Assembly (NCBI RefSeq): GCF_004745595.1
Contig: NZ_SRLH01000005.1
Location: forward strand, 124,001 to 188,000
Reading direction: 5' to 3'
DNA: 64,000 nt
Origin: Flavobacterium humi
GTDB taxonomy: Bacteria > Bacteroidota > Bacteroidia > Flavobacteriales > Flavobacteriaceae
A program made the position numbers and the translations under genes. Below, piece after piece: positions 1-64,000 of this stretch (its first letter is position 1; each line of letters starts with the position of its first letter). A model generated the notes under the pieces. That model did not search any database and was not told the DNA's origin. It worked only from the letters and a program-made list of their open reading frames with translations.

Positions 1-769
1 ATCCTCCAATGACAAAAGCCACAATTGTAGTTCCTAAAGATATATTTTTGGTTGCGTCCAACGAACATACCGTAAGATAAAACATGGCAATATAACTGGC
101 CCAAATTAAAACGGTGTAAGCAAGAAAAGGCAATTTGTCAGGCATATTCCGAACACTGAGAATGCCTTCTTTCAATCCGTTTATTTTAGATTTTACCAAC
201 AGGATATATTTCCATTGGGAAAAGTTATAGAGGTAAAATAAGGTAAGGAGTCCAGCGAATCCCAAGCAGCCCAAAACAATTAAAAGGTTGATGGGTATAT
301 TGGTAAGCAGAAAAGTTTTTAACGTAGAGAATTCTAATACGACTGAGGCCGTGATAAGGAGTAAAAGAACTGCAAAATCTACAATTCTTTCAGCAATGAT
401 GGTTCCAAATGCTTTGTCAAAAGGCACATCCCTGTATTTTTTTAAAATCATTGCCCTTGAAACCTCTCCGGATCTTGGAATTCCCAAATTAACAAAATAA
501 CCGATGCTTACGGCTAAAAAATTGATCAGAAAACCAGGGTGGCTGCCTATTTCGGCTAAAGTATATTTCCATCGGTACGCTCTAAAAGCATAACCCAAAA
601 AAGCAATGAACAAAGCCATTCCAACATAACTGTAATTAGCCGTTAAAAAATGCTTTTTTATAGTTTCCGTTTGCTCAGGGGTAAATGAAAAATAGAGGTA
701 TACGGTAAGAAGAGCACCTAAAGTCAGTGGGATTATGACACCTAAATAGGAGCTTGCCTTATTCTTCAC
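1..769 (-). CDS. YbhN/UPF0104-type integral membrane protein (LPG synthase TM-region family), C-terminus outside window
   Basis: Translating the minus strand from a GTG at 769 gives an open frame of about 256 codons to the window edge, so the 3' end is missing. The protein is very hydrophobic, with several membrane segments, and carries the family signature around NLGIPRSGEVSRA followed by an AERIVDF segment. This family covers the membrane part of lysylphosphatidylglycerol synthases and flippase-like YbhN proteins. No synthase domain can be judged from the visible part, so the substrate is unknown. The GTG lies two bases after the panD stop (TAA TT GTG), so it is probably translated from the panC-panD transcript. 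A start further inside cannot be excluded. Confidence 0.8.
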   Translation of the reverse strand, partial: MKNKASSYLGVIIPLTLGALLTVYLYFSFTPEQTETIKKHFLTANYSYVGMALFIAFLGYAFRAYRWKYTLAEIGSHPGFLINFLAVSIGYFVNLGIPRSGEVSRAMILKKYRDVPFDKAFGTIIAERIVDFAVLLLLITASVVLEFSTLKTFLLTNIPINLLIVLGCLGFAGLLTLFYLYNFSQWKYILLVKSKINGLKEGILSVRNMPDKLPFLAYTVLIWASYIAMFYLTVCSLDATKNISLGTTIVAFVIGG

Positions 770-771
770 AA

Positions 772-1122
772 TTACGTAAGGGAATTATCGTTTTCGTTAG
801 GGAAAACGATAGATGGCTTGAATGTTTTCGCTTCTTCGATATTCAGGATTCCGTAAGCAATGATAATGATGATGTCGCCTTTGTGCACTTTTCGGGCAGC
901 AGGTCCGTTCAGGGTGATTTCACCACTGTTCCTCGGGCCCGTGATGGCGTATGTTTCCAAGCGCTCGCCGTTGTTTAGGTTGACGATGGATACTTTTTCG
1001 CCTTCAAAAATATTGGAAGCTTCCATTAGGGCTTCGTCAATAGTAATACTGCCGATATAATTTAAATCGGCTCCGGTAACTTTTACCCGGTGAATCTTTG
1101 ATTTTACAACTTGAATTTGCAT
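772..1122 (-). CDS. panD: Aspartate 1-decarboxylase (pyruvoyl-dependent)
   Basis: Makes beta-alanine from L-aspartate for pantothenate synthesis in the cytoplasm. The 116-residue length is typical. The self-processing site is visible as NYIGSITID, with cleavage expected between Gly24 and Ser25, where Ser25 becomes the pyruvoyl group. The conserved TYAITG and GPAARK segments follow. It lies 13 bases after panC, and the product joins the PanC substrate pool, so the pair forms one pathway unit. That 13-base gap also holds a complete -7 promoter box (1127-1134), so panD may also be transcribed on its own from a leaderless start. Identification is secure. Confidence 0.97.
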
Positions 1123-1126
1123 GCTA

Positions 1127-1134
1127 CAAAGGTA
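1127..1134 (-). promoter_or_regulatory. -7 box of the panD promoter, leaderless arrangement
   Basis: On the minus strand the sequence reads TACCTTTG, then TAGC, then the panD ATG. It is a perfect match to the Bacteroidota TAnnTTTG box. Transcription would start at or next to the start codon. The box lies entirely in the 13-base panC-panD gap. Confidence 0.6.
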
Positions 1135-1135
1135 A

Positions 1136-1984
1136 TTATTTTAATGTAATGGTGTCAATTAATCTGACGTTGTTAACAAAAACAGCGATAAATGCCCTAT
1201 AGGTTTTTGTTTTGCTTTTACGCAGGCAGGGCAAAAGGGTCTCTTCATCTGCGATTTCAAAATATTCCAGTTCGAACATGGTTTGTTTTTGGAATGTTTT
1301 GGTTACCCAATCGGTCACAGCAGCAGCACTTTTTGTGGCAAACCGTTTTTTGGCTTCCGTCAAGGTTTTGAAAATGAAAGAAGCGTTGTCCCTTTCTTCG
1401 GCAGAAAGCCTTTCGTTGCGGGAACTCATCGCCAGGCCATTGGCTTCCCTATGGATTTTGCAGCCCACGATCTTTACCGGAAGATGGTGTTTTTCGACCA
1501 TTTTCTTTACGATCTGCAATTGCTGGAAATCCTTTTCCCCAAAATACGCATGGGTCGGGCCGACAATTTCGAATAGTTTTTTTACAATGGTTCCTACCCC
1601 GTCGAAATGCCCCGGCCGGTGTTTGCCTTCCATTTGGAATTCTAGCCCGTCATAGTCAAAATGCTTTGAAACGGTATTTCCTTCATAAATATCTTCAACC
1701 GAAGGCGCGTAAACAATTATATTTTTATCGAGCGAATTTATTTTCTGCATATCGCTTTCCAGCGTCCTTGGGTATTTTTTCAAATCTTCAGGATTGTTGA
1801 ATTGGGTCGGATTTACAAAAATACTCACAACAGTCACTGTGTTGTTTTTTAGCGATTCTTTCATTAACGACAAATGTCCTTGATGTAAAGCACCCATGGT
1901 TGGGATAAATCCGATGGATTCTTTTTCGAGCCAAAACGGCTTCAAATGAGCTTTTAGCTCTTTTTGTTTAACAAAAACAGACAT
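1136..1984 (-). CDS. panC: Pantoate--beta-alanine ligase
   Basis: Joins pantoate and beta-alanine with ATP to give pantothenate. With the start chosen here the protein is 282 residues. Family motifs are in order: [10 protein letters not shown] (residues 28-37, containing the nucleotide-binding HxGH), FGEKDFQQ (148-155) and MSSRNERLS (186-194). The frame is open upstream to a TTG at 2005, but that codon lies only three bases from a -7 promoter box (2008-2015 on this strand) and would be at or before the transcription start. The ATG at 1984 puts the PTMG motif at the usual distance from the N-terminus. It is the first gene of panC-panD-YbhN. Confidence 0.96.
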
Positions 1985-2007
1985 GTTTGTATTATATAAA
2001 TTCAATG

Positions 2008-2015
2008 CAAACTTA
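2008..2015 (-). promoter_or_regulatory. -7 box of the panC promoter
   Basis: Minus strand TAAGTTTG, a perfect TAnnTTTG match. Transcription would begin near 2003, giving a leader of about 20 bases to the ATG at 1984. It excludes the upstream TTG as a useful start. Confidence 0.65.
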
Positions 2016-2046
2016 CTATTTTAGTCTTTATCTGCATAAAATTTTG

Positions 2047-2054
2047 TAATTTTG
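2047..2054 (+). promoter_or_regulatory. -7 box for the glycogen-synthase-like gene operon
   Basis: TAATTTTG, a perfect match, 38 bases before the ATG at 2093. It is divergent from the panC promoter about 30 bases away. Confidence 0.6.
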
Positions 2055-2092
2055 CATGGAATTGTGTTCAATAAACATAACAAAAATAAAAC

Positions 2093-2902
2093 ATGGAGGA
2101 TAAAAGGATTTTGTATGTATCATCCGAAGTAGTGCCCTATCTTGCTGAAAATGAGGTTTCTTTAATGTCGTATGACGTGCCAAAAATGATTAATGACCAA
2201 GGCGGACAAATACGGATTTTTATGCCCCGTTATGGCAATGTAAACGAAAGAAGACATCAATTGCATGAAGTTATTCGTCTCTCCGGGATGAATCTGGTGG
2301 TTAACGACGTGGATATGCCGCTGATTATTAAAGTAGCTTCCATTCCAAAAGAGCGAATCCAGGTTTATTTTATTGATAACGATGAGTATTTCAAACGCAA
2401 AGCTACCTTTGCTGATGAAGATGGAGTTTTGTTTCCCGATAATGACGAACGTGCGATATTCTTTGCAAAAGGAGTGGTGGAAACCGTAAAAAAACTCAAC
2501 TGGGTCCCTGATATTATCCATGTTCAGGGTTGGATGGCAGCCATGTTGCCTATTTATATGAAACATTTTTACAAAGACGAAGCGTTATTTGCCGATACTA
2601 AAATTGTCACTTCTGTTTTCAACCAGTCCTTTGACGGTAGCCTCGATGCTCAAATGAGCCAGAAAGTACAGTTTGACGGTGTTCCCCATGAAGCGATTTC
2701 GGAATTGGACGAACCTACTTTTGAAAACATCATGAAGGCTTCCATCAATCATTCCGACGGGGTGGTAATCGCCTCGGAAGGCCTATCCTCAAATTTAACA
2801 AAATTTATAGAAGCTTCAAAAAAACCTTTTTTACCTTTCGCCACGAAAGACAAGTTCGCGGAAGCGTATACACAATTTTATAAAAATCAAATTTTAGGTT
2901 AA
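2093..2902 (+). CDS. Glycogen/starch synthase-like protein, N-terminal GT5 domain only
   Basis: The 269 residues match the N-terminal catalytic half of GT5 glycogen synthases: an opening ILYVSSEVVPY, then IFMPRYGNVNER, a VYFIDNDEYF segment and PDIIHVQGWMAA, where glycogen synthases have an HDW-type motif. The whole C-terminal Rossmann half, which binds ADP-glucose, is absent. The N-terminal KTGGLADV substrate motif is replaced by a segment around LAENEVSLMSYDVP. It is therefore unlikely to be a working glycogen synthase. The gene starts a close run with the DUF4270 lipoprotein (5-base gap) and glmS, as in many Bacteroidota, which hints at a role tied to amino-sugar or envelope metabolism. That role is inference. 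Confidence 0.8.
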   Translation: MEDKRILYVSSEVVPYLAENEVSLMSYDVPKMINDQGGQIRIFMPRYGNVNERRHQLHEVIRLSGMNLVVNDVDMPLIIKVASIPKERIQVYFIDNDEYFKRKATFADEDGVLFPDNDERAIFFAKGVVETVKKLNWVPDIIHVQGWMAAMLPIYMKHFYKDEALFADTKIVTSVFNQSFDGSLDAQMSQKVQFDGVPHEAISELDEPTFENIMKASINHSDGVVIASEGLSSNLTKFIEASKKPFLPFATKDKFAEAYTQFYKNQILG

Positions 2903-2907
2903 TTTAA

Positions 2908-4509
2908 ATGATGAACATCCCTTTTTTTAAAAAGCTAACTGTTGTTTTGGCAGTTGTACTATTTGCATCATGTGATAAGGATTTTAATTCTGTAGGTTCT
3001 GATATTGTCGGGAACGAGAATTTTGATTTGGAACACCAGACGTTTGCTACAAAAGTATATAACCAAAAAATCCAGGCCATACAAACCAACAATACGGCAA
3101 TTGGCCAACTGGGGATACTTGACAACCCTGTTTTTGGTAAAACAAAAGCTGATTTCGTTGCACAGCTGATTTTGCTTGATGAAGCGCCGGAGTTCAAATC
3201 GAACATAGTGGTAGATAGTGTGATCCTTACGGTTCCTTATTTCAGTACAAAAACAGAAATCAAATCAAATGGGTTGGGCATCTATGAACTGGATTCGATC
3301 CATGGTTCCGGAAGTATCAACCTACAGGTTTTAAGAAACGGATTTACATTAAATGAATTTGATCCCGGGAATAATTTCGAGACCGCGCAAAAATACTATT
3401 CAGACCAACAGGCTGATTTCGATAATAATATAGTGGGAAGTGCTTTAAATAACAGCTCGTTGGCAGCTGAAAACACTGCTTTCCTTCCAAGTGAGAAAGA
3501 ATATGTGAAATACAAAGTGGATGCGAGCTTCAACATGATGCCTAAAATTGCAGCCAATGTAGAAGCAAGGAACTCACCTAGGATGCGTTTGCATTTGGAT
3601 ACCAATTATTTCAAAACGAATATAATTGATGCGCCGGCAGATAAACTGATCAACAACAATGCTTTTAAATCGTATTTTAAAGGACTGTATTTCAAGGTAA
3701 CCGATGCACCGGCAGGAAGCCTGATGTCGTTGGATTTCTCCAAAGGAGATGTAACCATATATTACAAACAAGATATTACCGTTACTACCGGCCCGCCAAG
3801 TTCCAGCAGGGAAATGAAAAATCTTGTACTAAGCATGGCTACGGGAATAAAAATCAATTTGCTGAAAGATACCGATTCCCCTGACTATACCGCGGCTTTT
3901 ACAGCGCCTAACCAGCAGAATTTTGACGCAAAAAAACTGTTTGTGAAAGGTGGACAGGGTTCCAATGCTTTTATCGAATTGTTCACTCCTGCGCAATTGA
4001 CTGAGTTAAAGGCACAAAATGTGTTGGTCAATGAAGCCAGCCTAACCTTTACGGTTGATAGTTCTTTGCCAAACAATTATTCACATCCGCTAAGGCTTTA
4101 TCTATATGATGCAGAGACGGGCCAATTTTTGTACGATTATGCGGCCGATCCTTCCACAGTTACCTCAAACCCAAAGTTGAACAAATATGTTTATGGCGGG
4201 ATATTGGAGAAAACAGCTGCAGGGAAAAGGACCTATAAAATCAGGATTACCGGTTTTGTAGACAGGATCCTGAAAGGCAAAACAGACAATGTGCGTTTAG
4301 GGCTTGTTGTTACCGAAAGTATTGGTGCCATTAACAGTATGAGTTTGAAAACGCCTTCCGCTGCTCCAAGCTCTACAGACAATACCAAAACACAAAAAGC
4401 AATACCTGCAGGTTCTGTAATGAGCCATTTCGGAACGGTATTGTACGGCAACGGGAATTCAGCAGCTGATGATGTTAAATTTGAAATTTATTATACAAAA
4501 CCTAATTAA
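2908..4509 (+). CDS. DUF4270 family surface lipoprotein
   Basis: A 533-residue exported protein. The N-terminus is a lipoprotein signal (hydrophobic stretch, then LFASC with the lipidated Cys at residue 22). The body fits DUF4270, a Bacteroidota family of about this length with no established biochemical function. Conserved-looking parts include the early SVGSDIVG and the late segments with FVDRILKGKTDNVRLGLVV and a C-terminal EIYYTKP. It starts 5 bases after the GT5-like gene and ends 9 bases before glmS, so the three are probably cotranscribed. Location on the outer membrane is inferred from the signal. Either of the two adjacent Met codons could be the start. Confidence 0.85.
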   Translation: MMNIPFFKKLTVVLAVVLFASCDKDFNSVGSDIVGNENFDLEHQTFATKVYNQKIQAIQTNNTAIGQLGILDNPVFGKTKADFVAQLILLDEAPEFKSNIVVDSVILTVPYFSTKTEIKSNGLGIYELDSIHGSGSINLQVLRNGFTLNEFDPGNNFETAQKYYSDQQADFDNNIVGSALNNSSLAAENTAFLPSEKEYVKYKVDASFNMMPKIAANVEARNSPRMRLHLDTNYFKTNIIDAPADKLINNNAFKSYFKGLYFKVTDAPAGSLMSLDFSKGDVTIYYKQDITVTTGPPSSSREMKNLVLSMATGIKINLLKDTDSPDYTAAFTAPNQQNFDAKKLFVKGGQGSNAFIELFTPAQLTELKAQNVLVNEASLTFTVDSSLPNNYSHPLRLYLYDAETGQFLYDYAADPSTVTSNPKLNKYVYGGILEKTAAGKRTYKIRITGFVDRILKGKTDNVRLGLVVTESIGAINSMSLKTPSAAPSSTDNTKTQKAIPAGSVMSHFGTVLYGNGNSAADDVKFEIYYTKPN

Positions 4510-4518
4510 TTATTTATT

Positions 4519-6366
4519 ATGTGTGGAATTGTTGGATATATAGGTCATAGAGAAGCTTACCCAATTATCATAAAAGGGCTTAAGCGACTTGAATATAGAG
4601 GGTATGATAGTGCCGGAGTAGTGCTTTATGACGAAAAGGATTTGAAGCTTTCCAAAACCAAAGGAAAAGTTTCCGACCTGGAAGAAAGGGTTGCTAAGGA
4701 AATCAGTACGAAAGGGACCATCGGCATTGGCCACACACGTTGGGCTACCCATGGTGTACCGAACGATGTGAATTCGCACCCGCATTTATCAAATTCAGGC
4801 AATCTGGCGATTATCCACAACGGGATTATCGAAAATTACGAGCCGTTAAAAAAGGAATTGATCAAAAGAGGGTATACTTTCAAATCGGATACAGATACGG
4901 AAGTCCTGGTAAATCTTATTGAAGAGGTTCAGAAAAATGAAAATATCAAATTAGGGAAAGCAGTACAGATAGCTTTGAACCAAGTGGTCGGAGCGTATGC
5001 CATCTGTGTTTTTGACAAGCAAAAGCCGGATGAAATCGTCGTTGCCCGTTTGGGAAGCCCATTAGCGATTGGTATCGGTGAAAATGAATTTTTCATTGCA
5101 TCGGATGCATCCCCTTTTATCGAATATACTTCCAATGCCATTTACCTTGAAGACGAAGAAATGGCGATCGTACGTTTGAACAAGGATTTGAAAATCCGTA
5201 AAATCAAGGACGATTCATTGGTAGATCCTTATATCCAGGAGCTCCAGATGAATTTGGAGCAAATTGAAAAAGGAGGCTATGATCATTTTATGATGAAAGA
5301 GATCTATGAGCAGCCAAATGTTATTAAAGATACGTACCGAGGACGTCTCCATGCCAATGAAGGATTGATCAAGATGGCCGGTATTGAAGACAATATCGAT
5401 AAATTCATCAACGCACAGCGCATCCTGATTGTGGCTTGCGGAACATCCTGGCATGCCGGTTTGGTGGCGGAATATATTTTTGAAGAATTTGCCCGCATCC
5501 CGGTTGAAGTCGAATATGCATCCGAGTTCCGATACAGGAACCCGATCATCGGCGATAAGGATGTTTTAATTGCGATATCGCAATCCGGAGAAACGGCAGA
5601 TACTTTGGCGGCTATAAAACTGGCTAAAGAAAAAGGAGCTTTCGTTTTCGGGGTTTGCAATGTGGTAGGATCTTCCATTTCCCGTGAAACGCACGCAGGT
5701 GCCTATACGCATGCCGGACCAGAAATAGGTGTGGCTTCCACAAAAGCATTTACGACACAAATTACGGTTTTGACCATGATCGCACTTCGTTTGGCTAAAG
5801 CCAAAGGGACGCTTTCCATCTCAGATTACCACAGGTATTTGTCAGAATTGGAAACAATCCCGGAAAAAGTATCGGAGGCTTTGCATACAAACGATAGCGC
5901 TAAAGCAATAGCGACGGTTTTTAAAGATGCTACGAATTTCCTTTATTTGGGAAGAGGATACAATTTCCCGGTTGCGCTTGAAGGTGCTTTAAAACTTAAG
6001 GAAATCTCTTATATCCATGCCGAAGGGTATCCTGCGGCCGAAATGAAACACGGTCCGATCGCATTGATCGACGAGCAGATGCCGGTGGTGGTTATTGCTC
6101 CAAAACAAGGGCATTATGACAAAGTCGTGAGCAACATCCAGGAAATAAAATCCAGAAGCGGAAAAATCATCGCAGTTGTTACAAAAGGGGACGAGCAGGT
6201 TCGCGCTTTGGCAGACCATGTTATCGAAATCCCGGAAACTTCAGACGCCATGTCTCCGCTGTTAACAACAATCCCATTGCAATTGTTGTCTTATCATATT
6301 GCTGTGATGAGAGGTTGTAATGTAGACCAGCCAAGGAATTTAGCGAAGTCTGTAACGGTAGAATAG
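4519..6366 (+). CDS. glmS: Glutamine--fructose-6-phosphate aminotransferase (isomerizing)
   Basis: Makes glucosamine-6-phosphate from fructose-6-phosphate and glutamine, the first step to UDP-GlcNAc for peptidoglycan and LPS. The 615 residues have the full architecture: class II amidotransferase domain with N-terminal Cys2 nucleophile (MCGIVGYIG), the HTRWATHG and HNGIIENY motifs, then two SIS sugar-isomerase domains (about 300-430 and 465-600) with the SQSGETADT and EGALKLKEISYIHAEGY segments, ending in LAKSVTVE. It is the last gene of a run with the GT5-like protein and the DUF4270 lipoprotein and is followed by a strong terminator. No glmS ribozyme is expected or seen. Confidence 0.98.
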   Translation: MCGIVGYIGHREAYPIIIKGLKRLEYRGYDSAGVVLYDEKDLKLSKTKGKVSDLEERVAKEISTKGTIGIGHTRWATHGVPNDVNSHPHLSNSGNLAIIHNGIIENYEPLKKELIKRGYTFKSDTDTEVLVNLIEEVQKNENIKLGKAVQIALNQVVGAYAICVFDKQKPDEIVVARLGSPLAIGIGENEFFIASDASPFIEYTSNAIYLEDEEMAIVRLNKDLKIRKIKDDSLVDPYIQELQMNLEQIEKGGYDHFMMKEIYEQPNVIKDTYRGRLHANEGLIKMAGIEDNIDKFINAQRILIVACGTSWHAGLVAEYIFEEFARIPVEVEYASEFRYRNPIIGDKDVLIAISQSGETADTLAAIKLAKEKGAFVFGVCNVVGSSISRETHAGAYTHAGPEIGVASTKAFTTQITVLTMIALRLAKAKGTLSISDYHRYLSELETIPEKVSEALHTNDSAKAIATVFKDATNFLYLGRGYNFPVALEGALKLKEISYIHAEGYPAAEMKHGPIALIDEQMPVVVIAPKQGHYDKVVSNIQEIKSRSGKIIAVVTKGDEQVRALADHVIEIPETSDAMSPLLTTIPLQLLSYHIAVMRGCNVDQPRNLAKSVTVE

Positions 6367-6391
6367 ACAGTATTTTATATAATTTATTGTG

Positions 6392-6420
6392 AAAAGCGGG
6401 ATGTATTCCCGCTTTTTTTA
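6392..6420 (+). terminator. Terminator after glmS
   Basis: AGCGGGA and TCCCGCT arms with a short loop, followed by a run of seven T. The 240 bases from here to the receptor gene at 6661 are very AT-rich and show no gene. I found no exact TAnnTTTG box there. Confidence 0.85.
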
Positions 6421-6660
6421 TTGTATATGCAATTTTTTTTTCTTGATTTTTCTACAATTAAAAACCGTTTATTATGTATGCATAGCATTTGTTTGCGGGT
6501 AAAATTGTTAAAATTTTGAGAATAATTTAATAAAATTAGCTTTATAATAATATTTAACTTTTAAAACTCTTTAAATTACAACGAATATTTGTAGTCTCTT
6601 TTTTATTTTTAACAAATAATATTGTAATTTGGCTATCTAAACCAACAAAATTCAAAACGA

Positions 6661-9480
6661 ATGAGAATCTATTTTATTATTTTGTCATTGTTTTTTTGCG
6701 GACTTTCGTTTGCACAAAATTCAATTTCAGGACTAGTTACAGATGCTAATAATCAGCCTGTTCCTGGTGCAAATATCAAAGTGGTCGGGTCTTCTTCAGG
6801 CACAACGGCTGGCTTTGATGGAAAATTTACCTTAAAAACCCAAAACGCATTTCCTTTTTCAATCGAAGTGTCTATGTTGGGGTTTACTACCCAAACCCTT
6901 GAGGTGGCTTCAAAAGACCAGGAAGTAGTAGTGGTGATCGCGGAAGAATCTACCGCCTTGAACGAAATCGTAGTTTCGGCATCAAGAGCTCCGGAAAGAG
7001 TCCTGGAATCTCCTGTAACCATTGAAAGAATGGGAATCAAGGAAATAAAAAACACTACAGCTCCATCTTTCTATGATGGATTGGAAAACCTGAAAGACGT
7101 CCATTTCAATACGAGTAGTTTCTCATTTAAATCAGTAAATACCCGTGGTTTCGCTACTGTAGCAAACACACGTTTCATGCAGTTGGTGGATGGGATGGAT
7201 AACTCTTCCCCTGCACTTAACTTCGTGTTGGGTAACCTGTTGGGGGTTTCCGATATAGATGTGGCGAATGTTGAGATCCTACCTGGAGCTTCTTCTGCTT
7301 TGTATGGTGCCAACGCGTTCAACGGAATTATGTTTATGAACAGTAGAAGCCCTTTTACTAAAGAAGGTATTTCAACATATTTCAAATACGGAAGAACAGT
7401 CCAGGCAACTGCGGGCGATAACCCGTTTTATGATTTCGGGTTCAGGGCTGCGAAAAAGTTCACGGAGCATTTTGCCATGAAAGCGAATTTCAATGTTTTA
7501 TCAGCAACGGAATGGATTGCTTCAGACGAAAGAAGTTTGACAGAAGGCGGAATTGGCCATGCAATCAATCAAAATTATGACGGTTTGAACTCTTACGGGG
7601 ACGAGGTGACTACTTTTATCCCAAATGTTGGCCAGGTGAGCAGGACAGGTTATAGGGAAGAAGACTTGAATGACAATAAAATCGAAAGTGTTAAAGTAGA
7701 TGTATCTCTTCATTTCAAGCCTTGGGCAACTACGTCTTCAGGATGGGGGAAAGATATAGAAATCATCGCACAACATAAATTAGGCTTTGGTAATACGATT
7801 TATCAGGGAGCTAACAGATATGCCCTGAAAGATTTCTACATGGACCAAACCAAATTGGAAGTAAAAGGAAAAAATTTCTTTGCAAGAGCGTATATGACAG
7901 CTGAAGATGCAGGGAATTCATATGATATGCGTTTTGCAGCTTGGAATGTTAACCGAAGGGCAAAATCAGACACTAACTGGTTTACCGATTATGCTAAAGC
8001 GTTCCAATTGTCAAGTGCTTTATTTGGTTTGAACGGATACCAGGCTTCTAATTATGCCCGCTACTTTGCTGATAATAATGCTTTCCCTGCAGGTTATCCG
8101 GCATTGCCAATTACACCAAACGTTGATCCTCTTAATCCATCTGCGCCAAACGGGCCAAGATTTGCAGCAGGTTCACCACAATTCAAAGATGCGTTGAGTT
8201 CAGTGATTCAAAATCCTGACCTGACACAAGGAGCTAAATTCATCGACCATTCGAAATTATACCACGGAGATATCAATTATAACTTCAGGGATTTGATAAA
8301 AGTTGGAGAAATCCAAGTAGGTGGTTCTGCGAGACAGTATGTAATGAATTCCGAAGGAACGATTTTTACTGATTTTGACAAACCGTTACGATACAACGAA
8401 TTTGGGGTATACGGCCAGTTCCAAAAGAAATTTATGGAAGAGCGATTGAAATTTACCGGATCGCTTCGTTATGATAAATCTAAAAACTTTGATGGTAGTT
8501 TGTCTCCAAGGGTTTCCTTTACGTATGCCGCAGGAACGAACAAACAGCATAATTTCAGGGCTTCTTACCAAACAGGTTTCCGTAACCCGACGACTCAAGA
8601 CCAGTATATTGGTTTGGATTTAGGGCCATTTGCCTTAATCGGTTCTGCACCGGACAACTTATCCCGTTATGTTGAAGTAAGAAACGTAAGTGCTGCAGGA
8701 CAAGGTATGGGCCAGCCGGCAACTGTAACGTTAACAGGAAATGAAGCGTATGGCAATTCCTACTCATTAAAATCGGTCCAGGATTTTTCTGCAACAGGTG
8801 ACCCAACTAAATTGGTTGTGGCCAATATCGGTCTGGTTAAGCCGGAGCAAGTACAGGCGATCGAATTAGGATACCGTTCAGTGGTTGAGAAAATGTCAGT
8901 CGATATTACAGGATACTATAATATATATAAAGATTTCTTAAGCCAGGAAAGAGTAATCACTCCTTATTATGGAGCTGTTGGTACTCCAACTTCTTATGCG
9001 GCTTTGGCCAATGGGGACAGAAGGGTATTCCAGATATACACCAATACGGATGCTAAGATTTCATCAGCTGGTTTCGGTATCGGACTGACCAGAAAAGTAT
9101 ATGGTAATTTTGAGGCGGGTGTGAGCTATAACTTCTCTGATTTTGATTTTGATGAAGCTTCCGACCCGGATTTCGCACCAGGATTCAATACTCCTAAACA
9201 CAGGATTAAAGGGTCAATAGGAAATGACAAGTTATTTAAGAATTTCGGTTTCAACACAAACGTGAGATGGAACACCGAATATTTATGGCAGTCTTCTTTT
9301 GCTGATGGTATGGTTCCTGAAAACGTTGTTTTTGATGCACAGATTAATTATGCGATTCCTTTCCTGAAATCGGTAGTTAAAGTGGGAGGAGCTAACATTG
9401 GAGGTAAAGATTATATTCAGGTAATTGGTGCCGGAGCTATCGGGCAGCAGTATTATGCTTCATGGACAATCAATCCGTAA
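6661..9480 (+). CDS. TonB-dependent outer-membrane receptor with carboxypeptidase-regulatory-like N-terminal domain
   Basis: A 939-residue outer-membrane receptor. In order: signal peptide (about 1-19, ending SFAQ), a CarboxypepD_reg-like beta-sandwich (20-105, SGLVTDANNQPVPGANIKV), a plug domain (about 110-240, with ALNEIVVSASR and the plug signature VEILPGASSALYGANAFNG), then the 22-strand barrel with many aromatic strand ends. It takes up an unknown ligand using TonB energy. There is no SusD-like partner next to it; instead an SGNH-hydrolase lipoprotein follows 32 bases later. The substrate cannot be read from the sequence; the companion hydrolase suggests something esterified or lipid-like. 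Confidence 0.93.
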   Translation: MRIYFIILSLFFCGLSFAQNSISGLVTDANNQPVPGANIKVVGSSSGTTAGFDGKFTLKTQNAFPFSIEVSMLGFTTQTLEVASKDQEVVVVIAEESTALNEIVVSASRAPERVLESPVTIERMGIKEIKNTTAPSFYDGLENLKDVHFNTSSFSFKSVNTRGFATVANTRFMQLVDGMDNSSPALNFVLGNLLGVSDIDVANVEILPGASSALYGANAFNGIMFMNSRSPFTKEGISTYFKYGRTVQATAGDNPFYDFGFRAAKKFTEHFAMKANFNVLSATEWIASDERSLTEGGIGHAINQNYDGLNSYGDEVTTFIPNVGQVSRTGYREEDLNDNKIESVKVDVSLHFKPWATTSSGWGKDIEIIAQHKLGFGNTIYQGANRYALKDFYMDQTKLEVKGKNFFARAYMTAEDAGNSYDMRFAAWNVNRRAKSDTNWFTDYAKAFQLSSALFGLNGYQASNYARYFADNNAFPAGYPALPITPNVDPLNPSAPNGPRFAAGSPQFKDALSSVIQNPDLTQGAKFIDHSKLYHGDINYNFRDLIKVGEIQVGGSARQYVMNSEGTIFTDFDKPLRYNEFGVYGQFQKKFMEERLKFTGSLRYDKSKNFDGSLSPRVSFTYAAGTNKQHNFRASYQTGFRNPTTQDQYIGLDLGPFALIGSAPDNLSRYVEVRNVSAAGQGMGQPATVTLTGNEAYGNSYSLKSVQDFSATGDPTKLVVANIGLVKPEQVQAIELGYRSVVEKMSVDITGYYNIYKDFLSQERVITPYYGAVGTPTSYAALANGDRRVFQIYTNTDAKISSAGFGIGLTRKVYGNFEAGVSYNFSDFDFDEASDPDFAPGFNTPKHRIKGSIGNDKLFKNFGFNTNVRWNTEYLWQSSFADGMVPENVVFDAQINYAIPFLKSVVKVGGANIGGKDYIQVIGAGAIGQQYYASWTINP

Positions 9481-9512
9481 TCAGGAGTTATAACTTATTT
9501 AAAGAAAGAATT

Positions 9513-11027
9513 ATGATAAAAAATATAAAATGGCTATTGTTAATCTCTCTGAGCTTCGTAGCCTGTAATGATGATGATGTGGCGGGTGATGAACCTGTAG
9601 TGGCTGGTTCGGCAGATTTTTCCAAATATGTGGCTTTAGGGGATTCTTTTGCCGCAGGGTATAGCGATGCAGCCCTTTTCAAAAAAGGACAACAAAATGC
9701 TTATCCTAACCTTCTTGCCGGGCAATTTGCTCAAGTGGGAGGCGGTGTATTCAATACGCCTTTCTGCGGGGATGACAATAAAGGAGGTTTGTTGTTCAGC
9801 GGAAACCCTATCCAGGGGACAAGGCTTTATTTTAATGGAGTAGGGCCGGTTCCGGTTCCTGGGCCTCCGGTAACGGAAGTATTGAATCATTTGGCTGGGC
9901 CATTTAACAACCTGGGTGTGCCTGGAGCGAAAAGTTTCCACTTGTTGGCAGCCGGTTACGGAAATCCTGCTGGGGTTCCAGGAGGTTTGGCAAACCCTTA
10001 TTTTGCCAGATTTGCTTCTTCTGCAAGTACATCGATTATCGCAGATGCATTAACGCAGCAGCCTACTTTCTTCTCCTTATGGATTGGAGGTAACGATGTG
10101 TTGGCCTATGCTACTTCCGGAGGTATCGGTACAGATCAAACCGGAAATACGAATCCTGCGACGTACGGTCCTAATGACATTACTGACCCTACTGTATTCA
10201 ATACCGTATATAACGGCTTGGTAACGCAGCTTACTACAGGAGGTAGAAAAGGAGTTGTAGCCAACTTGCCTTATATCAATACGTTGCCTTATTTCACAAC
10301 TGTTCCTACTAACCCTGTGCCTTTAGATGCAGCAACAGCGAGCCAGCTAAATACGCAGCTTTTAGGTCCTATCGATGCTATCTTGACTGCTTATGGCGAA
10401 GGTGGTCGTATCGTGACAGTATCTGCGGGTGCTACAAATCCTTTATTAATCAAGGATGAAAGCTTGACCAATTATTCAGCTCAAATTACTGCTGCGTTAA
10501 TCGCTAACGGGGTTCCGGCTCCTCAGGCAGGTTTGATGGGAGGTTTGTACGGACAGGCACGTCATGCCAGAAATACAGGGGACAAGGATTTTGTGGTCCT
10601 TCCGACAAGAACCATTATCGGTACACCTCAAGCGGGGGTTCCTGCACCATTCAATACAATTGGTGTAACCTATCCGTTACAGGATAAAGATGTATTGATT
10701 CCTACCGAAGTTAATGCCATCAAAGTAGCTACCGATGCGTATAACGTAACAATCAAAAATGCGGCTGACGCTGGCGGATTGGCTTTTGTTGATGCGAAAG
10801 CGGTAATGAGCCAATTGCTAAACGGAGGTATACGTTACGGTAACTACCACCTGACTACTCAGTTTGTGGTGGGTGGGGCATTCTCACTAGACGGGATACA
10901 TCCGAGTGCGAGAGGATATGCTTTAGTAGCGAATAAATTCCTTGAGGCCATCAATGCAAAATACGGTTCTACATTCAGGTCTATTGATTTGGGGAACTAT
11001 CAAATACAATATCCGGCGTCTTTATAA
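9513..11027 (+). CDS. SGNH/GDSL-hydrolase surface lipoprotein
   Basis: A 504-residue lipoprotein with signal and near-canonical lipobox (SFVAC, Cys18). SGNH hydrolase blocks are present: GDSFAAGY with nucleophile Ser45 (block I), WIGGNDVLAY (block III) and DGIHPSARGY (block V, catalytic Asp and His). The long body contains Gly/Pro-rich insertions. The frame is open from a TTG at 9462, which overlaps the receptor gene and would hide the signal peptide, so the ATG at 9513 is preferred. It probably hydrolyses an ester at the cell surface and works with the TonB-dependent receptor in front of it. The functional link is inferred from position, and the substrate is unknown. Confidence 0.85.
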   Translation: MIKNIKWLLLISLSFVACNDDDVAGDEPVVAGSADFSKYVALGDSFAAGYSDAALFKKGQQNAYPNLLAGQFAQVGGGVFNTPFCGDDNKGGLLFSGNPIQGTRLYFNGVGPVPVPGPPVTEVLNHLAGPFNNLGVPGAKSFHLLAAGYGNPAGVPGGLANPYFARFASSASTSIIADALTQQPTFFSLWIGGNDVLAYATSGGIGTDQTGNTNPATYGPNDITDPTVFNTVYNGLVTQLTTGGRKGVVANLPYINTLPYFTTVPTNPVPLDAATASQLNTQLLGPIDAILTAYGEGGRIVTVSAGATNPLLIKDESLTNYSAQITAALIANGVPAPQAGLMGGLYGQARHARNTGDKDFVVLPTRTIIGTPQAGVPAPFNTIGVTYPLQDKDVLIPTEVNAIKVATDAYNVTIKNAADAGGLAFVDAKAVMSQLLNGGIRYGNYHLTTQFVVGGAFSLDGIHPSARGYALVANKFLEAINAKYGSTFRSIDLGNYQIQYPASL

Positions 11028-11043
11028 GCGTACGGAAATTAAT

Positions 11044-11079
11044 AAAAAAAGCCATCAGCAAGTGTTGATGGCTTTTTTA
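11044..11079 (+). terminator. Terminator after the SGNH lipoprotein gene
   Basis: GCCATCA / TGATGGC arms extended by flanking A and T runs. It is a strong Rho-independent structure. Confidence 0.85.
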
Positions 11080-11157
11080 TTTATAAAGATTTAAGGGCTA
11101 ATTACCGGTAGTAAAAGCAGCGGTTTTCAGAAATTCTGAAAAAACACAAAAAAATTA

Positions 11158-11187
11158 TTGATTTTATATTTTAAAAAATTATCTTTG
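11158..11187 (+). promoter_or_regulatory. Promoter of atpD-atpC
   Basis: A TTG at 11158-11160 and TATCTTTG at 11180-11187 are separated by exactly 19 bases, the spacing expected for Bacteroidota -33/-7 promoters. The leader to the ATG at 11248 is about 55 bases. Confidence 0.7.
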
Positions 11188-11226
11188 CACTCTGAAAAAA
11201 CACTTGTTTTTTAGAAATCTAAATAG

Positions 11227-12759
<1,533 letters not shown>

Positions 12760-12770
12760 TAATAAAATTT

Positions 12771-13052
12771 ATGATTTTAGAAATAGTATCACCAGAAGCC
12801 ACATTATTTTCAGGAGAAGTTACTTCGGTATCGGTTCCGGGAGTAAATGGTGAGTTCCAAATGCTTAACAATCACGCACCGATTGTGTCATTGTTAAAAG
12901 AAGGGAACGTAAAAATCGTAGGTTCGAACCTGAAGATTGCCAAAGAATTTGCAGCAAAATTCAATAAAGTGAACGAACAGACATTTTGGTTGCCAATCCA
13001 TTCCGGGACTATCGAAATGAATGACAATAAAATAATTGTTTTAGCCGACTAA
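12771..13052 (+). CDS. atpC: F1 ATP synthase subunit epsilon, short form
   Basis: 93 residues matching the N-terminal beta-sandwich domain of epsilon: ILEIVSPEATLFSGEV, VPGVNGEFQMLNNHAP and a C-terminal GTIEMNDNKIIVLAD. The two C-terminal helices that inhibit ATP hydrolysis in most bacterial epsilon subunits are missing; the usual length is 130 or more. Short epsilon subunits are known in this phylum, so this is probably normal and not a truncation. The gene follows atpD directly and ends in a strong terminator. Confidence 0.96.
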   Translation: MILEIVSPEATLFSGEVTSVSVPGVNGEFQMLNNHAPIVSLLKEGNVKIVGSNLKIAKEFAAKFNKVNEQTFWLPIHSGTIEMNDNKIIVLAD

Positions 13053-13074
13053 GACAATTTGAAATAAAAGAAGG

Positions 13075-13103
13075 AAGCCAAGCAACATTGTTTGGCTTTT
13101 TTT
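13075..13103 (+). terminator. Terminator after atpC
   Basis: An 11-pair stem (AAGCCAAGCAA with TTGTTTGGCTT, one G-T pair) with a tiny loop and a T run. Confidence 0.9.
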
Positions 13104-13131
13104 ATATTTTTAATCCTGAAAAAACAGACAA

Positions 13132-13608
13132 ATGAAAATAAAAATTATGGTTGCCCTTTTCGGAATTGTAGTAAGCGGCCTTCTCATGGGTTTTACCCAA
13201 CAGCAGGCATCTTGCGCATTGGTATTGGTCAATGCCAAAACCAGTAAAAGCATAAAAGTATGCGACAAGAATTCGGTACAAAAAATCGAAGCGGTACTTG
13301 GAGGTGCGATAACATTGGACAAAGAAGTCCCGGACGCCAAAGAACCGCCTATTTTTACCTTCACCTACGATGGTTTGATCATCGAATTGCAGAATGACCT
13401 GATCCGAAGCCTTACCATTACCGGGAAAAAATGGAAATTAAACACCTTAACCGTTGGCATACCGCTAGACCAGGTATCTGCGGCATTTGAAAAGCACGAA
13501 TTCAATTATCTAGGCAATGCCCGCTTCAAGGTCAAAGATTCCAAAGCTATTTTATATACGGAAACAGACCAGGCCAATAAGGTAAAAAAGATTGGAGTTG
13601 TTTTTTAA
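13132..13608 (+). CDS. Small exported protein of unknown function
   Basis: 158 residues with an N-terminal signal-like segment (KIKIMVALFGIVVSGLLMGF). The remainder is a compact, mostly beta-predicted domain without low complexity, containing ITGKKWKLNTLTVG and a C-terminal KKIGVVF. I do not recognise the family. It follows the atpC terminator by 30 bases, so it is probably transcribed separately, and it converges with the DUF3667 gene. Between them lies a hairpin repeat copy. Confidence 0.6.
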   Translation: MKIKIMVALFGIVVSGLLMGFTQQQASCALVLVNAKTSKSIKVCDKNSVQKIEAVLGGAITLDKEVPDAKEPPIFTFTYDGLIIELQNDLIRSLTITGKKWKLNTLTVGIPLDQVSAAFEKHEFNYLGNARFKVKDSKAILYTETDQANKVKKIGVVF

Positions 13609-13620
13609 TTTTTTTGGCAG

Positions 13621-13700
13621 CTAATCCGGCTGTCCATTCTATCTTTTGTTTTTTAAAGAAAAAAACAAAAGGATGCCATTTCCATCCGGGCTGGAACCAC
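13621..13700. repeat. Dispersed intergenic hairpin element, copy A
   Basis: Core hairpin at 13641-13674: ATCTTTTG plus a T run, an AAAG loop, then an A run and CAAAAGGAT. Flanks are GGCTGTCCATTCT on the left and GCCATTTCCATCCGGGCTGG on the right. It has the same layout as copies B (18230-18310) and C (39912-40000). This copy lies between the converging 3' ends of the small exported protein gene and the DUF3667 gene. Confidence 0.7.
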
Positions 13701-13809
13701 AACTTCTTTTTGCAGATTTCGAACTGATAAAACAGAATTATGAATTCCCAAAATCGCTTTTGGCAACATTAGGATCCCGCAGTAAAATAATGCTTCGCTG
13801 GATTCCCGT

Positions 13810-14613
13810 TTAATGAAACAATCCGCCAAATCCGCTCATAATATAAAAACGGATGAGCGATCCTGAAAATAAAACCCAGACAACCAAGCTGGCAACACTT
13901 ACTCCAAAGGCTTTTGCAAAATGCAGTTTCGTAGTTTTTTCTAAAAATCCGTAATAAAAAGTGGAAAAATAAAGCAATTGGACCACAAAGAATATAAGGA
14001 CAGCATAATTGCCTGAAAACCCAAAAAGATAGGATAAGGGCAAAATAAGCAAGGCGTATATCAAAATACAAATGCCAAGCATATACATTCCGGCTACCAA
14101 ATGCTCTACATAATTGTATTTGCCTTTCCTGTAAAAAAGCCAAAACACCAATGCGGTCAAGGGTAAGGAGCACATGGCCATCAAGTTGGAGTATTTTGTG
14201 GTAAAATGATTTACTTTTTCACCCCGTTCAAGTTTTTCAATCGCCAGTTGTTTTTTTACCGGGTCGGCTATGGAACTTAATTCCGGATGGGCTTTTAGTA
14301 TGTTTGTCTCTTTTTTCGGTTCTCCCAAAGTAGCCATAAAAACAAATACAGTGGCAATCAGCATAAAAAAGCTCAATGGAGGGAAATATTTCTTGCGTCT
14401 TCCATTTACATATTCACGGGCAACAACACCGCGTTTTAATATCAAATCCCTAATAAGCTGAAAAAAACCCTTATCAGCATGTGTGAAGTAATGTATGGCT
14501 TCATGGGCAATATCATGTGAAGTCAACCGGTGCAGGCTTGTTTTTTGGCTGCATTGCGGGCAATAGTTATATTGCTCCGGATTTGCAGTGTGGCAGTTCT
14601 TGCAAAAATCCAT
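13810..14613 (-). CDS. DUF3667 family membrane protein with N-terminal zinc ribbon
   Basis: 267 residues. The N-terminus is a zinc ribbon with two CxxC pairs (CKNC, CPQC) in the first 25 residues. Next comes the DUF3667 segment with HDIAHEAIHYFTHADKG and REYVNGRRKKYFPPLSFF. The C-terminal half has about four or five transmembrane helices. The family is frequent in Bacteroidota and has no known function. The gene is divergent from bioF across a 140-base gap. The start at 14613 places the zinc ribbon right at the N-terminus, as usual for the family. Confidence 0.85.
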   Translation of the reverse strand: MDFCKNCHTANPEQYNYCPQCSQKTSLHRLTSHDIAHEAIHYFTHADKGFFQLIRDLILKRGVVAREYVNGRRKKYFPPLSFFMLIATVFVFMATLGEPKKETNILKAHPELSSIADPVKKQLAIEKLERGEKVNHFTTKYSNLMAMCSLPLTALVFWLFYRKGKYNYVEHLVAGMYMLGICILIYALLILPLSYLFGFSGNYAVLIFFVVQLLYFSTFYYGFLEKTTKLHFAKAFGVSVASLVVWVLFSGSLIRFYIMSGFGGLFH

Positions 14614-14739
14614 TCTTTTTTTGCTGCAATGTACAAATTTCTATACTTCTGAAAAATCCTACACGGCCATTTTCCTAAAAACCTGTTTTTTTGCCTTGAG
14701 CAATATATATCCAATAAATAATCCTAACGGATACTTTAG

Positions 14740-14747
14740 TATCTTTG
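14740..14747 (+). promoter_or_regulatory. -7 box of the biotin operon, near-leaderless
   Basis: TATCTTTG followed by CAGGAT and the bioF ATG at 14754. Transcription would start within a few bases of the start codon. The in-frame TTG at 14745 lies inside the box and cannot be the start. Confidence 0.7.
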
Positions 14748-14753
14748 CAGGAT

Positions 14754-15899
14754 ATGGGGCAATTTCCGGAAGCATTACTGCAAAAATTACGCGAACGCGA
14801 GCAAAACAATGCATTGCGCGCATTGCCTTTTTCTGGCAATCTCATCGATTTTGCGTCTAATGATTATTTGGGAATGGCTCGTTGTGAAGCGATTTTCCAT
14901 AAAACCCATCAATTCTTATCGGACAGGGATATAAAGATAAACGGGGCCACAGGCTCCAGGCTGCTTTCGGGCAACCATTCCCTATATGGCGAAGCCGAAG
15001 ATTACATTGCTGCCTTCCATCAAAGCGGATCGGCATTGATCTTCAATTCAGGATACGATGCCAATGTTGGTTTTTTCAGTTGTGTTCCGCAACGCCACGA
15101 TGTGATTTTGTATGATGAATTATGCCATGCTTCCATTAGGGACGGGATTCGGCTTTCCAATGCAAAAGCCTATAAATTCGGACACAATGACCTGGAAGAC
15201 TTAATGTTTTTGATTCAAAAATTCAAATCGGAAGAAAAAGAGGTGTATATCGTTACCGAAAGTGTTTTTTCCATGGATGGTGATTGCCCGGAATTGGATG
15301 CATTGGTCCAGCTTGCTGAAAAGTACAGTTGCCGCCTCGTGGTTGATGAAGCGCATGCGTTGGGCGTTTTTGGTGATAAAGGAGAAGGATTGATCCAAAG
15401 CCTGGGGTTGCAAAGCAACGTTTTTGCCCGGATCATGACTTTCGGCAAAGGGCTGGGCTGTCATGGAGCAGCGGTTTTGGGAAGCCCGGACCTGAAAAAA
15501 TACCTGGTCAATTTTGCCCGGAGTTTTATTTATACGACGGGGCTTCCGCCACATTCGGTCGCAACCATCCTAACAGCATACCAGCACTTGGAAGCAGAAA
15601 CCGGAATGACCCGGGAATTAAGGGAAAATATTGCCTGTTTCAATCAGGAGAAAAACCTTTTAGGGCTCAAACCGATGTTTGTAAGAAGCAAATCAGCCAT
15701 TCAATCGGCGATATTCCCCGGAAATGAAAAGGTAAAAATGATCGCGGGAGAACTCCGTGAAAAAGGCTTCGATGTCAAACCGATCTTGTCGCCAACAGTT
15801 CCGGAAGGCCAGGAAAGACTAAGGATTTGCCTGCATAGTTATAATTCAAAAAAAGAAATTTCAGAAGTCTTGCAATTGTTGAGTAACTTTGTTTTTTAA
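14754..15899 (+). CDS. bioF: 8-amino-7-oxononanoate synthase
   Basis: Condenses a pimeloyl thioester with L-alanine to give KAPA, the first ring-building step of biotin synthesis. 381 residues from the ATG chosen here. The family blocks are present: FASNDYLGMA near residue 33, GSRLLSGNHSLYGEAED, VDEAHALGVFG and TFGKGLGCHGA, whose Lys (about residue 231) holds PLP. It is the first gene of bioF-DUF2007-bioD-bioA. The start at 14754 follows a promoter box by six bases, so the mRNA would be nearly leaderless. No bioC or bioH for pimeloyl supply is present in the window. Confidence 0.95.
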   Translation: MGQFPEALLQKLREREQNNALRALPFSGNLIDFASNDYLGMARCEAIFHKTHQFLSDRDIKINGATGSRLLSGNHSLYGEAEDYIAAFHQSGSALIFNSGYDANVGFFSCVPQRHDVILYDELCHASIRDGIRLSNAKAYKFGHNDLEDLMFLIQKFKSEEKEVYIVTESVFSMDGDCPELDALVQLAEKYSCRLVVDEAHALGVFGDKGEGLIQSLGLQSNVFARIMTFGKGLGCHGAAVLGSPDLKKYLVNFARSFIYTTGLPPHSVATILTAYQHLEAETGMTRELRENIACFNQEKNLLGLKPMFVRSKSAIQSAIFPGNEKVKMIAGELREKGFDVKPILSPTVPEGQERLRICLHSYNSKKEISEVLQLLSNFVF

Positions 15900-15905
15900 T
15901 GTTCC

Positions 15906-16322
15906 ATGAAAGAAATCACTTTTCAAAAAATAGCCACATTTCAGTATTCGTCCGAAGCACTTATCCTGAAAGGGAAACTGGAATCGGAAGGCATTGAGGT
16001 TTTTATGCGCGATAATGTTACAATCGACACCGATCCGCTGGTCAGTAATGCCATTGGCGGCGTAAAACTGTTCGTGCGGTCTGAAGATTTTGGCAAAGCC
16101 CAGAATATAGTGTCGGAAATTAGCCGGTATTCGGTTGATGATAAAGGAGAACCGATAAAATGCCCGAAGTGCGGCGCAGAAAAAACAGATATGGTTACCT
16201 CAATCAGCGATGTGAAATCCCTTGTCTCATTTGTCATCACCTCATTCCTGGAGCTTTTTCCCATTAACGCCAAACATACCTATAAATGCGATGTTTGTAA
16301 TTTTGAATTTGAGAAAAAATGA
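15906..16322 (+). CDS. DUF2007 domain protein with C-terminal zinc ribbon
   Basis: 138 residues. The N-terminal half fits DUF2007 (FQYSSEALILKGKLESEGIE, then a GGVKLFVRSED strand), a small ferredoxin-like fold once called a putative signal-transducing domain. The C-terminal half carries CPKCG and CDVC pairs, a zinc ribbon split by a hydrophobic stretch. It starts 6 bases after bioF and overlaps bioD by 4 bases (ATGA), so it is firmly inside the biotin operon, yet no role in biotin synthesis is known for the family. A translational-coupling or metal-related role is only a guess. Confidence 0.8.
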   Translation: MKEITFQKIATFQYSSEALILKGKLESEGIEVFMRDNVTIDTDPLVSNAIGGVKLFVRSEDFGKAQNIVSEISRYSVDDKGEPIKCPKCGAEKTDMVTSISDVKSLVSFVITSFLELFPINAKHTYKCDVCNFEFEKK

Positions 16323-16936
16323 AATTATTTATTACAGGAATATCAACGGATGTTGGCAAAACCATTGCTTCAGCCATCATTACAGAAGCCTTGCAAGCTG
16401 ATTATTGGAAGCCAGTCCAGGCAGGAGACCTGGAGCATTCCGACAGCCATAAGATCAGGGATTACATCTCAAACAGCACTACAATCATCCACGAAAACAG
16501 TTATCGCCTGCATACCCCGGCGAGCCCGCATCTTGCCGCCAGGTTGGATGGAATAACAATTGATATCCAAAAAATAAAAGAGCCCAAAACCGGGAACCAC
16601 CTTGTAATAGAAGGAGCCGGCGGCATTTTTGTCCCTTTGAATGACACCGATTGTGTCCTTGACCTGATCCAGGAAGAATACAAAGTCATTGTGGTTTCGA
16701 GGCATTATTTAGGAAGTATAAACCATACTTTATTGACTATTGAGGCGTTGCAGAACAGGAATATCAAGGTAGCGGGGATTGTTTTTTCCGGAGACGAAAA
16801 CCCATCCTCGGAAGAAATCATCCTACAGAAAACAGGCGTGGCATTTTTGGGAAGAATTGAGGAAGAGCCTTATTTCGATAAAAATGTCATCCGTTATTAT
16901 GCCGATTTGTTTCGCGGTAATTTATTGGAATTATAA
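16319..16936 (+). CDS. bioD: Dethiobiotin synthetase
   Basis: Closes the ureido ring of dethiobiotin from DAPA, CO2 and ATP. 205 residues. The modified P-loop ITGISTDVGKT is at the N-terminus (about 5-15), WKPVQAG follows near 30, and EGAGGIFVPL near 98-107 is the second conserved block. The start codon overlaps the DUF2007 stop (ATGA). It is followed 14 bases later by bioA. Confidence 0.96.
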   Translation: MKLFITGISTDVGKTIASAIITEALQADYWKPVQAGDLEHSDSHKIRDYISNSTTIIHENSYRLHTPASPHLAARLDGITIDIQKIKEPKTGNHLVIEGAGGIFVPLNDTDCVLDLIQEEYKVIVVSRHYLGSINHTLLTIEALQNRNIKVAGIVFSGDENPSSEEIILQKTGVAFLGRIEEEPYFDKNVIRYYADLFRGNLLEL

Positions 16937-16950
16937 TAAAGCAAAATCAA

Positions 16951-18222
16951 ATGAACCTATCTGAAAGAGATATACAATACAACTGGCATCCCTATACACA
17001 ACACAAAACGGCACAACCCCATATTGCCATCGCAAAGGGTGAAGGTGCCTTGCTTTGGGACGAAAACGGCAAAGAATATATCGATGCGATTGCCTCCTGG
17101 TGGGTCAATCCTTATGGGCATTCCAATAGGTTTATCGCCGATGCCATTTACAAACAGCTTACCACTTTAGAGCACGTTTTGTTCGGTGGTTTTACACACG
17201 AACCAGCCGTTTTGGTTGCGGAAAAGCTAATGGAAATCTTGCCTGATAACCAAAAGAAATTGTTTTTTTCCGATAACGGATCTACAGCCGTGGAAATCGC
17301 CATAAAGGTAGCCTTGCAGTATTTTTACAATAAAGGCGAAAAAAGGACAAAAATCATTGCGTTTGAAAATGCTTTCCACGGCGATACGTTTGCAGCTATG
17401 GCAGCCAGCGGCATTTCTTTTTTTACGGAAGCTTTTCAGGGTTCCATGATAGAAGTGCAACGCATACCGGTACCGGTAAAAGGCCATGAAAAAGCCAGTT
17501 ACGATGCCCTTGAAAAATTAATGGCTACAAACGAATATGCCGCTTTTATCTTCGAGCCTTTGGTTCAGGGTGCTGCTGGAATGGTCATGTACGAAGCGTC
17601 AGAACTCGATAGATTAGTATCGCTTTGCCGCCAGCATTCCGTATTTACCATTGCCGATGAAGTCATGACGGGTTTTGGCAAAACAGGAAAAAACTTCGCC
17701 TGTGATTACCTTCAGGTGCAACCGGATATGATGTGCCTGTCAAAAGCACTTACCGGAGGGACAATTCCCATGGCGATCACCACATTTACCCAACAGATTT
17801 TTGAAGGTTTCTATGACGACGATGTCAATAAAGCGTTGTTTCACGGCCATACTTTCACGGCAAACCCAACGGGCTGTGCGGCGGCTTTGGCCAGTATGCA
17901 ACTGCTCGGATCCGAAGCCATGCAACAAAATATCCAAAGGATCCATGAGTGCCATTTGAGCTTTCAGCAAAAAGTAAAAAACCACCCAAGAGTTGCAACT
18001 ACCCGTGTTTTGGGCGTTATTTTCGCTTTAGAGATCCAAACCGGGTCACAGGAAAGCTACTACGGCGACTTTCGGAACAAACTCTATAATTTCTTCATCG
18101 GAAAAGGAGTAATCCTGCGTCCGGTGGGCAATATCGTTTACATTTTGCCGCCTTATATCATTTCAACAAGCCAATTGGAAAAAGTATACAAAACTATTGA
18201 AGAAGCTTTAGAAATGATGTAA
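16951..18222 (+). CDS. bioA: Adenosylmethionine--8-amino-7-oxononanoate transaminase
   Basis: Converts KAPA to DAPA using S-adenosylmethionine as amino donor and PLP as cofactor. 423 residues. The BioA-specific opening NWHPYTQ near residue 11 and the ASWWVNPYGH segment separate it from other class III aminotransferases. AFHGDTFAAM, TIADEVMTGFGKTG and the PLP-lysine segment CLSKALTGGTIPMA are present. It ends the core biotin run. Copy B of the hairpin repeat lies directly behind it. Confidence 0.96.
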   Translation: MNLSERDIQYNWHPYTQHKTAQPHIAIAKGEGALLWDENGKEYIDAIASWWVNPYGHSNRFIADAIYKQLTTLEHVLFGGFTHEPAVLVAEKLMEILPDNQKKLFFSDNGSTAVEIAIKVALQYFYNKGEKRTKIIAFENAFHGDTFAAMAASGISFFTEAFQGSMIEVQRIPVPVKGHEKASYDALEKLMATNEYAAFIFEPLVQGAAGMVMYEASELDRLVSLCRQHSVFTIADEVMTGFGKTGKNFACDYLQVQPDMMCLSKALTGGTIPMAITTFTQQIFEGFYDDDVNKALFHGHTFTANPTGCAAALASMQLLGSEAMQQNIQRIHECHLSFQQKVKNHPRVATTRVLGVIFALEIQTGSQESYYGDFRNKLYNFFIGKGVILRPVGNIVYILPPYIISTSQLEKVYKTIEEALEMM

Positions 18223-18229
18223 TTTTGGA

Positions 18230-18310
18230 GCTGTTCCCGCTATCCGTTGCAATCTTTTTATTTTAAAGGAAAATAAAAAGGATTTCCACTGCTATCGGGG
18301 CTATAATCAC
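18230..18310. repeat. Dispersed intergenic hairpin element, copy B
   Basis: Core hairpin at 18252-18283: ATCTTTTTATTTT, loop AAAG, then GAAAATAAAAAGGAT. The left flank CCGCTATCCGTTG and right flank TTCCACTGCTATCGGGG match the other copies in position. The stem differs from copy A (TTTTT ATTTT instead of TTTTG TTTTTT), and both arms have changed together. It lies between bioA and the ketoacyl synthase gene. Confidence 0.7.
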
Positions 18311-18324
18311 ATTTGTAATCCAAC

Positions 18325-19488
18325 TTGACATTGATTCCGAAAATCGCCATAACCGCCTTGTCTTCCCTTTCTCCTTTAGGAGACCATCCGGAAAAAATCT
18401 GGAACGAATACCTACAGGGAACTTCCTTGATCGCCCAAAAAGAAATAGGTGGCCAGGCCATACCCGTAGCGGCTATCCCGGCCGGGTTACAAGAATCGGT
18501 TGCAGCCCTGAAAGCTTCTGATACGAAATACAAAGCCCTGGATAATTCGGTTTTGTACGGTATCCTGACAGCCAGGCAAGCTATAAAAAATGCCGGTTGG
18601 GCGTCAAATGATATCTTTGGGATCAATATAGGTTCTTCCCGCGGCGCTACCGAATTGTTCGAAAAACACCATCAGGAATTTATCGAAACCGGGAAAACGG
18701 CCACATTGGCTTCGCCCACAACGACCCTTGGCAATATCTCTTCCTGGATTGCCCACGATTTAAAAGCATCCGGACCGGAAGTTTCACATTCCATAACCTG
18801 TTCTACGGCTTTGCATGCTGTTTTGAATGGGATTGCCTGGCTCAGGGCGGGGATGGTCGATAAATTTCTAGTCGGCGGGAGTGAAGCACCCTTAACATCC
18901 TTTACTATTGCCCAAATGCAAGCCCTGAAAATTTACTCCACCCTGGATTCGGAGTATCCATGCCAGTCATTCGCGCTGGAAAAAACCAGAAATTCCATGG
19001 TTTTAGGAGAAGGAGCCGCGATGGCTTGCCTCGAGATCGGTGAAAAGGAAAATGCATTGGCTTATATCGACGGGATTGGCTATGCCACCGATATTTTAGA
19101 ACACAATATTTCCATTTCCACCGAAGCGGATTGTTTCCAGAAATCCATGAAAATGGCATTGCAATCTACCAATTTATCAGAAGTTGATGCCATTGTAATG
19201 CATGCGCCGGGTACTATAAAAGGGGATTTATCGGAATACAAAGCGATCCAGAAAGTTTTTGGACAGGACCTTCCGATGCTTACCACCAACAAATGGAAAA
19301 TCGGGCATACTTTTGGGTCGTCCGGTATTTTGAGTATCGAATTGGCAATCATGATGATGCAGCGCCAGGAATTCATCGGGGTACCTTTTGCAAAAGCGCA
19401 GCCACATCGCAAAGCAATCCGTAAAGTACTGGTCAATGCCGTAGGTTTTGGCGGGAATGCGGTTTCTGTTTTGGTGAGTAAGCCATAA
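18325..19488 (+). CDS. Beta-ketoacyl synthase (FabF/KAS-like) behind the biotin operon
   Basis: 387 residues with a thiolase-type ketoacyl synthase fold. The catalytic triad is complete: Cys159 (SITCSTALHA), His293 (VMHAPGTIKGD) and His328 (KIGHTFGSSG), with the spacing of FabB/FabF. It therefore looks catalytically able, but it diverges from housekeeping FabF at the active-site motifs (TCSTA in place of TACSS). No ATG is available near the start; TTG at 18325 or 18331 is used, following a degenerate -7 box (CACATTTG, 18308-18315). It lies 102 bases behind bioA, across repeat copy B. A role in making the pimeloyl chain for BioF is suggested by position only; another lipid or pigment pathway is possible. 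Confidence 0.8.
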   Translation: MTLIPKIAITALSSLSPLGDHPEKIWNEYLQGTSLIAQKEIGGQAIPVAAIPAGLQESVAALKASDTKYKALDNSVLYGILTARQAIKNAGWASNDIFGINIGSSRGATELFEKHHQEFIETGKTATLASPTTTLGNISSWIAHDLKASGPEVSHSITCSTALHAVLNGIAWLRAGMVDKFLVGGSEAPLTSFTIAQMQALKIYSTLDSEYPCQSFALEKTRNSMVLGEGAAMACLEIGEKENALAYIDGIGYATDILEHNISISTEADCFQKSMKMALQSTNLSEVDAIVMHAPGTIKGDLSEYKAIQKVFGQDLPMLTTNKWKIGHTFGSSGILSIELAIMMMQRQEFIGVPFAKAQPHRKAIRKVLVNAVGFGGNAVSVLVSKP

Positions 19489-19492
19489 TTGG

Positions 19493-19972
19493 CTAGCGGT
19501 TGCCGTTTTCCAGGTCTTTGAGTTTTTCAAAAACAAGGTTGCTTTCAAATCCTTTGCGGAGCAGGAAATCACAACATTTTTTCTTTTTCTTCACCGGGTC
19601 GGTTTCCCGGATGGTTTCCCAATGTTTTTCGGCAAGAGCATGGAAATGCTGCAGGTACACTTCCTGAGGGATTTCTTTCAGCGCCTTATCAATATTGTAT
19701 TTGGAAATATTCCGGAATTTCAATTCATTGGCAATACGCACTTTCCCCCAATGTTTGATCGTATGCTTCCCTCTTGAAAAACTGCTGGCAAAACGCTCTT
19801 CGTTCAGGAAATTATGCTGTATCAGGTGTACGATAATTTCATCGGTTTCTTCGCTGGACATGTTAAGCCTTTTCAGCTTTTCGGCCACTTCATTATGGCA
19901 TCTTTCCTGGTAACTGCAGTAGTATTCAAGCTTTTGTCTGGCTTCTGAAAGTGTAAAAGATTTTTTCTGCAT
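19493..19972 (-). CDS. recX: Regulatory protein RecX
   Basis: 159 residues, the usual RecX size, built of repeated three-helix units and rich in charged residues. Typical segments are the N-terminal ARQKLEYYCSYQERCHNEV and HLIQHNFLNEERFA. RecX binds RecA filaments and limits recombination activity. recA itself is at 28404 on the other strand, with two giant exported-protein genes between them. The gene converges with the ketoacyl synthase gene (4-base gap). A promoter box lies 20 bases upstream. Confidence 0.9.
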   Translation of the reverse strand: MQKKSFTLSEARQKLEYYCSYQERCHNEVAEKLKRLNMSSEETDEIIVHLIQHNFLNEERFASSFSRGKHTIKHWGKVRIANELKFRNISKYNIDKALKEIPQEVYLQHFHALAEKHWETIRETDPVKKKKKCCDFLLRKGFESNLVFEKLKDLENGNR

Positions 19973-19992
19973 AATCGTTTTTGGTGAAAAGC

Positions 19993-20000
19993 CAAAAATA
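19993..20000 (-). promoter_or_regulatory. -7 box of recX
   Basis: Minus strand TATTTTTG, a perfect TAnnTTTG match, 20 bases before the recX ATG. Confidence 0.55.
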
Positions 20001-20191
20001 CTACAATTCCAGCTGTGATTTTTGTGCTCTTTTTTGAAATACTATTCTTTTTTCTGGCACTGAAAAATCACGCCTCTTTTAATATAAGAAAATATTTACA
20101 TATTATAAAAAATAAATGAGAATTTCGGAGAATTAACGATAAAATAATATGAATTCAACAATTTAGAAATCATTTTATTAGATTTTTATAT

Positions 20192-20199
20192 TATGTTTG
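20192..20199 (+). promoter_or_regulatory. -7 box for the first large T9SS protein gene
   Basis: TATGTTTG, a perfect match, about 65 bases before the ATG at 20264. It makes starts upstream of about 20204 untranscribed and supports the signal-peptide start. Confidence 0.6.
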
Positions 20200-20263
20200 T
20201 TGCCCTTGTTTGAATTTCAACCCATTGATTTTCAGTAAGGACATCTCACTAACAAATAGTTCT

Positions 20264-23200
20264 ATGAAAATTAAGTTGCTTATTTTTTCTTTCCTGTGCT
20301 CTGTATTGGGCTGGGGACAAATTTCAATTCCGAGCGTAACACCTGTTACGGAAAATTTCAATAGTATGGGAACCAGTGCGACGGCTGCTTTGCCTAGTGG
20401 TGTCAGGGTAAATACCATTCCTAATTATACTACAGGAACTTCAGTAACGACAGTGTCGGCCGGATCAACTGGAACAGGAGTTATAAATTCAGGTTCTACA
20501 GGAGGAGTTTACAATTATGCTAATGGAATAACAGCCTCAGCTACTGACCGAGCTTTGGGTTTTTTAACTTCAGGATCATTTTCAAGCCCTAGGACTATAA
20601 TTGTTGCTATTCAGAATACAGGAACATCTACTATCACCGATTTGTCTATTTCCTTTGATTATGAAAAATACCGTTCTGGAACAAGAGCATTTAATTGGAC
20701 ATTTTTTCACGGATCTACCGCAACAAATGTAAATACAGCTGCCACAACAGGAGATCAAGCATATGCTGCTGATGCAAACAATACAACGGTAAGCAACCCT
20801 CCAGCATCTATAAATAAATCAGTTTCGCTGACAGGATTAAACATAGCCCCGTCTGCTTTGTATTATTTGTGCTGGACCTATACTGGAGTTGGAGGAGCTA
20901 CAAATGCACAAGGGATCGGGCTGGATAATCTTAGTTTAACGGCAACATTTTCGGCAGGCTGCACAGGACCTACAACTCAGGCATCTGCAGTATCTACAAG
21001 TAATCCCACATTAAATGGTTTTGATGTAAACTGGACGCAAGGGAACGGAAACGGAACAATGGTGGTGATCCGCGATAATTCATTGGCCAATGCATTGCCG
21101 GTTTCAGGAACGTCCTATACGGCGAATTTGGATTGGGCTTTAGCCGGTCAGATTGATACCAACAACAGGGTGGTTTTCAGAGGATCAGGATCATCTGCAG
21201 CACCAATAACAGGTTTGAATCCGGGTACCGAATATAGAGTTACAGCTTACGAATACAATACGGCCGGAGATTGCTATAATATAGCGGCGACAGGCACGAA
21301 TGTAGGATATACAATGGCTCAGGAGCCGGGAGGGCATGCCGGCAGCTTTACTTGCAATAGCTTTTCTTCCACACAAATTGACCTGACTTTTTCGGCAGCG
21401 AATACCATTGCCAACAGTAAAGCTTATATTATATTGCAGAAAATAGGATCAGTGCCAACAGGATTGCCAACAGACGGTGTGTTTTATCCGGCCGGGACCG
21501 TAATTGGAGACGCCACGGTTGCAGGATATACTTCTTTGGCAGGTACCGATACTTCTTTTTCGGCAACGGGACTTACACCCAATACCACTTATTATTTTAC
21601 ATTAATACCGCTGAATTCTTATTTGAGTGTTGCTCAAACGATGAATTACAGGGTTGCTGCCACAATACCTTCCACAAATTGTACAACACCGGTTACCCCT
21701 TGCCATACGGAGACTTTTTCCGGCATAGCAAATGCAACGGGTTATGGGTCAAGAAGCTGGACGGGAACAGGAGGGACCTGGACTGCAACTGATGCAAGAG
21801 AAGACCAGACAATAACAGGAAAAGCCATAACAATCCGAAATGGAGTCCTGACTTCGCCTACCTTTAATGATGGTGTAGGGAATATTTCCTTAACGGTAAA
21901 ATTCCCTTTTGGAGAAACATCAGGAAATTTAGATGTGAAAGTAAACGGCGTTACGATCGGGACCATTCTGTTTTCACAGATGAACGGGACCACTCCGGTT
22001 ACAAAAACCTTTACGGGTATTAATATAGGTGGGAATGTTGTCATCTCGGCTTCTTCTTCAGTAGCAAGGTATTGCATCGATGATTTGAACTGGACCTGCT
22101 ACACGCCACCGCCTGCCCCTAATATTGAGGTGACAGGAAATGCAATAGTAGTTGCTAATGGAGATATAACACCATCAGTATCAGATGCTACAGATTTCGG
22201 AAATGGAGTTGTCAGCTCGCCATCAAGCCATTCGTTCCTGATTTCTAATACGGGAAATGCGGACTTAACTATTTCAAGTGTGACTTTTGTTGGAGGGAAT
22301 GCGTCGGACTTTGCTGTTTCAACAAATCCTTCGGGTACCATTACTTCAGGACTGGACGGTTTCCTCGGCATTACCTTCACTCCAAGCGCAACAGGCATCC
22401 GTACAACCAGCGTACAAATCGCCAATAATGTGGCAGGGAAAAGCCCTTATACATTTACCATACAAGGCAACGGGCTTTGTACCGCAGGGATTGTGTCTTC
22501 GGTATCTCCTAATAATGGGCCGGTCAATACCCGGGTTACCGTTACTATTTCATCAGGAGATTTAACCGGAAGTACTGCAACTTTTAATGGAATTCCTGCT
22601 ACCGTAGTTTCAAATACAGCCACACAACTGGTGCTAACTGTTCCGGCTGGCGCTACAACAGGCAATTTAGTAATTACAAGTGGTTCTGGGTGTAAATTGT
22701 CTATGCCGTTTACCGTTATCACACAAGATAATACTTCATGTGAAGGAAATAGCACCATTGCAGATTTGTTTATATCGGAAGTGACGGATTCTTCTTCAGG
22801 ATCATTGTCCTATATAGAAATATACAATGCGACCGGAAGCACGGTTAATCTGTCCAATTATGAAGTCAGGATTAGGAATAACGGTGCAGCTACAGGAGAT
22901 GATATTCCTTTGACAGGCATACTTTCCAATGGAGACTCATTTACTCTGGCTACCAGTGTCGGTTCGGCTTGCAGTGTTCCTGGCGGAAACGGGAACCTGG
23001 CAGACCAGCATAACGTTTCCAGCGGTGTAAACAACAACGATTGTATCCATTTAAACAAAAATGGCGTCGATATAGATATTTGGGGCGTTTGCGACGGTTC
23101 CAACTGGATTACCACTGCCGGATTAGGCGCTGCGGGATATGATTTTGAAAGAAAGAATAACATTACCGTTCCGAGTGCCGTTTTTAATACCAATGATTGG

Positions 23201-25267
23201 GTGATTGCCGATTTTGACCTTTGTAATGATAACTATTCAAATGTTGCTACGTATGGCGGAATGACACCTACAACTCCGGTAATCAATGTACAACCTTCTA
23301 TAAATTTAACCTGTACGAGCGTGGGAGCAGTGGTTTCTGTTACCGCTTCAGAAGGTTTTGCCGGCGGAAACCCATTGGCATACCAGTGGTATGTTGTTCC
23401 TGTAGGTTCTACCGCATGGACAGCACTGACCAATACTGGGGTTTATAACGGAACGACCACAAATACTTTGACAATTTCAGCCATTGCAGGACTTTACGGT
23501 TACCAATACTATTGCCAGGTGAGGGAAAATAATGCAACCTGTTATATGGCTTCCAATGCAGCAGTCCTTGAAGATACATCCTCGACAACATGGAACGGGA
23601 CGGCCTGGTCCAACGGAACTCCTGCCATAGGGAAACTGGCCTTTATCAACGGGAATTACAATACGACAACCCACGGAGACATAGACGCCTGCAGCTTAAT
23701 TGTAAACGCAGGATTTACGGCTACCGTTACTGCGGGCCACTATATCAATATTGAAAATGATTTAACGGTTAACGGGACTTTAGATATATTAAACAACGGA
23801 TCGTTGATCCAGGTAAGCGATACCGGTGTAAATACCGGAAATATCGCTATGAAACGTACGGCTACTATTCGTTTGCTGGATTATGTGTATTGGTCATCGC
23901 CTGTAGCCGGTTTTTCAGTAGCAAGCATTTCTCCGGGAACGTCCTTCAGCAAGATCTGGAAATGGCAGCCTACTGTAGTTAATCCTAACGGAGGATTTGG
24001 AAATTGGCAAAATGCAAATGAAACAATGGGCATCGGTAAAGGATATATTGTAAGAGGGCCTAATGGTTTCAATGCAACTCCTCAGGCATTCACCGCTAAT
24101 TTCACAGGAGTTCCCAATAATGGAATTAAAAATGTGGCTATTGAAAGAGGTAATTTCACAGGAGCAGATTATCCGGGGACAAACGGGTCAATCATCACCA
24201 AAAATGACGACAACTGGAACCTGATTGGTAATCCTTACCCGTCAGCGATCAGTGCGGTTGACTTTTTGACATTAAATGCAAACATTGAAGGTTCGGTACG
24301 TGTCTGGACACATGGGACATTGCCAAGTAATGTGGCTTCAAACCCTTTTTACAATAGCTATGCTTATAATTATGCTGCCAGCGATTATATTATTTACAAC
24401 GCTACGGGTCCATCAACGCAAAATGGTTTCGATGGCTATATCGGAGCCGGGCAATCCTTTTTTGTCCTGATGAATGACGGGCCGGCTACTACCGAAACAG
24501 TAACGTTCCAAAATGCATTACGAAATAAAGGCCACAGGAACGATCAGTTTTTCAGGAATGCCAATTTGCAGAATACGGCCAATAGCATTGAGCGCCACAG
24601 GATCTGGATTGACCTGGTTTCCGCAACAGGAAATGTAAATAGGGCCTTGATTGGTTATGTGGAAGGTGCTACACAAAATAAAGACCGTCTGTACGATGCC
24701 TATTCGGACCGCAGGAGCGCGCAGGATTTCTACTCGATTGTGAATAATGAACCTTTGGCTATCCAAGGTAGGGCTTTGCCGTTTACTGCCGAAGATTTGG
24801 TACCGATGGGAGTCAAACTGCCAACCAACGGGACGTATACGATAGCCCTTGCTTCGGTTGACGGGTTGTTCTCCAACAATGCACAGGCTATTTACCTGGA
24901 AGATAAGGCGCTGAACGTTATCCATAACCTAAATAATGCTCCGTATCAATTTACGGCAAGCCAAGGAATTATAAACAACCGTTTTGTATTGCGTTATACG
25001 GATGCCGCTTTAGGCAACCACGATTTCGATACGGCAGAAAGTAATGTGGCAATAAGCACATTAAACAATGATATTAAAGTGAGTTCTTCTTTGGAAAACA
25101 TCAAGGAACTTATAGTTTACAATGTTTTGGGCCAGGTTTTGGCAAGCAAAAAGAATGTAAATGGGAAACTGGCAGTTGTAAATTCCATTAGCAGGAATCA
25201 GGAAGCCCTGATTGTAAAAACTGTTTTGGAAAATGGACAGTCGGTTACAAAAAAGATAATTTTTTAA
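20264..25267 (+). CDS. Giant T9SS-exported multidomain surface protein with lamin-tail domain and type C sorting signal
   Basis: About 1667 residues. In order: signal peptide (1-20, ends VLGWGQ), a beta-sandwich region (to about 230), two fibronectin-III-like domains (about 232-335 and 356-470), a beta domain starting CHTETFSG (480-615), a choice-of-anchor D-like domain (618-735), an IPT/TIG domain (740-823), a lamin-tail domain (825-945) and an Ig-like domain (about 1000-1100). A C-terminal module (1105-1667) ends in the T9SS sorting segment KTVLENGQSVTKKIIF. That last module is shared with the next gene. No catalytic motif is seen; adhesion or matrix function is inferred. The start at 20264 is chosen because the signal peptide begins there. 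Confidence 0.85.
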   Translation: MKIKLLIFSFLCSVLGWGQISIPSVTPVTENFNSMGTSATAALPSGVRVNTIPNYTTGTSVTTVSAGSTGTGVINSGSTGGVYNYANGITASATDRALGFLTSGSFSSPRTIIVAIQNTGTSTITDLSISFDYEKYRSGTRAFNWTFFHGSTATNVNTAATTGDQAYAADANNTTVSNPPASINKSVSLTGLNIAPSALYYLCWTYTGVGGATNAQGIGLDNLSLTATFSAGCTGPTTQASAVSTSNPTLNGFDVNWTQGNGNGTMVVIRDNSLANALPVSGTSYTANLDWALAGQIDTNNRVVFRGSGSSAAPITGLNPGTEYRVTAYEYNTAGDCYNIAATGTNVGYTMAQEPGGHAGSFTCNSFSSTQIDLTFSAANTIANSKAYIILQKIGSVPTGLPTDGVFYPAGTVIGDATVAGYTSLAGTDTSFSATGLTPNTTYYFTLIPLNSYLSVAQTMNYRVAATIPSTNCTTPVTPCHTETFSGIANATGYGSRSWTGTGGTWTATDAREDQTITGKAITIRNGVLTSPTFNDGVGNISLTVKFPFGETSGNLDVKVNGVTIGTILFSQMNGTTPVTKTFTGINIGGNVVISASSSVARYCIDDLNWTCYTPPPAPNIEVTGNAIVVANGDITPSVSDATDFGNGVVSSPSSHSFLISNTGNADLTISSVTFVGGNASDFAVSTNPSGTITSGLDGFLGITFTPSATGIRTTSVQIANNVAGKSPYTFTIQGNGLCTAGIVSSVSPNNGPVNTRVTVTISSGDLTGSTATFNGIPATVVSNTATQLVLTVPAGATTGNLVITSGSGCKLSMPFTVITQDNTSCEGNSTIADLFISEVTDSSSGSLSYIEIYNATGSTVNLSNYEVRIRNNGAATGDDIPLTGILSNGDSFTLATSVGSACSVPGGNGNLADQHNVSSGVNNNDCIHLNKNGVDIDIWGVCDGSNWITTAGLGAAGYDFERKNNITVPSAVFNTNDWVIADFDLCNDNYSNVATYGGMTPTTPVINVQPSINLTCTSVGAVVSVTASEGFAGGNPLAYQWYVVPVGSTAWTALTNTGVYNGTTTNTLTISAIAGLYGYQYYCQVRENNATCYMASNAAVLEDTSSTTWNGTAWSNGTPAIGKLAFINGNYNTTTHGDIDACSLIVNAGFTATVTAGHYINIENDLTVNGTLDILNNGSLIQVSDTGVNTGNIAMKRTATIRLLDYVYWSSPVAGFSVASISPGTSFSKIWKWQPTVVNPNGGFGNWQNANETMGIGKGYIVRGPNGFNATPQAFTANFTGVPNNGIKNVAIERGNFTGADYPGTNGSIITKNDDNWNLIGNPYPSAISAVDFLTLNANIEGSVRVWTHGTLPSNVASNPFYNSYAYNYAASDYIIYNATGPSTQNGFDGYIGAGQSFFVLMNDGPATTETVTFQNALRNKGHRNDQFFRNANLQNTANSIERHRIWIDLVSATGNVNRALIGYVEGATQNKDRLYDAYSDRRSAQDFYSIVNNEPLAIQGRALPFTAEDLVPMGVKLPTNGTYTIALASVDGLFSNNAQAIYLEDKALNVIHNLNNAPYQFTASQGIINNRFVLRYTDAALGNHDFDTAESNVAISTLNNDIKVSSSLENIKELIVYNVLGQVLASKKNVNGKLAVVNSISRNQEALIVKTVLENGQSVTKKIIF

Positions 25268-25621
25268 ACCATATCGTTTTTGAATTGAAAAGCCGCTCCA
25301 TGTGAGTGGCTTTTTTAGTATCAATACTTATCCGATGGAAGTAATTATTTGACACTCTTTTTGTTGTGTTTTATTTTTATATTGATGAAATGCTAATTTT
25401 TTACGGTAAAAAGCATAAAATCGGCAAAAAAATATTAGTTTTTTGCTATAAGATTTTATAACTTTAAACCTGATTAAATACCACATATTTAGATCAAACG
25501 TGTTCTCATAATACCATTTTTTTAGATTTCTTCTTTCCAAAGACGAAATAAAGGCCCCTTGGGTTTTTAAAGCTTGAATAGTTCTTATTCAGGCATTTCG
25601 TAATCAATAAAATGGAAAGTT
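25268..25621. other. Intergenic region between the two large T9SS genes
   Basis: 354 bases, very AT-rich. It holds the terminator at 25288-25317 and otherwise no recognisable gene, repeat or exact TAnnTTTG box. A 70-codon minus-strand frame at 25328-25540 has no family features and no start context and is not called. Confidence 0.6.
25288..25317 (+). terminator. Terminator after the first large T9SS gene
   Basis: AAAAGCCGCTC and GAGTGGCTTTTTT arms (one G-T pair) around CATGT, ending in a T run. Confidence 0.85.
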
Positions 25622-28261
25622 ATGAAATCAAGACTACTATTTTTTCTCACATTATTTTTTATCGGGACTATAGAAAATGCCAATTCACAATGTACGGTAA
25701 CGGCTTCCACCAATTCCAGCGCTTTAGCTTGCGGAGTGGCTCCTTTAAGCGGATGCGGAGGAATTGTTTACATTGGTGACGGGACCAATCCCATGACCAT
25801 AAGTTTTAATGCCAATCTGGATTTGACCTGTCTGGGAGCCATTCAGTTCATTGTCAGAAGCCAGGCGACTTTAGACTTTTCCCCGGGGAATAGTTACCTA
25901 AGATTAGCCACCGGGTCTTCTATATATTTTCAGCCGGGAGCAGGCCTTGTAGGAGGTTCCTGTAACGCTTCTGAAAGGATTTACATAGGGACAGACCTTA
26001 TTGCCAGTTGTAATGGTAACGGCCCCGGAGCCGATTATGATTTTCCCGGATTGCTCAATGCCGGAGGATTCAATATAGTTAAAGATACCAGCCCTGTGCA
26101 TTCGTCTTGCGGTTCTTCGGCATTCACTTTAACAGCGGTCGCGATACCTTCCAGCGGAGCAACCATAAGATGGTATAATGTAGCCAGCGGAGGATCAATA
26201 CTTGCTACAGGAGCGAGTTATACGACTCCGGTATTGGCAAGTTCGGCAACATATTATGCTGAGGCTTTTTATTCCGCAAGCGGATTTACCACACCAAGGA
26301 CTTCCTTTGCGTTAACCGTAAATTCATTGCCATCCGCTCCATCCATCGGAACGGTTACCAGTGCCACTTGTTCGCTTGCCACAGGAAATGTGATTATTAC
26401 TAATTTGCCGGCATCAGGAACCTGGACTTTAACCCGGAGCGGTACTTCCAGCGCTACTACTACAGGTACAGGTACAAGTACTACTATTTCGGGGCTTGCT
26501 CCAGGAACTTATACTTTTACGGTTTCCAACGGAACGTGTACTTCTGCAGCATCCGGCAGTGTTGTCATTTTGTCTTCCCAAACCGTATGGAACGGCTCTG
26601 GCTGGAGCAATAGCCCGCCTTCCCTGACAAGATCTGTTGTAATAAGCGGCAATTACCAGACTGCCGTTAGCGGTGGTTTCAGTTGTTGCTCGCTCACCAT
26701 AAATCCGGGCGCGAGCTTAACGGTCTTTAAAAATGATTATGTTGAGATCCAAAACGAACTCACTAATAATGGAACTGTAACTATTGAAGACAGCGGATCG
26801 CTGGTTCAGATAAATAATGCCTCTGTTAATACCGGTACTATTGTGATGCAAAGAGCGGCTTTGGTTGACGGTTACGATTATGTGTACTGGTCTTCTCCGG
26901 TAGCTTCATTTTCATCCAGCAACATTTCGCCTACCACGAGTAATATTATTTACAAATGGATTCCAACCGTCGCTTCCAACACTAACGGACACGGTACTTG
27001 GGTAAACGGAAACGAAACAATGGTCAAAGGAAAAGGCTACATCGAAAGAGGCTTGAACAATGCTCCTTCAAACGTTTCTTTTACTTCCTCCTTTACCGGA
27101 ATCCCGAACAATGGTATCGTTACCATTCCTATCAGCAGGGGCACTTACGACCTGGCTGCTAACTACAATACCAGCTTGTCGCCAACTTTTGCTACAAAAG
27201 ACGATGACAATTGGAATTTGCTGGGAAATCCGTACCCTTCTTCTATTTCGCTGTACCAGTTCCTGACCACCAATACGAATATTGCCGGCTTTGTGAAAAT
27301 CTGGAAACACGGATTGGCGCCATCATTGTCTAATCCGAGTCCTTTTTACAATTCGTATGCGTACAATTATGATGCGAACGATTATACGACTTATAATTTA
27401 GCCGGATCTTCTGCCGGATCTTCGTCCGATTATTTTATCGGCGCAGGCCAGGGCTTTTTTGTACTGATGAATGCCAATACGGCCGCTACTACTGAAAATG
27501 TGGTGTTTAACAATGTTATGCGAAATAAGAATTATGCTAATAATCAGTTTTTCAGAGGGGCTTCCGCAGCAAATCAAAAAAGCGCGGCAAGCGGAAGGAT
27601 CTGGCTCGACATAGTATCTTCCACAACCAACAGAAGAACAATGATAGGATATATTGAAGGAGCTTCCAATGAAAAAGACAGGCTGTTCGATGCAGATACC
27701 GATTTAAAAATGGATTTCAACATTTATTCTTTAATTGGTTACGAATCGCAAATAATCCAGAGTAGAAAACTCCCTTTTGACGAAAATGACATTGTTCCTT
27801 TAGGGATGAAAATTCCTTCTAACGGAAATTATACTATTGCCATAGGAGAAGTCGACGGGTTCTTTGCAAATGCCGGCCAGAAAATTTATCTGGAGGACAA
27901 AGCCCTGCATATTGTGCACAACCTGAGCTTGGCTCCTTATCAGTTTACGGGCGTTGCAGGGATAAGCAATGAGCGTTTTGCCTTGCGTTTTACAGATGTC
28001 ACATTGGGCAATCCGGACCCTGAATTGATTTCGGGCAACGTGGCGATTTACCCTTCGGATAATACAATTGTAATTGCTTCCAAATTGGAAAATATCAAAG
28101 AATACTCCATTTATGATGTTTTGGGAAGAGCATTGGCCTCTCAGTACAAAGTAAATTCAAAAGAAATGTTAGTGACGTCAATCATGAATAGCAACCAAGC
28201 TTTAATTGTGAAAGTAGTTTTGGAAAACGGCCAGTCTGTTACCAAAAAAATTATTTTCTAA
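25622..28261 (+). CDS. Large T9SS-exported surface protein sharing its C-terminal module with the preceding gene
   Basis: 879 residues. Signal peptide 1-22 (ends NANSQ), a Cys-rich beta region (about 23-160), one or two Ig-like domains (about 160-315), then a module from about residue 318 to the end that aligns closely with residues 1105-1667 of the upstream neighbour. Matching landmarks are VWNG.GWSN, YVYWSSPVA, DDNWNLLGNPYPS, GAGQGFFVLMN, RIWLDIVS, KDRLFDA and the sorting end ENGQSVTKKIIF. The two genes are tandem paralogues at the 3' end with unrelated front parts. Surface attachment through T9SS is expected; the function is unknown. Confidence 0.85.
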   Translation: MKSRLLFFLTLFFIGTIENANSQCTVTASTNSSALACGVAPLSGCGGIVYIGDGTNPMTISFNANLDLTCLGAIQFIVRSQATLDFSPGNSYLRLATGSSIYFQPGAGLVGGSCNASERIYIGTDLIASCNGNGPGADYDFPGLLNAGGFNIVKDTSPVHSSCGSSAFTLTAVAIPSSGATIRWYNVASGGSILATGASYTTPVLASSATYYAEAFYSASGFTTPRTSFALTVNSLPSAPSIGTVTSATCSLATGNVIITNLPASGTWTLTRSGTSSATTTGTGTSTTISGLAPGTYTFTVSNGTCTSAASGSVVILSSQTVWNGSGWSNSPPSLTRSVVISGNYQTAVSGGFSCCSLTINPGASLTVFKNDYVEIQNELTNNGTVTIEDSGSLVQINNASVNTGTIVMQRAALVDGYDYVYWSSPVASFSSSNISPTTSNIIYKWIPTVASNTNGHGTWVNGNETMVKGKGYIERGLNNAPSNVSFTSSFTGIPNNGIVTIPISRGTYDLAANYNTSLSPTFATKDDDNWNLLGNPYPSSISLYQFLTTNTNIAGFVKIWKHGLAPSLSNPSPFYNSYAYNYDANDYTTYNLAGSSAGSSSDYFIGAGQGFFVLMNANTAATTENVVFNNVMRNKNYANNQFFRGASAANQKSAASGRIWLDIVSSTTNRRTMIGYIEGASNEKDRLFDADTDLKMDFNIYSLIGYESQIIQSRKLPFDENDIVPLGMKIPSNGNYTIAIGEVDGFFANAGQKIYLEDKALHIVHNLSLAPYQFTGVAGISNERFALRFTDVTLGNPDPELISGNVAIYPSDNTIVIASKLENIKEYSIYDVLGRALASQYKVNSKEMLVTSIMNSNQALIVKVVLENGQSVTKKIIF

Positions 28262-28282
28262 ACTTCAAAATTCTGATTGAGT

Positions 28283-28327
28283 AGGAAATCCTCGCGCCAG
28301 GGCTTTGGTGTGGGGATTTTCTTTTTT
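28283..28327 (+). terminator. Terminator after the second large T9SS gene
   Basis: A long imperfect stem (AGGAAATCCTCGCGCCA with TGGTGTGGGGATTTTCT, several G-T pairs) followed by six T. Confidence 0.7.
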
Positions 28328-28403
28328 GTTGAAAAATAGTTGTCTCATTATCATAAAAAACACTTATTTTTACTAAAATTTACAGACATAAAATCCATAC
28401 AAA

Positions 28404-29408
28404 ATGAGTTCAGAAAAAGAAGCCAAATTAAAAGCATTACAGCTTACATTAGATAAATTAGACAAGACTTACGGTAAAGGAACCGTAATGAAAATGGGTG
28501 ATAAAGCCATAGTAGAAGTAGAATCCATTCCTTCGGGCTCCCTCGGCCTTGACCTGGCTTTGGGCGTAAACGGGTATCCCCGCGGCAGGATAATTGAAAT
28601 CTACGGACCGGAATCTTCTGGTAAAACGACATTAACCCTTCACGCTATTGCTGAAGCGCAAAAAGCGGGCGGAATTGCTGCTTTTATCGATGCGGAACAT
28701 GCATTCGACCGTTTTTATGCCGAAAAATTAGGAGTTGATATCGACAATCTGATCATTTCGCAACCGGACAATGGGGAACAGGCTTTGGAAATCGCTGAAA
28801 ACCTTATCCGTTCCGGAGCAATAGATATCGTAGTCATTGACTCCGTAGCCGCGCTTACGCCAAAAAGCGAAATCGAAGGCGAGATGGGAGATTCCAAAAT
28901 GGGACTTCATGCTCGTTTAATGTCGCAAGCATTGCGTAAACTTACGGCTACCATCAGCAAGACCAACTGTACGGTTTTCTTCATCAACCAGCTGCGTGAA
29001 AAAATCGGGGTGATGTTCGGGAACCCGGAAACCACAACAGGAGGAAACGCCCTGAAATTTTATGCTTCGGTACGTTTGGATATCCGCCGTGCGGCACAAA
29101 TCAAAGACGGGGAAAACGTATTGGGTAACAGGACTAAAGTAAAAGTGGTCAAAAATAAAGTGGCGCCACCTTTCAGGACAGCCGAATTTGATATCATGTA
29201 TGGGGAAGGCGTTTCCAAAACAGGGGAAATCCTGGATTTGGCCGTAGAATTCGACATTATCAAAAAAGCAGGTTCCTGGTTTAGTTACGGTGACACGAAG
29301 TTGGGGCAGGGCCGTGATGCGGTAAAAGCCTTAATTAAAGATAACCCGGAATTAGCCGACGAATTGGAATTAAAAATCAAGGAACTGATCAAGGAATCGA
29401 ATCAATAA
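28404..29408 (+). CDS. recA: Recombinase RecA
   Basis: 334 residues. Forms filaments on single-stranded DNA and drives strand exchange and SOS-type signalling. Walker A GPESSGKT is at 68-75; [16 protein letters not shown] (Walker B), the L2 loop region with [19 protein letters not shown] and the [17 protein letters not shown] block are intact. The C-terminal tail is acidic and short. It is monocistronic with a strong terminator. Only a degenerate -7 box (TATTTTTA, 28365-28372) is seen upstream, and no SOS box is evident. Confidence 0.99.
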
Positions 29409-29442
29409 AAAAACAAGACCCAAAATTATTTTTGGGTTTTTT
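29409..29442 (+). terminator. Terminator after recA
   Basis: ACCCAAAA / TTTTGGGT arms around a four-base loop, then a T run. Confidence 0.85.
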
Positions 29443-29503
29443 GCTTTTTACACGCAACCTTATGGTAAATTATACATCTATACCAATATAAATTGAAAAG
29501 ATC

Positions 29504-29914
29504 ATGAAAAAGTTTTGGTTACTCATAGTTGTTGTTTTCACTTTTGTAGGATGTGATTTGCACGATGATTATATAGATTATCATCTGGAATTGCTGCCTG
29601 TTGAAAGTGCGGATTTGCCGATGGAATTTAAAAGGGACAGTATTTATGAACTGCCGTTTCATTACATAAGACCAAGTACATGCCATGTTTTTGAAGGATT
29701 TTATTACCAAAGGAATTCAAATACAAGGACCATTGCCATACAAACCAGTGTGCTGGAAAGAAATGATTGTACAACCCCGATTGCAAATCCGGTTGAAGCG
29801 ATTTTAAAATTTAAGCCTACAACCGAAGACAGTTATATTTTTAAAATGTGGAAAGGGGAAGACGATAACGGTGAAGATGTTTTTGAAGAAGTCGAAATTC
29901 CGGTTGTGCCATAA
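29504..29914 (+). CDS. Small lipoprotein of unknown function
   Basis: 136 residues with a clear lipoprotein signal (hydrophobic VVVFTFVGC, Cys17). The mature part is acidic, with Cys in STCHVFEGFYY and RNDCTTP that may form a disulfide. I do not recognise the family. It ends 15 bases before the ECF sigma factor gene and is likely cotranscribed, so it may belong to the same envelope-stress unit. That link is inference from spacing. Confidence 0.75.
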   Translation: MKKFWLLIVVVFTFVGCDLHDDYIDYHLELLPVESADLPMEFKRDSIYELPFHYIRPSTCHVFEGFYYQRNSNTRTIAIQTSVLERNDCTTPIANPVEAILKFKPTTEDSYIFKMWKGEDDNGEDVFEEVEIPVVP

Positions 29915-29929
29915 ATAATTAAATGAAAA

Positions 29930-30469
29930 TTGAGTTTACCTATACTCATACAAGGATGCTTAGAAAAAAATACCAAGTCGCAAGAACAATTATATCAATT
30001 ATATGCTGCCAAATTGTTTTCTGTTTGCTTGAAGTATTCCCGTAATTATGCCGAAGCGCAGGATAATTTACAAGACGGTTTTTTAATCATTTTTGATAAG
30101 ATAGGACAATATAAATTTGCCGGTTCGTTTGACGGCTGGGCAAAGAGGATCATGGTCAACCATGTTTTGCAGCAATACAGGAAGACCACTTTTTTGGAAT
30201 TGGTAAATGATGTGGTGGATGAAGCTTCGATAGAAATCGATGACGAGAATATCAGTCTCGATTTTTTGCTGAAAATTGTACAGGAACTGCCCGACCGTTA
30301 CAGGCTTGTGTTCAACCTGTATGTGCTTGACGATTATTCGCATAAGGAAATTGCGGAGATGTTAGGGATTTCCATCGGGACGAGCAAGTCGAACCTGGCC
30401 AGGGCCAAAATGATTTTAAAAGATAAAATAGACGCGTCACAAGATAAAATTGTACCCTCGGTAAAATGA
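29930..30469 (+). CDS. ECF-type RNA polymerase sigma factor
   Basis: 179 residues. Sigma-2 region about 20-90 (YAAKLFSVCLKYSRNYAEAQDNLQDGFLIIFDKI), sigma-4 region about 115-170 with the helix-turn-helix HKEIAEMLGISIGTSKSNLARAK. The start must be the TTG at 29930: an in-frame TGA lies two codons upstream and no Met occurs before residue 75. An ATG at 29923 is in another frame. The stop overlaps the start of the next gene by 4 bases (ATGA). The pair resembles a sigma factor with its membrane regulator, and autoregulation is likely but not visible. Confidence 0.9.
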   Translation: MSLPILIQGCLEKNTKSQEQLYQLYAAKLFSVCLKYSRNYAEAQDNLQDGFLIIFDKIGQYKFAGSFDGWAKRIMVNHVLQQYRKTTFLELVNDVVDEASIEIDDENISLDFLLKIVQELPDRYRLVFNLYVLDDYSHKEIAEMLGISIGTSKSNLARAKMILKDKIDASQDKIVPSVK

Positions 30470-32289
30470 GCGAAAGAAAAAATATAGAACGTTTGTTCCA
30501 GGAAAAATTCAAAGATTTTGAAGCTGCTCCGCCACCACAGGTCTGGGCGGGTATCGAATCAAAATTAGAGAAAAAAGAAAGCAAACCAACCGCTGCGGTT
30601 CCTTTTTGGCTTAAGGCTTCAGGAATAGCGGCTGTATTGCTTTTGGGGTATTTTACCGCGGATAATTATTCGAAAGTGGCCCATTATTTCAATACCGACG
30701 CGAAGCAACCTGAAACAGTGGTTTCTGCAGGTTCTTCCAATACGGGAAATGCACAAGGCGACACTACTAACAATAATAAGGAAGGAAACATTGGTAATGG
30801 AAATACCGCCAATGGCAATTTGCAGGAGAACCCAATCGCAGGCCAGGAAGATGCTGTTGTACTCCATGATAATACTACCGGGAATGAAAAGCCTTCCCTG
30901 CTGAATCCGGGCCAAACGCATAACGCTTCACAAGAAAGCGTGGTTTCATCTGCGCAAAGCAACAACCGGGCAGCCATTCCAACAGGCAAAAACAGGAAAT
31001 CGGAACAATCCCGCTTCAAAAACCAGGACAACACAACATTGCAACACGATCAGGATATAGCTGTCGCGGCAACATCCCAGGCTAAAAAAGAGGGAGGCAA
31101 AAAATCAAATAATTCAGATAAAGCAACAGAATTGGCCCTTTCGGGAGATAACCAAAGAGATCATCAAAAGCAGTCCATAGCTGAAAATAATACCGGAGAG
31201 CAAGGGCAGGAAGTAAGGGACGGAATAGCTGCAAAAGACAAAAACCGTACAGAAACCGCCCAAAACAAATCCCGTATGGCTAAATTATCGGAGGAAATCA
31301 TCAAAAAGGCCGGCGTTGCCAATGGTATGGCTATTACTGAAGGCAAAAATTCCTCTGCGGCAAATGCATCGAATCAAACCCGGAATCCTGACAAAAATAT
31401 TTCATTATTCAATGAAGGAAAAAACGCTTCGGCTTTCAATACGGCAAACCCGGCCTTCAGCACTACTGTAAAAACGGTTAAGGATTCTGCCATAATTGCT
31501 GCAGCCGAAAACCCTTTGGAGAAAATCCTGAAAGAAAAAGAAAACAAAGACAAGGAAGAGAAAAAAGTAGCGGCCAATAGCACCAAGTGGAAAATCCGCC
31601 CGAATGTGGGACCGGTTTACATGAGTGCTTCAAAAGGATCTCCTATTGATGGCCAGTTTGGTGACAACGCCAAAGAATACGAAAAAAATATCAGCATCGG
31701 TTTGGGCGTTGATTATGCCGTAACCTCAAAAATAGCGCTCCGTACAGGAATCAGTAAACTTGATTTGGGTTACCATACCAACGGGATTGTGTATTATGAA
31801 GACCTGAACAGCAGGGGTACCAATTCCATAATACTGAGGAACATCAATTTGAGGCCGGAAGCTTCAAGGATGGTTGTGGAGGACAGGGACATGCCGGCTT
31901 CACAGGAATTGGCCTTCCAGGACAAAGAAGAAGGTTATTTAAGCCAACAGATGGATTATATGGAGGTTCCGGTTGAGGTTTCTTATACATTAATCGATAA
32001 GAAATTCGGGCTGCAGCTGATCACCGGATTGAGTACTTTATTTTTGAGCGGCAATGAGGTTTCGGTGGTGTCCAATGGATTTTCAACAACGTTGGGAGAA
32101 GCCAATAACCTGAATAAAGTGCATTTCAGTACCAATATTGGGTTGGGTGTAAAATATAGCTTCTGGAAATCTTTCGAGGCTAATTTCGAACCCACATTCA
32201 AATATCAGATCAATACGTTTAATGAAAATTCCGGTGGATTCAAACCTTATGTAATTGGTTTGTACACTGGGATAAGTTTTAGGTTTTAA
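30466..32289 (+). CDS. Inner-membrane-anchored protein with long linker and C-terminal outer-membrane beta-barrel, probable sigma regulator
   Basis: 607 residues. Residues 1-45 are cytoplasmic, with FQEKFKDFEAAPPPQVWAGIE typical of proteins paired with Bacteroidota ECF sigma factors. One transmembrane helix follows at about 46-63. Residues about 65-373 are a low-complexity linker rich in Asn, Gln, Lys, Ala and Gly. From about 374 the sequence becomes an outer-membrane beta-barrel-type domain (IRPNVGPVYMSASKG, ISIGLGVDYAVTSKIALRTGISKL) ending in YTGISFRF with a terminal Phe. It overlaps the sigma gene by 4 bases. A protein touching both membranes and controlling the sigma factor is inferred. 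Confidence 0.8.
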   Translation: MSERKNIERLFQEKFKDFEAAPPPQVWAGIESKLEKKESKPTAAVPFWLKASGIAAVLLLGYFTADNYSKVAHYFNTDAKQPETVVSAGSSNTGNAQGDTTNNNKEGNIGNGNTANGNLQENPIAGQEDAVVLHDNTTGNEKPSLLNPGQTHNASQESVVSSAQSNNRAAIPTGKNRKSEQSRFKNQDNTTLQHDQDIAVAATSQAKKEGGKKSNNSDKATELALSGDNQRDHQKQSIAENNTGEQGQEVRDGIAAKDKNRTETAQNKSRMAKLSEEIIKKAGVANGMAITEGKNSSAANASNQTRNPDKNISLFNEGKNASAFNTANPAFSTTVKTVKDSAIIAAAENPLEKILKEKENKDKEEKKVAANSTKWKIRPNVGPVYMSASKGSPIDGQFGDNAKEYEKNISIGLGVDYAVTSKIALRTGISKLDLGYHTNGIVYYEDLNSRGTNSIILRNINLRPEASRMVVEDRDMPASQELAFQDKEEGYLSQQMDYMEVPVEVSYTLIDKKFGLQLITGLSTLFLSGNEVSVVSNGFSTTLGEANNLNKVHFSTNIGLGVKYSFWKSFEANFEPTFKYQINTFNENSGGFKPYVIGLYTGISFRF

Positions 32290-32350
32290 GAAGTTTTTTA
32301 ATAATTTTTGGTTTACATACTTACAATAACATTTTTTTAGTTAAGTTGCC

Positions 32351-32368
32351 GTTGCTACTAGTAGTAAC
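32351..32368. repeat. 18-base inverted repeat behind the sigma/regulator operon
   Basis: GTTGCTACTAGTAGTAAC is self-complementary except for one G-T position, with no loop. It lies just before the terminator at 32376. It could be a protein-binding palindrome or an RNA structure. Confidence 0.4.
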
Positions 32369-32375
32369 AAATGAG

Positions 32376-32401
32376 AAAGTGCCTCGCCAGGGCACTTTTT
32401 T
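32376..32401. terminator. Bidirectional terminator between the barrel-protein gene and plsC
   Basis: AAAGTGCC and GGCACTTT arms with TCGCCAG loop and T run. The plsC stop codon lies within the T run on the opposite strand. Confidence 0.8.
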
Positions 32402-33146
32402 ATTTTTCGGCCTCATAAGCCAAAAGCTGGTTGTAAATAACCGTCCGGGCTTCTTCCCTGACAATTTTCCTGTCATGATGGACCTTGTCTTTGGTTTCGA
32501 TAAAACGATGGATCTTGACACGCATTTTTCCCGGGCTTCCGCTGAAGAACGTATACGAAAACCGTTTTTTATTGTCCCCGAATGTCAAAGGGACAATGGG
32601 CAAATGATGGTCTACCGCCAAATTAAAAGCGCCGTTCTTGAATTCATCCAATACAATGCTTTCGTCATCCGGAACCCTTCCTTCGGGGAAAATGCAAATG
32701 CTTAATCCTTGATTGATACGGTTTTGTGCCCGTTGGTAAACCGCTACCCGGCTTTTAGGGCTGTCCCGGTCTACCATAATACAGGTCCTTTTGAAGAAAA
32801 AGCCAAACAACGGAATCTTTTCCAGCTCTTTTTTGCCTACAAAAACAAAAGGGTTTTTAACCACGGCAAGCATCAGCATAATGTCTGTCATCGAAGTGTG
32901 GTTCGCAATAAACATATAGCTTTTGCCGGGAATGATTTCTTGTTCCTTTTCTATCGTATAATAAAAACCGGAACCGAAAAGGATCACTTTGGCCCAAATC
33001 CTGGCCAGCCTGAAGAAATATGGGTACCAGGTTTCTTTCAAAATGGAAACAAACAAGAATGGGAACATGACAAGGATAGGAATCAGCACAAGCACATAAA
33101 ACCAGATGCGCCAGAGTGTCCAAAAAAGCAGTTTAAAAATTTTCAT
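32400..33146 (-). CDS. plsC: 1-acyl-sn-glycerol-3-phosphate acyltransferase family protein
   Basis: 248 residues. Transfers an acyl chain to lysophosphatidic acid at the inner membrane. The N-terminus has one or two membrane helices (about 5-38). The acyltransferase motifs are NHTSMTD (the H-x4-D catalytic pair), the block with CIMVDRDSPKS, and FPEGRVPDD. Family members with other acceptors, such as ornithine-lipid or glycerolipid acyltransferases, cannot be excluded. It is divergent from trpS; its -7 box sits five bases before the ATG, so the mRNA may be leaderless. Confidence 0.88.
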   Translation of the reverse strand: MKIFKLLFWTLWRIWFYVLVLIPILVMFPFLFVSILKETWYPYFFRLARIWAKVILFGSGFYYTIEKEQEIIPGKSYMFIANHTSMTDIMLMLAVVKNPFVFVGKKELEKIPLFGFFFKRTCIMVDRDSPKSRVAVYQRAQNRINQGLSICIFPEGRVPDDESIVLDEFKNGAFNLAVDHHLPIVPLTFGDNKKRFSYTFFSGSPGKMRVKIHRFIETKDKVHHDRKIVREEARTVIYNQLLAYEAEK

Positions 33147-33151
33147 AGCAC

Positions 33152-33159
33152 CAAATGTA
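33152..33159 (-). promoter_or_regulatory. -7 box of plsC, leaderless arrangement
   Basis: Minus strand TACATTTG, then GTGCT, then the plsC ATG. It is a perfect box match with a five-base gap. Confidence 0.6.
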
Positions 33160-33189
33160 AGGAATCCTTTAAAAATATGATAAAAGAAT

Positions 33190-33197
33190 TAACTTTG
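33190..33197 (+). promoter_or_regulatory. -7 box of trpS
   Basis: TAACTTTG, a perfect match, 24 bases before the ATG at 33222. Confidence 0.6.
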
Positions 33198-33221
33198 CTA
33201 AAAATAGTATTTTAAAAGACC

Positions 33222-34196
33222 ATGGCAAAAATTCTTACCGGGATACAAAGTACGGGAACTCCGCACTTGGGAAATTTATTGGGAGCCATCATACCGGCAA
33301 TACAAATGGCAGCAAGGCCTGAAAACGAATCGTTTCTTTTTATTGCCGATTTGCACTCCATTACACAAATAAAAGACGGGGCAACGTTACGTCAAAACAC
33401 GAACAGTACTGCTGCTGCATGGCTCGCCTGCGGATTAAATACTGATAAAGTGGTTTTTTACCGTCAGTCCGATGTGCCGCAAACCGCGGAATTGTCTTGG
33501 TACCTGAGCTGTTTTTTCCCTTTCCAGAGATTGACATTAGCCCATTCTTTTAAGGATAAGGCTGATAGGCTGGAGGATGTCAATGCCGGGTTGTTTACGT
33601 ATCCGATGCTTATGGCTGCCGATATTTTGCTATATGATGCCGAAGTGGTTCCCGTTGGGAAAGACCAGTTACAGCACGTGGAAATCACCCGTGATGTAGC
33701 TTCCAGGTTTAATTTCCAAATGGGGGAAACGTTTGTTTTGCCAGAAGCTAAAATTGAAGAAAACACGATGCTAATCCCCGGGACTGACGGCCATAAAATG
33801 AGCAAATCCCGCAATAACATCATTAATATATTTTTGGATGACAAAGCGCTGCGCAAGCAAGTAATGAGCATTGAAACCGACAGTACACCGCTTGAAGAGC
33901 CGAAAAACCCGGAAACATGCAAGATTTTTGCTTTGTATAAATTGCTGGCAGATGAATCGCAGCTGAACCAAATGACCGAAAACTATAAAAACGTTAACCG
34001 TGATTATGGATATGGCCATGCGAAACAGGCGTTGTTCGAACTGATTACCGGGAAATTCGCCGTTGAAAGGGAGAAATACAATTATTACATGAACAATTTG
34101 CCGGAGCTGGAAGGATTGCTACAGGCCGGAGCTAAAAAAGCGGCTACTGTGGCCGATGGCGTACTCCAAAGGGTAAGGGTAAAGTTAGGATATTAA
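33222..34196 (+). CDS. trpS: Tryptophanyl-tRNA synthetase
   Basis: 324 residues, class I synthetase. The HIGH-type motif appears as HLGN in STGTPHLGNLLGA (near residue 15), and the KMSKS loop as KMSKSRNN. IADLHSIT and GKDQLQHVEITRD are typical of bacterial TrpRS. It is followed 6 bases later by the LprI-like gene in the same direction. Confidence 0.97.
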   Translation: MAKILTGIQSTGTPHLGNLLGAIIPAIQMAARPENESFLFIADLHSITQIKDGATLRQNTNSTAAAWLACGLNTDKVVFYRQSDVPQTAELSWYLSCFFPFQRLTLAHSFKDKADRLEDVNAGLFTYPMLMAADILLYDAEVVPVGKDQLQHVEITRDVASRFNFQMGETFVLPEAKIEENTMLIPGTDGHKMSKSRNNIINIFLDDKALRKQVMSIETDSTPLEEPKNPETCKIFALYKLLADESQLNQMTENYKNVNRDYGYGHAKQALFELITGKFAVEREKYNYYMNNLPELEGLLQAGAKKAATVADGVLQRVRVKLGY

Positions 34197-34202
34197 TACG
34201 CT

Positions 34203-34604
34203 ATGATGAGAAAAGTAGTTTTAGGGTTTTTGTTGCTATTGAGCCTTTCCGGTTTTTCACAAACACTGAAAACGGTCAAGGAACTGGAAAAAACAAACGA
34301 AAAGTGCCTGGATAACGAAGCTAACGGGTTGCAGTGCTCAACGGAATATTACAAACAGATGGACCTTCTGCTGAATAAGGTATACAATAAGCTCAGGTCC
34401 GGCCTCAGTGGCGATGAAAAATCCAAATTAAAGAAGGAACAGCAGCTTTGGCTCAAAAAAAGAGATCAGTATTCCGAGACTTTATATTCGGAAACTAAAG
34501 AAGAATTAGGCACAACCGAAGGCGAAGATTTCAAAATGATCCTGCGCCACAATGAAGCCGAATTTGTCAAAAAACGCGTAATAGAACTCATCAAACGATT
34601 ATAA
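34203..34604 (+). CDS. DUF1311/LprI-like exported protein
   Basis: 133 residues with a signal peptide (about 1-20, SLSGFSQ). The mature part has the LprI-like N-terminal domain pattern: Cys in EKCLDNEAN, an aromatic-rich EYYKQMDLLLNKVYNKLRSGL helix, KKEQQLWLKKRDQ and a C-terminal EFVKKRVIELIKRL. Family members include lysozyme inhibitors, but most are uncharacterised. It lies 6 bases after trpS and is probably cotranscribed by readthrough. Either of two adjacent ATG codons may be used. Confidence 0.8.
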   Translation: MMRKVVLGFLLLLSLSGFSQTLKTVKELEKTNEKCLDNEANGLQCSTEYYKQMDLLLNKVYNKLRSGLSGDEKSKLKKEQQLWLKKRDQYSETLYSETKEELGTTEGEDFKMILRHNEAEFVKKRVIELIKRL

Positions 34605-34631
34605 AAAAAGGTGCCGAAAAGCACCTTTTTT
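34603..34631. terminator. Bidirectional terminator between the LprI-like gene and thiL
   Basis: AAAAAAGGTGC / GCACCTTTTTT arms around CGAAAA. It serves both converging genes. Confidence 0.85.
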
Positions 34632-34636
34632 GTTTT

Positions 34637-35686
34637 TTATTCTTCTTGTAAGGCATTCCAGCCCCTGGCTTTCAGAGGGATTTTGGTATTGGCCCTGGTC
34701 ACTAAATGAATACCTTCGCTTTCCTGGACCATATGCCCTATGATGGTAAAGTTCGGGTTTCCTTTTATTTTGTCAAAGTCTTCCATGGCAATGGTAAAAA
34801 GCAATTCGTAATCTTCCCCGCCGTTTAAGGCAATGGTGGTGCTGTCGATATTGAATTCTTCACAAACCGAAATAAACTGCGGATCAAGCGGCAATTTATC
34901 TTCATATAAATTACATCCTACACCGGATTGTTTGCAAAGGTGCATGATTTCCGAAGACAAGCCATCAGAAATATCGATCATCGATGTTGGTTTTATCTCA
35001 AGCGCATACAATAAGGTACGCACGTCTTTCCGGGCTTCAGGCCTTAATTGCCTTTCAATCAAATAAGCATAACCATCCAGGTCTGGCTGCGAATTAGGAT
35101 TGACCTGGAAAACCTGTTTTTCGCGTTCCAAAACCTGCAATCCCATATAGGCCGCGCCCAAATCTCCGGTAACAACCAGTAAATTGCTTTCTTTGGCACC
35201 GTTCCTGTATACGATTTCCTCTTGGTCGGCTTCGCCAAAAGCAGTTATGGAAAGGATAAGCCCTTTTTGGGATGAGGTCGTGTCACCGCCTATTACATCT
35301 ACTTTGTACTCTTTGGCTGCCAATGTGATCCCGGCAAATAATTCTTCCAGGGCTTCCAGCGGAAAACGATTTGAAACCGCTACCGAAACCGTAATATGTG
35401 TCGGTTTGGCATTCATCGCACAAATATCGGAAACGTTTACCACAACAGCTTTATAACCCAAATGCTTCAAGGGCATATAGGCGAGGTCGAAATGAACGCC
35501 TTCAATTAATAAATCTGTGGAGACGACCGTTTTTTTATCTTTAAAATCCAAAATTGCCGCATCATCGCCAATGCCTTTTACCGTGGATTCTTGTGTAATT
35601 TCAAAATGTTGGGTCAGATGATCTATCAAACCAAATTCACCTAATTGCCCTATACTTGTTCTTTGTGGGGTTTTATCTTCAATCAT
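34637..35686 (-). CDS. thiL: Thiamine-monophosphate kinase
   Basis: 349 residues with the chosen start. Phosphorylates thiamine monophosphate to thiamine pyrophosphate. Family blocks are GEFGLIDHL, GIGDDAAIL, STDLLIEGVHFD, NVSDICAMNAKP, VIGGDTTSS, VTGDLGAAYMG, IDISDGLSSE and NGGEDYELLF. The frame is open up to 35776, but a perfect -7 box lies at 35708-35715 and the family begins near GEFGLI, so the ATG at 35686 is right. It converges with the LprI-like gene. No TPP riboswitch is seen in the short leader. Confidence 0.95.
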   Translation of the reverse strand: MIEDKTPQRTSIGQLGEFGLIDHLTQHFEITQESTVKGIGDDAAILDFKDKKTVVSTDLLIEGVHFDLAYMPLKHLGYKAVVVNVSDICAMNAKPTHITVSVAVSNRFPLEALEELFAGITLAAKEYKVDVIGGDTTSSQKGLILSITAFGEADQEEIVYRNGAKESNLLVVTGDLGAAYMGLQVLEREKQVFQVNPNSQPDLDGYAYLIERQLRPEARKDVRTLLYALEIKPTSMIDISDGLSSEIMHLCKQSGVGCNLYEDKLPLDPQFISVCEEFNIDSTTIALNGGEDYELLFTIAMEDFDKIKGNPNFTIIGHMVQESEGIHLVTRANTKIPLKARGWNALQEE

Positions 35687-35707
35687 CGCTATATAGTTAC
35701 TCTGGGG

Positions 35708-35715
35708 CAAAGGTA
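35708..35715 (-). promoter_or_regulatory. -7 box of thiL
   Basis: Minus strand TACCTTTG, 21 bases before the ATG at 35686. It decides the start against the longer frame. Confidence 0.65.
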
Positions 35716-35838
35716 CAAAGATTTTTCCCGGTTTGATAAACTCTTGCCGTGCCGCTGTTTTTAATTCATTTTCCAAAGGCGGAAAAAAATCCGGAAATAA
35801 AAAAATACTACTGACAAACTGTTGTCACTACCCGTGTT

Positions 35839-35846
35839 TAATTTTG
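35839..35846 (+). promoter_or_regulatory. -7 box of the two DinB-fold genes
   Basis: TAATTTTG, a perfect match, 28 bases before the ATG at 35875. Confidence 0.55.
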
Positions 35847-35874
35847 AATCAGTAATAACAAAAACAACAATATC

Positions 35875-36360
35875 ATGAACACATTATCAGTACCACAGGT
35901 TATCAGTACACAAGATTTATTGAAACATTGGCAAGGGCACAGAGCCTTAACAAGACGAGTGATCGAAGCTTTCCCGGAGAAAGATTTTTTCGAATTCTCC
36001 ATTGCCGGTATGCGTACTTTTGCTAAATTAACAGACGAGCTTTTGGCTATTGCCGCTCCGGCTTTGAAAGGGATAGTGAATCGCCAGGTTTTACCTTTTA
36101 CCGAAAAAGAAACGGAAAACCTGACCACCAAAGCCCAATACCTGGAAAGATGGGACCGCGATACAAAGGAAATCAATGACAATTGGGAGAAATTATCGAT
36201 TGAAGATTTTAGCGAATCGTTCAATCTTTTCGGTCAGTACGAATTCCCGATCATTCAGAATATTTTTTATTTCATTGATAATGAAGTACATCATAGAGGG
36301 CAAGGGTATGTTTATTTGCGTGCGTTAGGAATCGAACCGCCTTTTTTCTGGGAAAGATAA
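35875..36360 (+). CDS. DinB-fold (DfsB/YfiT-like) metal-binding four-helix protein
   Basis: 161 residues. The helical pattern and the ligand-bearing segments fit the DinB superfamily: an early His in KHWQGHRALTR and a C-terminal DNEVHHRGQGYVYLRALG helix with two His. Members are four-helix bundles, often thiol transferases or of unknown function. It heads a pair of related genes and faces the WYL regulator at 36964 tail to tail. The name refers to the fold; it is not DNA polymerase IV. Confidence 0.85.
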   Translation: MNTLSVPQVISTQDLLKHWQGHRALTRRVIEAFPEKDFFEFSIAGMRTFAKLTDELLAIAAPALKGIVNRQVLPFTEKETENLTTKAQYLERWDRDTKEINDNWEKLSIEDFSESFNLFGQYEFPIIQNIFYFIDNEVHHRGQGYVYLRALGIEPPFFWER

Positions 36361-36411
36361 ATTAAACAAACAACAAGAATAACCATTTCATTCAAACTAA
36401 AATAACGGATT

Positions 36412-36909
36412 ATGAGTTTAAAAAAAGTAATGGCCAATTATGCCGCTTATAATGCCTGGGTGAACCAGCAATTTGCCCAATGGCTTTCTTCCAAATCAGA
36501 TGAATTACTCCATAAGGAACTGCCATCGAGTTTTTCCAGCATCGTCAAAACGCTCAACCATATTTGGGCCACCGAAGAATACTGGTATTCCATCATCGCC
36601 GAAACTTCTGAATTTGACACCAGGGAAAACGTTGTTTTGGTTACGGATGAAGTTATAAAAGGCCTGGTAAACCGTTCGAATCGTTTGGCGGAACTCATCG
36701 GTTCAATGTCTGAAGAAGAGCTATCCCAAACGGTCAAAATCACCAATCCGTGGTTCCAGTGCGAGCTGCCTAAATACGAATACCTGATGCAGGTCATCAA
36801 CCACGGGACATATCACAGAGGGCAGATTGTAACCATCGGGCGGAATTTCGGTATTACCGATGCCACCAATACGGACTATAATTTTTATAATGTGGTCAAA
36901 CCTCAATAA
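36412..36909 (+). CDS. DinB-fold metal-binding protein, second copy
   Basis: 165 residues. A DinB/DUF664-type four-helix bundle: MANYAAYNAWVNQQFAQWL opening, LNHIWATEEYWYSII with the first His, and INHGTYHRGQIVTIGRNFG with the C-terminal His pair. It lies 51 bases after the first DinB-fold gene and is only distantly similar to it. The two are probably cotranscribed. Confidence 0.87.
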   Translation: MSLKKVMANYAAYNAWVNQQFAQWLSSKSDELLHKELPSSFSSIVKTLNHIWATEEYWYSIIAETSEFDTRENVVLVTDEVIKGLVNRSNRLAELIGSMSEEELSQTVKITNPWFQCELPKYEYLMQVINHGTYHRGQIVTIGRNFGITDATNTDYNFYNVVKPQ

Positions 36910-36930
36910 GGCAGTGTCGTAAGTGCCTTG

Positions 36931-36967
36931 GTAATCCTGAAAGTGATTGTTTCATTTTCGGGATTAC
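36931..36967. terminator. Hairpin between the second DinB-fold gene and the WYL regulator
   Basis: GTAATCC-TGAAAGTGA and TCATTTTCGGGATTAC form a long stem with G-T pairs. It overlaps the regulator stop codon. There is no clean T run, so termination is plausible but weak. Confidence 0.45.
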
Positions 36968-37935
36968 TGCTTTTGCAGCAGTTTGTTTTTTTGCTTGTCC
37001 AGCAGTTCCAGTATCCTGTCTTTTAGCCTTTCAGGAGTAATGATATCGCAATAATCGCCAAACATCAAATACCATCTGGCAAATCCGTCTTCGACATTCT
37101 GGCACATAAAAGTCATCTCGATCCGATTTCCGACTGTCCTTTCGGAAACAAAACCATGGTATTTGCGTTCTTCCGTCAGGTATTTTGCTATTTTCTGGTC
37201 TACCAGGATTTGTACCTTGGTTGTGGGAGCCGTGTTTTTTTTCTCTTGCAGAAAGGTTTCCAAAGGTTGGTGTTCCAAAGTGAAAAGGATCTCGGTTTTC
37301 CGGATTTCCTGGATACGGTCGGTCCGGAATTGCCGGTAATCCTTCCGCAAGTGGCAATAGCCAAAGACATACCAGAAATTATGATCATGAAAAAGGCCTA
37401 CGGGTTCAATGGTCCTTTCGGTAACGCCTTCAGCATCAAAAGCCTGGTAAAAAAGGGACACTTGTTTTTGTTCGGCAATACTTTCGAAAAGAAAAGCCAG
37501 GGTATTGGGTACTTTCGTATTAAAGAGTTGCCGTGAAGGCTGCATGACCACTTTCGATTCAATGGTAGAAACCCAGTCTTTATCAGTACTCCGTAGAACA
37601 GCTTTGAGTTTGTACATCGCCGAAGTATAATGGTTCCCCAATGTGGCATCGGTAAATTTCTGCATGAGTTTCTCAGCGGCAATAAAACTGCCGGCTTCTT
37701 CCCGGGTAAACATCACAGGAGGCAAACGATAGCCGTCAACCAGGGCATAACCTACGCCTGCTTCGCTGTAAATGGGTACGCCAGAGGCTTCCAACGTACG
37801 GATATCACGGTAAATAGTCCTTAGGCTGACATCAAACCGATCTGCCATTTCCTGCGCCTTTACAATCTTTTTGGATTGCAATTGAATCAAAATAGCGACA
37901 ATCCGGTCAAACCGTTTGGGAGATTCATCAATCAT
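36964..37935 (-). CDS. YafY-type HTH/WYL-domain transcriptional regulator
   Basis: 323 residues. An N-terminal winged HTH (about 8-60, KIVKAQEMADRFDVSLRTIYRDIRTLE), a WYL domain (about 140-220, with FHDHNFWYVFGYCHLRKDYRQFRTDRI) and a C-terminal WCX-like extension with FARWYLMFGDYCDI. WYL proteins sense nucleotides, nucleic acids or other small ligands. Regulators of this kind often sit beside DinB-fold genes, and the neighbouring pair are plausible targets. That is inference. Confidence 0.9.
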   Translation of the reverse strand: MIDESPKRFDRIVAILIQLQSKKIVKAQEMADRFDVSLRTIYRDIRTLEASGVPIYSEAGVGYALVDGYRLPPVMFTREEAGSFIAAEKLMQKFTDATLGNHYTSAMYKLKAVLRSTDKDWVSTIESKVVMQPSRQLFNTKVPNTLAFLFESIAEQKQVSLFYQAFDAEGVTERTIEPVGLFHDHNFWYVFGYCHLRKDYRQFRTDRIQEIRKTEILFTLEHQPLETFLQEKKNTAPTTKVQILVDQKIAKYLTEERKYHGFVSERTVGNRIEMTFMCQNVEDGFARWYLMFGDYCDIITPERLKDRILELLDKQKNKLLQKQ

Positions 37936-37954
37936 GGAGTGTTTTCTTTTCCTT

Positions 37955-37962
37955 CAAAGATA
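37955..37962 (-). promoter_or_regulatory. -7 box of the WYL regulator gene
   Basis: Minus strand TATCTTTG, 19 bases before the ATG at 37935. Confidence 0.6.
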
Positions 37963-37974
37963 CATTTTTGAACA

Positions 37975-38003
37975 GAAAAACCCGACAACTTTCGCTATCG
38001 GGT
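37975..38003 (-). terminator. Terminator after lepA
   Basis: On the minus strand ACCCGA and TCGGGT enclose an imperfect inner stem, followed by a T run. It lies directly upstream of the WYL regulator promoter. Confidence 0.65.
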
Positions 38004-38048
38004 CTCTCTTTATTCTTTGCTCTTTCCTCTATGTTCTAAAAGAAAAGA

Positions 38049-39845
38049 TTAATCGTTCAGTTTCAATACGGCCATAAACGCTTCCTGTGGGATTTCGACA
38101 TTTCCTACCTGGCGCATACGTTTTTTACCTTTTTTCTGTTTTTCCAAAAGCTTACGTTTACGGGAAATATCCCCTCCGTAACATTTGGCGGTAACGTCTT
38201 TACGCAATGCTTTGATGGTTTCACGGGCAATGATCTTGGCTCCGATGGCGGCCTGGATCGGAATGTCAAATTGCTGCCTCGGGATCAGTTCGCGCAATTT
38301 CTCGCACATTTTCTTACCGATATTATAAGCATTGTCTTCATGGATCAGCGCAGAAAGGGCATCTACCGAATTGGCATTCAGCAGGACGTCCAGTTTTACC
38401 AATTTCGAAGTACGCATACCCATAGGCGAGTAGTCAAAAGAGGCATATCCTTTGGAAACCGTTTTCAGGCGGTCGTAAAAATCAAATACAATCTCAGCCA
38501 ATGGCATGTCGAAATTCAATTCCACACGTTCGGTCGTAAGATAGGTCTGGTTGGTGATCAAACCACGTTTTTCGATACAAAGGCTCATCACGTTCCCAAC
38601 GAAATCCGCTTTGGTAATAATGGTTGCTTTAATGTAAGGTTCTTCTACGCGGTCCAGTTTGGATGGTTCCGGCAAATCGGACGGGTTGTTTACCACAATA
38701 GCGGTTTCCGGGTCTTTTTTGGTATAGGCCAAATACGATACGTTGGGAACCGTAGTGATTACCGTCATGTCGAATTCGCGCTCCAGACGCTCCTGGATGA
38801 TCTCCATATGCAGCATTCCCAGGAACCCGCAACGGAATCCAAACCCTAAAGCGGCTGAACTTTCTGCTGCAAATACCAGCGAGGCATCATTTAGCTGCAG
38901 CTTCTCCATAGAGTTGCGCAGTTCTTCATAATCTTCCGTGTCTACCGGATAGATTCCGGCAAATACCATCGGTTTCACATCCTCAAAACCGGTAATCATA
39001 TTGGTAGTTGGTGTTTTGGCATCTGTTAGCGTATCACCTACTTTTACTTCTTTGGCTTCTTTAATCCCTGAAATCAGGTATCCCACGTCACCGGCGGAAA
39101 TCACCTGTTTCGGAACCTGGTTCAGTTTCAGCGTCCCGATTTCATCGGCAAAATACTCGTTTCCTGTAGCCATGAACTTGATTTTCTGCCCTTTTCTGAT
39201 TTCCCCGTTTACCACACGGAAAATAACTTCAATTCCACGGAAAGGATTGTATACCGAATCAAATATCAATGCCTGCAGCGGTTCTTCTGCATTTCCTTTA
39301 GGGGCAGGGATTTTTTCTATAATGGCTGCCAGGATGTTTTCCACCCCAAAACCGGTTTTACCCGAAGCGTGGATAATATCTTCCAGCTTACAGCCCAATA
39401 AATCGATAATGTCATCGCTTACTTCCTCAGGATTTGCACTCGGAAGGTCCACTTTGTTCAGTACAGGAATGATTTCCAGGTCGTTTTCCAGGGCCAGGTA
39501 CAAATTCGAGATTGTCTGGGCCTGAATGCTCTGTGCGGCATCGACAATAAGCAATGCTCCTTCACAAGCTGCAATCGAACGGGAAACTTCATACGAAAAA
39601 TCCACGTGTCCCGGAGTATCAATAAGGTTTAAGATATACTGTTCCCCTTTATACGTGTACTCCATCTGGATGGCATGACTCTTAATGGTAATCCCGCGCT
39701 CACGTTCCAGGTCCATATTGTCCAGCAGCTGGGCCTTTTCTTCACGCGCCGTAACAGTTTGTGTTGCGCCCAGCAAACGGTCTGCTAAGGTACTTTTCCC
39801 GTGGTCAATGTGTGCAATAATGCAAAAATTCCTAATATGTTTCAT
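38049..39845 (-). CDS. lepA: Elongation factor 4 (LepA), back-translocating GTPase
   Basis: 598 residues, the standard length. GTP-binding motifs: [15 protein letters not shown] (G1, about 11-25), RGITIKSH (G2), DTPGHVDF (G3) and NKVDLP (G4). The LepA-specific C-terminal domain is intact, with [22 protein letters not shown]. It acts on ribosomes under ionic or temperature stress. It is transcribed alone from a promoter about 200 bases upstream; the long leader contains repeat copy C. Confidence 0.98.
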
Positions 39846-39911
39846 GTGTCTATAATGCTTTTTTACCGGAACGTAATGTCCCGCATGCCATCTTCGTTTA
39901 TCTCTTTCTTT

Positions 39912-40000
39912 GGGCGTGACCGCAAGGGTCGGGCTTTCGGTTCTATCTTTTGCTGCACTGCGTTTCGCAAAAGGATGCCACCTCTATCCCTCACGCGGTA
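39912..40000. repeat. Dispersed intergenic hairpin element, copy C
   Basis: Core ATCTTTTGC (39945-39953) and GCAAAAGGAT (39967-39976) with a 13-base loop. The left flank CGGGCTTTCGGTTCT and right flank GCCACCTCTATCCC match the other copies. An outer stem GCGTGA / TCACGC also pairs. This copy lies in the predicted lepA leader, so it would be transcribed into lepA mRNA. Confidence 0.65.
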
Positions 40001-40044
40001 ACCTGCTTCCTCATCCCATCTATTAAAGATAAGGATTTAATCGG

Positions 40045-40052
40045 CAAAGATA
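40045..40052 (-). promoter_or_regulatory. -7 box of lepA
   Basis: Minus strand TATCTTTG. It predicts a leader of about 195 bases that includes repeat copy C. Confidence 0.55.
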
Positions 40053-40175
40053 GCTTTTTAGTTGTTAAGTTGAAAGCGGAATTTTCGTCTCTAATTCATT
40101 AATTTTAAGTTAAAAAGGGACAAGCTGCTTTTACTTGGCCCGGTTTCTTAGTATATTTATTAAAATGATATCGTT

Positions 40176-41732
40176 ATGAGAAAAACAATTGCCTTCCTGA
40201 TTTTTGCCTTTTCCGGTTCGTTTGCTGTAATTTCCTGCAAGAAAGAAAGCAATGAAGCGCTCGTACATGACAATAGCGTGTTCGACAGTGCGGAAATCAC
40301 CGGATTCTTTGCCAAATACCCTGATTTTAAAGAATATAAAGAAGATATAAACGAGCTCTACAAAAAACATCAGTACCATTATATCTGGTTCGATAAAGGC
40401 GAAGTAACCGAATTCGCCGATGCGGTTTACAATCAGGTAAACCAGATCAGTACTGAAGGTATTCCGTCCAAGTTGCCATATAAGGAACAAATAGATTCCA
40501 TATTTTACGGAAATGAAGAAAATACAGTTCCCGATGCCAATACCGAATTGCTGCTTTCGTCCATGTATTTTTTCTATGCTAAAAAAGTCTATCAGGGCCT
40601 GGATACCAAAGACAGTAAAAAGACCGGATGGTTCTTGCCTCGGGAAAAAATGTCTTATGTGGCTTATCTCGATACCTTGATGAAAGATCCGAAACTACTC
40701 CAAAAAGATATTTCCGAAATGATCCCGCTGTATTATAACCTCAAGAAAGGACTGCAGCATTATCGGGATATTGATAAAAAAGGCGGCTGGAAACCCATAA
40801 CGATGGATTCTTTGGCAAAACCTTTACAACCGGGAGACAGTGCCGCAACGATTGCCCAGGTACGGGAACGATTGTTTGTTTCCGGGGAATTGGGCAAAAA
40901 CTCCAAAAGCCCTGTATTTGATACAGATTTATTGGAAGCGGTGAAGGCTTATGAGAAAAAAAACAGCCTTAAACCAAATCACCGGATCACTCCGGCCCTG
41001 GTACAGGACCTGAATATCCCTGTAGAAGAGCGGATCAAAACCATTATGGTCAACATGGAACGTTGCCGCTGGATTTCTCCGGATTTCATTAAAGATGGCG
41101 AATATATTGCCGTTAACATTCCTTCCTTCAGGATGCGGTATGTCAAAAAAGGCAAGTTGAGGCTCGAGTCCAATGTGGTGGTCGGAAAGGAAATGAATAA
41201 AACGGTCGTTTTCAGTGGGAAGATGAGCTACCTGGTTTTTAGCCCGTATTGGAACCTGCCCAAAAGCATCATTGAAAAAGAAGTGAAACCCGGAATGCAA
41301 AAAGACAGGCAATATCTCGAAAAGCAAGGCATGGAATGGAATAATGGTTTGGTACGCCAAAAACCTGGCCCTAAAAACTCGTTGGGATTGGTCAAATTCA
41401 TGTTTCCGAATTCTAATAACATTTACCTGCACGATACACCGTCAAAAGGGTTGTTCAACAAGGAAAGCCGTGCTTTGAGCCACGGGTGCGTACGGGTGGA
41501 AAAAGCAGCGGAACTGGCTAATGCCATCCTGGAAGAGGACCGGAAATGGACACCGGAAAAGATCAGCGAAGCGATGAATGGCGGAAAAGAAATGACATAC
41601 CCGCTCCAGAAAAAAATCCCGGTCTATATTGCTTATTTTACGGCCACTGCAGACGAAGAAGGGAATGTCAGTTTCTATGAAGATGTGTATCAGCGAGATG
41701 GAAAACTTGCCACCCTTTTATATAATGATTGA
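40176..41732 (+). CDS. L,D-transpeptidase (YcbB-like) lipoprotein
   Basis: 518 residues. The lipoprotein signal ends FAVISC (Cys21). The middle holds a scaffold and peptidoglycan-binding-like region (about 215-285, TIAQVRERLFVSGELG to AYEKKNSLKPNHRITPAL). The YkuD catalytic domain follows with NIYLHDTPSKGLFN and ALSHGCVRVE, giving the catalytic His and Cys. It forms 3-3 peptide cross-links or attaches proteins in peptidoglycan, acting in the periplasm. The architecture resembles E. coli LdtD. It stands alone, with no operon partner evident. Confidence 0.92.
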   Translation: MRKTIAFLIFAFSGSFAVISCKKESNEALVHDNSVFDSAEITGFFAKYPDFKEYKEDINELYKKHQYHYIWFDKGEVTEFADAVYNQVNQISTEGIPSKLPYKEQIDSIFYGNEENTVPDANTELLLSSMYFFYAKKVYQGLDTKDSKKTGWFLPREKMSYVAYLDTLMKDPKLLQKDISEMIPLYYNLKKGLQHYRDIDKKGGWKPITMDSLAKPLQPGDSAATIAQVRERLFVSGELGKNSKSPVFDTDLLEAVKAYEKKNSLKPNHRITPALVQDLNIPVEERIKTIMVNMERCRWISPDFIKDGEYIAVNIPSFRMRYVKKGKLRLESNVVVGKEMNKTVVFSGKMSYLVFSPYWNLPKSIIEKEVKPGMQKDRQYLEKQGMEWNNGLVRQKPGPKNSLGLVKFMFPNSNNIYLHDTPSKGLFNKESRALSHGCVRVEKAAELANAILEEDRKWTPEKISEAMNGGKEMTYPLQKKIPVYIAYFTATADEEGNVSFYEDVYQRDGKLATLLYND

Positions 41733-41810
41733 GATGTATGCTTCTTCTTCCCTTGCTCCTGAATTATTTCATACAGTGAGGCTTTGCGTATTTTATTAAA
41801 GTAAAATGGC

Positions 41811-41818
41811 TATTTTTG
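41811..41818 (+). promoter_or_regulatory. -7 box for the exported protein at 41846
   Basis: TATTTTTG, a perfect match, 27 bases before the ATG. Confidence 0.55.
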
Positions 41819-41845
41819 GCCTCTTAAAAAAGATACTTCTCACTA

Positions 41846-43498
41846 ATGAAATTACAAAAAACAAAAAAAAACTTGGCCGCAATGATTTTATTTGTAGCTA
41901 CAGTCAGTTCCTCTTGGGCTCAAAAAACATTGTCAAACGATTATTCTTATAAGTTAAGCGAACCGTACAAGGTTTTTGATGCGAAAGAAAAAATTTACTT
42001 TGCAAAAGGGAATGAGGTAATGGCTTTGAAACTGGATGGGAAAGAAGTTTTAATTCAAAAATTCGATTCGGATAAACCGGCTTTTGTCAAAGAAAAAAAA
42101 TATGAAAAGTATTTCCCCAAAAATTATTCTATAGAACAAGCTATGGAAATTGACGGTAAATATTATTTTTTCTATTCTTCTTGGGATGGGGATAATGATA
42201 AAGAACAGCTTTTTGCCGTTGAAATTGATTTTGCCTCCGGGGAATTTGTAGGATCACCTAAATTGGTGTTTCAGGTGGATGGAAAAGTAGCCGGGACTCT
42301 TACAGTAGGAGGCATGGGCTTTTCTTACTCTGTGGAAGATAAATTTGATTTCTTCCAGTCCAGGGACAAGAAAAAAGTATTAATACAATATAGAAGGAAA
42401 CCGGAAGTTAAGAATGATACCAAGAGTTTTGATATCATCGGAATGTTTGCTTATGATGGGAACTTAAACAAGATTTCAGGAAATGAAGTAACAATGCCTT
42501 ATACTGAAAGAAGGATGAATAACCTGGATTATCAGCTGGACAGCAAAGGGAATTTATATTTGCTTACCAAGGTCTTTCATGATGATAGCAACGATGATAA
42601 AAAGAAAAGGAAAGATACAGAGGCAAACTACCATATAGAGATGTTTGTAATTAAGCAAGGGTCAGATAAGATCGAGATTTCAAAATTTGACAATAAGGAT
42701 AAGTTCATCAGCAAGTTATGGCTTTTTGATACAGACAAAGATTTCTTGGTTTGTGGCGGATTTTACAGCAATGGCAAAGGAGATTTTGATGATTGTGATG
42801 GGCTTATTGCTTTTAAAATCAAAGAGGATGGTTCTATTTATGACAAAACGTTCCACGAAATTCCATTGGAAGTACTAAATCAGTACGAAAGTGAAAGAAC
42901 TAAGAAAAAGAACGAGAAAAAAGAAAGAAAAGGTGATGATGCTAACTTTTCGGATCTTGAACTGAATGATCTTGTCGTAAACTCCGATGGGAGCATAGTA
43001 CTTGTTGGAGAACAATATTTTACCATTACTCATACTTCTTACAGTCCGCAAGGTGGCTATAGATCATATACGACCTATCATTATTGTGACATGCTTGTTT
43101 CTAAAATCAATGCGGACGGTTCCTTGGGCTGGATGAAAAAAATTGCAAAGAACCAAATAGGTGGAGCAGGACGGGGAGGAATGTCTTATAAGTATTTCAA
43201 TTCCAATAATTATCATTACATTGTATATTTAGACAATGTCAAAAACATCGATTTGCCTTTGGATAAAGCTCCTGCAAGGCATACTGATGGCAAAGGAGGC
43301 TATTTGACTGCCGTTAAAATTTCAGACTCCGATGGTGCTTTGACCAAAGGGTCCATTTTAAACGCAAGGGAAGTAGGGGATTTCCAGATTTACCAATTCT
43401 CAACCAACAGAATTGTAAAAACCAGCGAAAACACATTTGTACTGGAAGTCTATAAAAAGAAAAAGGAAGACATCATGATTAAAGTGGATTTAAAATAA
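41846..43498 (+). CDS. Exported protein of unknown function, possibly a beta-propeller
   Basis: 550 residues. The signal peptide is about 1-25 (SSSWAQ). The mature part repeats short beta patterns of the kind IDGKYYFFYSSWD, DSKGNLYLLTKVF, DKDFLVCGGFYSNGKG and NSDGSIVLVGEQYF, which suggests propeller blades. Lys/Asp/Glu-rich linkers (for example ERTKKKNEKKERKGDD) break them. There is no lipobox and no recognised T9SS sorting signal; the end is IMIKVDLK. I do not recognise the family. It is transcribed alone; dusB follows after 76 bases with its own promoter. Confidence 0.7.
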   Translation: MKLQKTKKNLAAMILFVATVSSSWAQKTLSNDYSYKLSEPYKVFDAKEKIYFAKGNEVMALKLDGKEVLIQKFDSDKPAFVKEKKYEKYFPKNYSIEQAMEIDGKYYFFYSSWDGDNDKEQLFAVEIDFASGEFVGSPKLVFQVDGKVAGTLTVGGMGFSYSVEDKFDFFQSRDKKKVLIQYRRKPEVKNDTKSFDIIGMFAYDGNLNKISGNEVTMPYTERRMNNLDYQLDSKGNLYLLTKVFHDDSNDDKKKRKDTEANYHIEMFVIKQGSDKIEISKFDNKDKFISKLWLFDTDKDFLVCGGFYSNGKGDFDDCDGLIAFKIKEDGSIYDKTFHEIPLEVLNQYESERTKKKNEKKERKGDDANFSDLELNDLVVNSDGSIVLVGEQYFTITHTSYSPQGGYRSYTTYHYCDMLVSKINADGSLGWMKKIAKNQIGGAGRGGMSYKYFNSNNYHYIVYLDNVKNIDLPLDKAPARHTDGKGGYLTAVKISDSDGALTKGSILNAREVGDFQIYQFSTNRIVKTSENTFVLEVYKKKKEDIMIKVDLK

Positions 43499-43550
43499 TA
43501 ATGTAATATATTGATTGCGTGATGTTTGCTTAAGTTTCAATAATCTTTAG

Positions 43551-43558
43551 TAATTTTG
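43551..43558 (+). promoter_or_regulatory. -7 box of dusB
   Basis: TAATTTTG, a perfect match, 16 bases before the ATG at 43575. Confidence 0.6.
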
Positions 43559-43574
43559 CGCCAAAATAAAGAAG

Positions 43575-44567
43575 ATGGCTAAGATTGGCAACATAGAATT
43601 ACCAGATTTCCCGCTTTTGCTCGCCCCTATGGAAGATGTGAGCGATCCACCATTCCGCAGGCTGTGCAAACAGCATGGCGCAGACCTGATGTATTCGGAA
43701 TTTATTTCTTCGGAAGGACTGATACGGGATGCCATCAAAAGCCGCCAGAAACTTGATATCTTCGATTATGAGCGTCCGGTAGGAATACAGATTTTTGGAG
43801 GTGATGAAGAAGCAATGGCCATGTCGGCTAAAATTGTCGATGCCGTCCACCCGGATTTGGTTGACATCAATTTTGGTTGCCCGGTAAAGAAAGTAGTCTG
43901 CAAAGGAGCCGGAGCCGGAGTACTGAAAGATGTGGATCTGATGGTAAGGCTTACCAAAGCGGTCATTAGAAGTACCAGTTTACCCGTTACGGTAAAAACC
44001 CGTTTGGGTTGGGATGAAAACTCGATCAATATCGATGAGGTAGCGGAACGTTTGCAGGATATTGGAGTGCAGGCACTTACAGTTCACGCTCGTACCCGTG
44101 CCCAGATGTATAAAGGACATTCGGATTGGACCCATATTGAGAGGATTAAAAACAATCCGAGGATCAGCATGCCTATCTTCGGAAACGGGGATATCGATTC
44201 TCCTGAAAAAGCGCTGGAATATAAAAACCGTTTCGGCCTTGACGGAATGATGATTGGTAGGGCAGCTATCGGTTATCCCTGGATTTTTGACGAAATCAAG
44301 CATTATTTCAAAACCGGGGAACATTTGCCTGCGCCCACAATTCATGACAGGGTAGAAGCGGCCCGAAACCACCTGACCTGGTCAATGGAGTGGAAAGGAG
44401 AACGTGTAGGGATTGTAGAGATGCGTCGTCATTATACCAATTACTTCAAAGGAATCCACGGTTTTAAAGAATACAAGCAAAAATTGGTTACTTTAGATGA
44501 TTCCCAGGATTTGTTTAACGTGCTGAAAGAAGTGGAAGCCGTTTATTCCGATTATCATTTTGCTTAA
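43575..44567 (+). CDS. dusB: tRNA-dihydrouridine synthase B
   Basis: 330 residues, FMN-dependent TIM barrel that reduces uridines in the tRNA D-loop. Motifs: LLLAPMEDVSDPPFRRLC at the N-terminus, VDINFGCPVKKVVCKGAGAG with the catalytic Cys, VTVKTRLGWD, LTVHARTRAQMYKGHSDW and FGNGDIDSPEKA with DGMMIGRAAIGYPW for FMN phosphate. The CPVKKV pattern favours the DusB branch. It converges with the MATE gene at a perfect palindromic terminator. Confidence 0.94.
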   Translation: MAKIGNIELPDFPLLLAPMEDVSDPPFRRLCKQHGADLMYSEFISSEGLIRDAIKSRQKLDIFDYERPVGIQIFGGDEEAMAMSAKIVDAVHPDLVDINFGCPVKKVVCKGAGAGVLKDVDLMVRLTKAVIRSTSLPVTVKTRLGWDENSINIDEVAERLQDIGVQALTVHARTRAQMYKGHSDWTHIERIKNNPRISMPIFGNGDIDSPEKALEYKNRFGLDGMMIGRAAIGYPWIFDEIKHYFKTGEHLPAPTIHDRVEAARNHLTWSMEWKGERVGIVEMRRHYTNYFKGIHGFKEYKQKLVTLDDSQDLFNVLKEVEAVYSDYHFA

Positions 44568-44573
44568 AGAAAT

Positions 44574-44603
44574 AAAAAAAGCCCGGGAATTCCCGGGCTT
44601 TTT
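44574..44603. terminator. Bidirectional terminator between dusB and the MATE gene
   Basis: The perfect palindrome GCCCGGGAATTCCCGGGC (44581-44598) is flanked by an A run and a T run. It serves both converging genes. Confidence 0.9.
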
Positions 44604-44606
44604 GTT

Positions 44607-46031
44607 TTATACTTCGATGCGTTTCCATTTGCCTTTCCTGTATAAAAAAATACTGGCCAGCGTAATGGCGGTTTCTGCAATCGGGACAGCCATAAAAACA
44701 CCGGTTGGCCCCATCTTATAGTATTTTGCCAAAAGGTATGCCAACGGAATCTGGAACATCCAAAACCCGAAAAAGTTTACCCATGTAGGTGTCCAGGTAT
44801 CTCCGGCACCGTTGAAGGTATTGATGAGCACCATGCCAATTCCGTAGAAAATATAGCCTAGACTCATAATTTTCAAGGCTTCTACAGCAGTATCTTTTAC
44901 AATGCCATCATTGGTAAAAAAAGAAACGACATAGCTTCCGAAAAACAAACAAAACAGCATAATCGCAGCCATAAAGATGACATTGTATTTTGCGGTCGTG
45001 AATACAGATTTTTCTGCACGCCCAATCTGATTGGCTCCTAAATTCTGTCCTACCAAAGTGGCGGCGGCATTACTCAATCCCCATGCCGGAAGGATGAAAA
45101 ACATCATAATCCGCAAGGCAGTCTGGTATCCCGCAGAACCATGGTCTCCTCCGGTTGTAGCCACCAATTGCGCCAGGAAAATCCAGCTGCAGGAAGCAAT
45201 CACAAATTGCAAAACCCCTGGAGCCGCTATTTTGACTATGTTTTTGATTTGTTCGAAATCCGGTATGAAATAAGAAGGGATAATTTTCAAAATGCCTTTT
45301 CCGTTAAACAAATGATACATTTGGTACAAAACACCAATGCTTCTTCCGGCCGTCGTGGCCATAGCGGCACCTACTAAGCCAAAAGCAGGAATTGGACCTA
45401 ATCCGTTAATGAACAAAGGGCAAAGGATAATATTGCAGAGGTTTGCCAACCATAAACTTTTCATGGCAATGGCAGCATTTCCGGCACCCCTGAAAATACC
45501 ATTGATCAAAAACAATAGCATAATGCCCAAACTTCCACCCATCATGATGCGGGTAAAATTAACCCCGTAATCGGCGGATTCCTGTGAGGCGCCCATTAAA
45601 AGCAGGATATCCTTAGCGTAAATAAGCCCCAGGATGCTAATGGCTGTATTGATCGCCACGGCAATAACAATGGCCTGCATACCTGCTTTTGCAGCAGCAA
45701 CAGGGTCTTTTTCGCCAATACGCCTTGCTACAATTGCGGTGGCCGCCATACTGATCCCGATAGCCAGGGAATAAATGATGGTTATGACAGATTCTGTAAG
45801 GCCTACGGTTTGTATGGCATAGCTGCTATGTTCCAGGTGGCCTACAAAATACAGGTCGACCAAAGCAAAAACCGATTCCATCATCATCTCCAAAACCATG
45901 GGTATGGCCAGGAGGATGACTGCTTTTTTAATGCTTCCGGTAGTGTAATCGAATGATTCGTCGCCTTTAACGGCTGTTTTTATGGTAGAAATAATTCTTG
46001 AAAATGTACTTAAATCTGATGTTTTTGTCAT
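44607..46031 (-). CDS. MATE-family efflux transporter
   Basis: 474 residues, about 12 transmembrane helices in two related halves. MATE features include the first helix AIPMVLEMMMESVFALVDLYFVG, the GLTESV region and the second-half opening APGVLQFVIASCSW. Exports drugs or metabolites by Na+ or H+ antiport; the substrate is unknown. A cytosolic N-terminal extension of about 35 residues precedes the first helix. No clear promoter box is near the start. Confidence 0.92.
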   Translation of the reverse strand: MTKTSDLSTFSRIISTIKTAVKGDESFDYTTGSIKKAVILLAIPMVLEMMMESVFALVDLYFVGHLEHSSYAIQTVGLTESVITIIYSLAIGISMAATAIVARRIGEKDPVAAAKAGMQAIVIAVAINTAISILGLIYAKDILLLMGASQESADYGVNFTRIMMGGSLGIMLLFLINGIFRGAGNAAIAMKSLWLANLCNIILCPLFINGLGPIPAFGLVGAAMATTAGRSIGVLYQMYHLFNGKGILKIIPSYFIPDFEQIKNIVKIAAPGVLQFVIASCSWIFLAQLVATTGGDHGSAGYQTALRIMMFFILPAWGLSNAAATLVGQNLGANQIGRAEKSVFTTAKYNVIFMAAIMLFCLFFGSYVVSFFTNDGIVKDTAVEALKIMSLGYIFYGIGMVLINTFNGAGDTWTPTWVNFFGFWMFQIPLAYLLAKYYKMGPTGVFMAVPIAETAITLASIFLYRKGKWKRIEV

Positions 46032-46187
46032 GATTAATTAGGTTAAAATAAATATACCCGAGCTGAAAAACCCGGTTGAAATGCTAAAAATGTCCTAACT
46101 ATCTCCTGATATTTATGGACTAGACAAAAACAATCATAAACGTGCAGTTAAATAAATGAAAGCCAAAGATAGCAATCTTTTTGGAAA

Positions 46188-47387
46188 TTAATCCAATAAT
46201 TTTTTGCTCACGCGGCTGCTGGCAATCAAGGAGGCGATAAAACCTAAAATGACAATGGTAAGGAATACAACCACAATGTTTTGCAGGTTGAAGATCACCG
46301 GGTAAGGCAATGATTCGGTAATCATGATGACTTTGAAGTATTGCTGTATCAAAACAATAATTGTCCCTAAAAACAACCCGATAAGACCACCGAACAGGGT
46401 AAGTAAGGAGCCCTGGAGTAGGAATATCTTCTGGATGTCTTTTATAGGGGTTCCTATATTGAATAAAGTTTTAAGGTTGTCTTTTTTGTCCAAAATCATC
46501 ATAATGATGGCTCCGGCCAATGTGAATAAGGTCAAAATGATCACCAAGGTGAAAATAAGGTAAATCGCGGTGTTCTCGGTGTTGAGCATCTTGTGGAGGC
46601 TGTCGTTCAACTGCGCCCTGTTCTTGATGATGTAGTTGCTTCCGAAAATCGCATTCAGGTTTTGAAGCGCCCGGTTTTCATTTGCCCCGGCGGCCAATTT
46701 GATTTCTATACCGGTAATCTGGTCGGGCCTGAATTCCAATAATTGCTGGGTCAGTTTCAAATCGGCAAAAACATATTTCGAATCCAATTCTTCACTGATG
46801 GCATAAATTCCTATAGGGATCAAACTGGATTTGTTAAAAGCGGATTCCGGATTGTTGATGGCTCCCTTTCCGGGTTTGGGTACATAGATTTCAAAAGTAT
46901 TGCTCAAATCAAAAAGTCCCATAGAGAGTTTCTGCATGATGCCGTTGCCCACTACCACTTGAGGCGTTTCGGGCGAAAGCCACTGCCCCTGGTAAATAGT
47001 CCGCTGTACGTGGTTGACCAAATTATATTGATTGTCGACTCCTTTTATCAGGGCAACCTGTTCTTTACTTTTATAAACAAACAACACTTTTTCTTCTATG
47101 ACACTGCTGTAAAAAGCAATGTCTTTTGCCTTTTTCAGCCTTTCCCTGTGCTCGTCCAATACATAAAACGATTTGCCGTATCTCGGGACGATCTTGATGT
47201 CGGGATCAAAATCATTGCTGAAGGACAAACTGAAATCTTTTAATCCGCTAAAAACGGAAAGCACTACGAACAAAGCCATTGCGCCAACAATAATACCAAA
47301 AGAAGCAATTCCCGTGATAATATTTATGGCATTGTTTTTACTGGAAGACCGTAAATAACGCTTGGCTATGTATAGCGAAAAATTCAA
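46188..47387 (-). CDS. FtsX/LolE-type ABC transporter permease
   Basis: 399 residues with the FtsX/MacB fold: one N-terminal helix (about 20-46, NAINIITGIASFGIIVGAMALFVVLSVFSG without the ends), a large periplasmic domain, and three C-terminal helices with TLFTLAGAIIMMILDKKDNLKTLFNIGTP. The family includes LolC/E (lipoprotein release) and FtsX. The sequence is nearest to LolC/E-like permeases by its start (SLYIAKRYLRSS). No ATPase gene is adjacent. It starts one base after the rbfA stop, so the two are cotranscribed. Confidence 0.88.
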   Translation of the reverse strand: MNFSLYIAKRYLRSSSKNNAINIITGIASFGIIVGAMALFVVLSVFSGLKDFSLSFSNDFDPDIKIVPRYGKSFYVLDEHRERLKKAKDIAFYSSVIEEKVLFVYKSKEQVALIKGVDNQYNLVNHVQRTIYQGQWLSPETPQVVVGNGIMQKLSMGLFDLSNTFEIYVPKPGKGAINNPESAFNKSSLIPIGIYAISEELDSKYVFADLKLTQQLLEFRPDQITGIEIKLAAGANENRALQNLNAIFGSNYIIKNRAQLNDSLHKMLNTENTAIYLIFTLVIILTLFTLAGAIIMMILDKKDNLKTLFNIGTPIKDIQKIFLLQGSLLTLFGGLIGLFLGTIIVLIQQYFKVIMITESLPYPVIFNLQNIVVVFLTIVILGFIASLIASSRVSKKLLD

Positions 47388-47388
47388 T

Positions 47389-47781
47389 TTATATTTTCTT
47401 TCTTTTGTCTAATAAGTCACGGTTTTCAATTGGGTTTTCTTTCCCGGTAAGCGCATTATCTATTTTTTCTATATAATCCAAACTGTCGTCAATATAAAAG
47501 GACAAGTTAGGAACTTTTCGCAATTGTAGCCTTACCCGTTGTGATAAATCGTGTTTTATCAATGCCATGTTTGATTTTACGGCTTCTAAAATTTCCGGGG
47601 CTTTGTCTGTCGGGAATACGCTCAGGTATACTCTGGCCACCCCTAAATCAGTGGTCACACTCACTTTAGATACTGAAATCACAAGATTTGTAATTCCGTT
47701 TTTTCGAATTTCTCCCTGCAAGATGTCTACCAGGTCTTTTTGTAGCACACCACCTATTTTTTTCTGTCTATTCGTCTCCAT
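47389..47781 (-). CDS. rbfA: Ribosome-binding factor A
   Basis: 130 residues, KH-fold factor for 16S rRNA maturation of the 30S subunit. Typical segments are RQKKIGGVLQKDLVDILQ, VTTDLGVARVYLSVFP and RVRLQLRKVPNLSFYIDDSLDY. The frame is open five codons further to 47796, but the promoter box at 47786-47793 covers that part, so the ATG at 47781 (METNRQKK) is the start. That puts the start four bases behind the box, a leaderless mRNA. The FtsX-type permease gene follows with a one-base gap. Confidence 0.95.
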   Translation of the reverse strand: METNRQKKIGGVLQKDLVDILQGEIRKNGITNLVISVSKVSVTTDLGVARVYLSVFPTDKAPEILEAVKSNMALIKHDLSQRVRLQLRKVPNLSFYIDDSLDYIEKIDNALTGKENPIENRDLLDKRKKI

Positions 47782-47785
47782 ACTG

Positions 47786-47793
47786 CAAAAGTA
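47786..47793 (-). promoter_or_regulatory. -7 box of rbfA, leaderless arrangement
   Basis: Minus strand TACTTTTG, then CAGT, then the ATG at 47781. It is a perfect box match. Confidence 0.65.
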
Positions 47794-47834
47794 CAATTTT
47801 TTTAAGTGAAATATTTAGAAGCGAATCATTTGTG

Positions 47835-47842
47835 TATTTTTG
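47835..47842 (+). promoter_or_regulatory. -7 box of the methylmalonyl-CoA epimerase gene
   Basis: TATTTTTG, a perfect match, 66 bases before the ATG. It is divergent from the rbfA promoter. Confidence 0.5.
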
Positions 47843-47908
47843 TTGTCTGTTATTCTGCATAACGAATGGCAAAAATGCATTGCAAACATAGTGATTAAAC
47901 CCTGATTA

Positions 47909-48313
47909 ATGAGAAAAATTGAACATATTGGTATAGCAGTCAAAGATTTGGAAGTTTCCAATGCCCTTTTTGAAAAACTTTTTGGTGCTCCTGCCTACAA
48001 ACAGGAAGAAGTGGAAAGCGAAGGCGTAAAAACTTCTTTCTTTAGGAACGGCCCCAACAAAATTGAATTGCTGGAAGCTACAAACCCAGAAAGCCCGATT
48101 GCCAAATTCCTGGAGAAAAAAGGTGAGGGAATCCATCATATCGCTTTTGATGTGGAAGATATCGTATCGGAAATAAAAAGATTGCAAGATGAAGGGTTTA
48201 TTGTTTTGAATGAAAATCCTAAAAAAGGAGCTGATAATAAGCTGGTTGCTTTTTTGCACCCAAAAGGGACCAATGGTGTCCTGATCGAATTGTGCCAAGA
48301 AATTGCAGATTAA
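47909..48313 (+). CDS. mce: Methylmalonyl-CoA epimerase
   Basis: 134 residues, glyoxalase/VOC fold with two beta-alpha-beta3 units. Interconverts (R)- and (S)-methylmalonyl-CoA in the propionate route. KIEHIGIAVKDLE holds the first metal His (His6). GEGIHHIAFDVEDI holds the second, and the C-terminal FLHPKGTNGVLIELCQ supplies the conserved Glu. No methylmalonyl-CoA mutase genes are in the window. The tRNA gene follows 45 bases later. Confidence 0.93.
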   Translation: MRKIEHIGIAVKDLEVSNALFEKLFGAPAYKQEEVESEGVKTSFFRNGPNKIELLEATNPESPIAKFLEKKGEGIHHIAFDVEDIVSEIKRLQDEGFIVLNENPKKGADNKLVAFLHPKGTNGVLIELCQEIAD

Positions 48314-48337
48314 TTTTGTGAATCATAAAAAATATAG

Positions 48338-48345
48338 TAATATTG
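48338..48345 (+). promoter_or_regulatory. Probable -7 box of the tRNA(CAU) gene
   Basis: TAATATTG, one mismatch to TAnnTTTG, 13 bases before the tRNA 5' end. Confidence 0.4.
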
Positions 48346-48358
48346 CACTCTCTAAACC

Positions 48359-48432
48359 GGTCCTATAGCTCAGCTGGTTAGAGCACCTGACTCATAATCA
48401 GGTGGTCCCTGGTTCGAGCCCAGGTGGGACCA
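48359..48432 (+). tRNA. tRNA with anticodon CAU (tRNA-Ile2 or elongator tRNA-Met)
   Basis: The 74-base cloverleaf is complete: acceptor GGTCCTA/TGGGACC, D-arm AGCTCAGCTGGTTAGAGC, anticodon stem CCTGA/TCAGG with loop CTCATAA (anticodon CAT at 48393-48395), and T-arm CCTGGTTCGAGCCCAGG. CCA is not encoded. The D-loop and stem are not those of initiator tRNA. Whether C34 is modified to lysidine (Ile2) cannot be decided from this gene alone; the acceptor and anticodon stems look more like Ile2. Confidence 0.95.
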
Positions 48433-48441
48433 CAAGTATTT

Positions 48442-48475
48442 AAAAAACCTTTCAAATTATTGAAAGGTTTTTTAA
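48442..48475 (+). terminator. Terminator after the tRNA(CAU) gene
   Basis: AAAAACCTTTCAA / TTGAAAGGTTTTT arms around ATTA. The 170 bases from here to 48645 are AT-rich with no gene seen. Confidence 0.85.
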
Positions 48476-48645
48476 TTTTAGGAAAAAAGAATGTTATCTT
48501 AATGATAAATAAAGTGTTGATTTAAAATAAATTAGATATTTTTTCAAATTTTAATTGTTAGAATCAAATATTTCGCTTAATATTGTCTCAAAGTTGAATG
48601 TAGGATAGAAATGATTGAAAATCCTACTGTAAAGATTTTATTTTT

Positions 48646-48861
48646 ATGAATATTGCTCCCAAAAAATTAACCTTCAGCCTAGTTGCTACTGCTATGGCTT
48701 GTATTAGTACTTATGCTGCTCCGCCGTCGGGTCCACCGCCGCCGGAACCTAATATCTTGCCTCCTGGATTTCCAATTGATGGAAATGTATTATTGTTGTT
48801 TTTTGCAGCAACACTTTACGGAATATATGTACTTAGGAAATTTAAGTTTCAATCTAAATAA
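48646..48861 (+). CDS. Small PID-CTERM-like sorted membrane protein
   Basis: 71 residues. Signal peptide (about 1-24, ends TYAA), a Pro-rich mature stub (PPSGPPPPEPNILPP), then GFPIDGN, one hydrophobic helix (about 49-65, VLLLFFAATLYGIYVL) and a basic tail RKFKFQSK. A PID motif, a helix and basic residues in this order is the layout of the Bacteroidota PID-CTERM protein-sorting class. The mature peptide after signal removal would be about 20 residues plus anchor. The function is unknown, and no exosortase-like gene is in the window. It is convergent with bioB. Confidence 0.75.
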   Translation: MNIAPKKLTFSLVATAMACISTYAAPPSGPPPPEPNILPPGFPIDGNVLLLFFAATLYGIYVLRKFKFQSK

Positions 48862-48890
48862 AAAAAGCTCCTGATTTTCAGGAGCTTTTT
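48860..48890. terminator. Bidirectional terminator between the PID-CTERM-like gene and bioB
   Basis: AAAAAAGCTCCTGA / TCAGGAGCTTTTT arms around a short T loop. Confidence 0.85.
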
Positions 48891-48896
48891 ATTTTG

Positions 48897-49994
48897 TTAT
48901 ACTTTTTCGTTTTTGCTTTTTTGCGAAACTTCAAGGTTTCTTTCAATAACATGATTAGGTCTTGACCATTTCGGTTTTTCACCTAATGACTGGAATTGAG
49001 AATCTTCCGCCTCAACTGTTGCGGGCTGTGATACTTTCGTGAAAGGTTTTTGCGGAATCAATCCCAGCATTTCAAACATCTTCATGTCTTCATTCACATC
49101 CGGGTTAGGAGTGGTAAGCAGTTTGTCTCCTGCAAAAATGGAATTGGCACCAGCAAAAAAGCACATCGCCTGGCCTTCGCGGCTCATATTCATCCTTCCG
49201 GCCGAAAGTCGCACCTGTGTTTCCGGCATAACAATCCTGGTGGTGGCCACCATACGGATCATTTCCCAGATTTCTACCGGTTTTTCTTCTTCCATCGGAG
49301 TTCCTTCTACGGCTACCAATGCGTTAATTGGCACAGATTCCGGCTGCGGGTTTAAAGTGGAAAGCGCTACCAGCATGCCTGCACGGTCTTCAATACTTTC
49401 TCCCATTCCGATAATTCCTCCGCTACAAACGGTAACATTGGTTTTCCTTACATTCTCGATGGTTTGGATCCTGTCTTCAAATCCTCTGGTAGAAATGACT
49501 TCTTTATAATATTCTTCTGAAGTGTCTAGATTATGGTTGTAAGCGTATAGCCCTGCTTCAGCAAGCCTTTGCGCCTGGTTTTCGGTAATCATTCCAAGGG
49601 TACAGCAAACCTCCATGTCTAATTTGTTGATGGTTCGTACCATTTCCAATACCTGGTCAAATTCAGGGCCGTCTTTTACGTTTCTCCAAGCAGCACCCAT
49701 GCAAACCCTAGAAGATCCGGATGATTTTGCGCGCAACGCCTGAGCTTTCACTTGCTGTACGCTCATTAAGTCATTGCCTTCAATATCGGTATGGTAACGG
49801 GCAGCCTGCGGGCAATAACCGCAATCTTCCGGGCAGCCGCCGGTTTTTATGGAAAGCAACGTGGAAACCTGTACCACATTAGGGTCGTGATGTTTACGGT
49901 GTGTAGATGCTGCTTCGTAAAGCAAATCCATTAGCGGTTTGTTGTAAATGGCAATTATTTCTTCTTTCGTCCAGTTATTTCTTGTTATACTCAT
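48897..49994 (-). CDS. bioB: Biotin synthase
   Basis: Radical-SAM enzyme that inserts sulfur into dethiobiotin, the last step of biotin synthesis. 365 residues; the usual length is about 320-350, and the excess is a polar C-terminal tail. The CxxxCxxC cluster site is CPEDCGYC (about 54-61). MGAAWRNVKDGPEF, CCTLGM, YNHNLDTS, CSGGIIGMGE and RLSAGRMNM are conserved. It is not linked to the bioF-D-A operon 30 kb away and is transcribed alone. Confidence 0.96.
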   Translation of the reverse strand: MSITRNNWTKEEIIAIYNKPLMDLLYEAASTHRKHHDPNVVQVSTLLSIKTGGCPEDCGYCPQAARYHTDIEGNDLMSVQQVKAQALRAKSSGSSRVCMGAAWRNVKDGPEFDQVLEMVRTINKLDMEVCCTLGMITENQAQRLAEAGLYAYNHNLDTSEEYYKEVISTRGFEDRIQTIENVRKTNVTVCSGGIIGMGESIEDRAGMLVALSTLNPQPESVPINALVAVEGTPMEEEKPVEIWEMIRMVATTRIVMPETQVRLSAGRMNMSREGQAMCFFAGANSIFAGDKLLTTPNPDVNEDMKMFEMLGLIPQKPFTKVSQPATVEAEDSQFQSLGEKPKWSRPNHVIERNLEVSQKSKNEKV

Positions 49995-50019
49995 AAAAAT
50001 AGCATCTTATTGTTGAGGT

Positions 50020-50027
50020 CAAAAATA
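50020..50027 (-). promoter_or_regulatory. -7 box of bioB
   Basis: Minus strand TATTTTTG, a perfect match, 25 bases before the bioB ATG. No shared operator with the bioF promoter is evident by eye. Confidence 0.55.
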
Positions 50028-50123
50028 AGGATTTCAGATTAAACTTTAGTATTGAAGATGATTTAAACGCAAAAATGTTTTCAATAAAAAGGATATTGAA
50101 AACATTTTTGTGCCCGGATAGAT

Positions 50124-50570
50124 TTATTTCAAAATCCTTTTGCGGGTATCTTTCCAGTATTGCATTAATGTGAAGGTAATAATGATGGAAGAAGCAATCC
50201 CTTCAAACAACAAACCGAGGCAATATTGATACATCGATGGTTCTCCTCCTCCAAAAAGGAAATTCTCCGAAAGTTTTTCCAAATAACTGTTGCCGCCTTT
50301 GAGCGAAATATAAACCAACAAGGCTGCGACACTCAAAAATACACCAATCAAAGAGGTGAGTGTACCTGAAATCAGATTCGGCAGATATTCAGATTTGCCT
50401 TCATAGTAGTTTGATTTGATCGTTTTATTTAAAAAATAAACCACAATGAAAATATTTAGAACCCTAAGAAGGAAAATATCGGATAACCCTAAAAATTCCA
50501 TTGTGAGGAAATAAATCCCAATACTGATAAAAATTAAAATGCCATTATTTACTTCTTTAGGTAGATTCAT
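50124..50570 (-). CDS. Four-helix membrane protein of unknown function
   Basis: 148 residues with about four transmembrane helices (near 10-27, 33-47, 64-90 and 115-137) and a basic C-terminal end YWKDTRKRILK. The loop between helices 3 and 4 (GGNSYLEKLSENFLFGGG) is probably outside the membrane. The general layout recalls DUF4199-type Bacteroidota proteins, but I cannot assign it. It stands alone between bioB and ribF in the same direction. Confidence 0.6.
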   Translation of the reverse strand: MNLPKEVNNGILIFISIGIYFLTMEFLGLSDIFLLRVLNIFIVVYFLNKTIKSNYYEGKSEYLPNLISGTLTSLIGVFLSVAALLVYISLKGGNSYLEKLSENFLFGGGEPSMYQYCLGLLFEGIASSIIITFTLMQYWKDTRKRILK

Positions 50571-50691
50571 AATAATAAATTTTAATTAAACAATTGGTTA
50601 AAAGCACAAATGTCTTTCTATCAAATTTATTCAAAAATTATTAAAAAAGCAAATATTTAACAAATTAATGACGAATTTAAAAACAGGCTTT

Positions 50692-51630
50692 TTAGTGTTG
50701 CCCTTTTGAGGAAAAATAAAGCAATGCCGTTTCCCGGTCCTTTTGCAGTTGGATTTTTAAGTCATCAAGAGAGTTGAATTTCACCTCGTTCCGGATGAAT
50801 TGATGTACGCTGACGGCAATTTCCAGGTCGTATAAATCCTGGTCTACGTCAAAAAAATGAATCTCGACAGAAAGGCTTTTACCGTCTACCGTTGGTTTGT
50901 TCCCGATATTCATCATGCCTTGGCGGGTTTGGTTGCCCCAGGTGCCTTCCACAACGTAAACTCCGTTGGCCGGAATGATTTTCAATGGGTTTTCTATGGC
51001 AATGTTGGCGGTGGGAAAATTGATGGTCCTTCCCAGCTGTCTGCCTTTTACGACTTTCCCGCTAAACGAGTAAGGATACCCCAAATACTGATTGGCCAGG
51101 GCGATATTCCCTTCTTGCACCGCATTTCGGATTTTGGTAGAACTGATGGAGATTTCGTCAATTTCCTTGGCAGAAATCTGCTCAACGTCAAAATGGTATT
51201 TTTGCCCGAATTGAATTAAATCGTGTATGTCCGAAGCCCTGTTTTTGCCAAACCGATGATCATAACCGATAATTATCTTCTTAATATTCAGCTTGTCGAC
51301 CAGGACAGATTTTACGAATTCTTCGCCCGTCAATCCGGAAAAGGCCGAATCAAAAGGATGGATAATCAGGTTGTCAATGCCTTTTTTTTCTAAAAGCTGT
51401 ATTTTTTCCTCATTCGTGTTCAATAATTTAATATTGCTTTCTGCCTGCAAAACACTCCTGGGATGCTGTGAAAAAGTAAGGACTACGCTTTCCAGGCTCC
51501 CGTTTGCGGTATTGTTTAAGATCCGGTTGATTATTTTTTGATGGCCCAAATGAACGCCGTCAAAAGTACCGAGAGTAACCACTGTTCTTTTGGCGCAATT
51601 AAATTCAGAAATAGAATGGAATACTTTCAA
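50692..51630 (-). CDS. ribF: Bifunctional riboflavin kinase/FAD synthetase
   Basis: 312 residues with the chosen start. The N-terminal FMN adenylyltransferase domain (VTLGTFDGVHLGHQKII near residue 21; IIGYDHRFGKNR; ISSTKIR) makes FAD. The C-terminal riboflavin kinase domain (GKVVKGRQLGRTINFPTANI, NGVYVVEG, MNIGNKPT, VEIHFFD) makes FMN. The frame is open to 51675, but the -7 box at 51649-51656 lies inside that stretch, so the TTG at 51630, which gives the usual KVFHS beginning, is the start. No FMN riboswitch is present. Confidence 0.95.
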   Translation of the reverse strand: MKVFHSISEFNCAKRTVVTLGTFDGVHLGHQKIINRILNNTANGSLESVVLTFSQHPRSVLQAESNIKLLNTNEEKIQLLEKKGIDNLIIHPFDSAFSGLTGEEFVKSVLVDKLNIKKIIIGYDHRFGKNRASDIHDLIQFGQKYHFDVEQISAKEIDEISISSTKIRNAVQEGNIALANQYLGYPYSFSGKVVKGRQLGRTINFPTANIAIENPLKIIPANGVYVVEGTWGNQTRQGMMNIGNKPTVDGKSLSVEIHFFDVDQDLYDLEIAVSVHQFIRNEVKFNSLDDLKIQLQKDRETALLYFSSKGQH

Positions 51631-51648
51631 AGTGAGATTTTTAAGGGG

Positions 51649-51656
51649 CAAAGATA
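51649..51656 (-). promoter_or_regulatory. -7 box of ribF
   Basis: Minus strand TATCTTTG, 18 bases before the TTG start at 51630. It excludes the longer frame. Confidence 0.65.
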
Positions 51657-51769
51657 AAATTTTAGTTTTAAACAAAGACGGATACTGAACTGGAAATAAA
51701 TATTATGCAATGAATTTCGGTTAAAAATAAAAAATATTCTAAAATATACTTAAATATAGGAAAAATTAC

Positions 51770-51777
51770 TATTTTTG
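51770..51777 (+). promoter_or_regulatory. -7 box of the first metalloprotease gene
   Basis: TATTTTTG, 21 bases before the ATG at 51799. The in-frame TTG at 51775 lies inside the box and is not the start. Confidence 0.65.
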
Positions 51778-51798
51778 CAGGTATACCAAAAATTATTA

Positions 51799-54585
51799 AT
51801 GATGAAAAAACAACTACTATTCACATTCGCTTCTGTCTTCATGGCGTGCCAAATGCAGGCTCAGACAGACAAGCAATGGGCTCAGCATAAAGGAACCGGT
51901 GTGACGGTTTCCAAGACTGCTATGAGGCCATCGTTTCCAAAGGAGTTTAAGTTATTCGACCTGAATATCGATCCTTTAAGACAAACTTTATTTTCAATCA
52001 ACAGTGATGCTGCCGGAAAAAGACAAGCTATCATTTCATTGCCAAATGCCGATGGGCAGATGGAGCAATTCGAAGTGTACGAAGCGTCCAATTTCGAGGC
52101 AGATTTACAGGCACAATTCCCTGAAATCAGAGCGTATTCAGGTAAAGGAATTACTGATAAATATGCTACTTTAAAACTAAGTGTCTCTCCGCAAGGGATT
52201 CAAACAATGGTTTTCAGAACCGATAAAGAAAACGAATTTATTGAGCCATATTCTCAAGACAGCAAAGTATATGCTGTATTCAAATCACAAAGAAACAAAG
52301 GTAAATTGGGATGGAAATGCGCAACTGAAGATGAGCAGTCATTATTGAATGCAGGTTCTCAGTTTTCAGCAAACCGTTCCAGTACAGGACAACTTAAAAC
52401 CATGCGTTTGGCACAGTCTTGTACGGCAGAATATTCCAACTATTTCGGAGCTGCCAGTGCTGCTAACGTAGCTTTGGTTTTAGCTGCTTTCAACGCTACA
52501 TTGACACGTTGTAACGGTGTTTACGAAAAAGATTTGGGCTTGCACTTAAACCTTGTAGCTTCTTCTACAAACGTAATTTATTATGACGCTACAACTGACC
52601 CTTATTCAGATGCTGCTGCAGGAGCTGGTGGTGCATGGAATACGGAATTGCAAAACACGTTAAGTGGAAACCTTACTGGAGTAGGGACTCCATTAGCAGC
52701 CAATAATGCTGCATACGACATTGGCCACTTATTTGGAGCCAGTGGAGGTGGAGGTAACGCAGGTTGTATCGGTTGTGTTTGTTCAGACGATACAGCAAGT
52801 GCTACAGATAAAAGAAAAGGAAGCGGATTTACATCACCTGGCGATGATGTTCCTGCCGGAGACAGTTTCGATATCGATTACGTAGTGCATGAAGTAGGGC
52901 ACCAATTAGGTGCTAACCACACTTTCTCTATGAGTAATGAAGGTTCTGGAGTAAATATGGAAGTAGGTTCCGGAGTTACGATCATGGGGTATGCAGGTAT
53001 TACAAATTATGATGTTACAACACACTCTATTGATGTTTACCATGCAGCTTCTATCGCTCAGATCCAGGCTAACTTAGCTACTAAAAGCTGTCCAGTTACC
53101 GTTTCGATCGCTGCTAATAACGCAACACCTGTAGCGAATGCCGGTGCCGATGTTACTATTCCTAAAAGTACACCATTTATTCTGACAGGTTCTGCAACAG
53201 ACGCAAATGCTGGTGATGCACTTACTTATAGCTGGGAACAATTTGATAATGATGCTGCTGCTCAGACAAATGCTGCAAGTGCTGCTTCTGAAACAAAAGC
53301 AACAGGTCCTAACTGGAGATCTTACAGCCCTACCGCTTCTCCATCAAGGGTTTTCCCTATCATGGCTACTGTTTTAGGAAATTCAAAAACTACTGCAGGT
53401 GCTGAAATCAATGTTGAGGCTTTAAGTTCAGTTGCCAGAACATTGACCTTCAGGTTAACAGTAAGAGATAATGCTCCTTTTGTTTTAGCTCCTGCAAAAG
53501 TAGGACAAACTAATTTTGACGATATGATTGTTACGGTTGATGCTACCAGAGGTCCGCTTAGCGTAACGTCTCAAAATGTTGACAATCAAAGCTGGGCAAG
53601 AGGGTCTTCTCAAACTATCGTTTGGACTGTAAACAATACAAATACAAGTACAGGTGGAGCTAATGTTGATATCTTATTATCTACAGATGGTGGTTTGACT
53701 TTCCCTACTGTATTGGTAGCGGGTACTCCTAATGACGGTTCTCAATCTATTACAGTACCAAACATTTCTGCTATGAATTGTAGAGTTATGGTTAAGGCTA
53801 GTGCGGGTATCTTCTTTAACGTAAACCCAAAACCTATTGCAATTGGTTACACAGTATCGTCAACTTGTAATACATATACAAACAACACTGCACTTCCTGT
53901 GCCTGATGGAGCCGGAGCTAACACTCCTGGTGCGATAGTCACCAAAACAGTTACTGTTCCAGGTCCTGCAGCAACGATTTCTGATGTGAATGTTACTTTA
54001 GGTTTCACACACTCTTATATTGAAGATTTAGTTATAGCAATGGAGCACCCTGATGGAACGCAAGTTACTTTATGGAACAGAAATTGTGACAATGCGCCAA
54101 CTACATTAACGTATACTTTCTCAGATGGTAACCCATTGGTGCCTACAACTGGTTGTTCAGCAACGAGCGGAACTTTTGGACCTGCAAGTGCATTATCTGT
54201 ACTTAATGGAAAACCAAGCAATGGAGTTTGGACATTGTTAGCTGGAGATTTCTATAACGGAGATACAGGAACAATCAATGCATGGTCTGTAGAGGTTTGT
54301 TCTCAAACGTATACATTAGGTAATGAAGAATTCGAATTTGAAAACTTCTCATTGTACCCTAACCCGAACAATGGTGATTTTACAATAAAATTCACTTCTG
54401 CTTCAAGCAATGATATCAAAGTGAATGTTCACGATATCAGAGGAAGACAGGTATACGAAAAATCATTCTCTAACACAGGTGCTTTCAACCAAAACATTAC
54501 TTTGGACAAAGTACAGGCGGGTGTTTATTTAGTATCTATTGTTGATGGTGCTAAGAAAACAGTAAAACGTATTGTTGTAGAATAA
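51799..54585 (+). CDS. Secreted zinc metalloprotease with P-domain and T9SS type A sorting signal
   Basis: 928 residues. Signal peptide 1-22 (ends QMQAQ). A propeptide-like region runs to about 200. The catalytic domain has HEVGHQLGANH (His364, His368 and His374) and a Met-turn IMGYAG, a reprolysin-like metzincin. After Ig-like and other beta domains comes a proprotein-convertase P-domain (about 695-830, FTHSYIEDLVIAMEHPDGT, DGNPLV). The T9SS sorting domain follows (FSLYPNPNNGDFTIKF to KRIVVE). It is probably exported and cut or attached at the surface. Codon use is cleaner (more T-ending codons) than in the next gene, suggesting strong expression. Either of two ATGs (51799 or 51802) could start. 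Confidence 0.92.
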   Translation: MMKKQLLFTFASVFMACQMQAQTDKQWAQHKGTGVTVSKTAMRPSFPKEFKLFDLNIDPLRQTLFSINSDAAGKRQAIISLPNADGQMEQFEVYEASNFEADLQAQFPEIRAYSGKGITDKYATLKLSVSPQGIQTMVFRTDKENEFIEPYSQDSKVYAVFKSQRNKGKLGWKCATEDEQSLLNAGSQFSANRSSTGQLKTMRLAQSCTAEYSNYFGAASAANVALVLAAFNATLTRCNGVYEKDLGLHLNLVASSTNVIYYDATTDPYSDAAAGAGGAWNTELQNTLSGNLTGVGTPLAANNAAYDIGHLFGASGGGGNAGCIGCVCSDDTASATDKRKGSGFTSPGDDVPAGDSFDIDYVVHEVGHQLGANHTFSMSNEGSGVNMEVGSGVTIMGYAGITNYDVTTHSIDVYHAASIAQIQANLATKSCPVTVSIAANNATPVANAGADVTIPKSTPFILTGSATDANAGDALTYSWEQFDNDAAAQTNAASAASETKATGPNWRSYSPTASPSRVFPIMATVLGNSKTTAGAEINVEALSSVARTLTFRLTVRDNAPFVLAPAKVGQTNFDDMIVTVDATRGPLSVTSQNVDNQSWARGSSQTIVWTVNNTNTSTGGANVDILLSTDGGLTFPTVLVAGTPNDGSQSITVPNISAMNCRVMVKASAGIFFNVNPKPIAIGYTVSSTCNTYTNNTALPVPDGAGANTPGAIVTKTVTVPGPAATISDVNVTLGFTHSYIEDLVIAMEHPDGTQVTLWNRNCDNAPTTLTYTFSDGNPLVPTTGCSATSGTFGPASALSVLNGKPSNGVWTLLAGDFYNGDTGTINAWSVEVCSQTYTLGNEEFEFENFSLYPNPNNGDFTIKFTSASSNDIKVNVHDIRGRQVYEKSFSNTGAFNQNITLDKVQAGVYLVSIVDGAKKTVKRIVVE

Positions 54586-54606
54586 TAGTTTTTCAATAGA
54601 TATTTA

Positions 54607-54639
54607 AAAAACGCAAGCCAAAAGCTTGCGTTTTTTTTT
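54607..54639 (+). terminator. Terminator after the first metalloprotease gene
   Basis: ACGCAAGC / GCTTGCGT arms around CAAAA, then nine T. It separates the tandem protease genes. Confidence 0.88.
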
Positions 54640-54720
54640 AACAAAAAGCTTGCTAACTGTTATTTATTTAATATTTTAGCCAAAAAAAATAAATAACGCC
54701 AAAAAAAACCAAAAAACCAC

Positions 54721-57700
54721 ATGAAAAAAGCAATACTTTTTCTGTTATTTACGATTTTGTCCTTTACTTCAGGTTTTGGGCAGAATCTCTGGAACAAAGT
54801 TTCCAGTGAGCGATTGATTCATGCCAATAAAATGGACCGCGCATCGATGCCGGCTAAATATGAATTGTTTTCCCTCGATTTCCAAACCTTTAAGAGCCAA
54901 TTAAGGCAAGCTCCTTTGGATACCAGTGGCATCCAGTCGGATTTGGTCATTTCTTTTCCGAATGCGGAAGGAAAACTTGACAAGTACCTGATTTATGAAG
55001 CACCTGTAATGGAGCCTGGATTGGAAGCGAAATTTCCCGATATCAAATCTTATTTGGGTAAAGGAATTGACGATCCAACGGCAACCATCCGTTTCAGTGT
55101 AACGCTATTCGGATTGCATACCATGACATTATCCGGCCGGACTGGGACTACCTTTATCGATACATATACCAAAGATTTGAGTCATTATATGGTATACAGC
55201 AAATCGGATATTGCGCCGTCAAAACAATTTCAGTGCCTTGTGGACGACTCTCAAAAACCGCAGTTGGATAATTCCAATAAGGTGGTGCCAAATCCTGTAA
55301 TGCATGCCAGCGATGGTAAATTCAGGATTTTTAGGCTGGCAATGGCCTGTACCATCGAATATGCTGCCTACCATGTGAATGCAGCTGGTTTGGGCGCCGG
55401 TACTTTGGCACAGAAAAAAGCAGCGGTTTTGGCTGCTATGGTGGTTACTGTAACACGTGTGGATGGGGTTTATGAAAGAGATTTGTCCATGAGGATGAAT
55501 TTGGTAGCCAATAATGATTTAGTCATTTTTATCACTTCGGATAATTTCAACAATACGAATGCCAATACGCTGATCAATCAAAGCCAGACCCAAATTACAA
55601 ATATTATCGGGGATGCTAATTTTGATATCGGGCATACGGTAAGTACTGGCGGTGGAGGTTTGGCAGGACCTTCCCCATGTGTGACCGGTGCCAAAGCAAG
55701 AGGGATTACAGGTTCTTCCGCTCCGGTAGGAGATCCTTATGATATTGATTATGTAGCGCACGAAATGGGCCATCAATTTGGGGCAAACCATACCTTTAAC
55801 GGTGACACAGGCAGTTGTGCAGGGAACAGAAATGATGGTACTGCTGTCGAACCGGGTAGTGGATCTACTATTATGGCTTATGCGGGAATCTGCCCTGGCC
55901 AGAACGTCCAGCCTAATTCGGATGCTCACTTCCACTCTGTAAGCATACAGGAAATAAACAACCTGATTGCAACTTCTGCCACTTGCGCAGCCACAACAAA
56001 TAATGGGAACAGTGCACCGGTCGTGAATGCCGGAATGGATTATGTGATTCCAAGGTCTACAGCCTTTATCCTGAATGGTAGTGCTACAGATGCCAATGGA
56101 GATGCTTTGACGTATTGCTGGGAGCAAACGGATACCGAAGTTTCGGTACAACCGCCGGTCGATTCTTCAACAGGAGGACCAAATTTTAGGTCCAATCCAC
56201 CTACAGCTTCATCAGAACGTTCCCTGCCGAATCTGGCAACTGTTTTGGCTGGAAACACCGCCAACACTTGGGAAGTATGTTCTTCTGTGGCCAGGGAATA
56301 TAATTTTTCTTTAACCGTAAGAGATAACAGATCGCCTAATGGTGGGCAAACAGGGAGAGACGACATGTCCGTTACTGTTGATGGAGTGGCAGGTCCTTTT
56401 TTGGTGAATGTTCCGAATACCAATGTTTCCTGGGCTGCAGGGACAAATCAAACGGTAACTTGGGCAGTTGCAGGAACGGATGCCAATGGAGTAAATGCCA
56501 AATTTGTAGATATTTACCTGTCTACAAACGGAGGAACTTCTTTCCCTACCTTATTAGCCAGTAAAGTTCCTAATGACGGTTCAGAAACGATCACTGTTCC
56601 AAATACACCAGGAACAACAAACAGGATAATGATCAAAGGATACAATAATATCTTTTATGATCTTTCCAATACGAATTTCACGATTACCGCTCCAGCAGCT
56701 ACTTTTGCCGTTTCTTTTGCGGGGACAGCCGGTGAACAAAATAAATCTGCCTGTCAGGGAACGAACGTTTCGTACAGCATCCCATATACTGTTTTGGGAG
56801 GATTCAGTGGTACGACAACATTCAGTGCGACGGGTAATCCTGCGGGATCTTCTGTAGCGTTCGCACCGTCTTCTGTAAGTGCTAACGGAACTGTGGTCAT
56901 GACAATCAGCAACACTGCAGCAAGTACTGCCGGCCTGTATGCTATTACGGTAAATGCCACTTCGGGACCAACCACTAAAACGGTTCCGTTGTATTTTGAA
57001 TTATTCAATTCCAATTTTGGTACAATGGCGTTGACTTCCCCAGCTAATTTGGCGGTTTCACAAGATGTGGATCTAAACCTGACTTGGGCAGCCAATCCTA
57101 ATGCTACTTCCTATGATGTACAGGTAGCAACAGACAATGCTTTCTCAGCGATAGTTCGTTCTGGAAACGTTTCGGGAACCAGTTTTGCGGTTTCAGGATT
57201 ATCGCAAGGAACCAGCTATTTTTGGAGAGTATTGCCTAAAAACGTTGCCTGTAGCGGAACCTACAGCCCTTCTTACAAATTTACAACAGGATCAATTGCC
57301 TGTAATACTACGGCTTCCACAAATGTTCCGTTAACTATTGGAACTACAGCAAATGTTACGATCAATTCTACATTGACTTTCCCTTCAAATGTGACCATAT
57401 CCGATGTAAAAGTAACGATGAACGTATCCCATACCTGGATCAACGATTTAACGGCAACATTAATCAGCCCGGCCGGGACACAAGTGAAATTGTATGCTTT
57501 GCCATGTACAAGTGCCGATATCCAAAATGTCAATGCTACATTTGATAATGCAGGTACAGCCGTGGTTTGCGGAACAAATCCTGGAATTTCAGGAACAGTA
57601 TTGCCATTGGAATCTTTAGCTGCTTTTGACGGACAGAATTCTGCCGGAGTATGGACATTGAGGATAAACGATGGTTTTGCGCAGGATGGAGGAACATTAA

Positions 57701-58005
57701 ACAGCTGGAGCCTGAATATTTGTTCTGTCCAGCCTTTAAGTGTCGACGAGAACAGTTTGCAGGATTTCTCCCTGTATCCTAACCCAAACAACGGAGATTT
57801 TGTTGTTAAATTTACGTCAGCTTCAAATAATGACATCAAAGTTAATGTCCATGATATGAGAGGGAGGAAAGTATATGATAAATCATTTGCGAATACAGGT
57901 GCTTTCAATCAAAATATCAGTTTGGACAACGTACAGTCCGGAATCTATTTGGTGACTATTACAGATGGCCCTAAAAGAACGGTAAAACGTATAGTTGTGC
58001 AATAA
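54721..58005 (+). CDS. Second secreted zinc metalloprotease with P-domain and T9SS sorting signal
   Basis: 1094 residues, a paralogue of the preceding gene. Signal peptide 1-21 (ends TSGFGQ), propeptide-like region, reprolysin-like catalytic site HEMGHQFGANH (His347, His351 and His357) and Met-turn IMAYAG. The middle is longer than in the first copy: a beta domain (about 655-760) and an FN3 domain (about 765-860, YDVQVATDNAFS, GTSYFWRVLP) are inserted before the P-domain. The sorting domain (FSLYPNPNNGDFVVKF to KRIVVQ) is nearly identical to that of the first copy. No exact -7 box was found in front. Confidence 0.92.
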   Translation: MKKAILFLLFTILSFTSGFGQNLWNKVSSERLIHANKMDRASMPAKYELFSLDFQTFKSQLRQAPLDTSGIQSDLVISFPNAEGKLDKYLIYEAPVMEPGLEAKFPDIKSYLGKGIDDPTATIRFSVTLFGLHTMTLSGRTGTTFIDTYTKDLSHYMVYSKSDIAPSKQFQCLVDDSQKPQLDNSNKVVPNPVMHASDGKFRIFRLAMACTIEYAAYHVNAAGLGAGTLAQKKAAVLAAMVVTVTRVDGVYERDLSMRMNLVANNDLVIFITSDNFNNTNANTLINQSQTQITNIIGDANFDIGHTVSTGGGGLAGPSPCVTGAKARGITGSSAPVGDPYDIDYVAHEMGHQFGANHTFNGDTGSCAGNRNDGTAVEPGSGSTIMAYAGICPGQNVQPNSDAHFHSVSIQEINNLIATSATCAATTNNGNSAPVVNAGMDYVIPRSTAFILNGSATDANGDALTYCWEQTDTEVSVQPPVDSSTGGPNFRSNPPTASSERSLPNLATVLAGNTANTWEVCSSVAREYNFSLTVRDNRSPNGGQTGRDDMSVTVDGVAGPFLVNVPNTNVSWAAGTNQTVTWAVAGTDANGVNAKFVDIYLSTNGGTSFPTLLASKVPNDGSETITVPNTPGTTNRIMIKGYNNIFYDLSNTNFTITAPAATFAVSFAGTAGEQNKSACQGTNVSYSIPYTVLGGFSGTTTFSATGNPAGSSVAFAPSSVSANGTVVMTISNTAASTAGLYAITVNATSGPTTKTVPLYFELFNSNFGTMALTSPANLAVSQDVDLNLTWAANPNATSYDVQVATDNAFSAIVRSGNVSGTSFAVSGLSQGTSYFWRVLPKNVACSGTYSPSYKFTTGSIACNTTASTNVPLTIGTTANVTINSTLTFPSNVTISDVKVTMNVSHTWINDLTATLISPAGTQVKLYALPCTSADIQNVNATFDNAGTAVVCGTNPGISGTVLPLESLAAFDGQNSAGVWTLRINDGFAQDGGTLNSWSLNICSVQPLSVDENSLQDFSLYPNPNNGDFVVKFTSASNNDIKVNVHDMRGRKVYDKSFANTGAFNQNISLDNVQSGIYLVTITDGPKRTVKRIVVQ

Positions 58006-58021
58006 CAAACCTTAAAAAAAC

Positions 58022-58056
58022 AAAGCCCCATTCTTAATTCAGGATGGGGCTTTTTT
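58022..58056 (+). terminator. Terminator after the second metalloprotease gene
   Basis: AAAGCCCCATTCT / AGGATGGGGCTTTTTT arms with short loop and T run. Confidence 0.85.
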
Positions 58057-58096
58057 ATGTGTGGGATTTTGGAAATGCGAGATAGTACCTGCCGGA

Positions 58097-58645
58097 TTAT
58101 TTTTTTGCCGAAGCAGTTACGGAAGTGATTACCTGTGGTACTTCTGTTACACTAAAAGCCAAATTAAAATAGATCGAATCGTTTTTTTGGACAGCATCCA
58201 GGTTGCCATGGGATACCTTATAATATCCGGTTTGCCCGCGGCAGAAACAAAACCTGCCGAAAAGCATTTTCGTTTTCTGCAAATCGGAATCGTTATAGAT
58301 AATTGTAACGTCTGAATGCCTGATTTCGAAAATGATTTCTTCCCTATATTGCGCATCCTGAAGGCCTTTTTCCACATTTCTGGCGTATTGGTACAATACA
58401 ACTGAAGTTTCCGGATGGTCTTGCATCTGGTAATACACACCGCCAAATTCGTCCGTTTTTACCTCGAGGCTTTTATTGTGAAATACCTGGGTAGTGCATT
58501 TCCCGTCTTCAGGACAGGCAATTGCCATTGTTTTTTCAGGATTCGTTGCCTCTTTTTTTTGAGAACTGCATGAGGATACGATCAGCAACGTCAGCGTGAT
58601 TAACGGAAAGATCCAACAGGGCCGTATGGTTTTGTTATTTCCCAT
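58097..58645 (-). CDS. Lipoprotein of unknown function
   Basis: 182 residues. Lipoprotein signal with LLIVSSC (Cys26). The mature domain is mixed alpha/beta with Cys in IACPEDGKC and FCFCRG that could form disulfides. Its fold is not recognised. The start overlaps the pth stop by 11 bases, so it is translated from the pth transcript, but no functional link to Pth is known. The genes converge with the metalloprotease operon. Confidence 0.72.
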   Translation of the reverse strand: MGNNKTIRPCWIFPLITLTLLIVSSCSSQKKEATNPEKTMAIACPEDGKCTTQVFHNKSLEVKTDEFGGVYYQMQDHPETSVVLYQYARNVEKGLQDAQYREEIIFEIRHSDVTIIYNDSDLQKTKMLFGRFCFCRGQTGYYKVSHGNLDAVQKNDSIYFNLAFSVTEVPQVITSVTASAKK

Positions 58646-59261
58646 TATAGCCGGTCATTGTATTTTCCAATCCGGACAAAGCGAAAGATTGCACGGCTTT
58701 TACCGCCATTTCCAGCCGTTCCGGGAGTGTTTCTTTTTCCTTTTCGTCCCATTCGCCAAGGACATAATCCACTTGTTTCCCTTTTTTGAATTCGTCGCTG
58801 ATGCCAAAGCGGAAACGGGGATAATCGGCAGAATTCAAGGTCTGTTGAATACTTTTCAAACCATTGTGGCCACCGTCGCTGCCTTTTGGTTTTATACGGA
58901 TGGTTCCGAAAGGCAAATTCAGGTCGTCGGTAATGACCAGTATGTTTTCTTTGGCGATTTTTTCCTTTTCCATCCAGTATTGCAATGCCTTTCCGCTCAA
59001 ATTCATATAGGTATTGGGCTTTAACAGCAAAAGGGTCCTGCCTTTTATTTTGTATTCGGCCATTGCCCCTAATTTTACGGTTTGAAAATCAAGCGATTCC
59101 TGTCGTGCCAAAAAATCCAAAACTTTAAAACCAATATTATGGCGCGTATTTACGTATTCGGCTCCAATGTTTCCCAAGCCTACAATTAAAAATTTCTTCA
59201 TGTCAATCGCTGTCTGTTCTGTTTTTGGTGTTGAAAACAGGTTTGTAATCCATTTAATCAT
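58635..59261 (-). CDS. pth: Peptidyl-tRNA hydrolase
   Basis: Releases peptides from stalled peptidyl-tRNA. 208 residues from the ATG at 59261. Core motifs: LIVGLGNIGAEYVNTRHNIGF with the catalytic His, LLKPNTYMNLSG, DDLNLPFG, GSDGGHNGLKS and YPRFRFGI. About 20 residues precede the usual Pth core. The -7 box at 59266-59273 lies four bases before this ATG, so either the mRNA is leaderless or the internal ATG at 59201 (MKKFLIVG) is used with a 60-base leader. It lies in a cluster with rplY and prs, but a terminator separates it from rplY. Confidence 0.95.
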   Translation of the reverse strand: MIKWITNLFSTPKTEQTAIDMKKFLIVGLGNIGAEYVNTRHNIGFKVLDFLARQESLDFQTVKLGAMAEYKIKGRTLLLLKPNTYMNLSGKALQYWMEKEKIAKENILVITDDLNLPFGTIRIKPKGSDGGHNGLKSIQQTLNSADYPRFRFGISDEFKKGKQVDYVLGEWDEKEKETLPERLEMAVKAVQSFALSGLENTMTGYNGK

Positions 59262-59265
59262 CTTA

Positions 59266-59273
59266 CAAAAATA
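59266..59273 (-). promoter_or_regulatory. -7 box of pth, leaderless arrangement
   Basis: Minus strand TATTTTTG, then TAAG, then ATG. It is a perfect box match. Confidence 0.6.
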
Positions 59274-59338
59274 AGATTATTCAATTGTCCTAGGGCCAGA
59301 TTCCCTAAAAAATGTTTGAGAAGGCTAAACCAGGGCAT

Positions 59339-59367
59339 AAAAAAAGCGCCCCAGATGAGGCGCTTTT
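59339..59367 (-). terminator. Terminator after rplY
   Basis: On the minus strand AAAAGCGCC and GGCGCTTTTTTT arms around TCATCTGG, with a T run. Confidence 0.85.
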
Positions 59368-59385
59368 GAAAAGTATGCTGAAAAA

Positions 59386-59997
59386 TTATTTTTTCTTTCC
59401 TTTTGCAGGTGCTTTTGCAGCTTTTGCAGCCTCTTGAGCAGCTTTCATCGCAGCACGAGAAATTCTTACTTGAGCAACAACAGTGTTGTCCGGGTGCAAT
59501 AATTTGAATTTGTCTGAAACTAATTTAGTTACATACATTTTGTTACCCATTTCCATACCAGAGATATCCGCATCAAGGAAATCAGGTAAGTTCTTAGGTA
59601 AAGCTTTCACTTTAAGTTTACGTTGGTTCAAACGTAAAACACCTCCTAATAATACACCTGGAGACGTTCCTGTGATTCTAACTGGAACTTCCATAGTAAC
59701 TTCTTTGTTGTCAAATAACTCATAGAAGTCAATGTGTAAGATTTTGTCAGATACAGGGTGTACCTGGATGTCTTGCAAAACAGCATTGTATGATTTTCCG
59801 TTTCCAAGCTCAATCACAACTGTGTGTGCGTTTGGAGTGTAAACCAAGTGTTTGAATGCAGCTTCTTCTGCTGAAAAATGTACTGGTTGATCTCCTCCGT
59901 ATAATACGCAAGGAACCGCTCCAGCATTACGTAAGGCTTTAGTCGAAACTTTACCCACGCTTTCTCTTTCTGATCCTTTAATTGTAATCGATTTCAT
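59386..59997 (-). CDS. rplY: 50S ribosomal protein L25/general stress protein Ctc
   Basis: 203 residues, long L25/Ctc form: an N-terminal 5S-rRNA-binding L25 domain ([28 protein letters not shown]) and a C-terminal TL5/Ctc beta domain (about 95-185), ending in an Ala/Lys-rich tail. The ATG at 59997 is chosen because the 13 residues before it (rich in Tyr, Ile, Phe) do not belong to the family. It follows prs in the same direction after 96 bases, with no promoter box seen, so both may share a transcript. Confidence 0.95.
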
Positions 59998-60093
59998 TGA
60001 AAAAAAAATATAGTTAATAATAATATACTTGTTCAAAAATGTAAGGATTCCGGTATGCTTTCGGTTTAAAGCCTTCTGCCTGTAACGAAATTA

Positions 60094-61035
60094 TTACATT
60101 AAAAATTTTCCACTAATGGAATTGTTGTGGTGCACCATGTGCATTACTTCTGCAAAAAGAGGCGCACAACTCACCACTTTTATTTTGTTTGATTCCTTCT
60201 TTAACGGAATGGAATCGGTCACGATCAGTTCGCTCAATTGCGAATTCTCTATTTTTTCATAGGCACTTCCGGATAAAATCGGGTGCGTGCATATGGCTCT
60301 TACGCTTAAAGCTCCTTTTTCGATCATTAAATCGGCGGCTTTCGCCAAAGTGCCTCCGGTGTCAATCATGTCATCTACCAGAATCACATTGCGGCCTTTT
60401 ACTTCTCCGATCAGTTCCATCGTATCGATAACGTTGGCAGCTTTTCGTTGCTTGTAGCAGATAACCACGTCAGATTCCAGGAATTTGGAATAAGCATACG
60501 CTCTTTTCGAACCTCCCATATCAGGCGATGCAATGGTCAGGTTTTCCAAACCTAGGCTTTTTACATACGGCAGGAAAATGGTCGATGCAAACAGGTGGTC
60601 AACCGGCTTTTCGAAAAACCCCTGTATCTGATCTGCATGTAAATCCATGGTCATGATACGTGTAGCGCCAGCGCTTTCCAATAATTTTGCAACCAGTTTG
60701 GCTCCTATCGGGACTCTTGGCTTGTCTTTTCTGTCTTGACGCGCCCATCCAAAATAAGGGATTACAGCCGTAATGTGCCTTGCTGAAGCTCTTTTTGCAG
60801 CATCGATCATCAGTAACAATTCCATCAGGTTGTCTGAACTTGGAAATGTCGAACATACGATAAATACACGCAATCCACGAATGGATTCTTCATAAGACGG
60901 CTGGAATTCTCCATCACTATATTGCGAGAACGTAACCTTTCCCAGCGATACGCCATAACTTGCGGCTATTTTTTCAGCTAGGTAAACACTTTGCGAACAG
61001 GCAAATATTTTTGCTTCGGGTTCTAGGTGTGGCAT
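60094..61035 (-). CDS. prs: Ribose-phosphate pyrophosphokinase
   Basis: 313 residues. Makes PRPP from ribose-5-phosphate and ATP. Motifs: FSQYSDGEF near residue 35, the RQDRK loop in PYFGWARQDRKDKPR, MDLHADQIQGFF, SPDMGGSKRA and the PRPP-binding VILVDDMIDTGGT. It is followed by rplY and pth, an order often seen in Bacteroidota. The leader is about 115 bases from the box at 61156-61163. Confidence 0.97.
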   Translation of the reverse strand: MPHLEPEAKIFACSQSVYLAEKIAASYGVSLGKVTFSQYSDGEFQPSYEESIRGLRVFIVCSTFPSSDNLMELLLMIDAAKRASARHITAVIPYFGWARQDRKDKPRVPIGAKLVAKLLESAGATRIMTMDLHADQIQGFFEKPVDHLFASTIFLPYVKSLGLENLTIASPDMGGSKRAYAYSKFLESDVVICYKQRKAANVIDTMELIGEVKGRNVILVDDMIDTGGTLAKAADLMIEKGALSVRAICTHPILSGSAYEKIENSQLSELIVTDSIPLKKESNKIKVVSCAPLFAEVMHMVHHNNSISGKFLM

Positions 61036-61155
61036 TAATGTGTTGTTTTAATTCCGTTGTAGTCGATGCATTCGGTATAAATTTTACTTTATGGCCTTAT
61101 ATGCGCAAATACCTCGGATGTAGTTAGTTAGTTGCTTTTTCGTTTTACCGAGGTG

Positions 61156-61163
61156 CAAATTTA
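61156..61163 (-). promoter_or_regulatory. -7 box of prs
   Basis: Minus strand TAAATTTG, a perfect match, about 120 bases before the prs ATG. It is divergent from the tRNA-Leu promoter. Confidence 0.5.
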
Positions 61164-61228
61164 GGAATTAAATTGAACTGGGAAAGATAATTTTTAAGTA
61201 TTTTTTGAAGAATTGTAGAAAAAAGTTT

Positions 61229-61236
61229 TACATTTG
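61229..61236 (+). promoter_or_regulatory. -7 box of tRNA-Leu
   Basis: TACATTTG, a perfect match, with TTTTG about 21 bases upstream. The tRNA begins 58 bases downstream. Confidence 0.6.
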
Positions 61237-61293
61237 CACTCACGAAATCAAAATTAGTGACCCGATAAAGGTTTTTAATTTTGTGTCCACTAA

Positions 61294-61373
61294 GCCCGGA
61301 TGGCGGAATTGGTAGACGCGCTGGTCTCAAACACCAGTGGGAAACCGTGCCGGTTCGAGCCCGGCTCCGGGTA
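61294..61373 (+). tRNA. tRNA-Leu (anticodon CAA)
   Basis: 80-base class II tRNA: acceptor GCCCGGA/TCCGGGT, D-arm GGCGGAATTGGTAGACGC, anticodon stem CTGGT/ACCAG with loop CTCAAAC (anticodon CAA), a variable arm and T-arm GCCGGTTCGAGCCCGGC. It reads UUG. CCA is not encoded. Confidence 0.97.
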
Positions 61374-61374
61374 C

Positions 61375-61403
61375 AAAACCTCTCAGAAATGGGAGGTTTT
61401 TTG
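61375..61403. terminator. Bidirectional terminator between tRNA-Leu and umuD
   Basis: AAAACCTC / GAGGTTTT arms with an imperfect inner stem and flanking T and A runs. It ends the tRNA and faces the umuD stop at 61407. Confidence 0.75.
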
Positions 61404-61406
61404 TTT

Positions 61407-61856
61407 TTATACCGGTTTTATCACATAGGTTACAATTCCCCAGATAATCAATTGGTTTTCTTCCGTGACTTGTATGGGCGCATAATTTTTGTTCTCGGGC
61501 ATAAGATATAGAGAGCCTTTCTCCAACCGGATACGCTTGACGGTAAATTCGCCATCGATAAAACAAATGGCAATGGTATTATTTTGAGGTTCCAGGCTTC
61601 GGTCGACAACAAGTACATCCTGGTCATTTATCCCGGCATCGATCATTGAATTTCCTTCGGCCCGGACATAAAAAGTGGCCAATGGGTTTTTGACCAGTTC
61701 CTTGTTAAGGTCAATAACGGTTTCCATAAAATCAAGCGCAGGGGAAGGAAAGCCTGCAGATACGCCCTGGCTGACAAAAGGAATTTTCATGTCGCTTTCA
61801 AAATCAGGAGAGAAAAAGCTGAGTTTCGGTTTTTTATTAGGCTTGTCTATTGGCAT
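61407..61856 (-). CDS. umuD: LexA/UmuD-type self-cleaving SOS mutagenesis protein
   Basis: 149 residues. The peptidase S24 fold has an autocleavage site at Ala34-Gly35 (QGVSAGFPSPA), catalytic Ser70 (AEGNSMIDAG) and catalytic Lys107 (FTVKRIR). There is no HTH, so it is UmuD-like and not LexA. Cleaved UmuD' would associate with the downstream-named polymerase subunit UmuC. Here umuC comes first in the transcript and overlaps this start by 10 bases, the reverse of E. coli umuDC. Confidence 0.93.
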   Translation of the reverse strand: MPIDKPNKKPKLSFFSPDFESDMKIPFVSQGVSAGFPSPALDFMETVIDLNKELVKNPLATFYVRAEGNSMIDAGINDQDVLVVDRSLEPQNNTIAICFIDGEFTVKRIRLEKGSLYLMPENKNYAPIQVTEENQLIIWGIVTYVIKPV

Positions 61857-63118
61857 TTCACTTTCAATATTTGGTCAAATCGTGTGGTGTATTTTGGAGA
61901 GAGTTTTTCCTGTTTCATGTTCCAGGTTTTTTCGTCTTGCGGGCCCAGCCTTACTTTCCGGTCGCCTAGTTTGCTGTTGATGCCTTGGATAGCTTCTGTC
62001 AGGGCCAGGTATTTTGGGTTTTCATCCTCAAAAAGATGGAATTGCTTCTGGTTTTGCTTGATAAGCTGGGAAACGATCACGCCGGCTTTCTTAAACAAAA
62101 TGCCTTTGTTTTCTTCATAAAGCCGCTCGGCTATCTTAACGGCCGTATTGCTTATGGTCAGTGCCGAATTGGAGGCAAAAGGAAGTGTAACCGAATAATG
62201 ATAGTACATTTTGTTTGAAGGCGTTTTATGTTCCATCGTCCCGAGCATGACCGTAATAGTATAGCAACATGACTTTTGAAGGTAGAGTTTTTCCGCGCAT
62301 ACGGAGGCAAACGTGGATACTCGTTCGCGCAAGCCGTCAAAATCGGAAATTTTCTTAGGGAAACTCCGGGTAATGGCAATGCTCTTTTTGGTCTCCTTGT
62401 CTTCTTCAAGCCCTAAAACCGATTTTCCTTCCAGTTCACTCTTCAGCCTCAGGCCTGTAACGCCCATCTGGCTTTTTATCCAGCTTTCGTGTTTCGGATC
62501 GATAAAATCTAATGCGGTATTGATGTTGCGGGCTTTCATTTTTCTTTTCATGCGGTAGCCTATTCCCCAGACATCTTCTATTTTAGTCCATTGCAAGGCC
62601 TTTATTCTTTTTTCTTCTGAATCGATGGCATAAACACCTTTTGTTTTTTCAGGGAATTTCCGTGCTATTTTATTGGCGATTTTGGACAATGCTTTGGTCG
62701 GTGCAAACCCAACACAAACAGGTATGCTTACCCATTTGAGGATTCTTTTTTTCATTTGGAGGCCGTATTCCTGATAATTTGGGATATCGATACCGTCAAA
62801 ATTAAGAAAGGCTTCATCGATGCTGTAAATTTCGATATTGGGAGTGAATTGTTCCAGGATGCACATTACCCTTTGGCTCAAATCACCATATAAGGCATAA
62901 TTGGAAGAAAAAACTTTTATGTTGTGCTCTTTGAGCATGTCCCGGATTTTAAATTCAGGAGCTGCCATAGGAACGCCCAGGGCTTTTGCCTCGTCGCTCC
63001 TGGAGATGATGCAGCCGTCGTTGTTGGACAATACCACAACCGGTTTGCCGTTGAATTCCGGTTGGAAAACACGTTCGCAGGACGCATAGAAATTATTGCA
63101 GTCGACTAAAGCATACAT
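61847..63118 (-). CDS. umuC: Y-family DNA polymerase V subunit UmuC
   Basis: 423 residues, translesion polymerase. The catalytic site is visible: YALVDCNNFYASCERVF with the first Asp (Asp6), VVVLSNNDGCIISRSDEAK and SIDEAFL with the second acidic pair. The C-terminus has the UmuC-specific region. The gene overlaps umuD by 10 bases. Four bases before the ATG there is a degenerate -7 box (TATTTTTA). No clear LexA box is visible. Confidence 0.95.
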   Translation of the reverse strand: MYALVDCNNFYASCERVFQPEFNGKPVVVLSNNDGCIISRSDEAKALGVPMAAPEFKIRDMLKEHNIKVFSSNYALYGDLSQRVMCILEQFTPNIEIYSIDEAFLNFDGIDIPNYQEYGLQMKKRILKWVSIPVCVGFAPTKALSKIANKIARKFPEKTKGVYAIDSEEKRIKALQWTKIEDVWGIGYRMKRKMKARNINTALDFIDPKHESWIKSQMGVTGLRLKSELEGKSVLGLEEDKETKKSIAITRSFPKKISDFDGLRERVSTFASVCAEKLYLQKSCCYTITVMLGTMEHKTPSNKMYYHYSVTLPFASNSALTISNTAVKIAERLYEENKGILFKKAGVIVSQLIKQNQKQFHLFEDENPKYLALTEAIQGINSKLGDRKVRLGPQDEKTWNMKQEKLSPKYTTRFDQILKVKCQ

Positions 63119-63163
63119 AATGTAAAAATACGGAATATCGCTGTATGATACCCTTTATAAATG

Positions 63164-63191
63164 CAAAACCTCTTCGGAAGAAGAGGTTTTG
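63164..63191 (-). terminator. Hairpin after the HIT gene
   Basis: CAAAACCTCTTC / GAAGAGGTTTTG is a perfect 12-pair stem with a short loop. The T run is short in both directions, so it is a weaker terminator. It lies between the HIT stop and the umuC upstream region. Confidence 0.55.
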
Positions 63192-63198
63192 TATGTTT

Positions 63199-63588
63199 TT
63201 ATAAATTGTCCTGGATCTGTTTTGCCAGTGCACTAAATTCTTCCGGGGTTAATCGGACTTTGTTCTGAAAGCGCATTTCGTCCATTTCGTTCAGCGGGAT
63301 CAGATGTACGTGGGCGTGCGGTACTTCAAGGCCGATTACCGACATCCCGATCCTTTTGCAGGGAATTGTTTTTTCCAAGGCTGCCGCAACTTTTTTGGAA
63401 AAAGCCATCAAACCTAAATACAGATCGTCTTCCATATCAAAAATCTTGTCGATTTCCTGCTTCGGAATGCATAAAGTATGTCCTTTTGCATTTGGGTTTA
63501 CATCCAGGAAAGCTAAAAAATCAGCATCTTCCGCGATTTTGTAACAAGGGATTTCCCCGTTTACTATTTTAGTGAAAATTGAAGCCAT
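63199..63588 (-). CDS. HIT-family nucleotide hydrolase/transferase
   Basis: 129 residues. The histidine triad HAHVH is at 91-95, with the upstream FTKIVNGEIPCYKI and NPNAKGHTLCIPK segments of HINT-type proteins. It hydrolyses nucleoside phosphoramidates or dinucleoside polyphosphates in the cytoplasm. It is 41 bases behind greA in the same direction, a common flavobacterial pair. Confidence 0.93.
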   Translation of the reverse strand: MASIFTKIVNGEIPCYKIAEDADFLAFLDVNPNAKGHTLCIPKQEIDKIFDMEDDLYLGLMAFSKKVAAALEKTIPCKRIGMSVIGLEVPHAHVHLIPLNEMDEMRFQNKVRLTPEEFSALAKQIQDNL

Positions 63589-63629
63589 GTTCAGGTTATT
63601 AGGTTTTTTGATACTGCTCCGACGCAGGA

Positions 63630-64000
63630 TTAATCCCTTGAGATTTCAAGGATTTCGAATTTCAAAATGCCGTTTGGCACGTTAATTTCGGCAATTTCCC
63701 CTACGGATTTCCCTAACAGCCCTTTTCCGATAGGAGAAGTTACTGAAATCTTACCGGTTTTCAGGTCGGCTTCGCTTTCGGCAACTAAATGATACGACAT
63801 TTCCATACCATTGGTCTGGTTTTTGATTTTTACATGCGACAAAACCAAAACTTTTGACACGTCCAGTTGTGATTCATCGATTAGGCGTGCATTGGAATAT
63901 ACTTCTTCCAGTTTTTTTATTTTCAGTTCCAAAAGGCCTTGCGCTTCTTTTGCAGCATCGTATTCTGCATTTTCAGATAAGTCGCCTTTGTCTCTTGCAT
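63630..64000 (-). CDS. greA: Transcription elongation factor GreA, N-terminus outside window
   Basis: Partial. The frame is open to the right edge and adds ARDKGDLSENAEYDAAKEAQ in front of the visible Met, the conserved GreA coiled-coil tip region with the acidic residues that rescue backtracked RNA polymerase. The C-terminal FKBP-like domain (YHLVAESEADLKTGKISVTSPIGKGLLGKSVGE without the ends) is complete, ending FEILEISRD. About the first 40 residues are missing. Confidence 0.95.
   Translation of the reverse strand, partial: ARDKGDLSENAEYDAAKEAQGLLELKIKKLEEVYSNARLIDESQLDVSKVLVLSHVKIKNQTNGMEMSYHLVAESEADLKTGKISVTSPIGKGLLGKSVGEIAEINVPNGILKFEILEISRD

Follow-up and report, generated by a model that had tools for sequence, protein, structure and literature searches.

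Signals that start at the outer membrane and free an ECF sigma factor are known from FecR/FecI-type regulation. The Dma and Reo anti-sigma factors of Bacteroidota have a published architecture that is also the one considered here (PMC13088901, PMC13114119). In the available text on Dma, these proteins are built of the same four parts, namely a sigma-binding N-terminus, one membrane helix, a long disordered tether and a C-terminal barrel, and they adjoin ECF21 sigma genes and are accompanied by an extra operon gene (PMC13088901). According to the same source, deletion of dma2 raises das2 and neighbouring genes, the extra gene of the dma2 locus (BT_1557) encodes a DUF4943 protein, and the system acts on vesicles and polysaccharide loci as its outputs. 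For P. vulgatus, Reo is reported to extend through five compartments, from the cytoplasm to the surface, and to be a likely sensor of outer-membrane stress (PMC13114119). The EcfO regulon includes NigD surface lipoproteins (PMC13114119, PMC9308784).

We scrutinized a comparable locus of Flavobacterium humi. In the window, which is the whole 64,000-nucleotide stretch of DNA that was analysed, three genes on the plus strand at 29504-32289 encode a small lipoprotein, an ECF sigma factor and a 607-aa anti-sigma-like protein (Table 1). A preliminary description had placed a lipoprotein, a sigma gene and an overlapping long protein here, and all three were found at those places. The ATG of the gene for the 607-aa protein overlaps the sigma stop codon by four bases (ATGA). 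From a reading of the frames, the locus is flanked upstream by recA and downstream by an acyltransferase-like gene on the other strand and a trpS-like gene.

Table 1. Features of the three-gene locus, with positions in the window and the evidence for each
Feature	Position	Strand	Description or evidence
Predicted ECF promoter of the operon	29453..29480	+	Conserved upstream pattern
Small lipoprotein	29504..29914	+	136 aa; lipobox Cys at residue 17
ECF sigma factor	29930..30469	+	179 aa, TTG start; Pfam Sigma70_r2 and Sigma70_r4_2, TIGR02937
607-aa anti-sigma-like protein	30466..32289	+	ORF, hydropathy, predicted structure
Residues 1-45, two-helix cytoplasmic domain, presumed sigma-binding	30466..30600	+	Model helices 5-19 and 24-38; column identity
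Residues 47-75, inner-membrane helix	30604..30690	+	Hydropathy and model helix
Residues 76-344, mostly disordered periplasmic tether	30691..31497	+	pLDDT mostly <50; one short helix 269-281
Residues 375-606, predicted 8-stranded outer-membrane beta barrel, then terminal Phe 607	31588..32283	+	Model, structure matches

By prediction, the 607-aa protein is like Dma in all four parts, and this locus likewise has an ECF sigma gene next door and an extra operon gene. Where dma2 has the DUF4943 gene, a gene for a beta-sandwich lipoprotein lies upstream here, beside recA. The outputs published for Dma are unlike those proposed below, and the likeness is drawn by architecture, not by sequence alignment. 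EcfO-Reo of Bacteroides fragilis and Phocaeicola vulgatus combines a chain from the cytoplasm to the surface with a lipoprotein regulon, as is proposed here. It differs in that a Pfam scan of the lipoproteins considered here gave no NigD match (E 0.01; 75 operon lipoproteins and 10 regulon proteins) and in that one lipoprotein sits in the operon. Unlike FecR/FecI-type regulation, the barrel and the anti-sigma domain form one chain without a FecR domain, for which the 607-aa protein gave no Pfam match up to E 1. As modelled, the pair thus fits the known Dma/Reo kind in all features examined, the likeness being one of architecture. We did not find the operon lipoprotein, the promoter or the breadth of a Flavobacteriaceae lipoprotein regulon described in the literature searched, as far as its texts were available and with bioRxiv and most subscription journals outside its coverage.

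The architecture of the 607-aa protein was examined by hydropathy, by an AlphaFold2 model built on 79 sequences and by comparison with known structures. Its single hydrophobic helix was located by the best 19-residue windows at 41-65 and by the model helix. The linker that follows contains 15% hydrophobic residues and no Cys, and the tether varies between 134 and 300 residues across 79 aligned rows. A further helix was modelled at 350-368, followed by eight long strands. From residue 371, pLDDT was at least 88 in 21 of 24 ten-residue blocks; the mean for the whole chain was only 65 because of the tether. Mean column identity reached 0.65 in residues 1-45 and 0.57 in the barrel, compared with 0.19 in the tether. 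By analogy with Dma, the N-terminal residues are presumed to be the sigma-binding domain.

The ten best Foldseek matches of the barrel were all small outer-membrane barrels, including OmpA (9fzd, TMt 0.70), NspA, Ail and OmpW. VIA-align over residues 369-607 gave Z scores of about 16-18 against crystal structures of NspA (17.7), OprF (17.6), OmpA (17.0-17.6) and OmpW, with NMR models scoring lower. The Pfam family OMP_b-brl was matched by 13 of 21 relatives at E 0.01, and by the window protein below the cut-off (16.8 vs 28.7 bits). A terminal Phe was found in all of the best 80 of 365 relatives from named genomes, and two more distant relatives (L048 and L049) end in Leu. Alternation of residues along the strands could not establish that the barrel is a membrane one. 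Although seven of the eight barrel strands alternate, the spread is no different in the lipoprotein sandwich (parity difference 0.2-4.6 for the barrel strands vs 0.3-4.4 for those of the sandwich), and the test therefore does not discriminate. Given the predicted barrel fold and the matches to outer-membrane barrels, a soluble periplasmic beta domain, named in the preliminary description as the finding that would speak against a bridge, is unlikely as the C-terminal end. The other structural claims of that description were likewise borne out: the single inner-membrane helix by hydropathy and model, the linker of some 300 residues by about 270 mostly disordered ones, and the barrel-type end with a terminal Phe by a predicted eight-stranded barrel of OmpA type. 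Its central proposal, that one chain links the outer membrane to a sigma regulator, is supported by the predicted fold and by the Dma/Reo design.

Alternatively, the chain may be cut in the periplasm, so that the barrel works alone, regulated proteolysis of an inner-membrane stub provides the signal and there is no lasting bridge. Other anti-sigma systems commonly rely on regulated proteolysis, and a tether that is poorly conserved and variable in length would fit a cut at any position. However, the 80 named relatives encode the N-terminus, helix and barrel in a single open frame, which a full separation would not need, and we consider this alternative improbable compared with a chain that bridges both membranes.

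The ECF sigma factor carries both region 2 (Sigma70_r2, E 7.5e-11) and region 4 (Sigma70_r4_2, E 1.3e-16). Among the 25 NCBIfam matches listed for it, only the general sigma70-ECF model (TIGR02937, E 9.9e-24) was above the cut-off. The starts of most orthologues fall within a few residues of its TTG start. Sigma and long-protein genes were adjacent in all 80 named loci, again the best 80 of 365, and a second such pair occurs in the same genome on contig C13.

A search with the 607-aa protein alone gave matches in 25 of 60 near genomes. The order recA, lipoprotein, sigma factor, long protein was present in 15 of the 20 loci fetched, all 15 from the same genus. At one locus from another family (L047), where no recA was found, the lipoprotein is encoded downstream of the long protein, and the remaining four loci, including the second pair of this genome, had no lipoprotein homologue at E 1e-3. 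Scanning named genomes yielded 365 confirmed relatives; counts were made on the best 80, and these 80 loci therefore lean to close kin. In 76 of them the lipoprotein lies directly upstream of the pair, in agreement with the preliminary description, which had noted a small lipoprotein ahead of the sigma pair. In the other four (L087, L101, L108 and L120) the pair stands without a lipoprotein and the sigma gene directly follows recA. The order of lipoprotein, sigma factor and long protein exceeds chance. More widely, a profile of the long protein matched 116 of 296 genomes of the order at E 0.001, many matches being weak or partial, and a profile of 21 relatives gave matches at E 1e-6 in 180 of the 345 genomes searched in the class, some covering just the N-terminal part of short frames.

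A conserved promoter pattern precedes the operon. In the window, the predicted -35 element CGCAACC (29453-29459) is separated by a 15-base spacer from the predicted -10 element CATCTA (29475-29480), and the lipoprotein ATG comes 23 bases after the latter. Across 77 regions of 250 bases upstream of the lipoprotein, CGCAACC was present in 75 (0.62 in shuffles) and the full pattern CGCAACC-N13-18-[TCA]ATC[TC] in 73 (mean 0.02 in shuffles), with a measured spacer of 15 bases in 69 and 14 bases in 8. These 77 include the four loci without a lipoprotein, in which the motif precedes the sigma gene. Among 149 genomes of the family, CGCAACC-N15-16-ATCT had 770 matches vs 185 for a reversed control. One genome (G115) held 29 of the 770, many with identical spacers.

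The motif and the anti-sigma protein also tended to be missing together. The exact motif was absent from 17 of the 149 genomes, and 15 of these 17 had no long protein at E 1e-5; the two with a long protein carry a one-base variant, AGCAACC-N15-CATCT, upstream of the operon. All 17 motif-bearing genomes examined have the long protein, these genomes having been chosen and not drawn. General gene loss may explain part of the joint absence, since the 15 genomes without motif and protein are small throughout (1.3-2.6 Mb), with completeness below 90% in seven. Within this genome, the exact motif had two matches and the control pattern three; loosening it to GCAACC gave six of each, and allowing two mismatches gave 144 vs 126. 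Hence, such counts are uninformative alone within a single genome, and conservation carries the case. The SM6 motif of F. psychrophilum was not equated with this motif, as it is described in the text available as a CGT box in the -10 region (PMC9723704).

The operon lipoprotein has a lipobox, acidic residues after Cys 17 and a predicted beta-sandwich fold (pLDDT 92), and its Cys 60 and Cys 89 are both conserved in 74 of 75 members. Positions +2 to +7 hold no fewer than two acidic residues in 66 of 76 lipoproteins, and the residues found most often, S-[LVI]-D-D-D, are close to the published Bacteroidetes export signals for surface lipoproteins, given as SDDFE/SDDDD in the text available (PMC5080379). 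The sequences thus suggest surface exposure. The window lipoprotein matched no Pfam family, and no convincing relative of known structure was found by a PDB sequence search (two weak matches, E 0.35 and 0.54, mostly in the signal region), by Foldseek against the PDB (none at E 0.001 or better) or by VIA-align (best Z 5.7, as common beta arrangements give). One VIA-align match was to 3nqi, a B. fragilis lipoprotein, with Z 5.1 across 97 residues. A relationship to NigD was rejected, as no NigD family was among the Pfam matches of the 75 members, and TraQ_transposon, weakly matched by four of the 75 (best E 0.00077), was not believed.

It might be argued that this lipoprotein is a bystander, placed next to recA for reasons unrelated to the pair and sharing no more than the transcript. 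Its profile matched 89 of 296 genomes of the order at E 0.001, many matches being weak or partial, and homologues do occur alone. In G084 the lipoprotein adjoins recA with neither the pair nor the motif at that place, and the long-protein profile gave no match to this genome in one search and, in another, only a weak match elsewhere in a frame with two stops. In family f5, it stands alone beside a gene read as rsmG-like in six of the seven loci fetched for it. Overall, a homologue without an adjacent pair was found in 12 of 20 loci, several of which were selected for that, and the four named loci with a pair and no lipoprotein separate the two in the other direction. Against this, the three genes keep together at L047 even though the lipoprotein has changed sides and no recA was found, the lipoprotein is again ahead of the pair in another f5 genome (G203, locus L163), and the promoter pattern lies ahead of the lipoprotein in the 73 of 77 regions given above. 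A bystander is therefore rather unlikely. That the lipoprotein could be a third part of the system, as guessed in the preliminary description, is backed by synteny, the shared promoter and the placement at L047, with the lone homologues against it. Among 13 hand-picked pairs from other sigma/anti-sigma clades, seven have a strict lipoprotein upstream, and three of these seven are or contain a homologue of the operon lipoprotein, which is a lead only.

Given the occurrence of the motif outside the operon, candidate target genes were sampled at 60 sites, hand-picked with good matches favoured from 90 listed sites in 13 other genomes. Thirty sites were left out: in nine genomes one of the two sites around recA, plus 21 more, most of which had a shorter spacer or a different base before ATCT and two of which were well formed. 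The next start codon lay within 60 bases of the -10 element at 41 of the 60 sites, and a likely lipoprotein followed at 36 of these 41 (27 with a strict lipobox and 9 with a relaxed one) vs 48 of 571 background genes (31 and 17), the background being drawn only from the recA neighbourhood of 80 recA-linked loci. The operon lipoprotein itself accounts for six of the 41, and excluding these leaves 21 strict and 9 relaxed among 35. The other 19 sites had no start codon within 60 bases; six of them are followed by a rhodanese-related gene at a distance of 190-464 bases. Six of the 60 sites fall inside long frames. The genes that follow motif sites belong to many unrelated families, and of ten regulon proteins scanned with Pfam two were above the cut-off, L271 (DUF6970) and the non-lipoprotein L232. 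In one genome (G216) several genes for lipoproteins or secreted proteins come after the motif, with the sigma factor and the long protein behind them.

These sites bear on the question of which regulator reads the motif. It directly follows recA in recA-linked loci, and the second pair on C13 means that this genome has at least one more sigma gene of the same type, so that the motif could serve recA control or a different ECF factor and merely be carried along with the operon. The motif and the anti-sigma protein are, however, jointly absent in 15 genomes, both apparent exceptions have the two together, and sites elsewhere in the genomes stand at a narrow distance before lipoprotein genes. We regard service to another regulator as very unlikely and the adjacent sigma factor as the candidate reader.

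Apart from the operon promoter, the exact motif occurs once more in this genome, 167 bases ahead of the gene for a SusC-type receptor next to rnhB. Since the control pattern has three matches here, this site is believable only through its recurrence in relatives: a site occurs 159-168 bases before the best-matching receptor in six of the 11 genus genomes with the long protein, one of the six being a one-base variant, and is missing in the other five, whereas none was found in nine genomes without the protein or with only a distant one (20 loci in all). A crude RnhB peptide motif was present upstream in six of the 20 receptor loci and coincided with the promoter motif only in this genome, so that neighbourhood does not confirm the six receptors as the same gene. 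The SusC-type receptor is possibly a target of the sigma factor in this genome. Its identification as a BAM subunit was dropped in light of work on F. johnsoniae, where, in the text available, the new BAM subunits are BamG, BamH, BamM and BamP and the major SusC, Fjoh_0403, is separate (PMC12611786); the receptor scored well above the cut-off of the SusC/RagA model and far below that of the BamP model (33 vs 230 bits). This site would also suit a nutrient system of SusC/FecR type, in which a receptor signals to the anti-sigma factor. Such a system is highly improbable here, because the 607-aa protein lacks a FecR domain and carries its own barrel, and there is no receptor gene at the locus.

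Gene order, predicted fold, promoter conservation and joint absence are probably best explained together by a barrel-tether-helix chain that restrains the ECF sigma factor, whose release switches on its own operon together with a handful of outer-membrane genes; beyond those four observations, we infer the binding, the trigger, the release, the transcription and the role of the lipoprotein. At rest, judging from the family, the two-helix N-terminus would keep the sigma factor at the inner membrane, with the tether crossing the periplasm and the barrel, as its predicted fold indicates, in the outer membrane. A disturbance of the outer membrane, for example failed insertion of the barrel or a bound ligand, may change or break the chain and free the sigma factor. 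The freed sigma factor would then read promoters of the form CGCAACC, 15 bases, [CT]ATCT, a step supported by conservation and joint absence. The operon itself would be driven, so that lipoprotein, sigma factor and anti-sigma protein rise together, and the anti-sigma protein made from the same transcript would close the loop. The few outer-membrane targets would include, here, possibly the SusC-type receptor and, in many related genomes, small lipoproteins from several families. The operon lipoprotein would belong to the output of the response, and it may in addition modulate the barrel.

A broader reading, which we offer tentatively and hold to be doubtful, is that across the Flavobacteriaceae one bridging anti-sigma protein and its ECF sigma factor command, via CGCAACC-N15-[CT]ATCT, many unrelated and mostly unnamed small surface lipoproteins, with the operon lipoprotein docking on the barrel to set or reset the signal. 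Little is known of how Bacteroidota detect trouble at the outer membrane, and the members characterised in the sources available belong to gut Bacteroidales. With a predicted promoter that is both conserved and jointly absent with the anti-sigma protein, the regulon can be tested across many species at the same time, and orphan small lipoproteins, most of them unnamed by Pfam in the sample scanned, would be linked to one sensor.

A further pair of genes encoding a sigma factor and a long-barrel protein is present elsewhere in the Flavobacterium humi genome (contig C13), where no homolog of the operon's lipoprotein was found; directly 5' of this pair lies an open frame, 468 codons long, that begins with a lipobox-like sequence. 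Among the lipoprotein homologs, those of L162 and L164-L168 (loci of family f5) are solitary, adjoining an rsmG-like gene with no sigma or anti-sigma gene adjacent, and at L090, L093, and L118 an extra, weaker copy sits immediately 5' of the first. Family f5 also encodes frames of approximately 750-860 codons, typified by L181, that have only the N-terminal part in common with the anti-sigma protein, and the L181 frame adjoins a sigma gene.

Upstream of recA in the window, an 879-aa protein that looks secreted is encoded, the C-terminal end of which we take to be reminiscent of type IX secretion sorting domains. In several genomes, recA is flanked by two sites of the predicted promoter motif, approximately 1.1-1.2 kb apart and pointing outward in opposite directions. 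The motif also lies 190-464 bases 5' of a rhodanese-related gene, putatively YceA-like, at six loci (L215, L223, L229, L249, L255, and L274), and in genome G216 it precedes a series of differing lipoprotein or secreted genes followed by sigma and anti-sigma genes. Genome G115 holds 29 motif matches, many with identical spacers, and these copies look as though repeated elements carry them.

Coordinates of the features described
Feature	Location	Coordinates
Second sigma and long-barrel pair	G000 C13	177640-179322
Same pair, fetched locus	L048	7079-9329
468-codon frame	G000 C13, L048	
Frame sharing N-terminal part	L181	5455-7923
879-aa protein	Window	25622-28261
Motif to anti-sigma gene	L308 (G216)	1471-6429
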